A stretch of DNA of 60,861 nt from an uncultured SAR86 cluster bacterium (lineage in GTDB: Bacteria > Pseudomonadota > Gammaproteobacteria > Magnimaribacterales > D2472): contig CACLMT010000008.1 of assembly GCA_902608115.1 (NCBI GenBank), positions 1 to 60,861 on the forward strand, in the 5' to 3' direction. Both the position numbers and the translations under genes were made by a program. Of the stretch, positions 1 to 60,861 are shown piece after piece. Every line of letters starts with the position of its first letter. Positions within the stretch are counted from its first letter, which is position 1. The notes below the pieces were generated by a model. It searched no databases, had not been told where the DNA came from, and saw only the letters and a program-made list of their open reading frames with translations.

Positions 1-761
1 GGCACGGACAAGGCACTTTCACTTTTACTAATGGCGATCAATACGTGGGTGAGTGGAAGGATGGCAAAAGCCATGGGATAGGTAATTTTTACAGGGCGGA
101 TAGATCTATAATGGGGGGTAAGTGGGTAAGCGATGAATTTATAGAAGGCTATACTGGGCATAGTTGTACTGGAAATTCTGCTGTTTGGTCTGATTGCATA
201 GGTACCCTTACTCTCGCTGATGGAACTCAATTCATTGGCGAGTTCCTTAACGGCAAGCCTTTAGGTAAAGGTACCTTCACTTTTCCTGATAATCGGCCGA
301 TGCAATTCGCCGTTGAACCATATAATCAAGTTGTCTCTAGTCCCACTAAGAAACAAACAGACACAAATCTAACAGTAGGTCCTACAATTGGGGATACTGT
401 CAAAACAAAATATTTTGATGTAACCGTTAATTCTGCTGGTACGAAAGGTTATATTGGTGATGAATTTCTTGGATCAGAGGCAGGACCAGGAAACGTTTTT
501 TTAGTTATTAACGTTACATATAAAAATATAGACACCGAAGCAAGAACTATGATGAGTGGAGAGGTCATGGTGCGAGTTGGTGATGAGGAGTTGCGTTTTG
601 ATACAGCCGAGGTAGTTTTTTCAGATGGGTTTATAGTATTTGAATCACTCAACCCAAGGGTGACTAGAAGAGGCTTCGTTGCCTTTAAGGTTGAAGACGG
701 CCTTGAAGGAGAGTTTTTTTATAAACCTTCAAGAAGTACGAAGTTAATAAAATTACATTAA
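1..761 (+). CDS. MORN-repeat protein with C-terminal DUF4352-like domain (5' partial)
   Basis: The reading frame is open from base 3 to the left edge, so the true start lies outside the window; the GTG at 45 sits inside a MORN repeat and is not a credible start. The visible N-terminal part carries MORN-type repeats (pattern G-x-G-x-(F/L)-x-x-x-x-G-x-x-(Y/F)-x-G-E-(W/F)-x-x-G-K), seen at bases 3-110 and again at about 190-290. MORN repeats often bind membranes or lipids or act as scaffolds. The last ~130 residues form a beta-rich module resembling DUF4352 (G-D-T-V...F-L-V-I-N-V-T-Y-K-N), an extracytoplasmic immunoglobulin-like fold. An export signal, if present, would be upstream. Function is unknown. 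Confidence 0.75.
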   Translation, partial: HGQGTFTFTNGDQYVGEWKDGKSHGIGNFYRADRSIMGGKWVSDEFIEGYTGHSCTGNSAVWSDCIGTLTLADGTQFIGEFLNGKPLGKGTFTFPDNRPMQFAVEPYNQVVSSPTKKQTDTNLTVGPTIGDTVKTKYFDVTVNSAGTKGYIGDEFLGSEAGPGNVFLVINVTYKNIDTEARTMMSGEVMVRVGDEELRFDTAEVVFSDGFIVFESLNPRVTRRGFVAFKVEDGLEGEFFYKPSRSTKLIKLH

Positions 762-779
762 TCATTTTATATAAAGATT

Positions 780-938
780 ATGTCTTCAAATAACATAACA
801 GAAAAGTTAAAAATTTGGTGGCAAGATCTAATTGATCCAAATACACCAGTTTTTACAGGCGGTCTTAAGAATCCTTTGGCGTGGATTATTTCAATTGTAA
901 TAGCATCTATAATTATTTACTTTAGAGATTTCAATTAA
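780..938 (+). CDS. small single-pass membrane protein, 52 aa
   Basis: ATG at 780 and TAA at 936-938 give a 52-residue protein that fills the gap between the MORN gene (stop at 761) and the DUF2147 gene (start at 943). The N-terminal half is polar and tryptophan-rich (KIWWQDLIDPNTPVF). The C-terminal half holds a hydrophobic helix, WIISIVIASIIIYF, followed by a short charged tail (RDFN). This layout (amphipathic start, one membrane helix, charged end) and the snug fit between neighbours argue for a real gene. I recognise no family and see no strong Shine-Dalgarno sequence. Confidence 0.5.
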   Translation: MSSNNITEKLKIWWQDLIDPNTPVFTGGLKNPLAWIISIVIASIIIYFRDFN

Positions 939-942
939 TATT

Positions 943-1425
943 ATGCGAAAAGCAAGACTATTTCTTTTGATTAGCCTTCTAAACATTCAGTTATTAGAAG
1001 GTCTAGAGAAAACGATAATTGGTTATTGGCTAACGTCTGAATCAATAGTTGAAGTCGGGAGTTGTGGAGATCAAATTTGTGCAGAAATTGTTCATTTATT
1101 AGTTGAAGAAGGTATTGATCCAAAAAGTGTTCTTGATGAGAACAATGTTAATGCTAATCTTCGAACTAGGTCATTAATAGGAATTAATTTACTGGAAGGT
1201 TTTAATAATAAGATTGATTCAGATAATTCTATTAAAGGTGGAAAAATTTACAATCCTAGGGATGGCAGATTTTATAAATCTAAGCTTAAACTTTTAAATA
1301 ACGGCAATTTAAAAGTTGAAGGTTGTTTATTATTTTTTTGTGATGGTGAGGAGTGGAGACCCTTAACTGTAAGTCTTAATGAAGATGGCTCTCACTCTGC
1401 GGAGATTAAAAATAGGCTTCAATAA
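943..1425 (+). CDS. DUF2147-like secreted protein
   Basis: A 160-residue protein with an N-terminal signal-like segment (residues 1-20, hydrophobic core LFLLISLLNIQLL). The body matches the DUF2147 layout: an early G-Y-W motif, C-G-D-Q-I-C-A-E-I, a late G-G-K-I-Y-N-P-R-D-G-R-F-Y segment, then L-K-V-E-G-C and E-E-W-R-P. Proteins of this family are periplasmic or extracellular with a calycin-like barrel and no settled function. It starts 4 nt after the small membrane ORF, so the two are probably co-transcribed. The paired cysteines in the first motif could form a disulphide in the periplasm. Confidence 0.7.
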   Translation: MRKARLFLLISLLNIQLLEGLEKTIIGYWLTSESIVEVGSCGDQICAEIVHLLVEEGIDPKSVLDENNVNANLRTRSLIGINLLEGFNNKIDSDNSIKGGKIYNPRDGRFYKSKLKLLNNGNLKVEGCLLFFCDGEEWRPLTVSLNEDGSHSAEIKNRLQ

Positions 1426-1451
1426 ATTCAATAATATGGTAGATTGTCTTC

Positions 1452-2531
1452 ATGATCATTGGCGTTCCATCTGAAGTAAAGAACAATGAATTTAGAGTTG
1501 GACTTACTCCTGATTCCGTAAAGATTTTAACTAAAGCTCAACATAAACTTTTAGTGCAAGCAAATGCTGGTTCGAGTATCGGCTTTACTGATGAGTTATA
1601 TATTAAATCAGGAGCAACTATCCTTAATTCTGCTAAAGAGATTTATGAATCATCTGAATTGATAATAAAAGTAAAAGAGCCCGTTGAGGATGAATTTCAA
1701 TACTTGAGAAAAGGATTAACTCTATTTACGTATCTTCATTTGGCAGGAGATCTCCCACACGCAAAAAAATTACTTGAAACAGGAGTTACTGGAATTGCTT
1801 ATGAAACAGTAACTGCAGATGATGGTTCGCTTCCTCTATTGGCTCCAATGAGTGCTATCGCTGGCCAATTAAGTATGGTGGTGGGGTTTTATCATTTATT
1901 AAAACCTAATAAAGGTAGAGGTACCTTAATAGGTAATATAGATCCAAGAATTGTTACCGTTATAGGTGCAGGTGTTGCTGGCACTGAAGCGATAGCTAAG
2001 GCAGTGGCAAATCATGCCAATGTTAAGGTTATTGATCTGTCTCAAAATAGGCTTGATGAATTGCAAGCTATGTTTGGAAGTAAAAATATTGAATATATTT
2101 TATCTTCGCCTGATTCAATTAGAAGTGCTGTAGTAGTCTCTGATCTTGTTATTGGTTCAGTTTATGTAGTTGGGAAGGAGGCTCCAAAAATTTTGACTAA
2201 AGAAATGCTTAAAGCTATGACAGAAGGAAGCGTGATAGTTGATATTTCAATTGATCAAGGGGGTTGCTTTGAGACTAGCCGACCAACCAATCATGATGAG
2301 CCTACTTTTATTGAGGATGGCGTTGTGCACTATTGTGTAACAAACATGCCTGGTGCAGTGCCTTTAACTGCAACCAATGCGTTAAATAAAGCAACCCTTC
2401 CTTATATAGAAGAGCTTGCTAACAAAGGAATTTCTCAGGCTCTCGGAGAAAACAAGCATCTTTATAATGGATTAAATATCCAGGACTGTGAATTAATGCA
2501 TCCAGGTATTAAAGAAGCTTTATTGAAGTAA
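1452..2531 (+). CDS. ald: alanine dehydrogenase
   Basis: 359 residues, close to the usual ~370. The product oxidatively deaminates L-alanine to pyruvate and ammonium with NAD, or runs in reverse to assimilate ammonium, in the cytoplasm. Visible marks are the N-terminal G-V-P-S-E-V-K-N-N-E-F-R-V-G segment, the K-V-K-E-P substrate-lysine region near residue 74, Y-L-H-L-A-G-D with the catalytic histidine near residue 96, the Rossmann motif G-A-G-V-A-G near 174, and the C-terminal M-P-G-A-V-P-L-T-A-T-N-A-L typical of Ald rather than of transhydrogenase alpha. It stands alone and converges on the following minus-strand flavoprotein with a 5-nt gap. Confidence 0.93.
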   Translation: MIIGVPSEVKNNEFRVGLTPDSVKILTKAQHKLLVQANAGSSIGFTDELYIKSGATILNSAKEIYESSELIIKVKEPVEDEFQYLRKGLTLFTYLHLAGDLPHAKKLLETGVTGIAYETVTADDGSLPLLAPMSAIAGQLSMVVGFYHLLKPNKGRGTLIGNIDPRIVTVIGAGVAGTEAIAKAVANHANVKVIDLSQNRLDELQAMFGSKNIEYILSSPDSIRSAVVVSDLVIGSVYVVGKEAPKILTKEMLKAMTEGSVIVDISIDQGGCFETSRPTNHDEPTFIEDGVVHYCVTNMPGAVPLTATNALNKATLPYIEELANKGISQALGENKHLYNGLNIQDCELMHPGIKEALLK

Positions 2532-2536
2532 TTTTT

Positions 2537-4669
2537 TTATAAGTTTAGAGTTGCTTCTCTAGCGTCTGCAATAGCCCCATGAATATAACCAACAGATGTG
2601 CAATCTCCAATTGAGGTAATAGGAATACCTAAATTTTTTAGTGAATTAGAAAGATCTAAATTTGAATTAGTTCCAAGTGCAATAATAACCTGATCCGATT
2701 CTTCTAAATGCTCATCTTCAGCGAGCTCGTACAGTACTCCTTTTTTAGAGATCTCTTTAATATTGACATTGGTTAATAGTTCGGCTCCATGTTCTTTTAA
2801 GAGATGAACAACTCTAGAGCGTCTCACAATACTTAAATTTTTGCCAAGGGAAGGAGAGGGTTCAAATACTTTTACCTTTCTACCTCTTTCAATTAAAAAC
2901 TCTGCAAGTTCCAAGCCTACTAAGTCGCCACCAATAATAATAATTTTTTTAGAAATCGGCATCCATATTTTACTTAAAAATCTCAATACAGTTACATTTC
3001 TAAGCAATTGACTAATTCTTCCAATTTTTAAAATTAGTTGTTGAAATAATGATAGTTTTTTTATTACGCTTGCATCTGAGCCAAATAATAACCCTTTTAA
3101 TTGCTCCCCATCAAAGACATGCTTAAGATGTTTTCCTTTTATATCTGGTGCATCTCTAGTAGCTCCAGTAGCAACTACTACATGATCTGGCTTAAATATT
3201 TTAATACTTTCAGTAGTTGCCAGAGTATTAGTTTTTATTTTTATTCCTAATGCTGTTAATGAATTTTTTAAATATGAAATTAAATGCCCATTTGGTTCGT
3301 AAGCAAGCGCAGCAACCCTAACTGTTCCACCAATATCTTTATCCTTTTCCCAAATTTCAACATGATGTCCACGCATTGCCAATAAACGAGCAGCCTCCAT
3401 CCCGCTTGGTCCAGCACCAATGACTAAAATATTTTTTTGATCTGCAGTGGTATGAATAATATTTTCATTACGATATTCATTACCAAGTTGAGAATTTACT
3501 GCGCACATCATAGGTTGATTTATAAAAATTTGACTTACACAAACATAACAATAGATACAGGGACGAATAAGGTGTTCCTGCCCAGACAGGATCTTATTTG
3601 GCAATCCAGGATCTGCTAAAAGTTTTCTTCCCATAGCTATAAAATCAAAATCCTCATTTTTAAGACCAGCTTCTGCGACATTAAGCTCAATTCTTCCCAC
3701 AGCAATGATTGGAATCGAGACAGTTTTTTTTGCCATTTTTGCAAATTTTATAAAACCTCCAGGTTTATGGACAAGCGGTGCTTCTGTAAATGCTATTCCC
3801 TTACTTGAATTTCCATATGAGCTAATATCAAGTGCATCTGCTCCTGCTTTTTCAGCAAGAGAAGCAGTGATTAAAAAATCTTTTGGAGTTATCCCATCTT
3901 GAATTCTATATTCGTTGGCATCTAATCTAACTAGCACAGTTAGATTAGGTAGTTCTTTTTTAATTTCAGCAATAATTTCAAGTAATAAACGTGCTCTATT
4001 TTTTGGGGTTCCCCCATATTCATCTTTTCTTTTATTAACAGCTGGTGAAAGAAAACTCGAAATAAGGTATCCATGACCTGCATGTATTTCTACAGCATCA
4101 AAATTTGATTTTTCAGCTCGTTTTGCTGCATCAACAAAATGTTGAATTTCGGTTTTGATTTCTTTAATTGTAAGCTCATGGTATCTAGGACCTTTGCCAT
4201 CTGGCCCCGCAGCTTTAACAAAACTCATGATCTCTTTTTCAGTAAGCAGGCCAAACATATCACTGGGTTCAGATTTAGGAATAGATGGCACTAGAATAGG
4301 GCGACCAGCAATGACATCTTCTTGAGCAATTTTTCCACTATGATTTAATTGTGCTGCAACCTTGGTGCCATGTTGGTGAATTTTTTGAGTTAGAGATTGC
4401 AGATCAGGAATAAATTCATCTTTAGAAAATCCCAACATGTTTGGCATGGATGCTCCCGCAGGCCAAGTGATAGCAGATGTTTCAAGTATGATTAATCCTA
4501 CGCCACCCTTAGCTCTTTCTTCATAGTAGGCTTCTAATTTTTCTGTAGTATGACCATCCTCGCCAGCAAAGTTAGAGCCCATTGCAGCCATGATTATTCT
4601 ATTTTTAAGATCTAAGTTACCTATCGAACCACTGGATGTTAGAAAGGGATATTTAATGTTTTGATTCAC
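2537..4669 (-). CDS. NADH:flavin oxidoreductase / 2,4-dienoyl-CoA reductase-type iron-sulfur flavoprotein
   Basis: A 710-residue three-part enzyme of the FadH/trimethylamine dehydrogenase/BaiCD-BaiH type. Residues 1-~370 are an old-yellow-enzyme FMN barrel (V-E-I-H-A-G-H-G-Y-L-I-S-S-F-L-S-P signature). A 4Fe-4S motif C-I-Y-C-Y-V-C...M-M-C follows near residue 370. Then come an FAD/NAD-binding half with G-A-G-P-S-G-M-E-A near 420 and a second dinucleotide site (I-I-G-G-D-L-V-G-L-E-L-A-E) near 580. Family members reduce activated C=C bonds in unsaturated acyl-CoAs, or in bile-acid delta4-3-ketones. Sequence alone cannot choose the substrate; the steroid-like neighbourhood makes the enone option worth keeping. 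It stands alone on this strand. Confidence 0.85.
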   Translation of the reverse strand: MNQNIKYPFLTSSGSIGNLDLKNRIIMAAMGSNFAGEDGHTTEKLEAYYEERAKGGVGLIILETSAITWPAGASMPNMLGFSKDEFIPDLQSLTQKIHQHGTKVAAQLNHSGKIAQEDVIAGRPILVPSIPKSEPSDMFGLLTEKEIMSFVKAAGPDGKGPRYHELTIKEIKTEIQHFVDAAKRAEKSNFDAVEIHAGHGYLISSFLSPAVNKRKDEYGGTPKNRARLLLEIIAEIKKELPNLTVLVRLDANEYRIQDGITPKDFLITASLAEKAGADALDISSYGNSSKGIAFTEAPLVHKPGGFIKFAKMAKKTVSIPIIAVGRIELNVAEAGLKNEDFDFIAMGRKLLADPGLPNKILSGQEHLIRPCIYCYVCVSQIFINQPMMCAVNSQLGNEYRNENIIHTTADQKNILVIGAGPSGMEAARLLAMRGHHVEIWEKDKDIGGTVRVAALAYEPNGHLISYLKNSLTALGIKIKTNTLATTESIKIFKPDHVVVATGATRDAPDIKGKHLKHVFDGEQLKGLLFGSDASVIKKLSLFQQLILKIGRISQLLRNVTVLRFLSKIWMPISKKIIIIGGDLVGLELAEFLIERGRKVKVFEPSPSLGKNLSIVRRSRVVHLLKEHGAELLTNVNIKEISKKGVLYELAEDEHLEESDQVIIALGTNSNLDLSNSLKNLGIPITSIGDCTSVGYIHGAIADAREATLNL

Positions 4670-4736
4670 TATAAGTTGTGTTTAGTAAAAGTTATGATTT
4701 ATATTAATTTTATAGTTATTTTTTTAATTTATAAGT

Positions 4737-5279
4737 ATGAGTGATTTAGATAGCAAAATTCAAGAAATCCTTGATAAGGAATCGATAAGAGAATTAGTTT
4801 ATACCTATTGTCGTGCAGCAGATCGCCATGACAATAAATTGATGAGATCCTTATATCATGAAGATGCTTATGACGATCATGGCTCTTTTTTTAAAGGCAA
4901 AGCTATGGAGTTTATTGATTTACTTCCTGAAATTCAAAAATCTATGGGTATTCTTCATCATAATGTAACCACTCATAATATTAAGCTGGATGGAGATATT
5001 GCTGAAGGAGAAACTTATATCATTGCATTTCATCAGGTTCTTACTGAAGAGGGTGATTATGATGTTTTGATTGGAGGAAGATATTTTGATAAATATGAGA
5101 AAAGGCATAATGTTTGGAAATTCTCTAGCAGAGCAGTAGATGCAGATTGGGTCTATGTTAGTGATCCTTCTAAGGTAGATTTAATCCATCCAATGATTCA
5201 AGGTGCAAAAATTGGAACTCCAAATAAAGAAGACCCTTCTTATGAGTACTTTCAATTATTTAAAAGAGGTATCCGATAA
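4737..5279 (+). CDS. SnoaL-like / NTF2-fold protein
   Basis: 180 residues. The N-terminal helix E-S-I-R-E-L-V-Y-T-Y-C-R-A-A-D-R-H-D and the following L-M-R-S-L-Y-H-E-D-A motif are typical of the SnoaL_4 branch of the NTF2 superfamily, a cone-shaped fold used by isomerases, dehydratases and polyketide cyclases. Here the histidine and aspartates in the H-E-D-A-Y-D-D-H-G region would line the pocket. It is divergent from the flavoprotein gene (67-bp gap) and convergent on tdk. It is one of four NTF2-fold proteins in the window. The reaction is unknown; a small cytoplasmic lipid- or steroid-handling enzyme is only an inference. Confidence 0.75.
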   Translation: MSDLDSKIQEILDKESIRELVYTYCRAADRHDNKLMRSLYHEDAYDDHGSFFKGKAMEFIDLLPEIQKSMGILHHNVTTHNIKLDGDIAEGETYIIAFHQVLTEEGDYDVLIGGRYFDKYEKRHNVWKFSSRAVDADWVYVSDPSKVDLIHPMIQGAKIGTPNKEDPSYEYFQLFKRGIR

Positions 5280-5283
5280 TTTG

Positions 5284-5865
5284 CTAAATTAGCCTTGTTA
5301 ATTCTCGAAAATGCTTGCGGCAATAAACTTTGTAAGTATCATTGCCTCCAATTTTTATCTGGTCACCATCTGTGATAACTTTTCCTTCGTCATCAAGTCG
5401 AACAACCATTATGGCTTTCCTTCCACAATCACAAACAGTCTTGAGCTCTATGAAATTATCCGCTAAAGCTAGCAGTTCCGCGCTACCTTCAAATAATTCA
5501 CCGCGGAAATCAGTTCTAATTCCATAACACATTACAGGGATATTGAGTTCATCACTAATTTTACATAACTGTCTAATTTGATCTTTAGTGAGGAACTGGA
5601 CTTCGTCTATCAAGATGCAATCAATTTGTTTTTTTATGCTTTCTTGAGAAACATAATTATAAAAATCAAAATTTAAATCTACAGAATATGCTTTTGCATT
5701 TAGGCCAATTCGTGAATGGATTTTATTATCATTGTTATCGGCATCTATTTTAGGAAGAAACAACAAAGTTTCCATTCCTCTTTCAAGATAGTTGTAATTA
5801 GATTGTAAAAGAGCTGTTGATTTTCCAGCATTCATGGTTGAATAAAAAAAATGTACTTTTGCCAC
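5284..5865 (-). CDS. tdk: thymidine kinase (type II)
   Basis: 193 residues, normal for bacterial Tdk. It phosphorylates thymidine to dTMP with ATP in the nucleotide salvage pathway. Visible are the P-loop S-T-M-N-A-G-K-S near residue 10, the D-E-V-Q-F segment (Walker B-like, catalytic Glu region) near residue 87, and the zinc-binding cysteines C-D-C-G-R-K near 145 with Y-C-R-K-H near 183. Its ATG begins directly after the stop codon of the Rieske gene upstream on the same strand (0-nt gap), so the two are probably co-transcribed although their functions look unrelated. Confidence 0.94.
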   Translation of the reverse strand: MAKVHFFYSTMNAGKSTALLQSNYNYLERGMETLLFLPKIDADNNDNKIHSRIGLNAKAYSVDLNFDFYNYVSQESIKKQIDCILIDEVQFLTKDQIRQLCKISDELNIPVMCYGIRTDFRGELFEGSAELLALADNFIELKTVCDCGRKAIMVVRLDDEGKVITDGDQIKIGGNDTYKVYCRKHFRELTRLI

Positions 5866-6864
5866 TTAACTGCTTAGTGGTTCAGAGTAAAACTGACTGA
5901 CCCATTTTCTAAACTTGCTAATTGGTCCATCTCCATCACAAAGGATAGGGTCTGAGACATAACTTTTGTTATCCCAAATAGGTAAATCATCAAGTACACC
6001 ATTTGCTATTCCATCAATAATTGCCATTCCTAGCTCGTCATCTGTCTCGTTTGAAACTCTCATTGACCATCGTAAAATTGAGTGTTTATTATCCACTGGG
6101 CAAGAAGCGTTTATCATAATGAATTCACCGCCGTCAGGTGGAAGATTTATCATTTTTAAACCAACCGTTCCAAGACCCCAAGATTCTCTTGTAAAAGTAG
6201 TAGTAAACATTTCATGATCTTTAACTTTATGCTCTTCTGAGGCGTTACTATTTGGGTCGTATAAAGTTTCAGCAATAGTTTTCTTATAAATGCCATCTAT
6301 AATGGCATCTGTTTCCGGCAGACTGGGGGAGCCATGTACTTTAGGAAAGTGGGCCGCATCAACATCATTTTCTGCAATTTCTTGTAAGACGGTATTAACG
6401 TTGTAGTCATAGTGGTAAACCTTTCCCCACTTTTTATCATCGCCGTTAAATCCTTCTATTACTGGAACTTCCCATGTTGGCTCTTCTTGATGAAGATGAT
6501 GCCATGCCCAAATAAAACCATTAATCTCAACACACGGGTAATTAAAAATTTTTGTATCCTTTGCTTTTGGCGGAAAGTTTTTTGCGTATGGGATTTCAGC
6601 ACAACTTCCATCAGTATTCCATCTCCAAGCATGAAAAGGACACTCAATTGTTTCACCATTTATACAACCGCCTTCACCAAGGTGAGCACCTAAATGAGGG
6701 CAAAAAGCATCAAGTACAGCCGGAGTTCCGCTTTCAGTTCTAAAAGCTACAATTTCTTTTTCACAAAATTTCAGGGATTTTACTTCTCCTTTTTTTAGTT
6801 CATGGGTTCTGGTAATACAGAACCAACCATTTGGCATCGGGAATGGAAATTCTTGTTTAGGCAT
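5866..6864 (-). CDS. Rieske non-heme iron oxygenase, KshA-like
   Basis: 332 residues. The Rieske 2Fe-2S ligands are Cys55, His57, Cys75 and His78 (C-P-H-L...C-P-F-H). The mononuclear iron site appears as N-D-V-D-A-A-H-F-P-K-V-H-G near residue 165. The C-terminal L-C-D-G-D-G-P-I-S-K-F-R-K-W-V-S-Q-F-Y motif is shared with the KshA homologue at 21792-22832, so the two are paralogues within the 3-ketosteroid 9alpha-hydroxylase-like group. A separate ferredoxin reductase would be needed to supply electrons; none is in the window. It is divergently transcribed from the ADC/SDR/P450 operon across a ~100-bp AT-rich gap that probably holds both promoters. Confidence 0.85.
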   Translation of the reverse strand: MPKQEFPFPMPNGWFCITRTHELKKGEVKSLKFCEKEIVAFRTESGTPAVLDAFCPHLGAHLGEGGCINGETIECPFHAWRWNTDGSCAEIPYAKNFPPKAKDTKIFNYPCVEINGFIWAWHHLHQEEPTWEVPVIEGFNGDDKKWGKVYHYDYNVNTVLQEIAENDVDAAHFPKVHGSPSLPETDAIIDGIYKKTIAETLYDPNSNASEEHKVKDHEMFTTTFTRESWGLGTVGLKMINLPPDGGEFIMINASCPVDNKHSILRWSMRVSNETDDELGMAIIDGIANGVLDDLPIWDNKSYVSDPILCDGDGPISKFRKWVSQFYSEPLSS

Positions 6865-6968
6865 TTGTCATTTATCTCCAGATGTTAGTATTTATAAAAT
6901 TTACTTTATATATATCTTACGAGTTATATTATTATAAGGATAATTTATTTAAACCATAGGAGAAAAAT

Positions 6969-7736
6969 ATGTCAGAACTAAGATATATAAAAACATCTGA
7001 GCAGTTAATTGAAGCCGCAGAAAATAATTTAGAATTCTTTGATGCAAAAATGCATGCGATTAAAGCTTGGTACAAAACCGAACTTGGTTTAATTGAGCAA
7101 CTTATTCCCGCACCTTTAGAAGTACATGCAGATCCTATGGTTAGGATAGTTATCTCTAAAGTGTTTGTTGATCTTATGGGTGGCATGGAATTTGGTGCAG
7201 CAACCTTTGGAGTCAATTGTATGTACAAAGGCAAGGAAGGTATTTACGAAATTACAATGCCTATGGAAGGAGAAGGTGTGGTTGTTGGTGGACGAGAGAC
7301 CTATGGAGAGCCAAAGAAAATTGCTGAAGTCAATGCATCCAAGGATGGAGAGAATTGTTTAGGTACGGTTACTAGACATGGTATTACATACCTTGAGCTT
7401 AAAGGTAAAGTGACAGATTCCTTGGAAACCTCTTCATTCACCGATAATGTTTATTGTTTTAAAGTTTTTCCATCTTGTGAGCAAAGTAAACCCGTTGATC
7501 AAAATCCTTTATTAGTAAGAATTAATATGCATAGAACTCAAAATGTACATAATAAAGTAGAAGGGGAGATAGTGCTTCGTGAATCACCCATGGATCCTGT
7601 AGTAGATCTTCCAGTCAAAGAAATAGTTTCTCTTACATGGGAAGAGGGTGGATCATCGTCCAATGCATCAGTTGTTGAAGAAGTGGATATTATGTCATAT
7701 GTCCCTTTTATGCACTCTCGATACGATTCAGCTTAA
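6969..7736 (+). CDS. acetoacetate decarboxylase-family protein
   Basis: 255 residues with the ADC fold signature: I-P-A-P-L-E near residue 45, then G-R-E-T-Y-G-E-P-K-K-I-A near residue 108, where the lysine pair matches the Schiff-base lysine region of acetoacetate decarboxylase. Classical ADC decarboxylates acetoacetate to acetone; many homologues beside catabolic clusters act on other beta-keto acids or as aldolase-dehydratases. An A-G-G-A-G ribosome binding site (bases 6957-6962) sits 7 nt before the ATG. It leads an operon with an SDR (14-nt gap) and a P450, suggesting that it handles a keto product of the same oxidative route. The substrate is unknown. Confidence 0.8.
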   Translation: MSELRYIKTSEQLIEAAENNLEFFDAKMHAIKAWYKTELGLIEQLIPAPLEVHADPMVRIVISKVFVDLMGGMEFGAATFGVNCMYKGKEGIYEITMPMEGEGVVVGGRETYGEPKKIAEVNASKDGENCLGTVTRHGITYLELKGKVTDSLETSSFTDNVYCFKVFPSCEQSKPVDQNPLLVRINMHRTQNVHNKVEGEIVLRESPMDPVVDLPVKEIVSLTWEEGGSSSNASVVEEVDIMSYVPFMHSRYDSA

Positions 7737-7749
7737 AGAAGGTTAGTTT

Positions 7750-8628
7750 ATGAAAGATTTTAAGGGCAAATTAGCTGTTGTAACAGGCGGAGCATCAGGA
7801 GTTGGTTTTGCAATCAGTGAATCATTAATGAAAGAAGGAGCAAAAGTTATCCTTGCTGATATTGAAGAGAAGACTCTTGAGGAATCAAAAAATAGACTGT
7901 TAGATTTATCTCAAGATGTTGATTGCAAGGTAGCAGATGTTTCTAATGCAAATTCTATGCATGAATTAGCTGATTGGTGCCAATCTAATTATGGCCCGGT
8001 TCATTTATTATTTAACAATGCTGGAGTAGCCCCAGCTGAATTATTACCAATATGGGAAACCAAGCCTAATGATTGGCAATGGGCATATGGTGTTAATGTA
8101 ATGGGAGTGCTTCATGGCATCCAAGCTTTTGTTCCAAGAATGCTTGCCCATGGAGAAGATAGTAGAGTGATTAATACTTGCTCAGGTAACGGAGCATTTA
8201 TTAATCTTCCATCCACTCCTATTTATACTTCATCCAAAGCATCAGTTTCAAGTATTTCTGAAGTTCTAAAATTACAACTTGAGCAAGCTAATGCAAATGT
8301 GAAAGTTTCTATATTATTTCCAGGGCCTCATACAGTTAGAACAAACCTATTTTCTGCTGAAAGAAATAGACCTGAAGAACTTGCGAGGGACCCTAATGCC
8401 CCAGAGCATCCTATTTCATCTGTAGAAGATATGATAGAAATGATGAGTTCCATGGGGATTGAAATGGAGACAACCGAGCCTAATGAAGTTGCAGTCTTTT
8501 GTTTATCAGAAATTAAAAAAGGCAATTATTGGATTAACCCAAAGAATGAGAAAAGTGAACAAGCTTTTAAAGATAGGGTTGAATCAATAATTAATCGCAC
8601 TGATTTGCCTAATCCAAATATTTTTTAA
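7750..8628 (+). CDS. short-chain dehydrogenase/reductase
   Basis: 292 residues, slightly longer than a core SDR because of a C-terminal extension. The cofactor motif T-G-G-A-S-G-V-G is near residue 12 and N-N-A-G near residue 92. The catalytic serine lies in T-C-S-G-N-G and the catalytic Y-T-S-S-K is near residue 160. The aspartate after the second beta strand (L-A-D-I) favours NAD over NADP. It lies between the ADC-family gene and the P450 gene in one operon, 13 nt after the former and 5 nt before the latter. It probably oxidises an alcohol in the same pathway; the substrate is not deducible. Confidence 0.85.
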   Translation: MKDFKGKLAVVTGGASGVGFAISESLMKEGAKVILADIEEKTLEESKNRLLDLSQDVDCKVADVSNANSMHELADWCQSNYGPVHLLFNNAGVAPAELLPIWETKPNDWQWAYGVNVMGVLHGIQAFVPRMLAHGEDSRVINTCSGNGAFINLPSTPIYTSSKASVSSISEVLKLQLEQANANVKVSILFPGPHTVRTNLFSAERNRPEELARDPNAPEHPISSVEDMIEMMSSMGIEMETTEPNEVAVFCLSEIKKGNYWINPKNEKSEQAFKDRVESIINRTDLPNPNIF

Positions 8629-8633
8629 ATATT

Positions 8634-9866
8634 ATGAATAACCTGGAATCTATTAAAGTCGATCATTTTTTTAACCCTTCTTCTAAGGATTTTATCCATA
8701 ATCCTATTCCTACTCTTGAGAAGTTAAGTGAAGAGTTTCCGATAGCGAGATTTGATGCTTGGCAGGCTTGGTTGATTTCAGGCCATGAAAATATTCTTAA
8801 TTGTTTATTAGATAGAAGACTTTCAACTGATTTTAATTTATGGGAATTTGCTCCTGATAAAAAACCCGTTGAAGAAATGGATGCATTTGAAAAATTAATG
8901 AATAACAACTTATTTTTTTTAGATAGGAAGAATCATTTAAGATTAAGAAAGCTAGCTCTTCCGGCTTTTTCTCCAAGGATTATGGAGAGAATGAAGGAAA
9001 GATTTCAAATTCTTGTGAAAGAACGTTTTGATGAGATTGGTACCCCTGATAGTTTTAATTTCGCAAAGGAGATAGCAGAAATTTTCCCATCTCAAGCCAT
9101 AGCAAGTCTTGTAGGCATTCCAAGAGATAAATTTCCTATCTTTGATTCGCTTGCTTATGGAGTAGTAAGGGGGATTAATCCAATGTTAACCCCTGATGAA
9201 AGAAAGGAAGCTATTAGAGGCGTCCCAGAAGGCTTAAAGCTCCTAAATCAATTAATTGATGAGAAACGAGCTCAACCAGGCGATGATTTTTTATCAACAT
9301 TGATTTTAGCTGAGGATGAGGGTTCTAAATTATCGAATATGGAGATGTGTGCTCTTGTTGGAGCAGTATTGGGAGCTGGATCTGATACAGCAGTAGATTT
9401 ACATAGCTATTTAATAAAAAATCTACTTAATCATCCTGAAGAATTAAAAGCATTGAAAGCTGATGAAAGTTTAGTACAAGGAGCTATTTCTGAAACTTTA
9501 CGATATGAATCCTCAGGTAAAACTGGTCTTGCAAGATATGCTTCTGAGGATTTAGAAATTAATGGCTATCAAATTAAGAAGGGTCAAATGGTTCAATTAA
9601 TTTCAACTACCACAGGTATGGATCCTAAAGTTTATGAAAATCCTAGGAAATTTGATATTAAACGAGACCATGATAAGAGTTTGTCTTTTGGGCAAGGCCC
9701 GCATTACTGTATAGGAGTAACATTAGTTAGATCTCAAACAGAAGTTATGTTAAAAGAATTATTTAAACGTTTTCCTAATCTAAGTCTTGGTGATGAAATC
9801 AAGTATAACTATGACCATCATAATGCAAGAAGAATGGAAGTTATGATGGTAAATACCAATCTATAA
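8634..9866 (+). CDS. cytochrome P450
   Basis: 410 residues, the normal length of a soluble bacterial class I P450. The I-helix oxygen-activation motif is G-A-G-S-D-T (near residue 248), the K-helix E-T-L-R is near 285, and the haem-ligand loop S-F-G-Q-G-P-H-Y-C-I-G places the axial cysteine at residue 359. There is no membrane anchor. It needs a ferredoxin and reductase that are not encoded here. As the last gene of the ADC-SDR-P450 operon it would hydroxylate a hydrophobic substrate, possibly a terpenoid, fatty acid or steroid side chain. The subfamily cannot be assigned by eye. Confidence 0.93.
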   Translation: MNNLESIKVDHFFNPSSKDFIHNPIPTLEKLSEEFPIARFDAWQAWLISGHENILNCLLDRRLSTDFNLWEFAPDKKPVEEMDAFEKLMNNNLFFLDRKNHLRLRKLALPAFSPRIMERMKERFQILVKERFDEIGTPDSFNFAKEIAEIFPSQAIASLVGIPRDKFPIFDSLAYGVVRGINPMLTPDERKEAIRGVPEGLKLLNQLIDEKRAQPGDDFLSTLILAEDEGSKLSNMEMCALVGAVLGAGSDTAVDLHSYLIKNLLNHPEELKALKADESLVQGAISETLRYESSGKTGLARYASEDLEINGYQIKKGQMVQLISTTTGMDPKVYENPRKFDIKRDHDKSLSFGQGPHYCIGVTLVRSQTEVMLKELFKRFPNLSLGDEIKYNYDHHNARRMEVMMVNTNL

Positions 9867-9913
9867 TTAAAAATATATAAAGATTATTTTTTATTCTATA
9901 TGACCTTCAATAT

Positions 9914-10147
9914 ATGAAAGTTTTTGAAGAGCGAGGTATTACGCATCTAGATTTGCATGGTGTAAGACATAATGATGCAAAGACTGATGTTTTAGAATTT
10001 GTCTTCCAATACCAAGACTTGTTGCCGCTCATTATCATATGTGGAAATAGTAATAAAATGCTGGAAATAGTTTCAACTGAATTGAAAAAAGAAGAAATAT
10101 TGTTCTCATCTCCACGTTTTGGAGTTTTGAGAATAGAAAATATTTAA
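9914..10147 (+). CDS. minimal Smr-domain-like protein, 77 aa
   Basis: The segment T-H-L-D-L-H-G-V near residue 10, followed by an A-helix and a beta strand ending in I-I-I-C-G-N-S, resembles the Smr domain found at the C-terminus of MutS2 and in stand-alone nucleases (D-L-H-G...G-K-G). The D-L-H-G motif is intact, but the usual G-K-G loop is G-N-S here. At 77 residues it is at or below one complete domain. Smr domains bind or nick nucleic acids and bacterial ones have been linked to ribosome rescue. It sits alone between the P450 gene and the TonB receptor. Confidence 0.55.
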   Translation: MKVFEERGITHLDLHGVRHNDAKTDVLEFVFQYQDLLPLIIICGNSNKMLEIVSTELKKEEILFSSPRFGVLRIENI

Positions 10148-10206
10148 ATAAAAAACATCATATTCTAGTAAAAAACTAGACAATTACCCTTTTTTTTTGA
10201 TTAATA

Positions 10207-10212
10207 TATAAT
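10207..10212 (+). promoter_or_regulatory. putative -10 box for the TonB receptor gene
   Basis: A perfect TATAAT at this site would start transcription near 10219, leaving a ~26-nt leader with a GGGGGA ribosome binding site (10235-10240) in front of the ATG at 10245. The region 17 bp upstream (TTACCC) is only a weak -35. In such AT-rich DNA a chance match is likely, so this supports rather than proves the start choice. Confidence 0.3.
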
Positions 10213-10244
10213 ATATGACACATATTCGATGTATGGGGGATACT

Positions 10245-12425
10245 ATGAATAATATTAAATTAACGTTCTTTGCTTTACCTTTATCAATTTTTTTGAGTAC
10301 AGCTGCATTTTCACAAGCTTTAGAAGAGGTTGTTGTTACTGCTCAAAAAACTGAAGCAAGTCTTCAAGATACACCTATTGCAGTTACAGCAGTTACTGAG
10401 GCTACTATCAAAGACTTAAATATTAAAAATGTTGTAGATATGCAAGGTATTGCACCAAATGTGATGTTATTGCCTGCTCCAGCAAATAATACCGGAGCTT
10501 CTCTTGCTATCAGAGGTGGTGTTGCAATGAACCCTGCCATTACTTGGGAACCATCAGTAGGTACATACCTTGATGGTGTGTATGTTGGTAAAACTCAAGG
10601 AGCTATTTGGGACTTAGTAGATTTAGAAAGAGTAGAGATCTTAAGAGGCCCACAGGGGACGCTGTACGGACGAAATACTCTAGCAGGCGCTGTTAATTTC
10701 ATTAGTAAAAAACCTTCAGGAGAGGGTATGTCAGGTGGTTTAACACTTGGTAACTATGGATTAAAGGAAGGTCGTTTCATTGCTGATTACGAACTAGGAG
10801 GTAATATTTTTACAAAGGTAGTCGTTCATCGTAAAACTAGAGATGGTTTTGTTAAAAATTTACCCGGACCATATGGACCATTTGATGGTGTTGTTCCCAA
10901 TAATTTAAATCCAGCTACTTCTGAGCTCGATGTAATTGATTCAAAAGGATTTAAGATAAATGTATATTATGCAGGCGATCAGACCACAGTAGATTTTGCG
11001 ATTGACTGGACCGATCAAGATAATACACCTCCTCACCCTCAATTAGGAAATATTATGGCAGGTTGGAGTACTGCATTTGGAGTGGGAGCATCTCCTTTAA
11101 CAGGTGGACTATTGCTTTGGCCTGCTGAAAAACATCCAAGATTAGGATTGGATAAAACTACTTCTTTAGATAAGGATATGTTAGAAACTTCTGTGGTTGA
11201 AGGCACAGCACTAACTATCACTCATGAAACAGGTCTAGGAGAGGTCAAATTGATTTTAGCTCAGCGTAAGCTTGATTGGGATGACCAACTTGATATGGAT
11301 GGAACTCCTTATCCAATATTCCATACTGAAAGACATACTTCATATAAATCTAAAACTATAGAACTTCAATTAACAGGTTCTAATGATTTTATGAGTTACG
11401 TGGCAGGTTATTATCAATTTAATGATGATGCTTACACCTTTAATCCTCAAAGAATTTTTGGTGGTGGAGTAGCAATCGATCAACACTATTCAGGTGGTGG
11501 CGATGCTAACGCTTTTTATGCTCAAGCTACTTTTGATCTCGGCGATAGAACTGACATCACTATAGGATCAAGAAAAACCGAAGAGGACAAAAAAGGTTAT
11601 GCATCTTATTCAGGGTATTGGACCGTTGATCAGGAGCGAAGTGATAATAATACTAGCAATACATTTATTGTGGCTCATCAATTAACTGATACAACAAACG
11701 TATACGCTAAACTTGCAGACGGTTTTAAAGCTGGAGGCTATAACACTGAATCTTCAAATCCAGTTCAAGCTGGAGCTGGGTACGGTCCTGAGGTCATTGA
11801 ATCAGTTGAGTTTGGTTTGAAAGGTATGTATTTGGACAATCGCTTGTCTATTAATGCAGCTTTCTTTGATAATGAGCATGAGGATATGCAAGTTGCATAT
11901 TTTACGGCTGAAGCTGCTGCAGCTTCTGTAGTTCTTAATAATTCAGCGGAACAATCTGGATTTGAATTGGAAGCAGTTGCATTATTGAATGATACAACTC
12001 AATTTAGTTTTAATTATGGAAACCTAGATAGCAACTATACTGAATCAGTAATAGCAGTTGATGGGTTTTCACCAGATCATTTTCCTTATGCTCCTGAGAA
12101 CATGCTCTATGCATCATTAGAGAAAGATTTTGGTAATTATCGCGTTCGTTTAGATTATCAAAGAATAAGTGAGCACAATATATTTCCATATAGCGTTTCA
12201 GATCCAAGATCAGCATTAACTCATGTTGATGAAAGAGCAATCGCTGATTTCAGATTAATGACAAGCCCAATGGAAAATTTAGATTTAACTTTTTGGATTA
12301 AAAACCTTAACAATGAAGAGTATGTAGTTAATATGATTCCTTTTGGACCTGGTTTTGGTCAATTGACTCTAGATTTTTATGGTCATCCAAGAACCATTGG
12401 TATGGATTTATATTATAAATTTTAA
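10245..12425 (+). CDS. TonB-dependent outer-membrane receptor
   Basis: 726 residues from the ATG at 10245. An in-frame ATG at 10215 would add ten residues before the signal peptide and lacks a ribosome binding site, so the later start is preferred. Residues 1-~24 are a signal peptide (L-P-L-S-I-F-L-S-T-A-A-F-S-Q-A). A TonB-box-like L-E-E-V-V-V-T-A follows, then a plug domain (R-G-P-Q-G-T-L-Y-G-R-N-T-L-A-G-A-V-N near residue 145) and a beta barrel ending in a terminal aromatic (Y-Y-K-F). This is the type used by marine bacteria to import lipids, carbohydrates or other large organics. It is monocistronic with its own terminator. The ligand is unknown. Confidence 0.93.
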   Translation: MNNIKLTFFALPLSIFLSTAAFSQALEEVVVTAQKTEASLQDTPIAVTAVTEATIKDLNIKNVVDMQGIAPNVMLLPAPANNTGASLAIRGGVAMNPAITWEPSVGTYLDGVYVGKTQGAIWDLVDLERVEILRGPQGTLYGRNTLAGAVNFISKKPSGEGMSGGLTLGNYGLKEGRFIADYELGGNIFTKVVVHRKTRDGFVKNLPGPYGPFDGVVPNNLNPATSELDVIDSKGFKINVYYAGDQTTVDFAIDWTDQDNTPPHPQLGNIMAGWSTAFGVGASPLTGGLLLWPAEKHPRLGLDKTTSLDKDMLETSVVEGTALTITHETGLGEVKLILAQRKLDWDDQLDMDGTPYPIFHTERHTSYKSKTIELQLTGSNDFMSYVAGYYQFNDDAYTFNPQRIFGGGVAIDQHYSGGGDANAFYAQATFDLGDRTDITIGSRKTEEDKKGYASYSGYWTVDQERSDNNTSNTFIVAHQLTDTTNVYAKLADGFKAGGYNTESSNPVQAGAGYGPEVIESVEFGLKGMYLDNRLSINAAFFDNEHEDMQVAYFTAEAAAASVVLNNSAEQSGFELEAVALLNDTTQFSFNYGNLDSNYTESVIAVDGFSPDHFPYAPENMLYASLEKDFGNYRVRLDYQRISEHNIFPYSVSDPRSALTHVDERAIADFRLMTSPMENLDLTFWIKNLNNEEYVVNMIPFGPGFGQLTLDFYGHPRTIGMDLYYKF

Positions 12426-12440
12426 TTCTCTAATATAATA

Positions 12441-12474
12441 AAAGCCCTGGTATATATGTCAGGGCTTTTTTTTT
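12441..12474 (+). terminator. Rho-independent terminator of the TonB receptor gene
   Basis: A 9-bp perfect stem, AAAGCCCTG (12441-12449) pairing with CAGGGCTTT (12460-12468), encloses a 10-nt loop and runs straight into an unbroken T tract to 12474. It begins 15 nt after the receptor stop codon, and the next gene starts 12 nt beyond it. It is the clearest intrinsic terminator that I see in the window. Confidence 0.9.
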
Positions 12475-12485
12475 GGTGTTAATTT

Positions 12486-13652
12486 ATGGAAAACAACTGG
12501 GAAGATATTTTTAGATTTGATGATCAACTTTCTGAAGAAGAAAGGATGATTAGAGATAACGTTAGAGATTATTGTCAAAAATCTTTAATGCCAAGAATCC
12601 TTGAATCTAATAGAAATGAAACTTTTCATCCTGAAATATTTAAAGAAATGGGAGATTTGGGTATTTTAGGGGCAACAATTAAGGGTTACGGTTGTGCAGG
12701 TGTCAATTATGTTTCATATGGGCTAATTACTAGAGAGATTGAGAGGGTAGATACAAGCTACCGATCTTCTTTTAGCGTTCAATCATCTCTTTCTATGTAT
12801 GCTATATATAATTTTGGTTCTGAAGATCAAAAACAAGAGTTTTTACCAAAAATGGCTACAGGTGAATTAGTGGGTTGTTTTGGTTTAACAGAACCAGATG
12901 CAGGATCAGACCCTGGTAGCATGCTTTCAAGAGCTAAAAAGGTTGATGGAGGCTATGAGTTAAACGGATCGAAAACTTGGATCACAAATGCCCCAATTGC
13001 TGATGTATTTGTAATATGGGCCAAAGATGAACAGGGAGTTTTAAGAGGATTTATTGCAAGAAAAGATTTTAAAGGTCTTGAAACAAAAATCATGAAAGGT
13101 AAATTTGCTCTTCGTGCATCAATAACTGGCCAAGTATTTATGTCAGATGTCTTTATTCCCGATGATCATGTTTTACCATTAGCACAAAGTTTTAGAGGTC
13201 CATTTACTTGTTTAAATATGGCTAGATACGGAATTGCTTGGGGTGTTTTGGGAGCTGCAGAGTTTTGTTGGCATGCAGCACGTCAATATACTCTTGATAG
13301 AGTCCAATTTGGAACACCTCTTGCAGGCAAACAATTAATTCAAAAGAAATTAGCTGATATGCAAACAGAAATAACCATTGGATTACAAGCGACACTAAGA
13401 GTTGGTAGGCTTATTGATGAGGAAAAAATGGTTCCTGAAATGATATCACTGGTTAAGAGAAATAATTGTGGTAAAGCACTTGAAATTGCGCGCATGGCAA
13501 GAGATATGCATGGTGGTAATGGTGTTATTGATGAGTATCATGTTGTAAGGCATTCAATGAATCTTGAGGCGGTAAATACTTATGAGGGAACTCATGATCT
13601 CCACGCTTTGATTCTTGGTAATTTTCAAACACAAATTTCTGCTTTCGAGTAA
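12486..13652 (+). CDS. gcdH: glutaryl-CoA dehydrogenase
   Basis: 388 residues of acyl-CoA dehydrogenase fold. It would oxidise and decarboxylate glutaryl-CoA to crotonyl-CoA in lysine and tryptophan breakdown, passing electrons to ETF. Diagnostic segments are the early [23 protein letters not shown] near residue 135, [19 protein letters not shown] near residue 235, and the catalytic base in N-T-Y-E-G-T-H-D near residue 363, all as in GcdH. The next gene follows after 6 nt. Confidence 0.9.
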
Positions 13653-13658
13653 CCGCTT

Positions 13659-14117
13659 GTGGAACAAGAAAAGTACACTCAAAAACAAGAAAAAACCGCA
13701 AGACAAGTTATTAAATATTTTGCAAAATTACAAGCAAGTGTTTTTTTGCTTTCTAGTGGTAAGCTTTGGAACAAATGGTCTGGAGGATACGACATAATGG
13801 TTGTTAGAACAGAAGGCGCCAAATCAAAAAAAGTTATAAATATTCCATTGATTTATGTTCATAAGGATGGATTGCCAATTTTAGTAGCATCTATGGGCGG
13901 GATGCCAAATAATCCAAGTTGGTACTATAACGTGAAAGCAAACCCTCAAGTTGAAGTTACTACCCCACAAGATTCAGGAACTTTTATTGCAGAAGAGCTA
14001 TCAAAAGATCAAAAGGAAGAATTATGGCCTTTAATCTGTTCTTTTTATCCAGATTATGAGACTTATCAAAATAATACTTCAAGGGAAATTCCTGTATTTT
14101 TATGTAAAGAAGTATGA
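13659..14117 (+). CDS. DUF385/DDN-type nitroreductase-family deazaflavin-dependent protein
   Basis: 152 residues from a GTG start 6 nt after gcdH. The split-barrel pattern (G-Y-D-I-M-V-V-R-T-E-G-A-K-S-K-K, then P-I-L-V-A-S-M-G-G-M-P-N-N-P-S-W-Y-Y-N-V-K-A-N-P) matches the nitroreductase family that includes F420-dependent Ddn of mycobacteria. Family members outside actinobacteria may use FMN, haem or unknown cofactors. No F420 biosynthesis genes lie in this window, so cofactor use is open. It overlaps the ABC ATPase gene by 4 nt (ATGA), suggesting one transcript with gcdH and the exporter genes. Confidence 0.8.
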   Translation: MEQEKYTQKQEKTARQVIKYFAKLQASVFLLSSGKLWNKWSGGYDIMVVRTEGAKSKKVINIPLIYVHKDGLPILVASMGGMPNNPSWYYNVKANPQVEVTTPQDSGTFIAEELSKDQKEELWPLICSFYPDYETYQNNTSREIPVFLCKEV

Positions 14118-14797
14118 GTTTGATTAAAGCTGAAGGCATAACAAAACAATATTTACTTGGAAATCAAACAGTTGATGCTCTTCGAGGTATTAGTTTTGAT
14201 ATAAATCAAGGCGAGTTTATAGCAATTATGGGTCCATCAGGCTCAGGTAAGTCTACCTTAATGAATATTATTGGTTGTCTTGATACGCCTACCCAGGGGA
14301 AATATTTTTTAAATCAACAGGAAGTTAGCACCTTTAAAGGGGATGAGTTAGCTAAAATTAGAAATAAAGAGATTGGATTTGTCTTTCAAACGTTCCATTT
14401 ATTGGCTCGTAATACTGCTTTAGATAATGTAATGCTTCCACTTAAATATGCAGGATTTGATAAGGCTAAACAGATGAAAAGAGCTAAATCTGTTTTATTG
14501 CAAGTTGGCCTTGAATCTAGAATGGAGCATCAACCTTCTGAGCTTTCTGGTGGGCAACAACAAAGAGTTGCTATTGCTAGAGCACTAGTAAATAAACCTT
14601 CAATTTTGTTTGCAGATGAACCGACAGGAAATTTAGATAGTCAAACTGGAAATGAAGTAATTAAATTATTTAAAGACCTACATGATCAAGGCCAAACTAT
14701 CATTTTAATTACGCATGAAAATGAAATAGCATCTATAGCTCAAAGAACTATCTTTATTAAAGACGGTCTAATAGAATCAGACACACAGAATAAATAA
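14114..14797 (+). CDS. ABC transporter ATP-binding protein, MacB/LolD type
   Basis: 227 residues. Walker A is G-P-S-G-S-G-K-S near residue 39, the signature L-S-G-G-Q-Q-Q-R-V-A-I-A-R-A-L is near 143, and Walker B I-L-F-A-D-E-P-T-G-N-L-D is near 166. The A-L-R-G-I-S-F-D-I and I-I-G-C-L-D-T-P-T segments are typical of the MacB/FtsE/LolD group. It is followed 2 nt later by a MacA-like adaptor and then a MacB-like permease, so it is the stand-alone ATPase of a split MacAB exporter (in E. coli ATPase and permease are one chain). The export substrate is unknown. Confidence 0.92.
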   Translation: MSLIKAEGITKQYLLGNQTVDALRGISFDINQGEFIAIMGPSGSGKSTLMNIIGCLDTPTQGKYFLNQQEVSTFKGDELAKIRNKEIGFVFQTFHLLARNTALDNVMLPLKYAGFDKAKQMKRAKSVLLQVGLESRMEHQPSELSGGQQQRVAIARALVNKPSILFADEPTGNLDSQTGNEVIKLFKDLHDQGQTIILITHENEIASIAQRTIFIKDGLIESDTQNK

Positions 14798-14799
14798 TT

Positions 14800-15990
14800 A
14801 TGAAAATATCTAAAAAATTTCTTTTGTTTTTTGCTGTTTTTTTAATAGTAAGTTGTGGCGGAGATAAGAAAGAGGAAGAATTTAAATTTTATACTCTTAA
14901 AGAGGCTGGAACTAAGCAATTACAATTAACAGTTGAAGCTTCGGGTACAGTAGAGGCAATTTCTTCTATTGAAATAAAATCTAAAGCTTCTGGTCAAATA
15001 TTATATTTAGGAGCTGAAATTGGTGATTATGTAGAAGAGGGAGTAGTTTTGGCGAGGATAGATCAAAGAACTCCAACAAATACTTTATCTCAAGCAAATG
15101 CAGATCTCGAGGTATCTAAAGTTCGTTTAATTAATGCTAAAAATCAGTTTGAACGATCAAAGAGATTGCATGATGAGGGTAATATTTCAGATAAATCTTT
15201 TGAAGATGCGCAAGAAGCATTTTCTTCAGCTAGAGCTCAATTGGTAAGAGCAGAAGTTTTTCTTGAAAATGCTCGTATTGCTCTTGATGATACCAGTGTT
15301 AGATCTCCAATTGCTGGAACAGTGATTTCAAGACCAGCTGAAGTAGGCCAGGTTATTACTTCCCCAACCTCTGCTGTGGGAGGTGGGACATTGTTGATGG
15401 TGATGGCGGATTTAAATAAAGTAAGAGTAAGGGCTTTAATAGATGAGATAGATATAGGAAAAATATCACTTGGGCAGGAAGTGGTTATAAAAGTTTCTGC
15501 TTATAGAGAGAAAAAATTTCTTGGCATAGTCTCAAAAATAGAACCCATGTCTAAAGTAGATCAAAATGTTACAACTTTTCCAGTTTTAATTGATATAGAA
15601 AATAAAGATAATCTTTTGCTTATTGGGATGAACACTGATGTTGAAATTGAAATATTAAACGAAGAAGTTCCATTAGCTTTACCAGCAGGGTCATTAAGAA
15701 CTAGAAAAGATATAGCCTCTGTTGCGCCTCTTTTAGGCATAGAAAAGACTGATTTAGAAAAGTTCTTATCTAAAAGAGTAAAAGGAGAAAATTTTGATAC
15801 ATTTATTGTTTTAAAAAAAACCAAAAAGGGTGTTGTGCCTGTATGGGTAAAAATTGGTAAAACAGATCTTAATAATGTAGAAATTAAGAATGGAATTAAA
15901 AAATCAGAAATTGTCTATGTTCTGCCTAGTGAGGGTTTAATTAAATATCAACAAAGATTTTCTGAAAGAGTTAAAAGTAGATTTGGTTAA
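14800..15990 (+). CDS. MacA-like periplasmic adaptor lipoprotein
   Basis: 396 residues with a lipoprotein signal (L-I-V-S-C, acylated Cys19) instead of the usual anchor helix of MacA. A biotinyl-lipoyl-like half appears at residues ~45-85 (V-E-A-S-G-T-V-E-A...G-D-Y-V-E-E-G), then a helical hairpin (A-D-L-E-V-S-K-V-R-L-I-N-A-K-N-Q-F-E-R-S), the second lipoyl half (V-R-S-P-I-A-G-T-V-I-S-R) and beta-barrel domains. Such adaptors link an inner-membrane pump to an outer-membrane channel. No TolC homologue is in this window. The flanking ATPase and permease genes are 2-4 nt away. Confidence 0.88.
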   Translation: MKISKKFLLFFAVFLIVSCGGDKKEEEFKFYTLKEAGTKQLQLTVEASGTVEAISSIEIKSKASGQILYLGAEIGDYVEEGVVLARIDQRTPTNTLSQANADLEVSKVRLINAKNQFERSKRLHDEGNISDKSFEDAQEAFSSARAQLVRAEVFLENARIALDDTSVRSPIAGTVISRPAEVGQVITSPTSAVGGGTLLMVMADLNKVRVRALIDEIDIGKISLGQEVVIKVSAYREKKFLGIVSKIEPMSKVDQNVTTFPVLIDIENKDNLLLIGMNTDVEIEILNEEVPLALPAGSLRTRKDIASVAPLLGIEKTDLEKFLSKRVKGENFDTFIVLKKTKKGVVPVWVKIGKTDLNNVEIKNGIKKSEIVYVLPSEGLIKYQQRFSERVKSRFG

Positions 15991-15993
15991 AAA

Positions 15994-17199
15994 GTGATTT
16001 TACAAGAATCAATTTCAACAGCTATTGATGCTATAAGAGCAAATTTTTTAAGATCTTTTTTAACTGCTATTGCAATCATTATAGGCACTGCATCTGTAAT
16101 AGCTATGGTAGGTATTGGTTCAAGTGCACAAAAAGCAATCGATGATTCAATTACAAATGCTTCAGCCAGAACCCTATCCGTGTATCCGTCTCGTGCAAGG
16201 GGGACACAAAAAATTAATTCCACCCCATTAGTTATAAAAGATGCTGATGCTTTAATAAAAGATAAAGAAATTCAGTGGAGAGTTTCGCCTGAAATAAGAG
16301 GGAGCAAATCATTAAAATATGGCAATGAGAGCATAACTATTTCTGTTACCGGTGCAAGAGAAAATTATTTTGATATTCAAGGCTATGAAATCAATCATGG
16401 AGTTTTTTTTAATGGGCGAGATGATTTAGCTAGAAAGAGAGTTGCTGTTATTGGATCAGCTGTGGGCACTGAGTTAAAAACTTCATCTGAGGCTTTGGTA
16501 GGTAAAGAGGTTAATTTAGGAGGAGTAACTTTCAAAATTATTGGTGTAATTAACTCTGAAGGCGTATCAGGATGGTCTAACCCAGATGATCAAATATATA
16601 TTCCCTTGTTAACTGCTTCAGATAGAGTATTTGGAAGAGATAGAGTAGATTCAATTCGAGTTGAAGTTCCTAATTTACATTCTCCCGAAGAAGCCATGAT
16701 TTCAATAGAAAGAGTTTTAAGAAGAGAGCACGATATTGGACCTGGGGAAGAAAATAATTTTAGAATACATGATTGGTCCCAATTCACTGATTTACAACGG
16801 CAAGCAACTGCAATTTTCTCAGCGCTTATTATAGGTATTGCTGGAATAAGTTTACTGGTAGGTGGTATTGGGGTAATGAATATCATGCTAGTATCGGTTA
16901 CAGAACGAACACGAGAAATTGGATTACGAAAAGCTTTAGGTGCAACTGAAAAGGCCATTCTTTTTCAATTTATTATTGAAGCGGTAACTTTATGTATTAT
17001 TGGGGGTGTTGCTGGGGTTCTACTTGGATCATTTTTATATTTTATAATTACTCTTTTTCAAGACTGGCCATTTGCAATTCCATTTTCAGCAATCTTTGGT
17101 TCAGTTACTTTTTCAGCTTGTATAGGATTATTTTTTGGTATTTGGCCAGCAAGAAAGGCAGCTCAATTAGAACCAGCTGTTGCATTAAGATATGAATAA
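15994..17199 (+). CDS. MacB-like ABC transporter permease (FtsX fold)
   Basis: 401 residues from a GTG start 3 nt after the adaptor gene. The N-terminal helix I-R-A-N-F-L-R-S-F-L-T-A-I-A-I-I-I-G-T-A-S-V is followed by a large periplasmic core domain (residues ~40-270). Three C-terminal membrane helices include G-G-I-G-V-M-N-I-M-L-V-S-V-T-E-R-T-R-E-I-G-L-R-K-A-L-G-A, the hallmark of MacB/FtsX permeases. It completes the ATPase-adaptor-permease unit. The nearby GT4 gene starts 3 nt later, so the transcript may run on. A mechanotransmission exporter for lipids, peptides or small molecules is likely from the family. Confidence 0.92.
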   Translation: MILQESISTAIDAIRANFLRSFLTAIAIIIGTASVIAMVGIGSSAQKAIDDSITNASARTLSVYPSRARGTQKINSTPLVIKDADALIKDKEIQWRVSPEIRGSKSLKYGNESITISVTGARENYFDIQGYEINHGVFFNGRDDLARKRVAVIGSAVGTELKTSSEALVGKEVNLGGVTFKIIGVINSEGVSGWSNPDDQIYIPLLTASDRVFGRDRVDSIRVEVPNLHSPEEAMISIERVLRREHDIGPGEENNFRIHDWSQFTDLQRQATAIFSALIIGIAGISLLVGGIGVMNIMLVSVTERTREIGLRKALGATEKAILFQFIIEAVTLCIIGGVAGVLLGSFLYFIITLFQDWPFAIPFSAIFGSVTFSACIGLFFGIWPARKAAQLEPAVALRYE

Positions 17200-17202
17200 T
17201 CT

Positions 17203-18297
17203 ATGAGAATTCTCCAATTATTACCAGAGCTTAAAGTTGGGGGTGTTGAGAGAGGGACAATTGATCTTTCAGAGTATTTAGTTTCTCAAGGGCATGAATC
17301 AGCTGTGGTTTCAGGCGGGGGAGATTTAGTCAAATTATTAAATCAACATGGAGCAAGACATTTCAAACTTCCAATTGGAAGTAAAAATCTTAAAGCTTTA
17401 ATTCAAATTAAAAATTTAAGAAATATTTATAACGATTTTAGGCCTGATATTATTCATGTACGTTCTCGTTTTCCTGCTTGGATTAATTTTTTTGCCCTCA
17501 AGCAAACATCTTTTAAAAAACCGATAGTTGTATCTACCTTTCATGGTCTTTATAGCAAACCTTTTTATAGTAAATCTATGTCTTATGCTGACGAAATAAT
17601 AGCTATTTCTAAAACTGTTAAAGATTATATTAAGAAAAATTACAAGATTGATTTAAATAATCTACATCTTATATATCGGGGTTGTGATATTGCTCAATTT
17701 AATAACTCTAAACCTGAAGATTTGTGGCTTGATAATTGGTATAAAGATTTTCCACAAACTCAGAATAAGATTTTGCTTACTTTGCCAGGACGGATTACGA
17801 GTTGGAAGGGTATAGAAGATTTTCTTTTATTGCTAACTCATATTGATTTAAATAAATATCATGGATTAATACCTGGGCATGTTAAAAAAAACAAGGAAAG
17901 ATACTACAAATCTCTTTTAAGCCTTGTTAAGAAATATAATCTTCAATCTGGAGCAACATTTTGTGGTTCTAGATCAGATATAGCAAATATTTATAAGATC
18001 TCAAATATAGTTTTTAATCTATCATCTAAACCTGAGCCGTTTGGTAGAACAATGATTGAGGCTGCAGCGTGCGGTACACGTGTAATGGGTTGGGACAGAG
18101 GTGGTGTTAAAGAATCTCTTGAGATGATCAATCCAAAAGGATTGGTTCCATTTGGAGATGTAAAACAATTAGTGAATGAGATTCCCAAGATGCTTGCTGA
18201 AGAGGCTCCACAAACTATCCCTGAAATTTTTACTAAAAATCACCTTGTTAAGGCTACCATTGATATTTATGAATCAGCTCTTAGCAAACTTTCATAA
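17203..18297 (+). CDS. GT4-family glycosyltransferase
   Basis: 364 residues with two Rossmann-like halves (GT-B fold). The N-terminal donor-side motif L-K-V-G-G-V-E-R-G-T-I-D-L is near residue 10. The C-terminal P-F-G-R-T-M-I-E-A-A-A-C-G-T-R-V near residue 280 carries the E-x7-E-like nucleotide-sugar site of the glycosyltransferase group 1 (GT4) family. Such enzymes build LPS, capsule or glycolipid sugars in the cytoplasm at the membrane. It follows the MacB-like permease by 3 nt and converges on another GT4 gene, overlapping it by 31 nt tail to tail. Confidence 0.88.
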   Translation: MRILQLLPELKVGGVERGTIDLSEYLVSQGHESAVVSGGGDLVKLLNQHGARHFKLPIGSKNLKALIQIKNLRNIYNDFRPDIIHVRSRFPAWINFFALKQTSFKKPIVVSTFHGLYSKPFYSKSMSYADEIIAISKTVKDYIKKNYKIDLNNLHLIYRGCDIAQFNNSKPEDLWLDNWYKDFPQTQNKILLTLPGRITSWKGIEDFLLLLTHIDLNKYHGLIPGHVKKNKERYYKSLLSLVKKYNLQSGATFCGSRSDIANIYKISNIVFNLSSKPEPFGRTMIEAAACGTRVMGWDRGGVKESLEMINPKGLVPFGDVKQLVNEIPKMLAEEAPQTIPEIFTKNHLVKATIDIYESALSKLS

Positions 18298-19247
18298 ATA
18301 TTTAAAGTTGCTTGACTTGCGCTTTCAATAGAATAGTTTTCATGAATTTGATTTTTTAAACCGGCCATATTCATTTGTGGAAATAATGGCAGCATCTCTT
18401 CAATTAATTTTTGCAATTTTTCTTGATTGTTAGGCTCAACAAGAAATTCTTGAGAAATCAATTGAGGTAAAATTCCCACCTTGGTACCTAAAATAGGAAT
18501 ATCATGGTTAATGGCTTCTAATACCACTCTTGGACCACCTTCACGTAAACTTGAAATAATTAGCCCACTTGCTGATTTATATTTCTCTTCAATGGATGTA
18601 TAAGAGTAATTAGTAATAATTTTAATTTTTTTTTCTAAACCATGAGATTTAATTAAAGCGCTTAAAGATTTCTCTTCTTGTCCAGAACCAATAATTTCAA
18701 GGGGTTTATCTATATTTATCCAACTCCTGATTAACAAATCAAATCCTTTTACTTTTTCCAGTCTTCCAATAGCTAATATTGGTCCAGATCTAGATGAGGG
18801 TATCCCTTGATGTGCTGGGTTGAACCAATTTGGAATAAAAACAGCATTTTCAATGCCATTAATTAGCTTTTTATTTACCCCAATTACCGCATGAGATTTT
18901 TTAATGACAGAATTACTAGCCTTTTTGTGACCATGAACTGTTGATACTATTTTAATTGAATCAAATAATCTAAGAAGACTTCCAACAGTACTAGACTTTG
19001 ATCCATGGCAATGGAGTATATCTACATCATTTTGTTTCACAAATTTTTTGAGTTTTAAAATATTAATAGGTGAATATCTTGACCCTAGTTCTATAGTTTC
19101 ATGATCTACTTTATGTAAATGTTCTTGAATATGTGATCCACATATAATTATTTGAGAGGTCTTTTTATTTAAAGATTGGGCTAATTCATATACATGCTGC
19201 TCTATGCCTGCAAAAATTGAACCTGTAATTAAATGAGCAATTTTCAT
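18267..19247 (-). CDS. GT4-family glycosyltransferase
   Basis: 326 residues, GT-B fold. The N-terminal G-S-I-F-A-G-I-E-Q-H-V-Y-E-L-A motif is followed by V-D-I-L-H-C-H-G-S-K (residues ~75-84). The C-terminal nucleotide-sugar region is S-L-R-E-G-G-P-R-V-V-L-E-A-I near residue 238. It probably adds one sugar in surface-glycan assembly. Its ATG overlaps the stop of the ELM1-like gene upstream by 4 nt, so these two form an operon. It is shorter than the plus-strand GT4 and not an obvious duplicate of it. Confidence 0.87.
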   Translation of the reverse strand: MKIAHLITGSIFAGIEQHVYELAQSLNKKTSQIIICGSHIQEHLHKVDHETIELGSRYSPINILKLKKFVKQNDVDILHCHGSKSSTVGSLLRLFDSIKIVSTVHGHKKASNSVIKKSHAVIGVNKKLINGIENAVFIPNWFNPAHQGIPSSRSGPILAIGRLEKVKGFDLLIRSWINIDKPLEIIGSGQEEKSLSALIKSHGLEKKIKIITNYSYTSIEEKYKSASGLIISSLREGGPRVVLEAINHDIPILGTKVGILPQLISQEFLVEPNNQEKLQKLIEEMLPLFPQMNMAGLKNQIHENYSIESASQATLNIYESLLRADS

Positions 19248-20200
19248 TTATTTAATAAATTAATTAATTCAGAAGATATTCTTTCTACTTCCTTAAGAGG
19301 TTTAAAATCTTTGGAGGGATGTTGAATATTAAATTGATTATTATTTAAATTTTTATCAACTAAACCAACATGATGAGAAGAAATTAATTCATTCATAGAT
19401 TTTTGAATTTTACCGTTCTTAAAAAGTTTACTAAATCTAGAATTCTGAAGTTTTATTAAATAAGTCCGCCCATTTGATGAAAGCGATTCATACACTAAGT
19501 TAATACTATCAGGAGTTACAAATTTAATATCCGAAGTTTGTAACTCATTCTGAAATTGGGGTGTGGGGCATTGAAGATAATTAATAAATTCAAAATTTGA
19601 AAATTTATTTTTTAATTTTTTAATTTTTCCGTTTATTTCACTAGGTGTTCTCCTTGAATTATAGATATTAAATATGTGATTTGAATGTATCGATAAAATA
19701 TAAGCAATCTGATTAATTAATAAATTATTATTAAATTTGTAATGTTTGCTGGTACCTCCTAGCGCTATAATCCCTTTCTTCTTATCTGTTTTTAAATTTG
19801 ATGTTTCCGCTAATGATCCAACAAATGTAATTACATTGATTGGTTTCTGCTTCAATGGAAAATCATGTTTAGGTGCACAAATTAATTCAAATGAATCCCA
19901 TTGTGATGAAGGTTTCAAAATAGCTACTGCATAAACTTTATTATTTGTCTTAAGAATTTTTTTTGCCTTTAATATTCTTGAATAGGTTGCATGACCAGCA
20001 CCGATTAATAGAATTAAGTCATCTAGATTATTGTTTTGAAAGTTTTTATTTGAGAAGGGTAAAAAGTAACTCAATATAGAATTTTTTGGACATTTAATTA
20101 CCGATATTGAAGCTTTAATTTTTTTAGTTAATACATTAAGCAAGGCTTGGACTTGATTTATATGACCAGCTTTTGTGTCTTGAAACCAATAAATATGCAT
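19244..20200 (-). CDS. ELM1/DUF1022-like nucleoside-diphosphate-sugar epimerase-like protein
   Basis: 318 residues. The segments W-F-Q-D-T-K-A-G-H-I-N-Q near residue 5, A-L-G-G-T-S-K-H-Y near 148, Y-N-S-R-R-T-P-S-E-I near 180 and V-T-P-D-S-I-N-L-V-Y-E-S-L near 230 match the bacterial homologues of plant ELM1 (Mito_fiss_Elm1, formerly DUF1022). These have a glycosyltransferase B-like fold and are found beside lipid A and surface-sugar genes, but have no proven reaction. Here it pairs with a GT4 gene (4-nt overlap), which supports a surface-glycan role. Its base composition looks more AT-rich than that of the catabolic genes. Confidence 0.75.
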   Translation of the reverse strand: MHIYWFQDTKAGHINQVQALLNVLTKKIKASISVIKCPKNSILSYFLPFSNKNFQNNNLDDLILLIGAGHATYSRILKAKKILKTNNKVYAVAILKPSSQWDSFELICAPKHDFPLKQKPINVITFVGSLAETSNLKTDKKKGIIALGGTSKHYKFNNNLLINQIAYILSIHSNHIFNIYNSRRTPSEINGKIKKLKNKFSNFEFINYLQCPTPQFQNELQTSDIKFVTPDSINLVYESLSSNGRTYLIKLQNSRFSKLFKNGKIQKSMNELISSHHVGLVDKNLNNNQFNIQHPSKDFKPLKEVERISSELINLLNK

Positions 20201-20583
20201 AAAGATCGTTACCTATTATTGTTTATATAACTAAAATATTTTTTTTAATAACATTGTGAAGCAAATTAAACATTATAAAAATATATTTTACATATTTATC
20301 CCAGCTTAAATGATTATCAATTTACAAAAAATCTAACAAGGTAGCATTAGATAATTTAATTTAAAAAAATTTAAAGCATAAATCGAGCGGGCATGGCTAA
20401 CCCGCTCTAGTTGGTTTAGGGAAAAATTTAGAGGAAAATTTAACCAACATATTAATTTGACTGATAAATTAATCAAAAGTTCAAAATTAGATTTCTTCAG
20501 TATGATGAAATTTTGAAAAAATAGCCTATATGTATATTATTAATGTATAAAAGTTAGGTATATTTAATTAGGGAGAAGGCTTT
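20201..20583. other. 383-bp intergenic gap between divergent genes
   Basis: No ORF longer than a few codons is seen. The left part (20201-20384) is plain AT-rich DNA and must contain the promoter for the minus-strand ELM1 operon. The right part holds four tandem hairpins (20385-20517, listed separately) and ends in a strong ribosome binding site, AGGGAGAAGG at 20569-20578, for the HsaA-like gene. Confidence 0.8.
20385..20526 (+). ncRNA. candidate structured RNA / leader with four tandem hairpins
   Basis: Four perfect stems follow one another. GAGCGGG (20385-20391) pairs with CCCGCTC (20401-20407). GTTGGTT (20410-20416) pairs with AACCAAC (20442-20448). ATTAATTT (20451-20458) pairs with AAATTAAT (20466-20473). 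TTCAAAATT (20480-20488) pairs with AATTTTGAA (20509-20517). The loop of the first stem contains GGCTA, which could pair with TAGCC at 20522-20526 as a pseudoknot closing the array. No T tract follows on the plus strand, so these are not simple terminators. The strand is assumed from the downstream HsaA-like gene. It could be a cis-regulatory leader or a small RNA; I recognise no known RNA family. Confidence 0.4.
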
Positions 20584-21771
20584 ATGTCTAAAAAAAATGA
20601 TATTTCAATACCATCTGCTGATGAGTTATATAAAAAGGCTAAAAAGCTTCAACCTGCATTGTTGAAAAGGGCTGAGCAAACTGCAGAACTTAGAAGGCTG
20701 CCCGATGAAACTATTCAAGATTTTAAAGATTTAGGTTTTTTTAAAATACTTCAGCCAATCAGATGGGGTGGTTATGAAATGGATCCTGTCGTTTTTTATA
20801 AGGTGACTAGTATACTTGCTGAAGCTTGTATGTCGTCAGCTTGGGTTTTTTCTATTGTGGCTGTGCATAATTGGCAAATTTCTGTTTTTGACGAACAAGC
20901 GCAACAAGATGTATGGGGGGAAGATAACTCTGTCTTAATATCATCCTCATATGCACCTAAAGGTATTGCTAAACCTGAAGGAGATGGCTACAGAGTTTCT
21001 GGGGAATGGGATTGGTCATCAGGGAGCGATCATTGTAATTGGTTTTTTGGTGGTGCTGTTTTGGATCCCTCAGTTGGATTTGATAGTTTCGTAACTTTAT
21101 TAATACCTAGAGATGATTATGAAATTATTGATAATTGGCATGTATACGGTTTAAAAGGCACAGGTAGTAAAAGAATCAAGGTTGATGGAGCTTTTGTTCC
21201 AAATTATAGAATTCATTATTTGAAAGATGCATTTTTAACAAATAGTCCAGGAAATAAAACAAATCCTGGTCCATTGTATAAATTTCCCTTTGGTCAGGTT
21301 TTCACTCATTCAGTAGCTATACCTGCGCTTGGAGCCTATAAAGGTGCCTTAGACTGTTTTATTGAAGGCGCCAGATCTAGAGTATCTAGTTTTGGAGTCG
21401 AAGCAAAAACTAATCCCCTAACTTCAACTTTAATATCTGAAATCACTTTAGAAATTGATGAAATGTGGAATACAGTAGAGGCTAACTTTAAAGTTATGCA
21501 GAATGCGGTGAATACTTCAAAAGAAATAGATATTAATGATCGAATTAAATTTCGATATCAAGTCGGTGTAATTAATGACCGTTGCGTAGCTGGTGCTTTG
21601 AGACTGGTTAAGGCAAGCGGAGGTTCAAGCGTTTTTCTTGGTCACGAAGTAATGAATAAGTTTATAGATATTATGACAACCCAAGTTCATGTTGCTAACA
21701 TTTCTGATCCTTTTGCAATTGACTATGGTTTAAGCGTGTTAGGCGGTGAGACTGAAAATTTAATGCTTTGA
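20584..21771 (+). CDS. hsaA: HsaA-like flavin-dependent monooxygenase (acyl-CoA dehydrogenase fold)
   Basis: 395 residues. Segments R-R-L-P-D-E-T, G-F-F-K-I-L-Q-P-I-R-W-G-G, V-H-N-W-Q-I-S-V-F-D-E-Q-A-Q-Q-D-V-W-G-E-D and I-S-S-S-Y-A-P-K-G agree closely with what I recall of HsaA, the oxygenase of 3-HSA hydroxylase in steroid A/B-ring breakdown. The C-terminal T-T-Q-V-H-V-A-N region carries a conserved histidine. HsaA uses reduced FMN made by a separate reductase (HsaB), absent here. A strong ribosome binding site (AGGGAGAAGG) precedes the ATG. It leads an operon with KshA-like (20-nt gap) and KstD-like genes, which strengthens the steroid reading. Other two-component phenol hydroxylases are the alternative. 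Confidence 0.82.
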   Translation: MSKKNDISIPSADELYKKAKKLQPALLKRAEQTAELRRLPDETIQDFKDLGFFKILQPIRWGGYEMDPVVFYKVTSILAEACMSSAWVFSIVAVHNWQISVFDEQAQQDVWGEDNSVLISSSYAPKGIAKPEGDGYRVSGEWDWSSGSDHCNWFFGGAVLDPSVGFDSFVTLLIPRDDYEIIDNWHVYGLKGTGSKRIKVDGAFVPNYRIHYLKDAFLTNSPGNKTNPGPLYKFPFGQVFTHSVAIPALGAYKGALDCFIEGARSRVSSFGVEAKTNPLTSTLISEITLEIDEMWNTVEANFKVMQNAVNTSKEIDINDRIKFRYQVGVINDRCVAGALRLVKASGGSSVFLGHEVMNKFIDIMTTQVHVANISDPFAIDYGLSVLGGETENLML

Positions 21772-21791
21772 TTATCGAGAGGTAGGCTTAT

Positions 21792-22832
21792 ATGAATTCA
21801 ATACCAGTTAGACAAATAGATCAAACTCCTCCTCCAGATAGATATGCTAGAGGATGGCATTGCCTGGGGCTAAGTAGTACGTTTAAAGATAAACCAATCG
21901 CAGTTACAGCATTCGGTACTCGTATTGTGGTTTTTAGGAATTCTGCAGATCAAGCAGTTGTTCTTGAAGCAACTTGCCCTCATATGGGAGGTGATTTGAC
22001 GATGGGAAAAGTAGATGGTGATGTTGTCAGATGCCCTTATCATGAATGGGGCTGGGGTGCAGAAGGTATGTGTTTAGATATCCCATATGCAAAAAAAATT
22101 CCTAAAGGTGCAAGAATTAAAAGTTGGCCAGTGTGCGAGGAGAACCACTTACTTTTTATTTGGAATGATCCTGAGGGAATGCCTCCAAAAGATGATGAGA
22201 TAGTTCCTAGAGAAGATGCTGCTTTTGCAGATGATTGGTCTGATTGGGTTATTGAAGAAAATATAATTCATATTAATTGCAGAGAGTTAATAGATAACAT
22301 GTCAGATAAAGCTCATTTTGCTAGTGTGCATGGTTTAAAGGCCCCAACTCTTTTTAAGAATATATTTGAAGCTCACAAATTAACTCAGCTGATGAATGCA
22401 GAAAATGATGTTGGGTCTGAGTTTGGTGAGGGCGGAGAATTGAGATCTTCAGCTACATATTATGGACCAGCATATATGATAGCAGCTATAGATAATGAAG
22501 CTGCTGGTTTTTCACATAGTTCAATACAATTAGTGAGTCATGTTCCCATTGATAGAGATAGCTTTTTGCTTCGTCATGGCGTAAAGGTTCAAAATATCCC
22601 ACATTTAAGTGAAGAAGAAAACAAGGCAGTTATTGAGGAGTATACCGAGATGACGCAGTTGTCTTTTAAACAAGATGTGGCAATTTGGCATAACAAATTT
22701 AGAGTAGACAATCCGTTATTATGTGATGGTGATGGTCCTTTGCATAAGCTTAGGGAATGGTATAACCAGTTTTATATTGATAGAAATCAAGTCTCAAAAA
22801 AACTAGAAAAACGCAAAGAATACATAGCATAA
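21792..22832 (+). CDS. kshA: KshA-like Rieske oxygenase (3-ketosteroid 9alpha-hydroxylase oxygenase)
   Basis: 346 residues. The start region R-Y-A-R-G-W-H-C-L-G and the Rieske ligands Cys62, His64, Cys81 and His84 (C-P-H-M-G-G-D-L...C-P-Y-H-E-W) follow the KshA pattern. The mononuclear iron site is D-N-M-S-D-K-A-H-F-A-S-V-H-G near residue 170, and the C-terminal D-N-P-L-L...L-R-E-W-Y-N-Q-F-Y-I-D is also KshA-like. KshA hydroxylates C9 of 3-ketosteroids, which with delta1 dehydrogenation opens ring B. Its reductase KshB is not in the window. It sits between the HsaA-like and KstD-like genes (10-nt gap to the latter), as expected for one pathway. Confidence 0.85.
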   Translation: MNSIPVRQIDQTPPPDRYARGWHCLGLSSTFKDKPIAVTAFGTRIVVFRNSADQAVVLEATCPHMGGDLTMGKVDGDVVRCPYHEWGWGAEGMCLDIPYAKKIPKGARIKSWPVCEENHLLFIWNDPEGMPPKDDEIVPREDAAFADDWSDWVIEENIIHINCRELIDNMSDKAHFASVHGLKAPTLFKNIFEAHKLTQLMNAENDVGSEFGEGGELRSSATYYGPAYMIAAIDNEAAGFSHSSIQLVSHVPIDRDSFLLRHGVKVQNIPHLSEEENKAVIEEYTEMTQLSFKQDVAIWHNKFRVDNPLLCDGDGPLHKLREWYNQFYIDRNQVSKKLEKRKEYIA

Positions 22833-22841
22833 AATTTATTT

Positions 22842-24566
22842 ATGGCTAAAAATATTAATCAATTTGACGAAGTAGTTGATGTGTTGGTTGTGGGAACAGG
22901 ATGTGGAGGATTAACTGCTGCATTAACAGCTAGCATTTTAAATCCATCTAAGGTTTTAGTTATAGAAAAAAGCCATCTTATTGGCGGAACGAGTGCTATA
23001 TCTGGGGGAGTTATTTGGATTCCTGATAATCACCTCGCTGTAGAGAGTGGTGCAGATGACTCAATTGCAGAGGCTAAAGAATATCTGAAAGCTACCATTC
23101 CATTGGATGAATTCAACGAACCTTTGATTGATGCTTATCTTAAGAATGGTCCAAAGATGGTAAGGTTTATGGAAGATAATACAGATGTTAGGTATACCAG
23201 TCTTGAACATTATCCAGATTATTTTCAAGATGCGCCCGGTGTTAAACTTGGGAATAGAGCGCTTGAACCGTTACCTGTTTCGGCTAAAACTCTAGAAGAT
23301 GATGTTGATAATCTTCATCCATCAGGACCTCAAATAATACTATTTGGAAGGTATGTTGTAAATTTTAAAGAGTCCCATGCATTTACAACTCAATCACCAG
23401 GTTGGTTTAGGCTATTTATAAAAATATTTTTAGCCTATTGGTTAGATATACCATGGAGAATAAAGAGAAAAAGATCTAGAAGATTAGCATTTGGAGCAGC
23501 ATCAGTAACTAGGTTAATTTCTTCAACAAAAAAAAGAAATATTCCCATTTGGAGATCAACTGAATTAAAGGAATATATTATTGATAATAAAAGAGTTGTA
23601 GGTGCAGTTATAAAGAAAGATGACAAGTTGATGAGAATTGGAGTTCGTCGAGGTATTATTGTTGCTTCAGGTGGTTTTGGTCAAAATCAAGCTATGAGGG
23701 AAGAGTATTTACCTCAACCAACAAATGCTGATTGGGGCTGTGAGCCAAAAACTAATACAGGAGATCCCATTAAAGCTGCAGAAGCTATTGGGGCACAGTT
23801 AAAATTTATGCATAAAGCATGGTGGGTTACAACAGTAAAAGCGCCTGATGAGGATTTTCCTAGACTCAGTGAAGTGGAAAAATCAATGCCGGGAAACTAT
23901 ACAGTCAATAAATCTGGGAAACGTTTTGCTAATGAGTCTCAAAACTATCTTACTTTTATGCTTGAAGTATTAAAAAAACAAGAACAAGGAGAGTCTTTTA
24001 CCCCAATGTATATGATTTTTGATTCCAATCATCGAAAAAATTATCCGGTAGGACCCCTTATGCCAGGCAAGTTTTTTCCAGATCCTCTAGTAAAGTTCGT
24101 TCATAAAAATTGGTTTAATAATGATTTTATTACTCGAGCGAGTTCTATTGAGGAGCTTGCAAAAAAAACAGGTATAAATCCTGATGGATTAGTAGAAACA
24201 ATTCAAAAAGTTAACGAATTTTCAAAAACAGGCAAGGATCTAGATTTTCAAAGAGGCGATAATGAAAGAGATAGATTCTCTGGTGATCAAAGACTCGTTA
24301 ATCCTTGCCTAGGCCCAGTTAATCAGGCCCCATATTATGCGATGAGAATAGATCCTGGAGAATTTGCTACATGCGGAGGTATGGTCATAAATGAAAATGG
24401 CCAAGTCATGGATCAAAATAATGATCCAATACCTGGGTTATATGCTTCTGGAAACTGTACTCCAGCCTTACTTACTACCTATCCAGGTCCTGGAGCTACG
24501 ATTGGGCCTGCAATGACATTTGGATTTATTGCTGGTAAACATATTAGCGGGTCAAATATTTTATAG
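22842..24566 (+). CDS. kstD: KstD-like FAD-dependent 3-ketosteroid delta1-dehydrogenase family protein
   Basis: 574 residues. The FAD site D-V-L-V-V-G-T-G-C-G-G-L-T-A-A near residue 13 is followed by E-K-S-H-L-I-G-G-T-S-A-I-S-G-G. The C-terminal T-Y-P-G-P-G-A-T-I-G-P-A-M-T-F-G motif near residue 550 keeps the tyrosine and glycine expected for keto-enol activation in KstD. This family desaturates C1-C2 of 3-ketosteroids using a quinone or other acceptor. Residues ~185-215 contain a hydrophobic and then strongly basic stretch (W-F-R-L-F-I-K-I-F-L-A-Y-W, then K-R-K-R-S-R-R), possibly a membrane-contact insert. The operon with HsaA- and KshA-like genes supports the call; a fumarate-reductase-like enzyme is the alternative. 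Confidence 0.8.
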   Translation: MAKNINQFDEVVDVLVVGTGCGGLTAALTASILNPSKVLVIEKSHLIGGTSAISGGVIWIPDNHLAVESGADDSIAEAKEYLKATIPLDEFNEPLIDAYLKNGPKMVRFMEDNTDVRYTSLEHYPDYFQDAPGVKLGNRALEPLPVSAKTLEDDVDNLHPSGPQIILFGRYVVNFKESHAFTTQSPGWFRLFIKIFLAYWLDIPWRIKRKRSRRLAFGAASVTRLISSTKKRNIPIWRSTELKEYIIDNKRVVGAVIKKDDKLMRIGVRRGIIVASGGFGQNQAMREEYLPQPTNADWGCEPKTNTGDPIKAAEAIGAQLKFMHKAWWVTTVKAPDEDFPRLSEVEKSMPGNYTVNKSGKRFANESQNYLTFMLEVLKKQEQGESFTPMYMIFDSNHRKNYPVGPLMPGKFFPDPLVKFVHKNWFNNDFITRASSIEELAKKTGINPDGLVETIQKVNEFSKTGKDLDFQRGDNERDRFSGDQRLVNPCLGPVNQAPYYAMRIDPGEFATCGGMVINENGQVMDQNNDPIPGLYASGNCTPALLTTYPGPGATIGPAMTFGFIAGKHISGSNIL

Positions 24567-24600
24567 CCTAATTCATGCTTTTTACTATGCGAGCGTATTT

Positions 24601-26199
24601 ATGAAGAAAAGAAGAGAATTTTTTTTAAAAAGCTTTATAGGTGTTGTAGGTACAGGCTTACTTCTTGGCTCAAAAAGACAATTTAAAGATGATAATAATT
24701 TTATATGGCATGGTGAAACAGATATTGCAGTTATTGGAGCAGGAACAGGTTTAGTTGGAGCGATAACAGCGTTAAAAAAAGGATTAAGAGTTGTAGTATT
24801 AGAGAAAGCCTCTTCACCTGGAGGTACCACAGGTATTTCAGGAGGAGTTGCTTGGGTTCCAAATAATCATGTTATGAAAAGGGAAGGATTTACTGATTCA
24901 AGAGTTAATTCTTTAAAATATCTCAATCAACTTTCTCAAGGGCAGGCTGATCAAGAATTAATTGAAGCATTTGCTAAAGAGGGACCAAGGATGGTTAAGT
25001 TTATAGAAGATAACACCTCTTTAAGATGGAGGGTCTCAAAAATTATGGGGGAAGCTTCGGAGTATCATACAGATTGGGAAGGAAGTGTTCTAAAAGGTCG
25101 AAGTATTGAACCTGATACTGATGGACCTATTGGAGCTCATTTCGGCGGGGTTTTAATCTCTTATTTATTAAAAACCTTTAAAAATTTAGGTGGAAAAATA
25201 CTTTTAGATGCGCCAGCTATAAAATTAATTAGCAGAGACAATGAAGATGGTTCAACTGAAGTTCTAGGAGTCTCATATAGTTCAAAAGGAAAGGTATTTA
25301 ATTTAAAAACAAAAAAAGGAGTTCATTTAGCAAGTGGGGGATTTGATCATAATATACAAATGAAAAAAAATTTTTTATCAGTTCCATCTTATGGGGTCGG
25401 AGTTAAATCAAATACTGGAGATGGCATAAAGATGGCAATGAAGCTAGGTGCTGACTTAAGAAATATGAACGAAGTTTGGGGAAGTGTGGTCTACAAAGGG
25501 GAGGCTGAAGTATTAGGGTCTTTGAATGCGGTAACTGAAAAAAAATATTATGCTAGTTGTATTTTAGTAAATCGTTATGGAAATAGATTTTCAAATGAGA
25601 AGGCAGATTATGATTCTTCATGGCGTTCGTTTCATGCAAAAGAAAATTGGGGCGCTTTAAAATACAAAAACATACCAGCTTTTCAAATATTTGATCATAA
25701 AGTAAGGCTCAACGGAACTTTGGCTGGCAAAAAATTTGATCAGGCATTGCCTAAGTGGTTTTTTAAATCTAACTCTATAGAAGGGCTAGCAAAAAAATTA
25801 GGTATAAATCAGAATAACTTAAAATCAACTATTTCTAATTTTAATAAAAATGCTTTGTTAGGAATAGATCCTGATTTTCATAGAGGAGAAACTCATTATG
25901 ATAGGATGGGTCTCGATGACCATAGTTTAGCTCTTCAACCACTTGATGTGCCTCCCTTTTATGGAGCTGAAATAGCTCCTGCTCATTTAGGAACATGTGG
26001 AGGCCCTAGAGTTAACAAATTTTCAGAGGTATTAGATGTAAATGAAATTCCCATTCAAAGGCTATGCGCCTCTGGAAATTCTTCTGGGGTAGGGTCTCCA
26101 GGACCTAGTTATGGTGGAGGGGGTGGAACAATTGGTCCAGCACTTACTTTCGCATATATCGCTGGAAAAACTTTATCTTCTCTGGAGGATTGGGTTTAA
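24601..26199 (+). CDS. Tat-exported KstD-like FAD-binding dehydrogenase
   Basis: 532 residues from the ATG at 24601; an upstream in-frame start at 24520 would overlap the previous gene and spoil the signal peptide. The N-terminus K-K-R-R-E-F-F-L-K-S-F-I-G-V-V-G-T-G-L-L-L-G is a twin-arginine signal, so the folded flavoprotein should be exported to the periplasm. The FAD motif I-G-A-G-T-G-L-V-G is near residue 45 and the C-terminal S-Y-G-G-G-G-G-T-I-G-P-A-L-T-F-A near residue 508 keeps the KstD-type tyrosine. It follows the cytoplasmic KstD-like gene by 34 nt and appears to be its paralogue. A periplasmic steroid dehydrogenase or fumarate-reductase-like role are both possible. Confidence 0.78.
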   Translation: MKKRREFFLKSFIGVVGTGLLLGSKRQFKDDNNFIWHGETDIAVIGAGTGLVGAITALKKGLRVVVLEKASSPGGTTGISGGVAWVPNNHVMKREGFTDSRVNSLKYLNQLSQGQADQELIEAFAKEGPRMVKFIEDNTSLRWRVSKIMGEASEYHTDWEGSVLKGRSIEPDTDGPIGAHFGGVLISYLLKTFKNLGGKILLDAPAIKLISRDNEDGSTEVLGVSYSSKGKVFNLKTKKGVHLASGGFDHNIQMKKNFLSVPSYGVGVKSNTGDGIKMAMKLGADLRNMNEVWGSVVYKGEAEVLGSLNAVTEKKYYASCILVNRYGNRFSNEKADYDSSWRSFHAKENWGALKYKNIPAFQIFDHKVRLNGTLAGKKFDQALPKWFFKSNSIEGLAKKLGINQNNLKSTISNFNKNALLGIDPDFHRGETHYDRMGLDDHSLALQPLDVPPFYGAEIAPAHLGTCGGPRVNKFSEVLDVNEIPIQRLCASGNSSGVGSPGPSYGGGGGTIGPALTFAYIAGKTLSSLEDWV

Positions 26200-26283
26200 G
26201 AAAATAAATTATTTGGCAATATTTCGGTTCTTAAAAGATACTTAGATTAAGTTTGGTAGGGAAATTGCCTACTTAAATAAATC

Positions 26284-26688
26284 TTAAAGTTCTTTTTTAG
26301 AGAAAAATGGATCAAGAGTTCTACCTTCAGGCGGACCAAAGTATGTTTGGACTTGATAGATCTTTCCATCTTCATTTATCCAATATATTTCAATGCTATC
26401 AAGTTCAATTGGCTCATTCTCTACAGTCCCATAATTTTTGACATGAAGTGCTGCTTGGTTTTCACAAATTTGCATGAAGATTGGTTCAATTTTCCAATGA
26501 TGCCCATCTTTAAAACTATTTTTCCAGGTTTCTTCTAATGCAGTTTTACCTTCTTTATTAGGACCGCCTACTGGATCATACATGATTATATCTTCTGTCC
26601 AATTGTTCATCCATTCATCTTTTTTTTGATTATTCCAAGAATTAAAATGAATTTTCATTGTGTTCTCAATTTGTTCTTTGGTTGGCAT
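26284..26688 (-). CDS. ketosteroid isomerase-like NTF2-fold protein
   Basis: 134 residues, close to delta5-3-ketosteroid isomerase (KSI, 125-131). Aligned by eye with KSI, the catalytic base falls on Asp38 in Y-D-P-V-G-G-P and the oxyanion-hole aspartate on Asp97 in I-E-L-D-S-I-E-I. The following N-E-D-G-K-I-Y-Q-V-Q-T-Y-F matches the KSI C-terminal strand. The oxyanion tyrosine (Tyr14 in KSI) is His14 here. It is 17 nt downstream of an SDR gene on the same strand and converges on the KstD-like operon. A KSI role in moving a C=C bond fits the neighbours, but generic SnoaL function cannot be excluded. Confidence 0.7.
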   Translation of the reverse strand: MPTKEQIENTMKIHFNSWNNQKKDEWMNNWTEDIIMYDPVGGPNKEGKTALEETWKNSFKDGHHWKIEPIFMQICENQAALHVKNYGTVENEPIELDSIEIYWINEDGKIYQVQTYFGPPEGRTLDPFFSKKEL

Positions 26689-26705
26689 AAGGTCTCCTAA
26701 AAAAA

Positions 26706-27497
26706 TTAAATTCTATACCCTCCATCAAGGTATAACGTTTGGCCTGTAATATATCTTGCTCGATTTGAGGATAGAAAAATAACAGCATCTGCAACATCCT
26801 GAGCAGTTCCCAATCTTTTTAGCGCTGTATTATTTTTTGCTGCTTCAATATATCTATCATCATAATCTTTCCCTTTAAGTCTTAAAAAAATTCCCGCTTC
26901 AATAATTCCAAGTTGAATGCTATTAGATCTAATATTATTTTTACCTTCTTCTCTTGCAATGCCAGTAATCAAAGCATCTATAGCTGCTTTTGGAGCTACT
27001 GAAAGAACATCTTTTGAAGGCCATCTTGATAAACCAATTGAACTTAATGTTGTATATGAGCCACCAAATTTTCTCATTAAGGGCAAACTATTTTTTATTA
27101 AATTAAAAAACCCGTCAGCATCAGAACGCATAACATTATCCCATTCTTCGTATGTTAATTCGTTAATCCATTTCATCCTTATATTAGAGCCTGTTGCATT
27201 AACTATGCTATGAATTTTTAATTTAGATTTTTCTAATTTCATAAAAAAATCTTCAACTTGATTTTTATTCGATAGATCAAGTTGACTACAAGTAGCTTTT
27301 CCGCCTAATTCTTTAATTTTTTGTTGTAAGCTTTGTGCTGATTTTTTGTTTTGATGGAAAGTAAAAATTACGGGCACTTGCTGATCTGCAAAAGTTGTAC
27401 AGATGGCTTCACCAATACCTCCATTTCCACCAATTACTAGTACTGAGCCTTCAGGGAAAAGGTTATATTCTGGATTGTTGGCATCTGATTTTTTCAT
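26706..27497 (-). CDS. SDR-family protein lacking the catalytic tyrosine
   Basis: 263 residues. The cofactor motif G-G-N-G-G-I-G is near residue 22 and the C-terminal S-S-N-R-A-R-Y-I-T-G-Q-T-L-Y-L-D-G-G is typical of classical SDRs. The active-site region reads T-L-S-S-I-G-L-S-R-W-P-S-K-D-V-L-S-V-A-P-K-A-A, in which the Y-x-x-x-K tyrosine aligns with a serine while the lysine remains. N-A-T-G replaces the usual N-N-A-G. It may be a non-catalytic or altered-mechanism SDR. It is the first gene of a two-gene unit with the KSI-like protein. Confidence 0.78.
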   Translation of the reverse strand: MKKSDANNPEYNLFPEGSVLVIGGNGGIGEAICTTFADQQVPVIFTFHQNKKSAQSLQQKIKELGGKATCSQLDLSNKNQVEDFFMKLEKSKLKIHSIVNATGSNIRMKWINELTYEEWDNVMRSDADGFFNLIKNSLPLMRKFGGSYTTLSSIGLSRWPSKDVLSVAPKAAIDALITGIAREEGKNNIRSNSIQLGIIEAGIFLRLKGKDYDDRYIEAAKNNTALKRLGTAQDVADAVIFLSSNRARYITGQTLYLDGGYRI

Positions 27498-27608
27498 GAC
27501 ATATTTAATTTTTATATTAACTATTCTAAGTCAATATACATACATATTTTTATTTTATTGCGATAGTATGGTTTAGTAATAGTTTTTTTTGAGTTAGGAG
27601 AGTTTTTC

Positions 27609-28502
27609 ATGGGTTTACTAGATAATAAATCAGCAATTGTTACAGGAGGAGGAAGAGGTATTGGCCGCGGACATTGTTTATCTCTTGCTAAATCTGGTGC
27701 TTCAGTTTTAATAAATGATATTGATATAGATGAAGCTAAAAAAGTTGCTAACGAAATTAAAAATATTGGTGGCGTCGCACACACTTCTTCACAAGATATT
27801 TCTTCAAGGCAAGGTGCTGAAAATTTAATTAATGAATGTCTTGAAAAGTTAAACTCAATTGATATTTTGGTTAATAATGCAGGAATTTTAAGAGATAAAT
27901 CATTCTTAAAGATGACAGATGAGGATTTTGATGCTGTGTGGAATACTCATGTTAAAGGAACTTTTTGGTGTTCACAATTAGTCTCATTAGTTATGAAAGA
28001 TCAGGGCAACGGGGGCTCAATAGTTAATACAACATCAGGCGCTCATTTTGGTAATTTTGGTCAAACCAATTACTCAGCTGCTAAGGGTGCAATTGCCTCT
28101 ATGACATATACCTGGTCAATAGAGTTAGCTAAGTATGGAATTCGTGTAAATGCTATTGGTCCAACTGGTACCACAAGAATGTCAGAAACATTCCAATCTA
28201 GTAAAAATACTAATGTAGATAAATTTCCTTATATTGATCCCACATTAAATGGTCCATTAGTGGTTTTTTTATCCAGTGAAAAGGCTTTTAATATTAGTGG
28301 TCAGGTATTTGGATGTGGTGGAGATAGATTGGCCTTAATGATCCAACCCCATTACGGCAAGACTTTAACTAAAGATGGAGGTTGGTCAATCAAGGATATA
28401 GAAGAAACTTTACCAAAAGACCTTCTTCCTGAATTTGGTAATTTAGGAATGTTATCGATGCCATATCCATTTTTTGATGGTGTGTATCCTCAAAAAAGCT
28501 GA
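27609..28502 (+). CDS. short-chain dehydrogenase/reductase (MFE-2-like 3-hydroxyacyl-CoA dehydrogenase type)
   Basis: 297 residues. T-G-G-G-R-G-I-G-R-G-H is near residue 14, N-N-A-G-I near 90, S-G-A-H-F-G-N-F-G-Q-T-N-Y-S-A-A-K near 145-160. The G-R-G-H variant and the long C-terminal tail after the G-Q-V-F-G-C-G-G-D strand resemble the dehydrogenase domain of peroxisomal multifunctional enzyme type 2 and its bacterial stand-alone homologues, which act on 3-hydroxyacyl-CoAs including steroid side-chain CoA esters. A GGAG-like ribosome binding site (TTAGGAGAG) precedes the ATG by 6-7 nt. It is divergent from the Tyr-less SDR with a ~110-bp gap. Confidence 0.8.
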   Translation: MGLLDNKSAIVTGGGRGIGRGHCLSLAKSGASVLINDIDIDEAKKVANEIKNIGGVAHTSSQDISSRQGAENLINECLEKLNSIDILVNNAGILRDKSFLKMTDEDFDAVWNTHVKGTFWCSQLVSLVMKDQGNGGSIVNTTSGAHFGNFGQTNYSAAKGAIASMTYTWSIELAKYGIRVNAIGPTGTTRMSETFQSSKNTNVDKFPYIDPTLNGPLVVFLSSEKAFNISGQVFGCGGDRLALMIQPHYGKTLTKDGGWSIKDIEETLPKDLLPEFGNLGMLSMPYPFFDGVYPQKS

Positions 28503-28536
28503 TTCATACAAATATAAATTTAAAGTTAAGTTAATC

Positions 28537-28626
28537 TTATTTTTTTCTTACTATTAATAAACATAAAATTAGAAATAGTAGAGCTGGTAGGGCATACAAA
28601 GAAATTATTATAAGTTTATCTAGCAA
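28537..28626 (-). CDS. possible 29-aa single-pass membrane peptide
   Basis: Starting with TTG 2 nt after the gamma-glutamyltransferase stop codon, this frame encodes a very hydrophobic peptide: a short L-D-K start, a helix of about 22 residues (ALPALLFLILCLLIV core) and an R-K-K end, a membrane topology with positive inside. The close spacing suggests translational coupling to ggt. A non-ATG start and the short length leave real doubt, since AT-rich DNA easily yields hydrophobic frames. Confidence 0.3.
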   Translation of the reverse strand: MLDKLIIISLYALPALLFLILCLLIVRKK

Positions 28627-28628
28627 GT

Positions 28629-30320
28629 TTATAACCCCTTTGCCTTTGAATCAGGCCTTCTAGTATCACCGAAGCCATAAAAAAAATTATTCTTTAATTC
28701 AATGCTTTCTAATGAAGTGCGTGGATCTGTAAAATATATTGGTTGGCCCAAAGATTTAATAGTTTGTGCATGATTAACATCAAAACCATGTTCTAACATT
28801 AAAACATCAGGTTTCCATTGATGATGAAGCCTTGGAACAACAGTGGCATCTGAAATTTCCATTTTAAAATTTAATGTATTTAATAGAAACTGTAAGACTG
28901 CTGTAATAATATATGAGCCACCTGGTGAGCCTGTCGCAAGAATAGGTTGATTGTTCTTAAATACTAGTGTTGGCGTCATAGAGCTTAACGGTCTTTTGTA
29001 CGGCTCTATTTTATTGGCTTCACCACCTAGTAAACCGAATTGATTGGGTATCCCTGGAGCTGATACGAAATCATCCATTTCATTATTCATAAGTATCCCA
29101 GTTCCATCAATTATAATCCCAGATCCATATGTAGAATTTAATGTGTAGGTATTTCCAACGAGGTTTCCAAATTTATCTGCAATTGAAAAATGAGTTGTAT
29201 CCATGCTTTCTTTTTGTATTGCTTGTCCAGGAAGAATTTCATTTGCAGGAGTAATTTTTCCAATTTGAATTTTTTTATTTATTTTTTCTGCATATTCTTT
29301 GCTAATAAGAGTTTTAACAGGCACTTTAAAAAAATCTGGGTCACCTAAATATTTAGAGCGATCTGCATAGGCATACTTCATGACTTCGCTTAACAAAGCT
29401 GAATATTTTGGTGAATTATGCCCCAGTTCTGATAGGTTATATTTTTCTAAAATATTTAACATCTGGATAATATGAATCCCCCCAGAAGACGGAGGGGCCA
29501 TGGTTACTATTGTATATTCATGATAATTACCTGTAATTGGTTTTCTCCAAACTGGGCGATAGTTCTTTAGATCACTTGAAGAAATTAGTCCTTTATTGTT
29601 ATTCATATATTGCGCAATAAGATCAGCAACTTCGCCTTCATAGAAACCTTTAGCTCCGTTTTGTGATATTGTTTTTAGCGTTCGTGCTAAGTTTGGTTGC
29701 TTAAGCTCTTGATGAATTTTTACAGGATAATTAGAATAAAAAATCCTTTTAAAGTTTTTAAAATTACTTAATTTTTCATATTGGTCGTTTAGAACATCGG
29801 TCATAAAAGGAGAGATTTTAAATCCTTTCTCAGCTAAATTAATTGCTGGTTTTATTAAATCTTCCCAGGGAAGGCTTCCAAATTTTTGATGAACTTCCCA
29901 CATCCCATAGACAGTTCCAGGTACACCAATTGAAAGAATTCCTTGAGTTGCTCTTTTTGTATTTACCGAGCCGTCGTCATTAAGAAACATATCTTTGGTA
30001 GCAAATTCTGGGGCTTTTTCTCGATAATCTATACTAAATGTTTTATCGGATTTTTTGTCATACATGACCATAAATCCACCTCCCCCAATATTTCCAGCTC
30101 TTGGTAGCACAACTGCTAAGGTAAATGCAACGGCAATAGACGCATCATATGCATTCCCACCAGATTTAAGAATGGAATATCCTACATCTGTTGCTAGATA
30201 ATGTTGAGAAACCACCATTCCATCTTGCCCAACCTCAGGCTGAACAATTGAATTAGAATTAAATATTTCAGATTTTAGTGCATTAGCAAAGATAAGAAAA
30301 AGAGTTAAAAGATATTTCAT
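28629..30320 (-). CDS. ggt: gamma-glutamyltransferase (glutathione hydrolase)
   Basis: 563 residues with an N-terminal signal peptide (Y-L-L-T-L-F-L-I-F-A-N-A), so periplasmic. The proenzyme should self-cleave before the nucleophilic threonine in M-D-T-T-H-F-S-I-A-D-K-F-G-N. The small-subunit motifs N-N-E-M-D-D-F, P-L-S-S-M-T-P and G-S-P-G-G-S-Y-I all match GGT. It releases glutamate from glutathione and other gamma-glutamyl compounds. It is the last named gene of a minus-strand run with SDR, acyl-CoA synthetase and KstD-like genes, 2 nt after an SDR; a role with glutathione adducts or amino-acid recovery is possible, but the link is not shown. Confidence 0.93.
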   Translation of the reverse strand: MKYLLTLFLIFANALKSEIFNSNSIVQPEVGQDGMVVSQHYLATDVGYSILKSGGNAYDASIAVAFTLAVVLPRAGNIGGGGFMVMYDKKSDKTFSIDYREKAPEFATKDMFLNDDGSVNTKRATQGILSIGVPGTVYGMWEVHQKFGSLPWEDLIKPAINLAEKGFKISPFMTDVLNDQYEKLSNFKNFKRIFYSNYPVKIHQELKQPNLARTLKTISQNGAKGFYEGEVADLIAQYMNNNKGLISSSDLKNYRPVWRKPITGNYHEYTIVTMAPPSSGGIHIIQMLNILEKYNLSELGHNSPKYSALLSEVMKYAYADRSKYLGDPDFFKVPVKTLISKEYAEKINKKIQIGKITPANEILPGQAIQKESMDTTHFSIADKFGNLVGNTYTLNSTYGSGIIIDGTGILMNNEMDDFVSAPGIPNQFGLLGGEANKIEPYKRPLSSMTPTLVFKNNQPILATGSPGGSYIITAVLQFLLNTLNFKMEISDATVVPRLHHQWKPDVLMLEHGFDVNHAQTIKSLGQPIYFTDPRTSLESIELKNNFFYGFGDTRRPDSKAKGL

Positions 30321-30322
30321 AT

Positions 30323-31069
30323 TTATGTTAATAATCCTCCGTCTACTCTTAAATTAATCCCATTAATATGTATTGCATCATCTGATGCAAGGAATGCAAT
30401 GGTGCTTGCAATATCATCAGGGGAACGATTTACCCCATCAATAGGCATAATTTTTCTTAACAATCTATCATCTATATCCTTAGGAAGATTTACTTTGGTT
30501 GACATAGGGGTTTTAACAGAAGCAGGACAAACGCAATTCACATTAATTCCCTTAATTCCATATTCAACTGCTAAAGTTTTAGAGAATGCGCTAATTCCTC
30601 CTTTTGAGGCGCTGTAAGCAGCAGTCCAAGCATGAGATCCAAGTGCTGCAGAAGAAGAAACATTTACAATCGAACCTTTGGATTCAAGCAACATCGGGAG
30701 AGCTTGATTGCACATAAAGAAAGTTCCCGTTAAGTTTACATCAATGATTTTTTTCCAGTCGTCAATTTGTACTTCATGGGAGTTATCAAATCTTAATATT
30801 CCCGCAACGTTAATTAGACAATCTAGTTTCTTGTAATCTTTTTTTAATGTTTGGAAAAAGGATTTAATATCATTTATATTTGCAATATCTAAAATTTTTG
30901 CAGACGAATTCTTATTTGAAAGAAGTTTTTTTGTTTCTTTTAATTGATTTTCATTAATATCAACAATAATCACTATTGCTCCTTCAGAATCTAACCTGAT
31001 AGCGGTTGATTTTCCTATGCCAGAAGCTGCCCCAGTAACTACAGCTACTTTATTTTGAAATCTTGTCAT
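30323..31069 (-). CDS. short-chain dehydrogenase/reductase
   Basis: 248 residues, a classical SDR. T-G-A-A-S-G-I-G-K-S is near residue 12, the acidic NAD selector in I-I-V-D-I near 36, N-V-A-G-I near 87, the catalytic serine in V-S-S-S-A-A near 138 and Y-S-A-S-K-G-G near 152. The ending F-L-A-S-D-D-A-I-H-I-N-G-I-N-L-R-V-D-G-G is typical. The overall pattern is close to hydroxysteroid or 3-oxoacyl reductase groups, which cannot be told apart by eye. It sits between ggt and an acyl-CoA synthetase in a tight minus-strand operon. Confidence 0.85.
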   Translation of the reverse strand: MTRFQNKVAVVTGAASGIGKSTAIRLDSEGAIVIIVDINENQLKETKKLLSNKNSSAKILDIANINDIKSFFQTLKKDYKKLDCLINVAGILRFDNSHEVQIDDWKKIIDVNLTGTFFMCNQALPMLLESKGSIVNVSSSAALGSHAWTAAYSASKGGISAFSKTLAVEYGIKGINVNCVCPASVKTPMSTKVNLPKDIDDRLLRKIMPIDGVNRSPDDIASTIAFLASDDAIHINGINLRVDGGLLT

Positions 31070-31080
31070 GTATTTTGATG

Positions 31081-32709
31081 TTAGTTTAGGTTTTCTTCAG
31101 CATAGGATTTTGCCCATTTGTAATCTGCTTTCCCGTTCGGAGCTCGTTTGACTATGTCTGAAAATATAACTCTTTTAGGAAGTTTATAGCCAGCCAATAT
31201 TTCTCTAGCATTATTTATAATAGTAGCTTCATCAGTTTCTTGATTTTCTTCGATAGAAACAACAGCTACAATTTTTTCTCCAAAACGTTCATCAGGTAAG
31301 CCCACTACTAAACAATCAAATATTACCGGATCTTTTTTCAATACTTCTTCTACTTCTTCAGGATATATTTTTTCTCCAGCGGAATTGATGCAATTACTTC
31401 CTCGTCCTAATAAAGTAATAGATCCATCAGCAGCAACTTGTGCATAGTCACCTGGAAAACTATACCGAGTTCCTTTGTATTCTCTAAATGTTTCAGCTGA
31501 TTTTTTTTCATCCTTATAATAGCCAATTGGAATCATAGCTACATCACCACTAATTCCAAGCAAACCCGTGTCATTTGAACCCGGTTCAACAAGATCGCCA
31601 TCATCTTTTAAAACAATCATTCCTGGGTTTAATGTGAACTTTGCGGTCTCAGGGGTAATTTCTCTAGTACTGAGAGAAGCTCCCATTCCACCCTCAGATG
31701 AACCAAAAGTATCCATTAATCTCATGTCATGATGTTTCAACAAGCCTGTTTTAACTTCCGCACTCCACATAACGCCGCTTGAAGTTATTTGCTCTAATGA
31801 TCCTAAATCGTAGGGAGTATTATTTTCTTTTGCAGAATCTAATGCATCTAACATTGGTCTAGCAAAAGCATCACCAACAATGACTATATTTGTAGCATTT
31901 AATCTAGAGCATTCTTGCCATATCTTATCTGGATCAAAACCTAAACCTGGAATAGTGGCAACTGTTCCGCCTAAATTATGAGGCACAAAACAACCCAACC
32001 ACATTCCTGTTCCATGCATTAAAGGGCATCCAACTAAGCTTACTGGTAATTCTTTTTTTGAATTTAAGTCAAGTATGTACTCATTCAATTTATCCATATC
32101 TTTAGGTAATTCATAACCCATAGCTCTTAAGGTTCTAAACATCCCAGTAATAAATTCAGCTTGGTTGTACATTACTCCTTTAGGCATGCCAGTGGTACCA
32201 CCTGTATATAACATATAAACTATGTCTTCAGGCCTTTCCCAGCGATCCATTGGACTAGAATTTTTGATTAATGAAACATAATTAGAACACCCATCAACAA
32301 TTGAATCAGAGCCATCAGGCACCTCAATCCAAATTTTTATTTTTGGTAAAGAATCTTTAATTTTATTAATTTGGTCTCCATAACAAGCCTGATAGAAAAG
32401 GGCTTCGTTATCTGAGTTATCTAATAAATAAATTAATTCTTCAGCCTTGTATCGATAATTAACATTAATAGGAGTTCCGCCAATTTTAAAAATAGCAAAC
32501 TGAGCTTCTAGATATTCATTTGAGTTGTGTAAATATAAGCCTACTTTAGAGTAAGTGTTTAACCCAGCATCCATAAGTCCTGATGCAAGTTTTGCAGCAA
32601 TATCATTGTATTCTTGCCAAGTCTTGCTATTTTCACCACAAACAATAGCAGTCTCATTAGGGATAAGATCAGATGTATTTTCCCAGATGCTTGCAAAATT
32701 TAGATTCAT
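31081..32709 (-). CDS. acyl-CoA synthetase (class I adenylate-forming)
   Basis: 542 residues. The AMP-binding P-loop M-L-Y-T-G-G-T-T-G-M-P-K-G is near residue 170, D-T-F-G-S-S-E-G-G near 325, F-P-G-D-Y-A (the T-G-D motif variant) near 408, and the C-terminal lysine lies in A-P-N-G-K-A-D-Y near 525. It activates a carboxylic acid to the acyl-adenylate and then to the CoA thioester. The pattern resembles FadD3/FadD17/FadD19-like actinobacterial synthetases acting on steroid-derived acids, but this is only impression. It is co-directional with the KstD-like gene upstream and an SDR downstream (gaps of 13 and 11 nt). Confidence 0.88.
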   Translation of the reverse strand: MNLNFASIWENTSDLIPNETAIVCGENSKTWQEYNDIAAKLASGLMDAGLNTYSKVGLYLHNSNEYLEAQFAIFKIGGTPINVNYRYKAEELIYLLDNSDNEALFYQACYGDQINKIKDSLPKIKIWIEVPDGSDSIVDGCSNYVSLIKNSSPMDRWERPEDIVYMLYTGGTTGMPKGVMYNQAEFITGMFRTLRAMGYELPKDMDKLNEYILDLNSKKELPVSLVGCPLMHGTGMWLGCFVPHNLGGTVATIPGLGFDPDKIWQECSRLNATNIVIVGDAFARPMLDALDSAKENNTPYDLGSLEQITSSGVMWSAEVKTGLLKHHDMRLMDTFGSSEGGMGASLSTREITPETAKFTLNPGMIVLKDDGDLVEPGSNDTGLLGISGDVAMIPIGYYKDEKKSAETFREYKGTRYSFPGDYAQVAADGSITLLGRGSNCINSAGEKIYPEEVEEVLKKDPVIFDCLVVGLPDERFGEKIVAVVSIEENQETDEATIINNAREILAGYKLPKRVIFSDIVKRAPNGKADYKWAKSYAEENLN

Positions 32710-32722
32710 AGTAATCTCCCCT

Positions 32723-34417
32723 TTATTTTAGATTTTGACCTATTCTTCTACCAGAAAAAATGCAATCTGCGACAGATAATCCAGAAACGTAAATGTTTGA
32801 GCATATGCCAACAGCTGTTCTACCTGCAGCATATAATCCAGGAATTTCATTATTTGCTTGATCTAAAACTTCCCCAGTTTCTTCATTAACTACTAAACCT
32901 CCCAAAGTTAAACAGGGTAGAGGTGCCATAGTTGAATTAATCGAGATATCCATAATGTAGTAGGGTGGCTTTATTTCTTTCATATCCTTTGAGCTTTTAC
33001 CAAATTCGCAATTAGTATTACCTTTTGCTGCTATATTATATCTATCAATAGCATTAGATAAATTTTTACTTGGAAGGTTATAAATTTTTGCTAATTTTTC
33101 AATGGTATTTCTTTTCTTGGCATTAAAATACATTAATACTCTTGCCGAATCTCTTTGAAAAGGCAAAGATACAGCAGCCTGTTTTTTTGCCTTGGCAAAA
33201 AGTTCTTTATCTAAAATTAAATAAGCTTTACCATTGTGATCTTCACATATTGCATCACCAAGTGTCGCACCGTACACCATTTCATTTCCAAATCTAATTC
33301 CATTTTTGTTAACAACCAAACCATTAGCAAAGGCCATCGGGGGATTGATCATTCTCCAAGCAGTAACTCTGTTCATATGGTCTGTCTTGCCTCCAACACT
33401 TTGACCTAGTCTTATTCCTGAGCCAGTATCATGAGATGTTCCTAATGGCATACCATCTATATAATTTGGTGCATACTCTTCGATCATTTCTCGATTAAAT
33501 ATAAATCCACCAGCAGATAGGCATACGCCTTTATTTGCTTTTATATAGATAACCTCACGGTAGTTGCGTTCTATTTTTTGTGCGCGGTTTACATAAAATT
33601 TTCCAATTATCTGAAAAATACTTGCTCCTGGCATATTTTGTGGGATTAACATTTGAAAAAACTCAGCCTTCGACATAATTTTTTTGTGTTTGTCAGATAT
33701 TTTTCCAGATGGAAGCATTAATGCTTTAATTCCAATTACCCTTCCTTCGGCGGTAATAACCAGAGATCGAGCCTCTGTACGGGGAAATACTTTTAAACCT
33801 TTTGTAATTGCAGATTTCTTTAAAGGATAAAAAATTGTCCCACCTACGCCAATTGGTTTAAAAGGGCCTTCTTCATAACCTCTATGTCCCCTAGGAGCTG
33901 GTAGCGCTTTTTCCATATAAGTAGGAACAAGAGAGTTATCGGAATGATATAAGAAGTATCCTGCACCCGGGTAGCTGGTTTTTGTTTCATAATATGATGA
34001 ATTAAATTGAACTCCATTATCCATTAACCATTGAGTATTTTCTGGAGAAGTTTTACAAAATTTTCTTAGAGTAGTTTTTTTAACAATATTTCCGGTTTCT
34101 TGAATTAAATAATTAAACATATTGTCAGGTGTATCTTCAATACCTGCTTCTTTTTGAATAGGTGTTCCTCCTCCTGCATAGAAAATACCTCCACTTCTTT
34201 CTGTAGCCCCACCACCAGAAGTTTTATCAATAGCAATTACAGAATGATCTTGGTCAAGAGCTTCATTAGCCGCGGCAATGCCAGCACCCCCAAGCCCTAC
34301 AATTACTAGGTCTGATTCGTCATTCCAACTAATAAGATTAGGATCATTGACAATTTGTGGTGCTTCGATATCAGAGAACCATTTTTCATTTTTTGGGTTC
34401 AATTCAGTTTCCAGCAT
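32723..34417 (-). CDS. FAD-binding dehydrogenase (KstD / fumarate reductase flavoprotein family)
   Basis: 564 residues. The FAD motif V-I-V-G-L-G-G-A-G-I-A-A-A-N-E-A is near residue 38, with I-D-K-T-S-G-G-G-A-T-E-R-S-G-G after it. The C-terminal end A-G-R-T-A-V-G-I-C-S-N-I-Y-V-S-G-L-S-V-A-D-C-I-F-S-G-R-R differs from the Y-P-G-P-G-A-T-I-G-P type of the two other homologues, so it belongs to another branch, possibly delta4-desaturating or fumarate-reductase-like. It overlaps the upstream SDR by 14 nt and precedes an acyl-CoA synthetase. It is the third KstD-type flavoprotein in the window. Confidence 0.78.
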   Translation of the reverse strand: MLETELNPKNEKWFSDIEAPQIVNDPNLISWNDESDLVIVGLGGAGIAAANEALDQDHSVIAIDKTSGGGATERSGGIFYAGGGTPIQKEAGIEDTPDNMFNYLIQETGNIVKKTTLRKFCKTSPENTQWLMDNGVQFNSSYYETKTSYPGAGYFLYHSDNSLVPTYMEKALPAPRGHRGYEEGPFKPIGVGGTIFYPLKKSAITKGLKVFPRTEARSLVITAEGRVIGIKALMLPSGKISDKHKKIMSKAEFFQMLIPQNMPGASIFQIIGKFYVNRAQKIERNYREVIYIKANKGVCLSAGGFIFNREMIEEYAPNYIDGMPLGTSHDTGSGIRLGQSVGGKTDHMNRVTAWRMINPPMAFANGLVVNKNGIRFGNEMVYGATLGDAICEDHNGKAYLILDKELFAKAKKQAAVSLPFQRDSARVLMYFNAKKRNTIEKLAKIYNLPSKNLSNAIDRYNIAAKGNTNCEFGKSSKDMKEIKPPYYIMDISINSTMAPLPCLTLGGLVVNEETGEVLDQANNEIPGLYAAGRTAVGICSNIYVSGLSVADCIFSGRRIGQNLK

Positions 34418-35171
34418 TTAAATCCCCTGTTTTTCCTCCATCAACAATTAAACTTGCTGCAGTAATGAATGATGATTTTGAGCTCAGCATAAAGACAATT
34501 GGGTGAGCTATTTCGATTGGGTCTGCAATACGCTTAAGTGGAATAGTGTTTTTTGTTATCTCCATCATTTCATCATTTGGTATTGCTCTTTTTGTTGATG
34601 GAGTTAAGACTGCTCCTGGAATAATACAATTAACTCTTACATGTGGAGCAGCCTCAATTGCTGTTGCTCTAGTAAAATTGATTAACCCAGCTTTTGCCGC
34701 ACCATAAGCTGACATATAAGCAACGCCTTTTAGACCTACAACAGAGGCAATATTAACAATAGAACCTTTTTTCGAATTAATCATCCATGGAAGAACTTTC
34801 TTTGTTGATATAAATACAGCATCTAAATTTGCTTTAAAGTTAGTTCTCCAAGCAGAAAAGTCTAGGTCTGTAATTTTACCAGTATGGATAGAGGGAGCAT
34901 TATTCACTAAACCATCAATTTTTCCACAAGATTTATAAACGTCTTCCAATGAATCTGTGACATCAGATTCATTACTTACATCAATATTATGTGCTATAAC
35001 TTGGTTAGAAATTTTTAAGAGTTCATTTTTGGCTTTTTCTAGATTTTCATTATTACGTCCTGTAATTACAACAGTTGCTTTATTTTGTAAGCATAGTTTT
35101 GCAGTTTCGAAGCCTATTCCAGCACTCGAACCAGTAATGTAGATCACATCATTTTTTAAAGTTGTTTCCAA
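34404..35171 (-). CDS. short-chain dehydrogenase/reductase
   Basis: 255 residues. I-T-G-S-S-A-G-I-G-F is near residue 13, T-G-R-N near 37 (arginine suggests NADP), N-N-A-P replaces N-N-A-G near 90, the catalytic serine is in I-A-S-V-V-G near 140 and Y-G-A-A-K-A-G-L near 156. The C-terminal I-V-D-G-G-K-T-G is standard. It starts a catabolic minus-strand block, 24 nt after the autotransporter, and overlaps the KstD-like gene by 14 nt, which ties the two proteins to one process, perhaps alcohol oxidation followed by ring desaturation. Confidence 0.85.
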   Translation of the reverse strand: METTLKNDVIYITGSSAGIGFETAKLCLQNKATVVITGRNNENLEKAKNELLKISNQVIAHNIDVSNESDVTDSLEDVYKSCGKIDGLVNNAPSIHTGKITDLDFSAWRTNFKANLDAVFISTKKVLPWMINSKKGSIVNIASVVGLKGVAYMSAYGAAKAGLINFTRATAIEAAPHVRVNCIIPGAVLTPSTKRAIPNDEMMEITKNTIPLKRIADPIEIAHPIVFMLSSKSSFITAASLIVDGGKTGDLNAGN

Positions 35172-35195
35172 ATCTCTTCCTAAGTGAAATTTTAT

Positions 35196-37727
35196 TTATA
35201 TTTTTATATTAAAACCTAATGACGCATACCAATAATCTTCCATAAATTTTATATGATAAGGGTCTGATTTATATCCTAGACTCATCCCAATGCCAATATT
35301 TTTATAAGATGTTAAATATTCAACTTTAGAATTAATTTCTCTTCCGCTTGGATTAAGACCAAAATTTATATTGTTAAATAAAACATTTTTTTCTCTAGTT
35401 CTGTAAACAGGTACATTTAAGTTAAGTTGCCCGGATTCAATACGAATTGGTTGATCAATAGTAATAATTATTTGATCTCTTTTATGAAAGATAGAAGATT
35501 TTAGATAACCTATACCAAATGCAGATGAATGGAGGTTTGAGATGGAATCAATAATTCCAAATTCATTTTTTGTTCCTGCTGATGATCCCCAATAAAGCGA
35601 CCCAAATATCTTACCTCCCATTATATTTAATGAGTTTGATAATCCCATAAATGTGGTTAAGTGTTTGTTATTGTTATTAAATGCTCCTGAGCCACTAAAA
35701 CCAAGACTTGAATCATTTTCTTTAAGGAGTCCAAATTGAATAGAAGGCATAAAATTTTGAGGTTGAATTTCAATCATAGCAACAGTACTTGAATTAGTTT
35801 CTCCAAAGATTTCATTTGCTTGAAATTTATTTCTACCAGATGAAACAGTGAAAGCAAGGTTAAGGTCTTGGCTCAAATTTACAATAGAGCCCAATGAACT
35901 TCCTGCAGCACTAAAATTTAACCAAGGGTTGCTAAATTGAGACCTTAATTTATTTATTAATCTCAACTCAGAATCTTGAAAGATGCCAAGAGCCCAACTG
36001 CCATTAACACCCTGACTAATGAAGGTGTTATTGGTGTTATTAAAATATGTAAAGAATTGATTTCGTTCTGATAGCGTATCAAGGAGGTGAGTAGGTGTGA
36101 TTAGCTCTTGTGCAGAGTTATATTTTTTATATGTCCCAACTTCAAATATCCCCTCATTAGAGTCTGCTCTTAACAAACTAGGTTCTTGCAGTCCGCTAAA
36201 GCTTTCTAAGTTTGATATCTGATTTCTATAATCTGATGTTAGAGAGGTTAAAGAGTTTCTGAATGGAGCACCTAGCTCATCAAAAAAAATAATTGTTTGA
36301 TTAGCCATTCCATTTGAAATAGCATCTCCAAATGAAGGACTGCTAAGTTGAATGTTAGTAAAAGTAGCAGGAACCATTGGGCCATTAAAATTTTGTGTAA
36401 GCATAGCAGTCATCTGTCCTACTGGTTGTGTTGCCGCATCAAGATCCATTAAACCTTGGCCGTATATCTCCATATCACCATAGATACCTTTTTTGTTTGC
36501 GGTACTAAACAGGCGCGCAACAAGCTCATGACTTCCTAATTGCCCTTCAAAATAATCTGCGATAACAGCTAGACCGCCAGAGACGAATGGTGCTGCAAAT
36601 GATGTTCCGCTGGCTACCGCATAGCAAGAATTATCTTGGATACAATTATTATAAGTAGCATTATTTGGATCGCCTGTGTAAATACCTAAATCGTCATTGG
36701 AGGTAGGATAAGCCAATGTAATTTCTCCACCTGGAGCGGCAATACAATAATCTTGAGCTATTCCACATCTGTTTGAAAAATCGCTAATCACACCATTTTC
36801 GTCTACAGATACTGCAGCAACAGAATGTCCTTGAATTTCTGATATGTAATGTGCCATACCTGGAAATATCTCTGGATTAGAGAAGTTTGCGCCTTGATCA
36901 GCATAACCTCCAGCATTTCCAGCAGCCCATACATAAATAGTTTTTTCTGATGCAGGCGTTCCAACTTGTGACATTTCAACAATAGTTTTTGGAAAAGCAT
37001 TTCTTACTTGTGCTTCTGTGTAATCAATAATATTACCTGAATAACCATAGCTGTTATTGACAATTTCCACATCATAATAATTATAAATTTCAAATAATTG
37101 ACTAAAAAAACTATCTATACCTGTAAAGTCAGGAGCATTTGTTACATTACCGGATCCATCATCGTCACCCAAATCAACGGGATTATATTCAGGATCAGGT
37201 TCAGATAGTTGAATAGCAACAAATAAAATATTTGCATCAAACGCTACTCCGTGCATGGGCGAAAGCTCTAATTTTTCTAATGATCCAGCTGCAACTGATG
37301 CAACCATAGTTCCGTGTCTTGTTTGACGTGTATTAGGTGTGTAATTTGAATAGGACAGATCGCTATTAGGTGATATACGTGAAGAGCTTATCTCAAAATG
37401 AGTAGCATCTAGTCCAGAGTCTGTTATCCCAATTGTTACGCCTGACCCAGTGCCTCCTCTAGCATAAGCAGAAGAGGCATTAACCATATTTAGACCCCAT
37501 TGATTTTGATATTCGTAATATCCCTCAAATTCATCTTTCAACTCATCATATGAAGGCACGACTTGTGTTGTAGTATCAGCATCAGGGTTATTAGTTGAAA
37601 GATCAGGTGGTGCTGGGGGGGTTGGTGTTTGAGATAGAATAGGAGCCTGAGAGTTTGATCCGCCGCCACCTCCACCACAAGATATAAGAGTAATTAAAAT
37701 AAAAACTAGAGTTCTGTTTTGTTTCAT
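35196..37727 (-). CDS. subtilisin-type (S8) autotransporter lipoprotein protease
   Basis: 843 residues. The N-terminus is a lipoprotein signal (L-I-T-L-I-S-C, acylated Cys17) followed by six glycines and a proline/threonine-rich linker to residue ~45. The S8 triad is Asp103 (G-I-T-D-S-G), His138 (R-H-G-T-M-V-A) and Ser376 (S-G-T-S-F-A-A-P). From about residue 540 the sequence turns into alternating strands ending in F-N-I-K-I, an autotransporter beta barrel. It should display a protease on the cell surface, anchored by the barrel, possibly also by lipid. It probably digests extracellular proteins or processes other surface proteins. It is upstream of the SDR/KstD-like/acyl-CoA synthetase run. 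Confidence 0.9.
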   Translation of the reverse strand: MKQNRTLVFILITLISCGGGGGGSNSQAPILSQTPTPPAPPDLSTNNPDADTTTQVVPSYDELKDEFEGYYEYQNQWGLNMVNASSAYARGGTGSGVTIGITDSGLDATHFEISSSRISPNSDLSYSNYTPNTRQTRHGTMVASVAAGSLEKLELSPMHGVAFDANILFVAIQLSEPDPEYNPVDLGDDDGSGNVTNAPDFTGIDSFFSQLFEIYNYYDVEIVNNSYGYSGNIIDYTEAQVRNAFPKTIVEMSQVGTPASEKTIYVWAAGNAGGYADQGANFSNPEIFPGMAHYISEIQGHSVAAVSVDENGVISDFSNRCGIAQDYCIAAPGGEITLAYPTSNDDLGIYTGDPNNATYNNCIQDNSCYAVASGTSFAAPFVSGGLAVIADYFEGQLGSHELVARLFSTANKKGIYGDMEIYGQGLMDLDAATQPVGQMTAMLTQNFNGPMVPATFTNIQLSSPSFGDAISNGMANQTIIFFDELGAPFRNSLTSLTSDYRNQISNLESFSGLQEPSLLRADSNEGIFEVGTYKKYNSAQELITPTHLLDTLSERNQFFTYFNNTNNTFISQGVNGSWALGIFQDSELRLINKLRSQFSNPWLNFSAAGSSLGSIVNLSQDLNLAFTVSSGRNKFQANEIFGETNSSTVAMIEIQPQNFMPSIQFGLLKENDSSLGFSGSGAFNNNNKHLTTFMGLSNSLNIMGGKIFGSLYWGSSAGTKNEFGIIDSISNLHSSAFGIGYLKSSIFHKRDQIIITIDQPIRIESGQLNLNVPVYRTREKNVLFNNINFGLNPSGREINSKVEYLTSYKNIGIGMSLGYKSDPYHIKFMEDYWYASLGFNIKI

Positions 37728-37764
37728 AATAGTTTAGGATTCTTTTTTAAATATAAAATAATAT

Positions 37765-39489
37765 ATGTCTGATAAATATAACGAAGTTTTAGCAAATCTA
37801 ACAGCTCCAGATCAAATTTTTGCATTTGAGGAAGTGCAAAATTCTTCAGGAGTTACTTATAGAGAATTTATTAATACACCAAAAAACCTTGCTGATTTTT
37901 TTAAATTTGGTCTTTCATTTCCTGAATGGGAATTTATAGTTTTTAATGAAGAAAGATATACATATCAACAAATAATTAACAAAGCAGCACAAACTGCAAA
38001 TGCTTTGAAAAATGCAGGCATAAAAAAAGGTGATCGAATTGCGATATGTATGGCAAATAATCCTGAATATATTATTTCTTATATGGCGATCACTTCAATG
38101 GGAGCTGTGTGTGTTTTTTTAAATTCTTGGTGGGTTCCAAAAGAAGTGAGTTATGGCTTAGAAAATTCTGGAGCTAAGATATTGATAGGAGATGAAAAAA
38201 GGCTAAGAGGATTAGAGGAATTTAATGATTTAACAAAGATAATTGTTAGACCAGAAAATGATACAGATTTATTGGAGTTCAATGAATTTATAAGCATTGA
38301 ATCTGAAGAATTTAGTAACCCAGATTTGGATACAAATGATCATGTAACTATTTTTTATACTTCTGGGTCAACTGGTTTCCCTAAAGGAGTGCTTTCAACA
38401 CATAGGAATATTCTAGCTACTTTATTTAGTTGGGCTTTAGTTACAACCTTAAAAAGAGAGTTAGAAACGTTTGAAAATATAGAAGATATTTCTGAGAAAG
38501 CTGAAACCAGTGAGATTGAAGGAATTAATGTGCCTGTTCAATCCTCAATTCTACATTGCGTACCTTTATTTCATGTAACAGGAAGTCATTCAGGTTTTTT
38601 GATGAGCATCCTTGCAGGTAGAAAGATGGTTATGATGAATAAATGGGATCCTGGAAAAGCATTGCAATTGATTCAAGATGAGAAGATTGGAGCAATTACA
38701 GGGGTCCCAACTCAAACTTGGGATTTATTAACCCATCCTGATAAAGATAAATATGATCTGTCTACACTAAAAGAACTTAGTGGAGGCGGTGCTCCAAGAC
38801 CCCCCGAGCATGTTCAAAAATTAAAAGATGGTTTTAAGGATAGTGAGCCATCTATCGGTTATGGTTTAACAGAAACAAATGCAGCAGGCACTTTAAATTT
38901 AGGAATTGATTATTTAGCTCATCCAGGCAGTTGTGGAAGAGCCATACCACCAATTACAGATGTGGCGGTTATTGATGAGAATTGGAATTTTCTTGGAGAT
39001 GAAGCTGAAGGTGAGATTGTTATCAAAAGTCCAGCAAATATGGTGGGTTATTGGAAAAATAAAGAAGCAACAGATGAGGTTTTTAATGATGATGGATGGT
39101 TTAAATCAGGCGATCTTGGTTACATAAAGGATGGTTTTGTTTTCATTGTTGATCGTGTTAAAGATTTAGTTATCAGGGGAGGGGAAAATATTTCATGTAT
39201 TGAGGTCGAAACTGCAATTTACCTCCATCCTTCAGTTAAAGAGGCTGCTGTTTTTGGAATTCCCGAGGAAAGGCTTGGCGAAACTCTTTGTGTGGATATT
39301 TGCTTAAAACCCTCCAAGGATTTAGAAGAAGATGAATTAAGAGAATTTTTACATGATAAATTATCAGTTTTTAAAATCCCATCTATTATTCGAATAAGTG
39401 CTCAAGGCCTACCTAGAGTTGCATCAGGGAAGTTTTCTAAGAAACAATTGCGTGATGAATTCATTTTAATCGAAGAAAATGAATCTTAA
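37765..39489 (+). CDS. acyl-CoA synthetase (class I adenylate-forming)
   Basis: 574 residues. I-F-Y-T-S-G-S-T-G-F-P-K-G-V is near residue 196, Y-G-L-T-E-T-N-A-A-G near 368, S-G-D-L-G-Y near 448 and the C-terminal lysine lies in R-V-A-S-G-K-F-S-K-K near 555. Between the P-loop and the next motif is an insert rich in acidic residues (~225-250). It shares the N-S-W-W motif region with the synthetase at 48392 (N-G-W-W), so they are paralogues. It makes an acyl-CoA from an unknown acid. It is divergent from the autotransporter gene and 57 nt before phoB, with no clear functional link to phosphate. Confidence 0.88.
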   Translation: MSDKYNEVLANLTAPDQIFAFEEVQNSSGVTYREFINTPKNLADFFKFGLSFPEWEFIVFNEERYTYQQIINKAAQTANALKNAGIKKGDRIAICMANNPEYIISYMAITSMGAVCVFLNSWWVPKEVSYGLENSGAKILIGDEKRLRGLEEFNDLTKIIVRPENDTDLLEFNEFISIESEEFSNPDLDTNDHVTIFYTSGSTGFPKGVLSTHRNILATLFSWALVTTLKRELETFENIEDISEKAETSEIEGINVPVQSSILHCVPLFHVTGSHSGFLMSILAGRKMVMMNKWDPGKALQLIQDEKIGAITGVPTQTWDLLTHPDKDKYDLSTLKELSGGGAPRPPEHVQKLKDGFKDSEPSIGYGLTETNAAGTLNLGIDYLAHPGSCGRAIPPITDVAVIDENWNFLGDEAEGEIVIKSPANMVGYWKNKEATDEVFNDDGWFKSGDLGYIKDGFVFIVDRVKDLVIRGGENISCIEVETAIYLHPSVKEAAVFGIPEERLGETLCVDICLKPSKDLEEDELREFLHDKLSVFKIPSIIRISAQGLPRVASGKFSKKQLRDEFILIEENES

Positions 39490-39546
39490 ATTCTTTAACT
39501 CTGCCTATAAATTATTGTATAAAGGGGTGTTAAATTAATAAAAACT

Positions 39547-40242
39547 ATGTCAGTAAGCGTTTTAGTTATTGAAGACGAGCCAGATATAAGAAAAACCATT
39601 GATTACAATCTTTCAAAGGAATCTTATAAGGTTATTCAAGCAGCTTCTATTGCAGAGGGAGAGAAAGCTATTGCTGAAAATGATATTGATGTAGTGATCT
39701 TGGATTTGATGCTTCCAGATGGGTCTGGATTGACTCTTTGTAGAGATATCAAGTCTAATTCTAGAACAAAAGATATTCCGATTATTATTTTAACTGCAAA
39801 AGCTGATGAGGTTGATAGAGTTGTTGGATTTGAACTTGGTGCAGATGACTATGTAATTAAACCATTTAGTGTAAGAGAGTTGATTTTAAGGGTAAAAGCA
39901 ATTCTTAAAAGAGGAACTTCAGCTAAAGACACAGCTGAAGAATCATCATATTCTTTTGGAGATTTAAGATTAAATTTCGATGCTTATCAAGTTTTTATTA
40001 ACGACAGTGAAATTGGGCTAACAGCTCTAGAATTTAGACTGCTAAAACATTTAATTGATCGACGAGGAAGAGTTCAAACTAGAGATCAATTGCTGGAGGA
40101 AGTATGGGGTTATAGTTCAAGTGTAACAACTAGAACAGTTGATACGCATATTAAACGCTTGAGAGAGAAACTTGGACCTATCGGTAATTATATTCAAACA
40201 ATTAGAGGTGTAGGTTATCGTTTTTCTAGAAATCCTGATTAA
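39547..40242 (+). CDS. phoB: phosphate regulon response regulator PhoB
   Basis: 231 residues, the normal PhoB length. The receiver domain (1-~120) has the acidic pocket E9/D10, the phospho-acceptor Asp53 in V-I-L-D-L-M-L-P-D-G and the lysine in V-I-K-P-F near residue 104. The winged-helix OmpR-type domain contains L-T-A-L-E-F-R-L-L-K-H-L and the recognition-helix region V-T-T-R-T-V-D-T-H-I-K-R-L-R-E-K-L. It activates phosphate-starvation genes through Pho boxes. It is followed after 6 nt by its sensor kinase; the nearby pit and phytase genes and Pho-box-like repeats support the assignment. Confidence 0.92.
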   Translation: MSVSVLVIEDEPDIRKTIDYNLSKESYKVIQAASIAEGEKAIAENDIDVVILDLMLPDGSGLTLCRDIKSNSRTKDIPIIILTAKADEVDRVVGFELGADDYVIKPFSVRELILRVKAILKRGTSAKDTAEESSYSFGDLRLNFDAYQVFINDSEIGLTALEFRLLKHLIDRRGRVQTRDQLLEEVWGYSSSVTTRTVDTHIKRLREKLGPIGNYIQTIRGVGYRFSRNPD

Positions 40243-40248
40243 ATTCTG

Positions 40249-42006
40249 ATGGGTATTCGTTCCCGTATTTTTGTTATCGTTTCATTCTTATTTTTAATAG
40301 GTATTTCTTTAACTTTTGTGATCGCCGAAAGGGATTTAAATATTGAATTTAGAAACCAGATAGAAGGAGAGCTTTCAAAACAAGCTCGAATTTTACAACA
40401 GTCTTTACAGCCATATTTAATTGAAATAGACAAAAATAAGCTTAAAACAATTATTGATCAATATGCTCAAGCATCTAAATCTAGGATTACGATTATTAAT
40501 ACTAACGGCTTAGTTGTAGCAGACTCTAGTGTTACAAATACTAATTTAGGAGGTTTAGATAATCACGGCACAAGGCCTGAAATTCTTCAGGCTTTATCTA
40601 CAGGTGAAGGATCTAGTAAAAGGTATAGCATTACAACACAACAAGAAATGCTTTATTTTGCAATTTCAGACTCTTCACTTGAAGAATTGAATTTTATTAG
40701 AGTTTCTGTTCCTTATGAGTATGTAGATCAACTTTTAGGCACTTTAGATAACTCAATTACTCTTATTTTTGTTGTTGGTTTAATTATTGCAATTATTGCT
40801 AGTTTAATGGCAGGTGACTATACACGAGAAAGTTTGGTTGAATTAGAAGCTGCCGTATCAAAAATTTCAAGCGGAACTTACAGAAAGAAAAATATTAAAT
40901 CTTTACCAACAAGCCGTAGAGATGAGATCGGATCGATGGCTAGAAATATCTCATCTATTTCCATGGATTTAAAAAACCAAATCTCTCTTATCGCGAAACA
41001 AAGAGATCAGTTTGGATCAGTGCTTGATGATTTGGGTGAAGGCATCATGGTAATGTCAGAGACAGGGGAGATTACTTTTTGTAATGATCAAATGCATGAT
41101 ATTTTTCATCAAAATGAGCTTGTTGGAAAATCTATAAACGATTTAAATATCAAAGCAATTAACCAACTTTTTAAACAGACAACCAATAAAGGTAAACATG
41201 AAATAGAATTTGAACTTGAGACTGAAGGTGAGGATACTCGCTGGATCTTAGCGCATATGAATAAAGCTTCAACTACGAAAGAATTTATATTGGTTGTGCA
41301 TGAGACAACCTATCTTAGGCAAATGGACTCAATGCGACGAGACTTTATTTCAAATCTTTCGCATGAATTAAGAACCCCTGTTAGTGTTATTAAGGCTAAT
41401 TCTGAGACTCTTTTAGATGGTGCTTTGGAGAATTCGAAAGATGCCAAGACTTTTTCAAAAGCTATCTTACACAATGCTGATCGATTAAGTGAAATGGTTT
41501 CCTCATTAATTGATCTGTCTCGAATTGAGTATGGAGAATTAAAGTTCGTTATCGAAGATATCAACATTAATTCAATAATTTCTACAGTTATAGCTTCATA
41601 TAAAAATATGACTAAAAAGAAAAATATTCAATTAAAGTTTGAAGATAAGTTTAATTTTAAAATTAGAGCAGATGCAAAGGCCGTAGAAAGGGTGATAAAC
41701 AATTTAATCGATAATGCTCTTAAATACAGTCCAGAGGAGTCAGTAATTGAGATTAAACTTAAAAAACAAGGAAAATTCCTTCGTATATCAGTTTTAGATC
41801 TTGGAGAAGGTGTTCTTAAAGATGAACAAGAACTTGTATTTAAGAGATTTTTTAGAACAGCTAGAGCTAGAGCTAAAACTCAACAAGGTAGTGGCCTTGG
41901 ATTGGCAATCGTAAAACATTTGGTTAATAATTTACAAGGAGAGGTAGGGGTTCAATCTAGAAAAGAAAAAGGGTCTGAATTTTGGTTTACTTTACCTTTA
42001 AGCTAA
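40249..42006 (+). CDS. phoR: phosphate regulon sensor histidine kinase PhoR (with periplasmic domain)
   Basis: 585 residues, longer than E. coli PhoR (431) because of an extracytoplasmic domain. TM1 is at ~8-24, a ~140-residue periplasmic sensor domain follows, TM2 is at ~170-192 (L-I-F-V-V-G-L-I-I-A-I-I-A), then HAMP, a PAS domain (~258-350) and the kinase core with phospho-acceptor His372 in N-L-S-H-E-L-R-T-P. N-box N-N-L-I-D-N-A-L-K-Y-S is near 484 and G-S-G-L-G-L-A-I-V near 560. This matches the long PhoR type of Bacillus and many marine bacteria. It autophosphorylates and hands phosphate to PhoB. It is 6 nt downstream of phoB and 21 nt before a SnoaL gene. Confidence 0.87.
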   Translation: MGIRSRIFVIVSFLFLIGISLTFVIAERDLNIEFRNQIEGELSKQARILQQSLQPYLIEIDKNKLKTIIDQYAQASKSRITIINTNGLVVADSSVTNTNLGGLDNHGTRPEILQALSTGEGSSKRYSITTQQEMLYFAISDSSLEELNFIRVSVPYEYVDQLLGTLDNSITLIFVVGLIIAIIASLMAGDYTRESLVELEAAVSKISSGTYRKKNIKSLPTSRRDEIGSMARNISSISMDLKNQISLIAKQRDQFGSVLDDLGEGIMVMSETGEITFCNDQMHDIFHQNELVGKSINDLNIKAINQLFKQTTNKGKHEIEFELETEGEDTRWILAHMNKASTTKEFILVVHETTYLRQMDSMRRDFISNLSHELRTPVSVIKANSETLLDGALENSKDAKTFSKAILHNADRLSEMVSSLIDLSRIEYGELKFVIEDININSIISTVIASYKNMTKKKNIQLKFEDKFNFKIRADAKAVERVINNLIDNALKYSPEESVIEIKLKKQGKFLRISVLDLGEGVLKDEQELVFKRFFRTARARAKTQQGSGLGLAIVKHLVNNLQGEVGVQSRKEKGSEFWFTLPLS

Positions 42007-42027
42007 CAGAAAATTTAATCTTAATAT

Positions 42028-42510
42028 ATGTCAGATAAAAATAATTTAGAAACAAGAGTCCAAATGCTTGAAGATATTCTAGCTATTCAAACTCTCAAAC
42101 ATACTTACTTGAATGCTTGTGACGCAAAGGATGTGCCAGCATTAATATCAACATTTGTAGAGTCTGACTGTTTAATTGATTATGGTTCAGTAGGAGTTTT
42201 TCAAGATAGGCAAGATCTTGCAAAAGTTTTTACTGAAGTGGCGTGTCATGATTATATGCTTGAATCTCATCATGCTAGCAATCCTGTGATAGAGATAGAG
42301 GATCAAATCAATGCAGTTGGCTCTTGGTCACTTACATACACGTTAATCAATACTCAAGATTCATCAGTTGTAACTCTTCAAGGTCATTACGCGGATACTT
42401 ATATTAAAACTCAAGACAAATGGTTGATCAAAGAAACAGTTTTTCGTCTTAAATCAACACTTCAACTTAAAATAGAAGAAGATCTTTTAAAAGTAATTTT
42501 TGCGGGCTAG
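42028..42510 (+). CDS. SnoaL-like / NTF2-fold protein
   Basis: 160 residues, SnoaL_4 type: an N-terminal helix (L-E-D-I-L-A-I-Q-T-L-K-H-T-Y-L-N-A-C-D-A-K-D), then L-I-S-T-F-V-E-S-D-C-L-I-D-Y-G and a C-terminal sheet (G-H-Y-A-D-T-Y-I-K-T-Q-D-K-W-L-I-K-E). It follows phoR by 21 nt and converges on the TetR gene with a 2-nt gap. Whether it belongs to the pho transcript is unclear. The function is unknown; pocket aspartates and histidines (H-D-Y-M-L-E-S-H-H) could support acid-base chemistry on a small hydrophobic molecule. Confidence 0.72.
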   Translation: MSDKNNLETRVQMLEDILAIQTLKHTYLNACDAKDVPALISTFVESDCLIDYGSVGVFQDRQDLAKVFTEVACHDYMLESHHASNPVIEIEDQINAVGSWSLTYTLINTQDSSVVTLQGHYADTYIKTQDKWLIKETVFRLKSTLQLKIEEDLLKVIFAG

Positions 42511-42512
42511 AT

Positions 42513-43106
42513 TTAACCTTCAGTTGCAAGGCAGCTTAAAAGATATGAATTTGCCGATCTTACAGCTTCATTAATTCCAACATCAGTTAAGCTAGAATTT
42601 TCTTTTGTATTTAAAGATAGAATAGAAAAAATTATTTGAGTTATAACAAGAAAAACTCCAGATTTATTAAACATATTTGGTAATCCAATGGTTTTTTCAG
42701 TATGTTTTAAAATAGTCTCTGCTATCAAGTTTAAATTCTTAGATGAAATAGGGGGGCTTACAGTATTTTCTAGAATTAGTTTCTGAGCACCAGGATTCAA
42801 TAAAAAAAAATCTCTAATTATTTCCGTGCTTTGACGTAAACACCCTGCATAGTCTTGATTATTGTTACCACTTAAGCCACTAATTAGGTTCTTATTGCAA
42901 CGCTTAATGTATCTTTCGACCAATGCAATTTTAATTTCTTCAGGGGTTTCAAAAAATTTGTATGTTGATGTTCTTTTAAGTTGAGCATCCTGTGAAATCC
43001 TTGCAATTGTTAATGCTTTTAAGTTTTCTTCATTTAGTATTAATTCTGCAGTATCGAGAATTTTATTTGTTCTAACAAGGCTTCTTTTTTGTTTTGGTTT
43101 TTGCAT
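42513..43106 (-). CDS. TetR/AcrR-family transcriptional regulator
   Basis: 197 residues. The N-terminal helix-turn-helix (T-N-K-I-L-D-T-A-E-L-I-L...L-T-I-A-R-I-S-Q-D-A...T-S-T-Y-K-F-F-E-T-P-E-E) is at residues ~12-60; the rest is an all-helical ligand and dimer domain. TetR regulators repress nearby genes and release DNA on ligand binding. Its promoter region contains a small palindrome, GACATTTGTC at 43119-43128, 13 nt before its start codon, which could be an operator for autoregulation. It is divergent from the small ORF at 43221 and the pit gene. The ligand and regulon are unknown. Confidence 0.87.
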   Translation of the reverse strand: MQKPKQKRSLVRTNKILDTAELILNEENLKALTIARISQDAQLKRTSTYKFFETPEEIKIALVERYIKRCNKNLISGLSGNNNQDYAGCLRQSTEIIRDFFLLNPGAQKLILENTVSPPISSKNLNLIAETILKHTEKTIGLPNMFNKSGVFLVITQIIFSILSLNTKENSSLTDVGINEAVRSANSYLLSCLATEG

Positions 43107-43173
43107 TCTTTAATTATCGACATTTGTCTTAAAAATTCAACGTTTATTGCATAATCATTAAAATTTATGTATT

Positions 43174-43202
43174 GTGTCATTTCTGTGTCAAAAAAGTGTC
43201 AT
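43174..43202 (+). promoter_or_regulatory. triple Pho-box-like direct repeat
   Basis: GTGTCAT (43174-43180), GTGTCAA (43185-43191) and GTGTCAT (43196-43202) are spaced at exactly 11 bp, the period of PhoB half-sites (CTGTCAT with 4-bp spacers). Each unit matches six or five of seven consensus bases. With phoBR upstream and pit downstream this is a good PhoB target. A -10-like TAAATT follows at 43212-43217, which would place the start of transcription just inside the small ORF at 43221. Confidence 0.65.
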
Positions 43203-43220
43203 GAATGAAACTAAATTACG

Positions 43221-43346
43221 ATGAATACAAAGACAATATTAAAAAATCATAGACTTGTACCTAGGAATTCACAAGCTAAAGAGATGATTGTTGTTGGGCA
43301 TTTTGCTTTGTGGTTTCTTTTAATTGCATTTTTATTCGCTGCCTGA
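43221..43346 (+). CDS. small single-pass membrane protein, 41 aa
   Basis: ATG at 43221 and TGA at 43344 encode 41 residues: a basic N-terminal half (T-K-T-I-L-K-N-H-R-L-V-P-R-N) and a hydrophobic helix (M-I-V-V-G-H-F-A-L-W-F-L-L-I-A-F-L-F) ending A-A. It lies between two Pho-box-like clusters and directly downstream of the triple repeat, so it may be a phosphate-starvation micro-protein. No good ribosome binding site is seen, and a PhoB promoter placed by the repeats would start near or after the ATG, so translation may be leaderless or start at the internal ATG. No family recognised. Confidence 0.4.
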   Translation: MNTKTILKNHRLVPRNSQAKEMIVVGHFALWFLLIAFLFAA

Positions 43347-43397
43347 AATACCAAATTTTTTTATGTAATGGGTGAATAACCTTTTTTTTTATTTACT

Positions 43398-43415
43398 TTG
43401 TCATTTTTCTGTAAC
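43398..43415 (+). promoter_or_regulatory. Pho-box-like repeat upstream of pit
   Basis: TTGTCAT (43398-43404) and CTGTAAC (43409-43415) are 11 bp apart, matching the PhoB half-site consensus at six and five of seven positions. Two poorer units may continue the series at 43420 and 43431 (TTGTTGC). A -10-like TAAAAT is at 43439-43444 and the pit ATG is 65 nt beyond. Phosphate-starvation induction of pit and the genes after it is the natural reading. Confidence 0.55.
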
Positions 43416-43508
43416 ACAAAGTTTTACAAATTGTTGCGTAAAATTAATCGCGTTTTCACATATTTTCTATTTAATGTATTCGAATTAGTTATTTAAAAAT
43501 AACAAGCT

Positions 43509-44759
43509 ATGGAAAATTTATTTTTAGACCCTTATACAATCTTAATTTTAGCTGCTGTAGTTGGTTTTTTTATGGCATTTGGGATTGGTGCCAATGATGT
43601 TGCTAATTCTATGGGGACTTCAGTGGGCAGTAAAGCCATTACAATCAAACAGGCAATCATCATTGCCGCCATTTTTGAATTTCTTGGTGCATTTCTTGCT
43701 GGTGGTGAGGTCACCTCAACCATAAGAAAAGGCATTGTAGATCCCGTGCTTTATGTGAATGAGACGAATATTTTTGTTATTGGTATGTTATCTGCACTTC
43801 TTGCCGGTGGAACTTGGTTATATGTAGCCAGTTTAAGAGGGTGGCCAGTATCCACAACTCATACTATTGTTGGTTCAATAATAGGATTTGTATTAATCAC
43901 CAAAGGAGTTGATGCCGTTTCATGGGGAAAAGTAGGTAATATAGCTATGAGTTGGGTTACTTCTCCTTTATTGTCTGGAACTTTAGCATTCGGTATATAT
44001 ATTTCAGCTAAGAAGCTTATTCTCGATAGATCTGATCCAGGTAAAGCAGCAATAAAATACATTCCATTTTATAGCTTCCTAGTGGCTGTGGTTATTTCAT
44101 TAGTAACAGCCAGGAAGGGACTTAAACATGTAGGCGTAGAGTTTAGTGATAATGAAGTCTATTTCTTCATTGCAATATTTAGCACGCTAGTATGCCTTGG
44201 TACAGCTTTCTTTTTAAGGAAAAACAAAGAGCAAATCATGAAAGAAGGAGGTATTGAGTTTGCATTTGGATTGCTCATGATAGTTTCAGCTAGCGCCATG
44301 GCATTTGCTCATGGTTCCAATGATGTTGCAAACGCTATTGGGCCTTTGGCTGCAATTGTTAGCGTGGTTGATACTGGAGCTATTGATTCAAAAGCAGTTA
44401 TTAGTCCTTGGGTGCTATTCGTAGGAGGAGTTGGTATTGTTTTTGGTTTGGCTACTTTGGGATCAAGGGTTATTAAAACAGTCGGTAGAAAAATTACAGC
44501 TCTCACACCTAGTCTTGGATTCTCCGCAGAAATGGCAACAGCATCAACAGTGGTTGCTGCATCTTATCTAGGATTCCCTATTTCAACAACACACACCCTC
44601 GTAGGCGGTGTCATAGGTGTTGGTCTGGCAAAAGGAGCTGAACATTTAGACTTTTCCTCCATTCGAAGGATTATTGCCTCATGGCTAGTAACAATTCCAG
44701 CAGGCGCAGCTTTCACAATTTTATTCTATGTGCTTCTTAGAGTTATATTCGGAGTTTAA
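43509..44759 (+). CDS. pit: inorganic phosphate transporter (PiT family)
   Basis: 416 residues with about ten membrane helices. The two inverted PiT signatures are present: G-A-N-D-V-A-N-S-M-G-T near residue 27 and G-S-N-D-V-A-N-A-I-G-P near 272, each followed by a W-P-V-S-T-T-H-T-I-V-G or F-P-I-S-T-T-H-T-L-V-G motif. It imports phosphate (as metal-phosphate) with a proton or sodium gradient. It lies downstream of Pho-box-like repeats, and its 3' end carries the ribosome binding site of the porin gene that follows in the same frame, so pit, porin and phytase probably form one phosphate-scavenging transcript. Confidence 0.94.
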   Translation: MENLFLDPYTILILAAVVGFFMAFGIGANDVANSMGTSVGSKAITIKQAIIIAAIFEFLGAFLAGGEVTSTIRKGIVDPVLYVNETNIFVIGMLSALLAGGTWLYVASLRGWPVSTTHTIVGSIIGFVLITKGVDAVSWGKVGNIAMSWVTSPLLSGTLAFGIYISAKKLILDRSDPGKAAIKYIPFYSFLVAVVISLVTARKGLKHVGVEFSDNEVYFFIAIFSTLVCLGTAFFLRKNKEQIMKEGGIEFAFGLLMIVSASAMAFAHGSNDVANAIGPLAAIVSVVDTGAIDSKAVISPWVLFVGGVGIVFGLATLGSRVIKTVGRKITALTPSLGFSAEMATASTVVAASYLGFPISTTHTLVGGVIGVGLAKGAEHLDFSSIRRIIASWLVTIPAGAAFTILFYVLLRVIFGV

Positions 44760-44762
44760 AAA

Positions 44763-45695
44763 ATTATATATAAATATTTTTTAATAGTATTCCTTAGTTT
44801 TATTAATATATTAAGCATAGGTGTGAAAGCATCTTATGATTATTACGGTAGAATTACAGTTGATTATCAGTCACTTTCAAGGACCAATGCTGGTACCAAG
44901 ACAGATATCGCTAACAATGAATCTAGATTAGGCTTAAAAGGTAATTTTGCTTTAGGTAATAAATCTGAAACCAAGATCATTTATCAAATAGAGTATGGAA
45001 TTGATCCAGTTGATGGGAAAGCGAGAGGGGATGATGGAACTCTCAAAAAACGTGATACCTATCTTGGCGTTCAAAATAAGTTGGGCACTATATTTGTAGG
45101 AACCCATGATTCAGCCCTTAAGAAAGCGCAGTTAAAAGTTGATTTATTTAATAATCTAGCTCCTGATATAAAAAATGTTTTACATGGTGAGAATCGCTTA
45201 GATGATTTTATTGGTTATATTACTCCAAAATTTCAAGGCGCTTTTTCTGCTACTTTTAATAGTATTAAAAATTCTTCATCTTCTGGAAAAAAATTCAAAT
45301 CATATTCTTTAAATTATTCTGGAAATAGATTTTTAGCAGCATTTGCTATTGATGAAGGGATGAAGGGTTACGATAGTAGTAGGTTGTCTTTTTTATACCC
45401 TTTTGAAGGTTCAAAATTAGGTTTTATTTATCAAGAAACAAAGGAACTTTCTTCTGGAATGAAGAAAAATGGCGGTGTTCTTAGTTTTATAACAAATATT
45501 AATTCTAAAGGAAGAATTAAATTTCAATATGCAGTTTCAAGCATGAAGATTGATTCAGGAAAACACTCAACCATCGGGTATGACCATCAATTAATACAGG
45601 GTCTTAGGATATTTACTTTTTATTCAGTTCTTAATTCAAGAGTTACCAGTAAAGAAAAAAATATCTTCTCTATTGGCTTAGAGTATAACTTTTAG
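44763..45695 (+). CDS. outer-membrane porin, apparent AUU start
   Basis: About 310 residues. The first ATG/GTG/TTG in frame is GTG at 44823, but that begins at the mature end; directly upstream the same frame encodes a complete signal peptide (I-I-Y-K-Y-F-L-I-V-F-L-S-F-I-N-I-L-S-I-G-V-K-A). The only candidate starts between the pit stop (44757-44759) and this peptide are ATT at 44763 and ATA at 44766. GGAG at 44751-44754 lies 8 nt before the ATT, an ideal spacing. The mature part (S-Y-D-Y-Y-G-R-I-T-V-D-Y, R-L-G-L-K-G, Y-L-G-V, C-terminal Y-N-F) is a trimeric-porin type. It may admit phosphate or phytate products. Confidence 0.78.
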   Translation: MIYKYFLIVFLSFINILSIGVKASYDYYGRITVDYQSLSRTNAGTKTDIANNESRLGLKGNFALGNKSETKIIYQIEYGIDPVDGKARGDDGTLKKRDTYLGVQNKLGTIFVGTHDSALKKAQLKVDLFNNLAPDIKNVLHGENRLDDFIGYITPKFQGAFSATFNSIKNSSSSGKKFKSYSLNYSGNRFLAAFAIDEGMKGYDSSRLSFLYPFEGSKLGFIYQETKELSSGMKKNGGVLSFITNINSKGRIKFQYAVSSMKIDSGKHSTIGYDHQLIQGLRIFTFYSVLNSRVTSKEKNIFSIGLEYNF

Positions 45696-45736
45696 ATATA
45701 TTTATCATTTCTTTGCGAAGAGTTACAATTTAAAAC

Positions 45737-46780
45737 ATGAGAAAGATTCATATTACTTTATTCTTTTTACTAATTTTTATTAGCTCTTCATGCTCTAGAG
45801 AAATTTCTATTGTTGCAGTAGCTGAAACTAAACCTGTTGCAACCAGTGGTGATGCCGCAGATGATCCGGCTATCATTATTAATTTTAAAAATCCAAGAAA
45901 TTCATTAATCTTAGGTACTGATAAGAAGGCAGGAGTTTATTTATATAACCTTCTTGGAAAAGAATTAGGTTTTTCTAAGTTAGGCCATATTAATAATATT
46001 GATGTAAGACAAGATAATAATGAAATATACATTGCAGCAACAAATCGAAGTAATCAATCAATAGAGTTTTGGGTGTTTGATCAGGAAGAATTTTTTAATC
46101 AAAAAATTGATCCTTTTAATATTTTTAATATTCCAGTCCGAACTCATACAATTCCATCTTTTATAGATCTATACGGCATCTGTATTGGTTTGATTGGAGG
46201 TACCCCTGTTGCTTTTATTACTGAGGACAAAGGACCTCGTGTCGAGCTATGGACTCTTGAGAACCAAAAATTAGTAGGTACTTTTAACAATGGTGGAGAA
46301 TCTGAAGGGTGTGTATTTGATGATGAGAATCAGACTTTATTTATTTCTGAAGAAGAAGTTAGAGGTGTTTTAAAGGCCTATAATTTAAATCAGGAGTATC
46401 CCTTTGAGGTTCCTGTGATTGTTGACTCAAGAGAGGGTAATATTGGCGGAGATCCAGAAGGAGTTGCAATCTATAAAACTTCAGATACAGAAGGATTCTT
46501 ACTTTTATCATCTCAAGGAGACAATAAATATAATGTTTATAATCGACAGACGCCTTATGAATTTATTATAAGTTTTACTATCGACGATAAACTTAATGGG
46601 ATTGATGGAACTTCTGAAACAGATGGTATTTCAGTATCACATTACAATTTAAGAGGAGAATTTTCACAAGGAATTATGATTGCACAAGACGGATATAATT
46701 TTGATCGTGAGGAACAAAAAAATCAAAATTTTAAAATTGTTCCTTTTAAGAAAATCCTAAAAAAAATTAATTCAAAGTAG
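45737..46780 (+). CDS. beta-propeller phytase (3-phytase) lipoprotein
   Basis: 347 residues with a lipoprotein signal (I-S-S-S-C, acylated Cys19). The propeller motifs D-A-A-D-D-P-A-I near residue 40, L-G-T-D-K-K-A-G-V-Y-L-Y near 58, E-S-E-G-C-V-F-D-D near 190 and D-P-E-G-V-A-I near 240 give the acidic calcium sites of beta-propeller phytases. These hydrolyse phytate and other phosphate esters outside the inner membrane. It follows the porin by 41 nt, in the neighbourhood of pit and phoBR, so it should be part of organic-phosphate scavenging. Its 3' end overlaps the convergent SDR gene by 14 nt. Confidence 0.88.
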   Translation: MRKIHITLFFLLIFISSSCSREISIVAVAETKPVATSGDAADDPAIIINFKNPRNSLILGTDKKAGVYLYNLLGKELGFSKLGHINNIDVRQDNNEIYIAATNRSNQSIEFWVFDQEEFFNQKIDPFNIFNIPVRTHTIPSFIDLYGICIGLIGGTPVAFITEDKGPRVELWTLENQKLVGTFNNGGESEGCVFDDENQTLFISEEEVRGVLKAYNLNQEYPFEVPVIVDSREGNIGGDPEGVAIYKTSDTEGFLLLSSQGDNKYNVYNRQTPYEFIISFTIDDKLNGIDGTSETDGISVSHYNLRGEFSQGIMIAQDGYNFDREEQKNQNFKIVPFKKILKKINSK

Positions 46781-47612
46781 CGGTCTCTGATAGAATCAAT
46801 TCATTAGAATATTCTTTATAGACTTCTAAAAACTCTGGGTGTGTCAGAATCCAAAATTCATTTTTATTAATTTTATCAAATACTATTTTTGCTAGATCAA
46901 TAGGGTCCATTCCATTTTTAACGCCTTCACCAAGCCATTCTTTATTTAATGTGGCGGTTTCATGTTGATCTATCGCAAAGTTATCTAGGTTTAATCCTGA
47001 CTTGTCTCTTTTCATAATATTGGTTTTGACTAAGCCAGGACATAGAACAGAGACACCTATCTTGGGATATTCATTTTTAAGATCTTCATACAGAGATCTT
47101 GTAAGACCTACAACAGCATGTTTTGTTGCAGTGTAAGGGGAGAAAGCTGGACCAACAATTAATCCAGCCATAGAAGAGGTATTGACAATGTGACACCTTT
47201 CATTACTGGCTATCATCTCATCAACAAATAAATTTAAACCATAAACGATGCTCATAACGTTAACGTCAATAATTCTTTTCCAATTTTGATTATTAATTTT
47301 CCATGATCTTCCTTCTAAAAAAATTCCTGCATTATTAAAAAGAAAGTGAACTCTTCCATATTGTTCAATAATTTGTTCCTTGCATTGTGACAATTCTTTA
47401 AAATTTGAAACATCACACTTTAGTGCAAGAGAAGACGAGTTATGAATTAGTGATTGAGTTTCTTTTAAACCTTCTTCATCAATATCTATCAGAATAATAT
47501 TCATTTTTTCTGATGCCGCATGTATTGCAAGCCCTCTACCAATACCACTGGCAGCCCCAGTGATTAGAATAGTTTTGTTTTTAAAAATATTAGGTTGCAA
47601 GATAACCACCAT
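46767..47612 (-). CDS. short-chain dehydrogenase/reductase
   Basis: 281 residues. T-G-A-A-S-G-I-G-R-G is near residue 17, I-D-I-D near 42 (NAD type), N-N-A-G-I-F near 94, N-T-S-S-M-A-G near 145 and the catalytic Y-T-A-T-K-H-A near 162. The pattern with the longer C-terminal part (residues 220-281) resembles the SDR at 7750 and P450-associated alcohol dehydrogenases. It overlaps the upstream SDR gene by 23 nt, so the two are translated together. It may oxidise hydroxyl groups on the same substrate as its partner. Confidence 0.85.
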   Translation of the reverse strand: MVVILQPNIFKNKTILITGAASGIGRGLAIHAASEKMNIILIDIDEEGLKETQSLIHNSSSLALKCDVSNFKELSQCKEQIIEQYGRVHFLFNNAGIFLEGRSWKINNQNWKRIIDVNVMSIVYGLNLFVDEMIASNERCHIVNTSSMAGLIVGPAFSPYTATKHAVVGLTRSLYEDLKNEYPKIGVSVLCPGLVKTNIMKRDKSGLNLDNFAIDQHETATLNKEWLGEGVKNGMDPIDLAKIVFDKINKNEFWILTHPEFLEVYKEYSNELILSETATLN

Positions 47613-48351
47613 CTACTGGGTAATAAGATCCAGTGATGTAAGAAGCTTCAGAAGATGCAAGAAAAAATATAAGATTTGCAACTTCGTCTGGAGTGGCTAT
47701 TCGATTATTTGGAATTCTGCTTAGCAAGAATTGCATTATTTTTTTATCTTTCATTAATTCAGTATTCATAGGAGTATCTATAACACCAGGACCGACTGCA
47801 TTAGCTCGAATATTTAAAGGGGCATACTCAATTCCTATAGATTTTGTTAGACCTACTACTGCATGTTTTGAAGCTGCATAGGATGCTTGGGCTCCACTGG
47901 CTCTTACCCCCATAATTGATGCAACATTTACAATTGCTCCAGATTTTATTTTTTTATTAATAGCTAGCTTTAGGAATTCCCTGCATGAATAAAAAGTTCC
48001 ATTCAAGTTAATTTCAATAGCTTTGTGCCACTCATCTACTGGGTACTTGTGAAGCATATTTAAACCAGGACTAATACCAGCAGAGTTTACAAGGACATTT
48101 GGAGTTTTATTATCATTTTTAAGTGATTTAAAAACTTCTTTCACTTGTTGATAGCTTGAAATATCACAATGTTTAAATATTAATGTATAACCTTTTGATT
48201 TAAGGTCTTTTTCTAATTTTTTTCCTGCTTTTTTATTTGAATCAATAATAATTACTTCATAACCTTCTTTTAAAAAGCGATTAGTTGCGCTTAACCCTAT
48301 ACCAGAAGCGCCTCCCGTGATAACTGCTATATTTTCTTGATTCATTTTCAT
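47590..48351 (-). CDS. short-chain dehydrogenase/reductase
   Basis: 253 residues, a classical SDR. I-T-G-G-A-S-G-I-G-L is near residue 11, I-I-D-S near 35, N-S-A-G-I near 88, N-V-A-S-I-M-G near 141 and Y-A-A-S-K-H-A near 157, with the C-terminal A-S-Y-I-T-G-S-Y-Y-P-V-D-G-G. It is the first gene of a two-SDR unit and is divergent (40-bp gap) from the acyl-CoA synthetase that starts the thiolase/DUF35 operon. The shared promoter region suggests common control with that operon. Confidence 0.86.
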   Translation of the reverse strand: MKMNQENIAVITGGASGIGLSATNRFLKEGYEVIIIDSNKKAGKKLEKDLKSKGYTLIFKHCDISSYQQVKEVFKSLKNDNKTPNVLVNSAGISPGLNMLHKYPVDEWHKAIEINLNGTFYSCREFLKLAINKKIKSGAIVNVASIMGVRASGAQASYAASKHAVVGLTKSIGIEYAPLNIRANAVGPGVIDTPMNTELMKDKKIMQFLLSRIPNNRIATPDEVANLIFFLASSEASYITGSYYPVDGGYLAT

Positions 48352-48391
48352 TGCCTTTGTCTTGGTGTTTTTATAATATCAGAACTTAACT

Positions 48392-50056
48392 ATGCATACA
48401 GATACTTACATTCAAAATTTAATAAAAGATCAATCTTTTTTTGAAATTCATCAAGAGACAGTTCTTGGAATTGAAATGGAGGTATTTAAAAATCGACCAC
48501 GGTCATTGGTTGATTTTATAGAGTTATCTGTATCCCATGGGGATCAACCATATCTAATTTATGAAGATAGAGTAATAAGTTTTGAACAACATTTCCATTT
48601 AGTAAAAAGAATAGCTTATTTATTAGTTCATTCTTATGGTATTAAGCCTGGTGATAGGGTTGCAATTTATGCAGCTAATGCTCCGGAATGGATTATCTTT
48701 TTTTGGGCAACAGTTGGAATTGGTGCAATTGCGTGTGGTTTAAATGGTTGGTGGAAAGGTGAAGAAGCAATAAATGCTATTAATTATGCTGATCCCAAAT
48801 TAGTTGTCGTTGACTCAAAACGTTATGAAAGAATTAAAGATGATTTAAATTATCAAACTTATAATTTTGAAATTAGTGATCTGTCAGAATTAGAGAGCGA
48901 GCTTGAAGAATTTATCAGAGTTGATGAAGATGATTGCGCATGTTTACTTTATACATCTGGTACTACCGGAACTCCTAAGGGAGTTATGACATCTCATAGA
49001 TCGATGATAGCTAATTCAACTTTGCAAATGTTGCAAGGAGCTGCTGTTTCTCAGTATGCTACTAAACAAGGTATAGATTGGTTTGTTAATAACCCAATGA
49101 GCCTTTTAACATCTCCTTTATTTCATGTGTCTGGATTATCTGCTGGAGCAGTAACGAGTCTTTTTGCTGGATCTACAACTATTCTTTATAAAGGTAGATT
49201 TAATTCTAAAAAAGTTTTAGATTTAATCATCCAATATAAAGTTACCTCATGGGGTGGAGCCGTTCCAACTGCATTAAAAAGAGTTCTTGATAGCGCAGAT
49301 CAGTTGACATTAGATTTATCAAGCATGCTAGTTATTGGAGGCGGCGGCGCGCCTATGCCAGCTGAATTAATTGATAGAACAAAAAAAATATTTTCAAGTT
49401 CGCGCTATAGTTTTGGTTATGGCTATGGTTTAACAGAATCAGGAGCAATTACTCTTGTAAATTGGGGAGAAGAGTTAGAGAAAAATCCATCATCTCCGGG
49501 ACAACCAATGCCAACTATTTCAGTTCAGCTAAGAGACGAAAATAATAATCTTATTAAAGAAGATCAAAAAGAAGGTGAGATCTATGTTAGAAGCCCTTCA
49601 GTAATGCTTGGTTATTTTAATAATTCAAAAGCTTCTTCAGATTCATTAACAAATGATAGATGGTTAAAAACTGGAGATTGGGGATATAGGCAAGGTCAGA
49701 TATATTTTATTTCTTCTAGGCGCACAGATTTAATTCTACGTGGCGCAGAAAATGTTTACCCTCAAGAAATAGAATTAATCTTAGACTTACATCCTGGGGT
49801 TATTGAATCAGGGGTGATTGGAGTTCCTCATGATGACTTAGGTGAAGAGGTTATGGCTATCGTTGTTACTAATAATAAAAAAAATATTACTCAAAATGAT
49901 TTAGCTCAATGGGTTTCTTCTAAATTAGCAGATTTTAAAGTTCCATCTAAATGGAAATTAATTAATGAAAATCTACCAAGAAATGCTTCAGGAAAATTAA
50001 TGAAACATGTTTTAATAGACGCATCTAAAAACACCATGGTTGAAGAAGATGACTAA
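48392..50056 (+). CDS. acyl-CoA synthetase (class I adenylate-forming)
   Basis: 554 residues. L-L-Y-T-S-G-T-T-G-T-P-K-G-V is near residue 188, Y-G-Y-G-L-T-E-S-G-A near 345, T-G-D-W-G-Y near 427 and the C-terminal lysine lies in R-N-A-S-G-K-L-M-K near 533. The N-G-W-W segment near residue 117 is shared with the synthetase at 37765. As the first gene of an operon of DUF35, thiolase-fold and crotonase genes it should load the pathway's acid substrate onto CoA. The next gene starts inside its last codons (ATG at 50049), so translation is coupled. Confidence 0.9.
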   Translation: MHTDTYIQNLIKDQSFFEIHQETVLGIEMEVFKNRPRSLVDFIELSVSHGDQPYLIYEDRVISFEQHFHLVKRIAYLLVHSYGIKPGDRVAIYAANAPEWIIFFWATVGIGAIACGLNGWWKGEEAINAINYADPKLVVVDSKRYERIKDDLNYQTYNFEISDLSELESELEEFIRVDEDDCACLLYTSGTTGTPKGVMTSHRSMIANSTLQMLQGAAVSQYATKQGIDWFVNNPMSLLTSPLFHVSGLSAGAVTSLFAGSTTILYKGRFNSKKVLDLIIQYKVTSWGGAVPTALKRVLDSADQLTLDLSSMLVIGGGGAPMPAELIDRTKKIFSSSRYSFGYGYGLTESGAITLVNWGEELEKNPSSPGQPMPTISVQLRDENNNLIKEDQKEGEIYVRSPSVMLGYFNNSKASSDSLTNDRWLKTGDWGYRQGQIYFISSRRTDLILRGAENVYPQEIELILDLHPGVIESGVIGVPHDDLGEEVMAIVVTNNKKNITQNDLAQWVSSKLADFKVPSKWKLINENLPRNASGKLMKHVLIDASKNTMVEEDD

Positions 50057-50498
50057 ACAAGAAACTTTAAAATTACAGGCTCCTTTTGAGCTTTCATATG
50101 ACTACAAGCGATCAAGTGGACCTATTATGTCAAAATTTTTTGAAGCTTTATCTAAAAAGAAGATATTGGGCACTAAGAATGCTTCAGGTAAGGTTTTTGT
50201 TCCAGCTGCTGAGTTTGATCCTAATACAAATGAAGCTTTAACAGAATTTGTTGAGGTTGAATCAACTGGAATTATTGAGTCATGGTCATGGGTAGCAAAT
50301 CCAAAACCTCATCACTTAATTCAGTCTGCATTTGCTTTTGTATTGATTAAATTTAATGGTGCTGATACTTCAATGTTGCATATGGTATCTGAGTGTGCTG
50401 AATCTGATTTGGCTAAAGGAGTTAAGGTAAAACCAGTTTGGTCATCTGACCCCAAAGAGATGATCCTTGATATTAAATATTTTGTTTTAGAAAAATGA
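50049..50498 (+). CDS. DUF35 OB-fold protein without zinc-ribbon cysteines
   Basis: 149 residues from the ATG at 50049 (a TTG at 50040 is a weaker alternative). The N-terminal helix P-I-M-S-K-F-F-E-A-L-S-K-K-K-I-L-G-T and the OB-fold strands follow the DUF35 pattern of its neighbour, but the zinc-ribbon site reads K-N-A-S-G-K-V-F-V-P with no cysteine. DUF35 proteins bind thiolase-fold enzymes and feed or hold the acyl-CoA. A Cys-less copy next to a normal one suggests that the pair forms a heteromer, each serving one of the two thiolase-like proteins. It overlaps the genes on both sides. Confidence 0.75.
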   Translation: MTKQETLKLQAPFELSYDYKRSSGPIMSKFFEALSKKKILGTKNASGKVFVPAAEFDPNTNEALTEFVEVESTGIIESWSWVANPKPHHLIQSAFAFVLIKFNGADTSMLHMVSECAESDLAKGVKVKPVWSSDPKEMILDIKYFVLEK

Positions 50499-50995
50499 AT
50501 CAAGAAGATAAAGAAAAAGATTATTTTGAATCTCCAATTCATTTGGAATATCAATATACTGCTGGTGCGGCTACTACAAGATTCTTAAATAAGGTAAAAG
50601 AAGGAAAATTAGTCGGGCAAGAATGCCCTAAATGTAAGGCGGTCTATGTGCCTCCACGTGGTAGCTGTCCAAGGGATGGTATTGCAACAAATAGGGAAGT
50701 GGAGCTAGTAGATCAGGGCTGTATTGAATCTTTTACCATAGTACACATCCCGATTCCTGGAAATCCAATTGTGCCTCCATATGTTTGTGCAATGATTAGG
50801 CTTGATGGGGCAAACATATCTTTTTTACATCTAGTTGATGGAATTAAATTAACTGATATTCGAATTGGGATGAGGGTTAAGGCAGTCTGGAAACCAAAAT
50901 CAGAATGGAGGCATTCTTTAGAAAATATTAAGTGGTTTATTCCAACTGATGAGCCAGATGTTGATGTTACCAAATTAAGGTTTAAACCAGAATGA
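50495..50995 (+). CDS. DUF35 zinc-ribbon/OB-fold acyl-CoA-associated protein
   Basis: 166 residues. The rubredoxin-like zinc ribbon is intact: G-Q-E-C-P-K-C-K-A-V-Y-V-P-P-R-G-S-C-P near residues 44-63, followed by the OB fold (I-E-S-F-T-I-V-H-I-P). In acyl-CoA C-acetyltransferases, HMG-CoA systems and steroid side-chain aldolases, such proteins form a complex with a thiolase-fold partner. It overlaps the Cys-less paralogue upstream and the thiolase-like gene downstream by 4 nt each, so a physical complex is likely. Confidence 0.88.
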   Translation: MNQEDKEKDYFESPIHLEYQYTAGAATTRFLNKVKEGKLVGQECPKCKAVYVPPRGSCPRDGIATNREVELVDQGCIESFTIVHIPIPGNPIVPPYVCAMIRLDGANISFLHLVDGIKLTDIRIGMRVKAVWKPKSEWRHSLENIKWFIPTDEPDVDVTKLRFKPE

Positions 50996-52047
50996 AAAAA
51001 ATAGCAATAGTGGGCTATGCTCAAAATAAGATCTTAGCTAGTGCTGGTGCATTAAACGAAGTTGAACTTATTATGCCAGTGGTTCATAAGATATTTAATA
51101 ATCTTGGAATAAGTCAAAAGGAAATAGATTTTACATGCTCAGGGAGTTGTGATTATTTACAAGGGGCTGCTTTTGCTTTTGTAGAAGGTTTATCTGCAAT
51201 ACAAACCAACCCACCTATAAAAGAATCACATGTAGAAATGGATGCCGCATGGGCTCTATATGAATCCATGTTAAAGATTCAAATGGGAGACGCTGATACA
51301 GCTTTAATTTATGGATTTGGAAAGTCATCACCTGGTGATCTAGATTCTATTATTTCCTTACAGATGGATCCTTATTATATTTCACCTTTATGGCCTGATC
51401 GTATATCTTTAGCAGCCTTACAAGCACAAGTTTTATTAAACAATAACATTATTAATAAAGATGAGATTATGCACGCTGTTATTGAATCAAGAAATAACGG
51501 TTTGAATAATCTAAATGCTTTAATTCAAACCTCAATAACAGAAGATGAATATCAAAAAGATCTTGTTTTATCTTCTCCCTTGAGAGCTTTAGATTGTCCG
51601 CCTATTTCAGATGGAGCTTCTGCAATGATTATAGCTTCAGAGGATAAAGCCTTTAATTTTTCATCTAATCCTATATGGATTAAAGGGATAGATCATCGAA
51701 TTGAAACTTCTAATTTAGGCGCAAGAAATCTTTCATCATCACCCTCTATCAAAAGCGCCATGAAATCATTAGATATTGAAAATACTGCATTTGATATCGC
51801 TGAGATTCATACTCAATTTAGCCATGAATATCCTTTTTTAAGAAAATTACTCAATCTTGAAAATGTTCCCATAAACCTATCTGGAGGACCTCTCGTAGGT
51901 AATGTCATGATGGCAGCTGGTTTAGATGCTATAGGAAAAGTTTATGAACAACTTTCAACTAATAGTTATAAAAGAGGATTAGCTCATGCTACTTCTGGTC
52001 CTTGTTTACAACACAATATGTTAGTGTCATTGGAGAAAAATTCATGA
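50992..52047 (+). CDS. thiolase-fold (SCP2/lipid-transfer type) protein lacking catalytic Cys
   Basis: 351 residues. Overall order matches SCP-x-type thiolases: N-terminal I-V-G-Y-A-Q, a D-A-D-T-A-L-I-Y-G-F-G-K strand near 100, D-G-A-S-A-M-I near 205 and a C-terminal N-L-S-G-G-P. The nucleophile region, normally N-C-A-S-G, reads H-V-E-M-D-A-A-W-A-L-Y here, and the H-P-x-G-A motif is N-V-M-M-A-A-G, so it cannot be a normal thiolase. It overlaps both neighbours by 4 nt (ATGA). It may be a retro-aldolase of the Ltp2 kind or a non-catalytic subunit paired with the next gene product. Confidence 0.8.
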   Translation: MKKIAIVGYAQNKILASAGALNEVELIMPVVHKIFNNLGISQKEIDFTCSGSCDYLQGAAFAFVEGLSAIQTNPPIKESHVEMDAAWALYESMLKIQMGDADTALIYGFGKSSPGDLDSIISLQMDPYYISPLWPDRISLAALQAQVLLNNNIINKDEIMHAVIESRNNGLNNLNALIQTSITEDEYQKDLVLSSPLRALDCPPISDGASAMIIASEDKAFNFSSNPIWIKGIDHRIETSNLGARNLSSSPSIKSAMKSLDIENTAFDIAEIHTQFSHEYPFLRKLLNLENVPINLSGGPLVGNVMMAAGLDAIGKVYEQLSTNSYKRGLAHATSGPCLQHNMLVSLEKNS

Positions 52048-53192
52048 TTCCAGCTGCTGTTATAGGCGTCGGTCAAACTAATTATAAAGCTAAAAGACGA
52101 GATGTATCCATAGCTGGATTAGTTCGAGAGGCTATTGATAAGGCTCTTCTTGCCTCGGATGTAGAATGGGATGCTATTGATGCAGTGATATTAGGTAAAG
52201 CTCCAGATATGTTTGAAGGTGTAATGATGCCTGAGTTATATCTTGCCGATGCTATTGGGGCAGTAGGTAAACCTGTTATTAGAGTTCATACTGCAGGTAG
52301 TGTGGGTGGAAGCACAGCGATTATAGCGGCATCTCATGTTTGTTCAGGAAAATTTGATACTGTTTTAACAGTAACTTTTGAAAAACAATCTGAATCAAAT
52401 GCTACTTGGGCTTTATCACCTAGATATCCATACTCTCCACATATCAATGCTGGAGCAGGAGGTTACTTTGCGCCGTTTATAAGAGAATACATTCGCAGGC
52501 ATAATCCACCAGAAAATATTGGTTGGAAAGTAGCTGTTAAAGATCGAATCAATGCTCTTAAAAATCCTCTTGCCCATCTTCAAATACTTGGAATAGATGA
52601 AAAAATGGTTAGTGACTCACCTATGTTATGGGAACCATTAAGATACTTAGAAAGCTGCCCATCTTCAGATGGTGCTTGTGCAATGGTTATTGCAAATAAA
52701 AATTTATCTAATTCTAGGAATGCTGCTTGGATAAAAGGGATGGCAGTTAGGTCTGAAGGAACTTTATCTGCAGGAAGAGATGAGGTTAATCCTCAAGGTG
52801 GAATTGATTGCGCAAAAGATATATATAATCAAGCAGGAATAACTAACCCAAGAAATGAAATAGATTGTGCTGAAATATATGTTCCGTTTTCATGGTACGA
52901 ACCAATGTGGTTAGAAAATTTAGGTTTTACTGATATTGGGGAAGGTTGGAAGTTAACCAATGAAGGACTAACCGAGCTAGAAGGAGATCTGCCAATTAAT
53001 ATGTCAGGTGGGGTCTTATCTTCAAATCCTATTGGAGCATCTGGGATGATCCGTTTTGGAGAAGCGGCATTACAGGTAATGGGATTAGCTGAAGACCATC
53101 AAGTGAAAAATGCAAAAGTTGCTATGGGGCATGCTTACGGTGGAGCTGCTCAATTCTTTTCAATGTGGATAGTTTCATCAACAAAAGATTAA
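52044..53192 (+). CDS. thiolase-fold (Ltp2/SCP2-like) protein lacking catalytic Cys
   Basis: 382 residues from the ATG at 52044, which overlaps the previous stop by 4 nt; an earlier in-frame start would lie inside that gene. The fold is that of acetyl-CoA acetyltransferases (V-I-G-V-G-Q-T near residue 6, D-G-A-C-A-M-V near 213, N-M-S-G-G-V-L-S-S-N-P-I-G-A-S-G near 325, G-H-A-Y-G-G-A-A-Q near 362). The nucleophile site reads V-H-T-A-G-S-V-G-G with no cysteine, and tyrosine sits where thiolases have their second cysteine. Loss of these residues is known for the steroid side-chain aldolase Ltp2, which works with a DUF35 partner, as available here. Confidence 0.82.
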   Translation: MIPAAVIGVGQTNYKAKRRDVSIAGLVREAIDKALLASDVEWDAIDAVILGKAPDMFEGVMMPELYLADAIGAVGKPVIRVHTAGSVGGSTAIIAASHVCSGKFDTVLTVTFEKQSESNATWALSPRYPYSPHINAGAGGYFAPFIREYIRRHNPPENIGWKVAVKDRINALKNPLAHLQILGIDEKMVSDSPMLWEPLRYLESCPSSDGACAMVIANKNLSNSRNAAWIKGMAVRSEGTLSAGRDEVNPQGGIDCAKDIYNQAGITNPRNEIDCAEIYVPFSWYEPMWLENLGFTDIGEGWKLTNEGLTELEGDLPINMSGGVLSSNPIGASGMIRFGEAALQVMGLAEDHQVKNAKVAMGHAYGGAAQFFSMWIVSSTKD

Positions 53193-53204
53193 TGGAGAAA
53201 TAAT

Positions 53205-54002
53205 ATGAATACCGAACATGCAATTGTAGAAGAAAAAGGCCATACCCTAGTCATAACATTAAATAGACCAGAAAAAAGAAATGCTTTAAGCCCAGGGATG
53301 CTTGTAACAGTTTATGAAGCATGGAGAAAGCTAGATAAAGATTCTAATTTAAGATGTGCAGTTCTTACCGGGGCTGGCGGAACTTTCTGTTCAGGAGCTG
53401 ATCTTAGTGCAATGAAAGATGGTAATGAAGATTCTCAAATGATGGAAAAATTAAAAACAATCCCAGATTTACATTGGCAAGCTTTGTTAAGACATAATCG
53501 TCCAAATAAACCTATTATTGCTGCTGTTGAAGGATTTGCATTAGCTGGTGGAACTGAAATACTTCAAGGTACTGATGTTAGGGTAGCAGGGAAAAGTGCT
53601 GTCTTTGGTTTAACAGAACCTTTGAGAGGGTTATTTCCCCTAGGGGGATCCACTGTGCGATTACGAAGACAAATTCCATATACATTGGCAGCGGAGATGC
53701 TCTTAACTGGTAGACGTATTACCGCAGATGAAGCTAAAAGATTTGGATTAATTGGTCATGTAGTTGAAGATGGAGAAGCATTATCTCATGCTATGACAAT
53801 AGCTGAATCAATAAATGATAATGCTCCTTTATCCATACAGGCAATAGTCAAATCATTAAGAGAATTAGATGAAAGTTACTTAGAAGTAGAAGCATTAGAG
53901 AAAGAACTAGAAATAGGACAACCTATATTTGACACTGAAGACATGATGGAAGGATTGACTGCTTTTGCAGAAAAAAGAAAACCAAAATTTAAAGGGAAAT
54001 GA
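53205..54002 (+). CDS. enoyl-CoA hydratase/isomerase (crotonase family)
   Basis: 265 residues. The oxyanion-hole segments G-A-G-G-T-F-C-S-G-A-D-L near residue 60 and A-L-A-G-G-T-E-I near 112 and the acidic residues in G-G-T-E and L-T-E-P-L-R-G-L-F-P match the crotonase fold with both hydratase glutamates in place. It would hydrate a trans-2-enoyl-CoA. GGAG precedes the ATG (TGGAGAAATAAT). It follows the thiolase-like gene by 12 nt and overlaps the second crotonase gene by 4 nt, as expected for a beta-oxidation-like side-chain route. Confidence 0.9.
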   Translation: MNTEHAIVEEKGHTLVITLNRPEKRNALSPGMLVTVYEAWRKLDKDSNLRCAVLTGAGGTFCSGADLSAMKDGNEDSQMMEKLKTIPDLHWQALLRHNRPNKPIIAAVEGFALAGGTEILQGTDVRVAGKSAVFGLTEPLRGLFPLGGSTVRLRRQIPYTLAAEMLLTGRRITADEAKRFGLIGHVVEDGEALSHAMTIAESINDNAPLSIQAIVKSLRELDESYLEVEALEKELEIGQPIFDTEDMMEGLTAFAEKRKPKFKGK

Positions 54003-54739
54003 GCAAATTATTATCAGACGTCTCTGACAATGTTCAAGTTTTAACTTTTAATAGACCAGAAACTAAAAATGCATTTGATGTAGAATTATTTGAATTATTA
54101 AGAGATTCATTAAATTCTGCTAAAGATAATAGTGATATATTTTCAGTAATTGTTACAGGGTCGAATGATGCTTTTTCTTCTGGGGTAGATTTAACCAGCA
54201 TGCTAGGTAATGCTGGTAATGATTATGAAGAACCATTTGAAACTTGTATTGATGCCCTAGTAGAATTTAATAAACCTCTTATTGCATCTGTTAATGGAGT
54301 GGCTGTTGGTGGAGGTGCAACTATTCTTTTGCATTTCGATAGTGTATTTATTTCACCAAACGCAAAGATCAAATATCCTTTTTCAGATTTAGGGCTTGTG
54401 CCTGAGGTTGGAAGTTCATATTTACTATTTAATTTATTGGGATATCAAAAAGCTTCACAATTATTATTTGAAGCAAATTGGATTAGTGGAAAAGAATTTT
54501 ATGAATTAGGCTTAGCGCAATATGTTGGCGATGATTGTTTTAACCAAGCATTGGAATATGCAAAAAGACTATCTAATCAATCATTGGCGTCTATCATTGA
54601 AACAAAATCTATTCTTAAATCTTTTTACAAAGAAGATATTAAAAAAGCCCGAAAATTAGAAGCTGACGGAATGAAAAAACTTTTTGGCTCTGAAGATAAT
54701 TTAAAAGGTGTTGAAAAGTTTTTTTCAAAGAAAAAATAA
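53999..54739 (+). CDS. crotonase-family protein, delta3-delta2-enoyl-CoA isomerase type
   Basis: 246 residues. The fold motifs S-S-G-V-D-L near residue 60 and N-G-V-A-V-G-G-G-A near 98 are present. The first hydratase glutamate is replaced (G-G-G-A-T-I), while the segment L-G-L-V-P-E-V-G-S-S-Y near 138 places a glutamate as in ECI2-type enoyl-CoA isomerases. It probably shifts a double bond rather than adding water. It overlaps the upstream crotonase gene by 4 nt; the DedA gene follows by 4 nt. Confidence 0.85.
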   Translation: MSKLLSDVSDNVQVLTFNRPETKNAFDVELFELLRDSLNSAKDNSDIFSVIVTGSNDAFSSGVDLTSMLGNAGNDYEEPFETCIDALVEFNKPLIASVNGVAVGGGATILLHFDSVFISPNAKIKYPFSDLGLVPEVGSSYLLFNLLGYQKASQLLFEANWISGKEFYELGLAQYVGDDCFNQALEYAKRLSNQSLASIIETKSILKSFYKEDIKKARKLEADGMKKLFGSEDNLKGVEKFFSKKK

Positions 54740-54743
54740 TATT

Positions 54744-55250
54744 ATGCCATTTGACAAGATACAAAGTTTTTTAGAAATAAACCCAGAATATGCATGGCTT
54801 TTGTTATTTTTATTTGGATTTATGGAATCAATGATTATTACTGGAAGTTTTATGTCAAGCGCCATTTTATTTTCTATATGCATATATTTATACAATAGTG
54901 GAATTCTAACCTTGCCATGGATTTGTGGTTTTGCATTATTAGGCTCACATTTTGGAGACGTCGTTGGATTTTTAATAGGTAAATCACTCGGACCAACTAT
55001 TATGGCTACAAAATTTATTGAAAAAAGACAGAAAATTATTTCTCGTACTCAGCAATTTTTAAATCGTTTTGGTCCATATACTATTTTCTTTGGAAGATTT
55101 ATCCCTGCCATAAGACCTCTAGTACCTTTTATGCTTGGAATATCTGATTTAAGGCTGAAAAGATTTTATATTGCTGATATTTTTGCATGTTGTGCATGGG
55201 CAATTGCACTGGCCTTGCTTGTAATATCAGTTGGCTCTATATTTAATTAA
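54744..55250 (+). CDS. DedA-family membrane protein
   Basis: 168 residues from the ATG at 54744 (an in-frame TTG at 54708 lies inside the previous gene). It has membrane helices and the DedA/SNARE-associated segments G-D-V-V-G-F-L-I-G-K-S-L-G near 75 and R-F-G-P-Y-T-I-F-F-G-R-F-I-P-A-I-R-P-L-V-P near 112, including the conserved arginines and G-R-x-x-P. DedA proteins are proposed flippases for polyprenyl- or glycerophospholipids and help hold membrane potential. It sits in the acyl-CoA operon, 4 nt downstream of the isomerase. Confidence 0.88.
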   Translation: MPFDKIQSFLEINPEYAWLLLFLFGFMESMIITGSFMSSAILFSICIYLYNSGILTLPWICGFALLGSHFGDVVGFLIGKSLGPTIMATKFIEKRQKIISRTQQFLNRFGPYTIFFGRFIPAIRPLVPFMLGISDLRLKRFYIADIFACCAWAIALALLVISVGSIFN

Positions 55251-55252
55251 CA

Positions 55253-55785
<533 letters not shown>

Positions 55786-55787
55786 AT

Positions 55788-56402
55788 ATGACGATTGAAG
55801 AAAGACTTGATAGGTTAGAATCTCTTGATGAAATTAGACAATTGGTCTCCAAGTATTCAGTGACATTGGACATGCGTGATTTAGATATGCATGTAAATCT
55901 ATTTGTTCCTGATGTTAGAGTGGGAAAGGATAAAACAGGTCGTCAAGCTTTAAAAGAATGGGCTGATTCAGTATTTAGAGATCAATTTACTGGAACATCT
56001 CACCATATAGGTAATCATATTATAGATTTTGAATCACCTGATTTAGCTATAGGCCTTGTGTATTCAAAAAATGAACATGAAACTGAATCTGAATGGATTA
56101 TTATGCAAATGCTCTATTGGGATTCATATGCTAGGATTGATGGAAAATGGTTATTCAAAAAAAGATTGCCAATGTATTGGTATGCCACTGATATTAATAA
56201 ACCTCCTTTAGGAGAAAAAAAGATGCGATGGCCTAATAAAGATCCCTATGATGGTTTTTTTCATGATCTTTTCCCCTCATGGAAAGAGTTTTGGAGTAGT
56301 GATTATATTCGTGATACAGATGTATCAGAACCTGTAGAAGCGGAAGCTTTTTTAATGAATCTTCGTCGAGGCTCTCAAGCTGGTAAGATCAGAGTTAATT
56401 AA
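55788..56402 (+). CDS. SnoaL-like / NTF2-fold protein
   Basis: 204 residues from the ATG at 55788, 2 nt after the HIT stop; an in-frame GTG at 55770 would overlap that gene by 16 nt. The N-terminal M-T-I-E-E-R-L-D-R-L-E-S-L-D-E-I-R-Q-L-V-S-K-Y helix and N-L-F-V-P-D-V-R-V mark the SnoaL_4 group. A long C-terminal extension (R-W-P-N-K-D-P-Y-D-G-F-F-H-D-L-F-P-S-W) exceeds the core fold. It is the last gene of the acyl-CoA operon and the fourth NTF2-fold protein in the window. The reaction is unknown; dehydratase or isomerase chemistry on a CoA ester or its product is an inference. Confidence 0.75.
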   Translation: MTIEERLDRLESLDEIRQLVSKYSVTLDMRDLDMHVNLFVPDVRVGKDKTGRQALKEWADSVFRDQFTGTSHHIGNHIIDFESPDLAIGLVYSKNEHETESEWIIMQMLYWDSYARIDGKWLFKKRLPMYWYATDINKPPLGEKKMRWPNKDPYDGFFHDLFPSWKEFWSSDYIRDTDVSEPVEAEAFLMNLRRGSQAGKIRVN

Positions 56403-56496
56403 ATAAATAGGCTACAATACCTAATATAAACACCAATCCGCCTATGCCTATGACAAATAATCCTAGATTTCTTATAGTTTGCGAATCATCATTCAT
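56395..56496 (-). CDS. small single-pass membrane protein, 33 aa
   Basis: ATG (CAT at 56494-56496) to TAA gives 33 residues: a polar start (N-D-D-S-Q-T-I-R-N) and one glycine-rich membrane helix (L-G-L-F-V-I-G-I-G-G-L-V-F-I-L-G-I-V-A-Y-L-F) ending in N. It fills the only gap on this stretch, overlapping the SnoaL stop by 8 nt tail to tail, and is divergent from the MBL gene. The G-x-x-x-G-rich helix suggests packing against another helix. It resembles the one-helix proteins common in streamlined genomes but matches nothing that I know. Confidence 0.45.
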   Translation of the reverse strand: MNDDSQTIRNLGLFVIGIGGLVFILGIVAYLFN

Positions 56497-56534
56497 AAGA
56501 TAAGTATAAACATCAATTATTTCTATAATCAATT

Positions 56535-57560
56535 ATGAGCTCGGAAAGAAGGTTAGATTTTCCATTAGATATAGTCCCAAAGGTTGGAAGTCTTACTTAT
56601 TTAAATGATCATGTTCGTTGGATTCGAATGCCTCTTCCAATGTCACTTAATCATATTAATTTATGGGGTTTGGGTTCAAGTGATAATTTAACTCTCGTTG
56701 ATACCGGTATGCATCTTGATGATACAAAAAATGCTTGGATTAATTTAATTAAAGAACAAAATTTAACAATTAAAGATATTGTTGTTACTCATATGCATCC
56801 AGATCATATTGGTATGGCAGGGTGGTTTGTAAAAGAATGCAACACCTCTTTTAGCATGAGTCGAAGTGATTATCTTCAATGTAGAATGTTATCAGCAGAT
56901 ACTGGGGATAATGTTCCTCATGAAGCTATAGATTTTTATACTCAGGCTGGGATGACAGAAGGTCAGATTAAAACTTTTATAAAAAGGTTTGGTTTCTTTG
57001 GTTCTATTATCCATCCATTGCCAGAAGCATACACAAGATTAAAAGACAGTGATGTTTTAAATGTTGATGGTATCGAGTGGGCAGTTATTGAAGGCAGGGG
57101 TCATAGTCTAGAACATTTATGTTTCTTTTCTAAAGAATTAAATATGTTTATAAGTGGTGATCAGTTATTACCAACTATAAGTTCTCATGTTGGAATTTTT
57201 CCAACAGAACCAAAAGCTAACCCTGTTGAGGAATGGATAGCTAGTTGCCATAAATTGATTGATGTTTTGCCCCAAGATGTATTTGTACTTCCAGCGCATG
57301 GTAGACCTTTTATAGGCGCTCATAAAAGACTACATGCTCTTATCGAACATCATGAAACTTCCCTTTCTAAGCTCTATGATGCATTAAAAACTCCAAAAAG
57401 ATCTGTTGATGTGTTTGATGTTCTATTTAAGAGAGAGATTGATGAAGGCAACTTGATTATGGCGACAGGAGAATCATTGGCTCATTTGAATTGCCTTATT
57501 TATAGAGGGCAAATTAGAAAGTATTTAAAGGATGGGCATTCCTGGTATGAGCAGATCTAA
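56535..57560 (+). CDS. MBL-fold metallo-hydrolase
   Basis: 341 residues. The zinc motif T-H-M-H-P-D-H-I-G-M-A-G is near residue 83, G-R-G-H-S-L-E-H near 187 and S-G-D-Q near 205, with a final P-A-H-G-R near 255, all as in the metallo-beta-lactamase fold (glyoxalase II / beta-lactamase-like 2 group). Such enzymes hydrolyse thioesters, lactones or esters. Beside an acyl-CoA operon, a thioesterase or lactonase role is a reasonable guess. It precedes the transporter gene, whose start lies within its last codons. Confidence 0.87.
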   Translation: MSSERRLDFPLDIVPKVGSLTYLNDHVRWIRMPLPMSLNHINLWGLGSSDNLTLVDTGMHLDDTKNAWINLIKEQNLTIKDIVVTHMHPDHIGMAGWFVKECNTSFSMSRSDYLQCRMLSADTGDNVPHEAIDFYTQAGMTEGQIKTFIKRFGFFGSIIHPLPEAYTRLKDSDVLNVDGIEWAVIEGRGHSLEHLCFFSKELNMFISGDQLLPTISSHVGIFPTEPKANPVEEWIASCHKLIDVLPQDVFVLPAHGRPFIGAHKRLHALIEHHETSLSKLYDALKTPKRSVDVFDVLFKREIDEGNLIMATGESLAHLNCLIYRGQIRKYLKDGHSWYEQI

Positions 57561-58803
57561 ACTTTCTAAAGAAGCTAAGGCTTGGATTTTTTATGATGGG
57601 GGCAACTCAGCATTTGCTACTACCGTTATAGCAGCTTTTTTCCCAATATTTTTTAATGATTTTTGGGCTACCGATTTAACGGATGAAGTAAAAACAGCAT
57701 ATTTAGGGTGGGGAATAACTATTTCAAACCTCGTATTATTATTTACTGCTCCATTTATTGGGGCTGTTACAGATGTTTCTAAAACAACAAAATTCTTATT
57801 TACTATTTTTGCATTTATATCAATTCTTTCAGTTGCAGTTTTATATCTAATTCCAGCAGGTTCATGGTTACAGGCTCTAGTTTTTTTTGGTATAGCTAAT
57901 TATTGTTTTGCAGCTGGAAATACACTCTATGACAAAATGTTAATTCAGGTTTCAGATGAATCAAATATTGCAAAAATATCTAGCTATGGATTTGCTTTTG
58001 GTTATCTAGGAGGCGGGTTTTTATTTTTGATTAATGCAGCCATGACAATTAGGCCAGATTTCTTTGGATTAGCTTCTGTTGCTGATGCTGTTCGGTGGTC
58101 TTTTTTAAGTGTTTCTGTTTGGTGGACATTATTTTTAATACCTATTTTATTGCGAGTTAAAGATAATGGAAAAAATAAACCAGGTTCAAATTTTAAATTA
58201 GCAATTAAAAAAGTTTTTTATACTCTTAAAACCGTTTCTTCTAAAAAGAATGTTTTTATATTTCTTATAGCTTTCTTTTTATATATAGATGGAGTACATA
58301 CCATAATGGCTATGGCTGCTGATTTTGCATTAAATCTTGGGTTACCAAGAAGTGATATTATAGTTGCATTAATTTTGGTGCAGTTTGTTGCATTTCCTAC
58401 CACTCTTTTGTGGTCAAAATTTGCTTATAAATTTGGAGACAAAAATACACTTCTTTTTACTATTTTGCTTTACCTCGTAGTTATTGGATATTCAGCATTC
58501 CTATCTAACGCACTTGAGTTCTATATTTTGGCATCTATGGTAGGTGCAATTCAGGGAGGAATTCAATCAATTTCTAGAAGTTATTACGCTACACTCATTC
58601 CTCAAAAAGATTCGGGTGAGTATTTTGGTTTTTATAATATGTTTGGTCGAGCAGGTGCTTTTTTGGGACCAGCACTGGTAGCAATTTTTGTAACTTTTTT
58701 TCAAGATACCAGATATGGCTTGATACCTGTAGCGGCACTGTTTATTATGGGCGCCATTATTCTTTTAAAGGTAAAAACCAATAGTGGACCTCTTCAATCG
58801 TAA
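57547..58803 (+). CDS. MFS transporter, UMF1 / Atg22-like
   Basis: 418 residues from ATG 57547 (57532 is an alternative; both overlap the MBL gene). The N-terminus A-K-A-W-I-F-Y-D-G-G-N-S-A-F-A-T-T-V-I is the signature of the UMF1 / Atg22-like branch (W-x-x-Y-D-x-x-N-S-A-F). About twelve membrane helices follow, with Q-G-G-I-Q-S-I-S-R-S-Y-Y-A near residue 335 and F-G-F-Y-N-M-F-G-R-A near 360. Bacterial members have unknown substrates; yeast Atg22 exports amino acids from the vacuole. It is probably co-transcribed with the MBL gene. Confidence 0.87.
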   Translation: MSRSKLSKEAKAWIFYDGGNSAFATTVIAAFFPIFFNDFWATDLTDEVKTAYLGWGITISNLVLLFTAPFIGAVTDVSKTTKFLFTIFAFISILSVAVLYLIPAGSWLQALVFFGIANYCFAAGNTLYDKMLIQVSDESNIAKISSYGFAFGYLGGGFLFLINAAMTIRPDFFGLASVADAVRWSFLSVSVWWTLFLIPILLRVKDNGKNKPGSNFKLAIKKVFYTLKTVSSKKNVFIFLIAFFLYIDGVHTIMAMAADFALNLGLPRSDIIVALILVQFVAFPTTLLWSKFAYKFGDKNTLLFTILLYLVVIGYSAFLSNALEFYILASMVGAIQGGIQSISRSYYATLIPQKDSGEYFGFYNMFGRAGAFLGPALVAIFVTFFQDTRYGLIPVAALFIMGAIILLKVKTNSGPLQS

Positions 58804-58972
58804 TTCAATTATTCTGTATAGTTTGCTTGGATTAGTCAGTATTTTTTTGGCTGGTTTTATTAGAGAATTTCTTAATTTTGAATCATGGAAGGAATTAATT
58901 ATCACCTCCTGTATCATTATTCCTATGTACATATTTGCAAGAAAAATATTTGCTAGGTATCTTAAGAGCTAA
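58784..58972 (+). CDS. small two-helix membrane protein, 62 aa
   Basis: A GTG start at 58784 overlaps the transporter gene by 20 nt. The product has two hydrophobic helices (I-I-L-Y-S-L-L-G-L-V-S-I-F-L-A-G-F and L-I-I-T-S-C-I-I-I-P-M-Y-I-F-A) and a basic end (A-R-K-I-F-A-R-Y-L-K-S). The gap to the methyltransferase start is 15 nt, so the ORF fills the space between two sure genes on the same strand. No family recognised; it may accompany the transporter. Confidence 0.5.
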   Translation: MDLFNRNSIILYSLLGLVSIFLAGFIREFLNFESWKELIITSCIIIPMYIFARKIFARYLKS

Positions 58973-58987
58973 CCTAGGTAATTTTTC

Positions 58988-60001
58988 ATGAATTGGTACA
59001 GAATTAAAACTTCCTTTGTTGGGTTGAAAAGGCTTGCAACACTTACTCCTGAAGATAAACAAGGCTGTATTGATGCTTATAAGTTTTTTCAACGTATGCA
59101 AGATGGAGAAGAGACTAAAACTGAGGATGAAACAAAAGCAGTTGCAGCTTATTACAAAGTTCTCAACAATATGCTGTCCGTCTTTGATTTAGAGAAATTG
59201 TATATTCCACCTCAATTCGATGACTCTAAAGGTCTCTATGACAATCAGTTATTGTGTGAACAAACTTTGCTAAAGAAATTAAATCTTCAGAATGCTGAAT
59301 CATCTCACTTATTAGATATGGGTTGCGGAAGAGGGCGGATAGCACATTATTTAGCTACTTTAACGGGTGGCGAAGTGTCTGGTTATAATATTGATCCCAA
59401 CCAAATAGAAAATGCTATTAATTGGGCAGCAGAAACCAAAATGAGCGACAGACTTCATTTTAAGGAAGGGGATCATCATAATCCGCTTAACTATAAATCA
59501 GAATCATTTGATGGATGTTTTTCTATTCAAGCTGTGTGGCCCTTTTTTAAAAAAGAAGAATTGGATGACTGTGCGAAAGAAATATATCGTGTTCTAAAAC
59601 CAGGAACTAGATACGCTTGTTCAGAATATTTACTGTCTCCTTATTTTGATTGGAATAATGAAGAGCATGTTGCTTTGCATAAGAAATACTTGCCTACCTT
59701 AGCTGCAACTCAATCGATGTATCCAGCTGATGTATGCGCTGCTTTAGAAAGGGCTGGGTTTAAAATTCTTACATCAGCTCCTTCAAAGAAGCCAGCTTGG
59801 CCGATATGTGAACAAAAAAGAGATTTAATTTTTGGTATAAGGAAGATTATTCGAGCACTGGAGAAAATTAAAATTCTTCCCCCTTGGGTTGAAGAATCAC
59901 TTGAGTTGCTTCAAACAGGCGGACAGGCATGGACGGATGCTGAAAAAGCTAAAATCGCAGATTTAAATTGGAGAATTGTAGCCGAAAAGCCAGCATTGTA
60001 A
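58988..60001 (+). CDS. SAM-dependent methyltransferase, sterol 24-C-methyltransferase-like
   Basis: 337 residues. SAM motif I L-L-D-M-G-C-G-R-G-R-I-A near residue 107 is followed by V-S-G-Y-N-I-D-P-N-Q-I near 128, then G-C-F-S-I-Q-A-V-W-P near 174 and E-I-Y-R-V-L-K-P-G-T-R-Y-A-C-S-E near 195. The preceding Y-Y-K-V-L-N-N-M-L and the later H-K-K-Y-L-P-T-L-A-A-T-Q-S match in order what I recall of Erg6/SMT1 enzymes, which methylate the sterol side chain at C24. A generic small-molecule C-methyltransferase remains possible. It is last on the plus strand before the convergent GDPD gene. Confidence 0.78.
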   Translation: MNWYRIKTSFVGLKRLATLTPEDKQGCIDAYKFFQRMQDGEETKTEDETKAVAAYYKVLNNMLSVFDLEKLYIPPQFDDSKGLYDNQLLCEQTLLKKLNLQNAESSHLLDMGCGRGRIAHYLATLTGGEVSGYNIDPNQIENAINWAAETKMSDRLHFKEGDHHNPLNYKSESFDGCFSIQAVWPFFKKEELDDCAKEIYRVLKPGTRYACSEYLLSPYFDWNNEEHVALHKKYLPTLAATQSMYPADVCAALERAGFKILTSAPSKKPAWPICEQKRDLIFGIRKIIRALEKIKILPPWVEESLELLQTGGQAWTDAEKAKIADLNWRIVAEKPAL

Positions 60002-60003
60002 TT

Positions 60004-60738
60004 TTAAGACAACAGCTCTTTAAGCGCGCTAGGTTTGTCTGTAATTATTCCATCTACACCTATATCTATTAGTTTTTGCATTGTCTTGTCATCATTTATG
60101 GTCCATACATGGATTTTTAATCCAAGTTGATGAATTTTAGTTACGAATTTTTTTGTTACTATTTTTATACCATATTTATATATTGGTACTTGGACACAAT
60201 TACCAAGAATATTCTTTGAATTAAAACCCCATGTCTTTTTTTTAAGATCCCAAATTTCTTTAGGACCCATAGATAAACACACTTCAGGAAAGTTTTGTCT
60301 AGTAAAATTCAGTCGTTCATCTGAAAAACTTGCTATGCAAATCCGATGCATCGCGTTCATCTTTTTCATTTCATTTAGTGCTGGTTCCATGACCGCATCT
60401 GTTTTTAGGTCTATATTAAATTTTGAATTAGGAAATTGCTCCAAGCATTCTTTTAAAGTTGGAATAGAGTGGTTATTAAAAATTTTTAAATTATTAATCT
60501 CGCTTGAGTAAAGATCTCCAAAATTTTTGTCTATACCTGGAATTCTTTTTAAATTATCATCATGAAAAATATAAGGGATTCCATCTTTAGATAATTGAAC
60601 ATCAGTTTCAATGTATTCACATCCAAGATCTAATGCGTATTGAAAGGCCTCAAGAGTATTCTCTGGTGCCTCAATGCTGCCACCTCGATGAGCAAATATA
60701 GAGACACCTGATTCGTCTAGATATGGATGAGAGACCAT
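60004..60738 (-). CDS. glycerophosphodiester phosphodiesterase
   Basis: 244 residues. The N-terminal F-A-H-R-G-G-S-I-E-A-P-E-N-T near residue 15, E-T-D-V-Q-L-S-K-D-G near 45 and F-H-D-D near 57 are the GDPD catalytic and metal residues. The C-terminal V-W-T-I-N-D...G-V-D-G-I-I-T-D-K-P is standard. It splits glycerophosphodiesters into glycerol-3-phosphate and an alcohol, recovering phosphate and glycerol from lipid debris. No signal peptide is seen, so it should be cytoplasmic. It converges on the methyltransferase gene with a 2-nt gap. Confidence 0.93.
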   Translation of the reverse strand: MVSHPYLDESGVSIFAHRGGSIEAPENTLEAFQYALDLGCEYIETDVQLSKDGIPYIFHDDNLKRIPGIDKNFGDLYSSEINNLKIFNNHSIPTLKECLEQFPNSKFNIDLKTDAVMEPALNEMKKMNAMHRICIASFSDERLNFTRQNFPEVCLSMGPKEIWDLKKKTWGFNSKNILGNCVQVPIYKYGIKIVTKKFVTKIHQLGLKIHVWTINDDKTMQKLIDIGVDGIITDKPSALKELLS

Positions 60739-60805
60739 TTCAGTATTGTACCGACATTAGTGTAAAATCATAATTTAGAAATATTTAGAGTTATTATTTT
60801 TTATA

Positions 60806-60861
60806 ATGAAAGACCAATTGAGTTTAATGGAATCAGGTGTAAATCTTTTGATAAATGGTAT
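60806..60861 (+). CDS. 3' truncated CDS, possible OadG (oxaloacetate decarboxylase gamma)
   Basis: Only 18 complete codons are visible from the ATG at 60806 to the right edge. The start M-K-D-Q-L-S-L-M-E-S-G-V-N-L-L-I-N-G resembles the N-terminus of OadG, the small membrane-anchor subunit of sodium-pumping oxaloacetate decarboxylase (pattern L-x-E-G-x-N-L-M-x-x-G-M). The next codons should give a hydrophobic G-M-G-x-V-F helix if the call is right. The promoter would lie in the ~65-bp AT-rich gap shared with the GDPD gene. Confidence 0.4.
   Translation, partial: MKDQLSLMESGVNLLING

Follow-up and report, generated by a model that had tools for sequence, protein, structure and literature searches.

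A SAR86-type gammaproteobacterium carries four adjoining genes that are probably this lineage's counterpart of the actinobacterial double-DUF35/Ltp4/Ltp3 module, and whose products would together act as a retro-aldolase on C24-branched sterol side chains, as an A-C-D-B complex. The occurrence of this module in SAR86 is new here. The window, i.e. the whole 60,861-nt stretch of DNA that was analysed, contains four plus-strand ORFs at 50049..53192, which encode two DUF35 proteins (A and B) and two thiolase-fold proteins (C and D). An earlier note on this DNA had described four overlapping genes at these coordinates, with overlaps of about 4-8 nt, and both statements were correct: A/B, B/C and C/D overlap by 4 nt each (ATGA), and the ATG of A is overlapped by 8 nt by the ligase gene, whose stop codon occupies 50054-50056.

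Table 1. Genes of the four-gene unit and its immediate neighbours in the window
Feature	Position	Strand	Remark
Acyl-CoA synthetase (AMP-binding)	48392..50056	+	CasG is the best NCBIfam model, below cut-off
A: DUF35 OB-fold protein lacking a zinc ribbon, 149 aa	50049..50498	+	Profile and half-ORF comparison
B: DUF35 protein with zinc ribbon, 166 aa	50495..50995	+	Cys44, Cys47, Cys58, Asp61
C: Ltp4-type thiolase-fold protein (PRK07937), 351 aa	50992..52047	+	ESHVEMD replaces the nucleophile loop
D: Ltp3-type thiolase-fold protein (PRK08313), 382 aa	52044..53192	+	Tyr279 at the TcLtp2 Tyr294 site
Enoyl-CoA hydratase	53205..54002	+	Passes the PRK07799 cut-off but not that of the EchA19 model
Second crotonase-family protein	53999..54739	+	Profile matches

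We identified the unit with the Rv3521-ltp4-ltp3 module because of its gene order and neighbours. The Rv3521-Rv3522-Rv3523 set of Mycobacterium tuberculosis and ltp3/ltp4 of Rhodococcus rhodochrous belong to the same families, in the order DUF35-DUF35-Ltp4-Ltp3, and the Rv3521 type shares EchA19-like and ligase neighbours with the SAR86 unit; the likeness to these named genes is one of family, gene order and published description. The SAR86 unit differs in its host, in having the two DUF35 halves as separate genes, and in a ligase that is nearer to CasG than to a demonstrated FadD19. Because the SAR86 genes resemble the known actinobacterial set, to which a part in removing branched side chains from plant and algal sterols is ascribed, the subunit doubling is no isolated oddity but a conserved design of wide occurrence.

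At least 587 relatives of the unit were found, and the 80 best were kept among the 84 related loci analysed; this number rules out a unit peculiar to this genome. The A-B-C order and strand were kept in all 81 testable loci and C and D lay on the same strand in all 82 testable ones, which is more than chance would give. The doubling proposed earlier is real and conserved. The 80 contig loci were retrieved with the patterns ESHVEMD[AG] and AWA[LM]YE[ASC][MWF], and conservation of the ESHVEMD and AWA[LM]YE stretches in C is therefore partly built in. Row counts for motifs and conservation include the window itself and leave out D homologues below 45% identity or 90% coverage, C below 90% coverage, A and B below 75% coverage, as well as the A rows of three loci truncated by the end of a contig. 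Relatives were present in Halioglobus, Haliea, Spongiibacter, Zhongshania and Sterolibacterium. Among 151 genomes of the SAR86 order, 18 carried D, and C was found in the same 18 plus one genome in which it lies at a contig end. At 1e-60, one of 398 Pseudomonadota genomes (the window's own) gave a match, a figure that does not imply absence elsewhere, many genomes having been scored for five candidates or fewer. Decaying or pseudogene thiolases were ruled out by motifs that are invariant across phyla.

Both the DUF35 OB and the zinc-ribbon domains of B exceeded their Pfam cut-offs, and A gave only a sub-threshold match to the DUF35 OB model (21.1 bits; cut-off, 27.1). When compared with the double-DUF35 protein of Tsukamurella, A corresponded to the N-terminal half (44% identity, versus 28% to the C-terminal half) and B to the C-terminal half (49%, versus 33% to the N-terminal half). 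The unit has two upstream DUF35 domains, a ribbon-less one followed by a ribbon-type one. A had been described as having no cysteine; this holds for the ribbon region, but one cysteine exists elsewhere (Cys116). Similarly, the zinc ribbon attributed to B retains three of the four cysteines, with Asp at the fourth position. With the window counted, CxxC was absent from A in 82 of 82 rows, and the ribbon of B carried it in 61 of 85, Rhodococcus being among the 24 without it. The double-DUF35 protein is encoded by one annotated gene preceding two thiolase genes in both Tsukamurella and Streptomyces clavuligerus, with an AMP ligase nearby in each; annotation of the Tsukamurella locus also lists a crotonase, a P450 and a steroid 3-ketoacyl-CoA thiolase. 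A and B were fused in 28 of the 84 loci, separate in 53 and cut in three, and the fusions argue that A and B work as a pair. A rapid 77-row tree, with long branches and 15 open forks, implied at least six fusion or fission changes. This recurrent fusion and fission of the DUF35 pair is new here.

Protein C matched PRK07937 (NCBIfam) over its full length with 418.0 bits, one bit short of the cut-off of 419. The Rhodococcus homologue, 44% identical to C, scored 637.7 bits, and the Rhodococcus and Spongiibacter homologues clearly passed the cut-offs of both PRK07937 and PRK08313. At E 0.001, weak PRK07937 matches occurred in 11 of 14 control genomes, none over the cut-off, so that strong matches alone were counted. 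Pfam gave no match in C at E 0.001. The structure model of C, made with the window and 50 of 78 locus sequences, is a confident thiolase fold (pLDDT 89.5, pTM 0.91) and Foldseek agreed. Both thiolase-fold proteins had been said to lack the nucleophilic cysteine, and they do: E-M-D occupies the site in C, and H-T-A-G-S is found there in D, with Gly85 facing the cysteine position. ESHVEMD was present in all 19 SAR86 C proteins recovered by protein search. C is probably a non-catalytic partner.

Protein D exceeded the PRK08313 cut-off (639.4 bits; cut-off, 514), placing it in the Ltp3 type, and its model (window and 48 of 72 locus sequences) is also a confident thiolase fold (pLDDT 89.7, pTM 0.91; Foldseek agreed). 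It lacks the nucleophile cysteine required of a thiolase (Claisen) enzyme. The tyrosine previously placed at the second cysteine of D was not confirmed, the sequence alignment being unreliable at that site; from the secondary structure, we read the second cysteine position as more likely facing Ala364, with Tyr365 adjoining. Tyr279 aligns with the base tyrosine, Tyr294, of TcLtp2 (YDHF place). Asn328 stands at the TcLtp2 Tyr344 site in 77 of 77 rows, so that the second tyrosine is missing, and Pro281 stands at the His296 site. D reads YVPF and has no cysteine of the Sal YDCY type. With PRK07855, which we took as the Ltp2 model (its best matches match 6OK1 chain A), D scored 98-102 bits against a cut-off of 469, and it was 23-26% identical to four Ltp2-type rows. 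D is probably the catalytic aldolase subunit. The combination of Tyr279, Asn328 and Pro281 differs from both Ltp2 and Sal and is new here.

Two DUF35-associated aldolases of known structure share the thiolase fold, a DUF35 partner and a base tyrosine with D. Ltp2-ChsH2 (6OK1, C3 side chain) has its tyrosine in the NEAF/YDHF place and, unlike the SAR86 unit, consists of a single thiolase-fold type and a single DUF35 type. Sal-Shy (9MYR, bile-acid C5 side chain) has its tyrosine in YDCY and is built on a Sal dimer as its core; Sal requires Cys304 in this motif, where D has Pro281 (PMC12329534). By fold, C was closest (TM 0.92, relative to query length) to a complex of two thiolase-fold enzymes held by DUF35 (PMC12329534). 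The earlier note had read the unit as a doubled and diverged Ltp2. This reading was not supported: Ltp3 and Ltp4 constitute a known pair distinct from Ltp2, and an Ltp2-type gene accompanied by a single DUF35 gene is present in addition in this genome. The pair that best matches C in fold presumably keeps its catalytic cysteines and has one DUF35 type. Ketosynthase/chain-length-factor pairs, which we take to combine a catalytic and a cysteine-less thiolase-fold subunit by analogy, belong to another family and lack DUF35.

The ligase matched the NCBIfam model of the steroid-24-oyl-CoA synthetase CasG with 560.6 bits (cut-off, 750) and was 23-30% identical to the best ligase matches in four actinobacterial plasmid loci. 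On these two grounds it is no clear FadD19, its sequence being closer to the CasG model; it probably activates sterol side-chain acids. The enoyl-CoA hydratase scored 370.4 bits with PRK07799 (cut-off, 316) and 344.7 with the EchA19 model (cut-off, 400). Its homologues at 45% identity or more occurred in 45 of the 84 loci (28 of 44 among loci of at least 19,000 bases), and the second crotonase had matches in 47 of 84, of which seven reached 45% identity. These neighbour figures are direct counts; neighbour clustering mixed in antisense frames at high-GC loci. Pfam and NCBIfam profiles detected no carboxylase, required by the published route, beside the four genes in the window. Two carboxyltransferase-type genes lie elsewhere in the SAR86 genome.

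According to a review, Ltp3-Ltp4 is a heteromeric aldol-lyase that acts on the side chains of C24-branched sterols (PMC6678751), and homology to this module makes the retro-aldol chemistry suggested earlier plausible. Two papers cite a requirement for Ltp3/Ltp4 in Rhodococcus growth on C24-branched sterols (PMC6273163, PMC6678751). The gene numbers given in PMC6429209 are Rv3515c fadD19, Rv3516 echA19, Rv3521, Rv3522 ltp4 and Rv3523 ltp3. For Nocardioides simplex, PMC7807495 reports adjacent ltp4/ltp3 tags, a predicted KstR site and induction by phytosterol. In Mycobacterium smegmatis, echA19 was dispensable for degrading cholesterol or sitosterol (PMC6273163). SAR86 is described as able to attack steroid side chains (PMC11582366); a word search of the main text of that paper for ltp, aldolase, thiolase and DUF35 gave no hit. 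Our searches of an open-access library found neither structures nor activity assays of Ltp3/Ltp4 complexes, and no papers on their DUF35 partners, stoichiometry or active site. Ltp3/Ltp4 are already known from genetics, and the A-B-C-D set names the four proteins for co-expression, offers in its SAR86 version a source that is not a pathogen, and sharpens the published picture of steroid side-chain attack by SAR86.

Judging by its homologues, the DUF35/thiolase-fold unit probably cleaves steroid side chains by retro-aldol chemistry, and we infer the following arrangement. D (Ltp3-type) and C (Ltp4-type) would pair as a thiolase-fold heterodimer with the working active site in D, and C, as a pseudo-subunit, would complete the pocket. 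A separate DUF35 would cap each of them, with the zinc-ribbon protein B sitting on D and the ribbon-less A on C; the resulting order, A-C-D-B, would resemble that of the alpha-beta-beta-alpha complexes formed by Ltp2 and by Sal. The side-chain acid would be activated by the adjoining ligase, and the hydroxyl may come from the EchA19-like hydratase. Tyr279 of D would then take the beta-hydroxyl proton of the beta-hydroxyacyl-CoA of a C24-branched side chain, the C-C bond would break by a retro-aldol reaction, and the acyl-CoA enolate would be re-protonated. We propose tentatively, and with some doubt, that all four proteins are obligatory parts of this retro-aldolase: its catalytic subunit, whose active site would be of a third kind (a Tyr base, Asn at the Tyr344/His site, and a motif without His or Cys), would be paired with a conserved pseudo-subunit, and each of the two would have a dedicated DUF35. 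In SAR86, such an enzyme would allow small-genome bacteria of the surface ocean to strip phytoplankton sterols of their C24 branch, and a branch at C24 is present in many algal sterols.

The same enzyme class might instead act on another branched or polycyclic CoA ester as a hetero retro-aldolase, a reading that we consider rather unlikely. The unit also occurs in Streptomyces, Acidimicrobiia and Myxococcota, a homologue of the window ligase at 45% identity or more was found in only 8 of 84 loci, and the unit is patchy within the SAR86 order (18 or 19 of 151 genomes), all of which would fit such a substrate. In addition, among six knockouts of Mycolicibacterium neoaurum WIII, only that of atf1 lost conversion of phytosterol to 4-HBC and those of ltp3 and ltp4 retained it (PMC10398937), which argues against an indispensable role of Ltp3/Ltp4 there. 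However, D was 59-67% identical to its counterparts in four actinobacterial plasmid records, an EchA19-like gene adjoins the unit, and the window holds KshA-domain, HsaA-like and KstD-like genes; the Ltp2-type gene of the SAR86 genome is accompanied by two P450 genes. These observations favour C24-branched sterols.

It is distinctly unlikely that C and D are both catalytic, with two active sites and C working, for example, on the product of D through Cys49 or Glu82/Asp84. CSGSxDY of C (fifth residue variable) was present in all 84 rows, all 19 SAR86 proteins retrieved independently of the motif patterns had it as well, Cys49 of C was invariant in 84 of 84 rows, and Asn304 at the GHP site was nearly invariant in 51 rows, like Asn328 in D. 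Nevertheless, Cys49 is located away from the nucleophile site, C lacks a nucleophile, and the residue at its NEAF site varies (H 57, Y 21, C 3, S 2, L 1; n = 84). To our knowledge, the Cys49 position is not used by any thiolase-fold enzyme. PRK07937 is named 'lipid-transfer protein' in NCBIfam, which would suggest lipid transfer without enzyme activity, a very improbable reading for C and D. This name presumably derives from SCP2/SCPx naming, and Pfam showed no SCP2 sterol-carrier domain in either protein. The Ltp2 PDB chain is likewise titled 'Lipid-transfer protein', yet is an aldolase (PMC12329534). Given this precedent, the missing SCP2 domain and a Tyr279 that, like the YVPF around it, is invariant in all 77 rows, lipid transfer as the sole function was rejected.

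The four overlapping genes A to D lie on contig C8 of a 1.25 Mb genome with a completeness of 78%. Overlaps of about 4-8 nt had been described for them, and this was borne out, with 4 nt at each junction within A/B/C/D and 8 nt between A and the upstream ligase gene. One ORF carries both the A-type and the B-type half in records from Tsukamurella, Nocardia, Nonomuraea and S. clavuligerus. Against these four double ORFs, A showed an identity of 33-44% with the N half and of 25-28% with the C half; for B the values were 39-49% with the C half and 25-34% with the N half. The counterparts of D and C in the same organisms showed identities of 59-67% and 40-45%, respectively. Homologues from Rhodococcus and Spongiibacter passed the cut-offs of both PRK07937 and PRK08313. 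In a quick tree of joined C and D sequences, the window row fell inside a nine-row clade with a support of 100, and six of its eight other members are labelled SAR86; the host is taken to be SAR86.

Location and family matches of the thiolase-fold and DUF35 genes
Gene	Location	Match
A	50049-50498	DUF35, weak OB match only (domain search)
B	50495-50995	ChsH2 OB and zinc-ribbon domains (domain search)
C	50992-52047	NCBIfam PRK07937, 418.0 bits, full length, one bit below cut-off
D	52044-53192	PRK08313, 639.4 bits vs cut-off 514
Ltp2-type aldolase and one DUF35 gene	own genome C2:130988-132550 (L112 1501-3063)	

Gene order, neighbours and protein length suggest that PRK07937 is Ltp4 and PRK08313 is Ltp3. 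The genetics of Ltp3/Ltp4 are reportedly those of Wilbrink et al. 2012. Retro-aldol cleavage of a C-C bond, proposed earlier for the four-gene unit, appears plausible and lies near what is published for Ltp3/Ltp4, but the unit itself belongs to this already known type. The M. tuberculosis numbering runs fadD19 Rv3515c, echA19 Rv3516, Rv3521, ltp4 Rv3522 and ltp3 Rv3523 (PMC6429209), and in N. simplex ltp4 and ltp3 have adjoining tags, a predicted KstR site and phytosterol induction (PMC7807495). One review describes Ltp3-Ltp4 as a heteromeric aldol-lyase that cleaves the C24-branched side chain once it is carboxylated and hydrated (PMC6678751), and another assigns the C28 carboxylation to methylcrotonyl-CoA carboxylase (PMC10049677). 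In M. neoaurum WIII, conversion of phytosterols to 4-HBC persists in ltp3 and ltp4 knockouts, atf1 being the only one of six knockouts reported there to fail (PMC10398937), and in M. smegmatis echA19 is dispensable for both sterols tested while fadD19 is required for the branched one (PMC6273163). These results suggest that the need for Ltp3/Ltp4 varies by strain, or that other aldolases cover for it. A literature search, with subscription papers mostly outside its reach, did not find two DUF35s paired with Ltp3/Ltp4, a fusion history of the DUF35 pair, an account of the active-site residues seen in D, or any report of Ltp3/Ltp4 from SAR86.

Structure models and fold comparison gave confident thiolase folds for C and D. 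The nucleophilic cysteine had been said to be absent from both, and we confirmed this: in C, ESHVEMD replaces the expected nucleophile loop, and D has Gly85 at the nucleophile place, within an invariant HTAGSVG. The earlier four-gene observation was right in the main, but three details were corrected: A, described as cysteine-free, has one cysteine, B keeps three of its four ribbon cysteines, and the tyrosine at the second cysteine site of D was unconfirmed. The base and acid of TcLtp2 are Tyr294 (in YDHF) and Tyr344, and CtSal has Tyr302 and Cys304 in YDCY (PMC12329534). In the sequence alignment, D keeps the base tyrosine of TcLtp2, as Tyr279 (77/77), whereas Asn328 stands at the place of Tyr344 in all 77 rows. 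The third motif residue is Pro281 (77/77). D thus resembles neither published pair; candidate proton donors are His82 (77/77 rows), His363 (71/77) and Tyr365 (76/77). In C, the NEAF-site residue is variable, the GHP-site asparagine is nearly invariant, and a CSGSxDY motif including Cys49 is invariant. D is probably the catalytic subunit and C a pseudo-subunit, and the presence of two types of DUF35 alongside two types of thiolase-fold protein would fit an A-C-D-B order.

To compare related loci, the best 80 of at least 587 relatives of C from a genome-contig scan were combined with four plasmid-collection records, giving 84 loci. Those best 80 came from SAR86, Halieaceae, Spongiibacteraceae, Sterolibacterium, Myxococcota/Deltaproteobacteria MAGs and many Actinobacteria. 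A and B form one ORF in 28 loci and separate ORFs in 53, A being cut by the contig end in the other three. The order and strand of A-B-C were kept in 81/81 loci, and C and D shared a strand in 82/82; in the remaining two, the contig stops within or just after C. The fused or separate state of A and B changed at least six times on the quick tree (77 joined C and D rows), and such recurrent fusion and fission of the same neighbours would be expected if A and B work together one to one. The CxxC of the B zinc ribbon is missing from 24 of 85 rows (e.g. L087 8526-8975 and L068 8486-8947), suggesting that zinc binding is not essential to the module everywhere. In the host's order, D was detected in 18 of 151 genomes; C was detected in 19, namely the same 18 and G008, where the gene begins at base 9 of the contig. 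The remaining genomes had neither gene at the thresholds used, indicating a patchy trait. One D homologue from the same family (G034:C31:414-1550) has an in-frame TAG stop.

The best model for the AMP ligase upstream of A was CasG (560.6 bits vs cut-off 750), and a homologue at least 45% identical occurred in only 8/84 loci. The EchA19-like hydratase downstream matched PRK07799 above its cut-off; homologues at the same identity level occurred in 45/84 loci, and in 28 of the 44 loci of at least 19,000 bases. Steroid ring degradation genes lie in a row at window positions 20584-26199, encoding an HsaA-like monooxygenase (359.1 bits vs cut-off 450), one protein with a KshA domain, and two KstD-like proteins with matches under their cut-offs. 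The window also contains a P450.

Outside the window, an Ltp2-type gene (PRK07855, 475.9 bits vs cut-off 469) is accompanied by one DUF35 gene, two P450 genes and a gene for an acyl-CoA dehydrogenase, so that 1+1 and 2+2 systems coexist in the genome. The motif of this Ltp2-type protein is YDAF and not YDHF, with alanine for the TcLtp2 histidine, as in Spongiibacter (L111). A fourth DUF35 protein (L141 5807-6229, also on C2) is some 5 kb away from the Ltp2-type gene, directly adjoins no thiolase gene, and is on the strand opposite the ligase/hydratase/dehydrogenase/Ltp2-type cluster. At window positions 13659-14117 there is an F420H2-dependent quinone reductase family protein (PF04075, 107.8 bits), which is unexpected in a small marine gammaproteobacterial genome.
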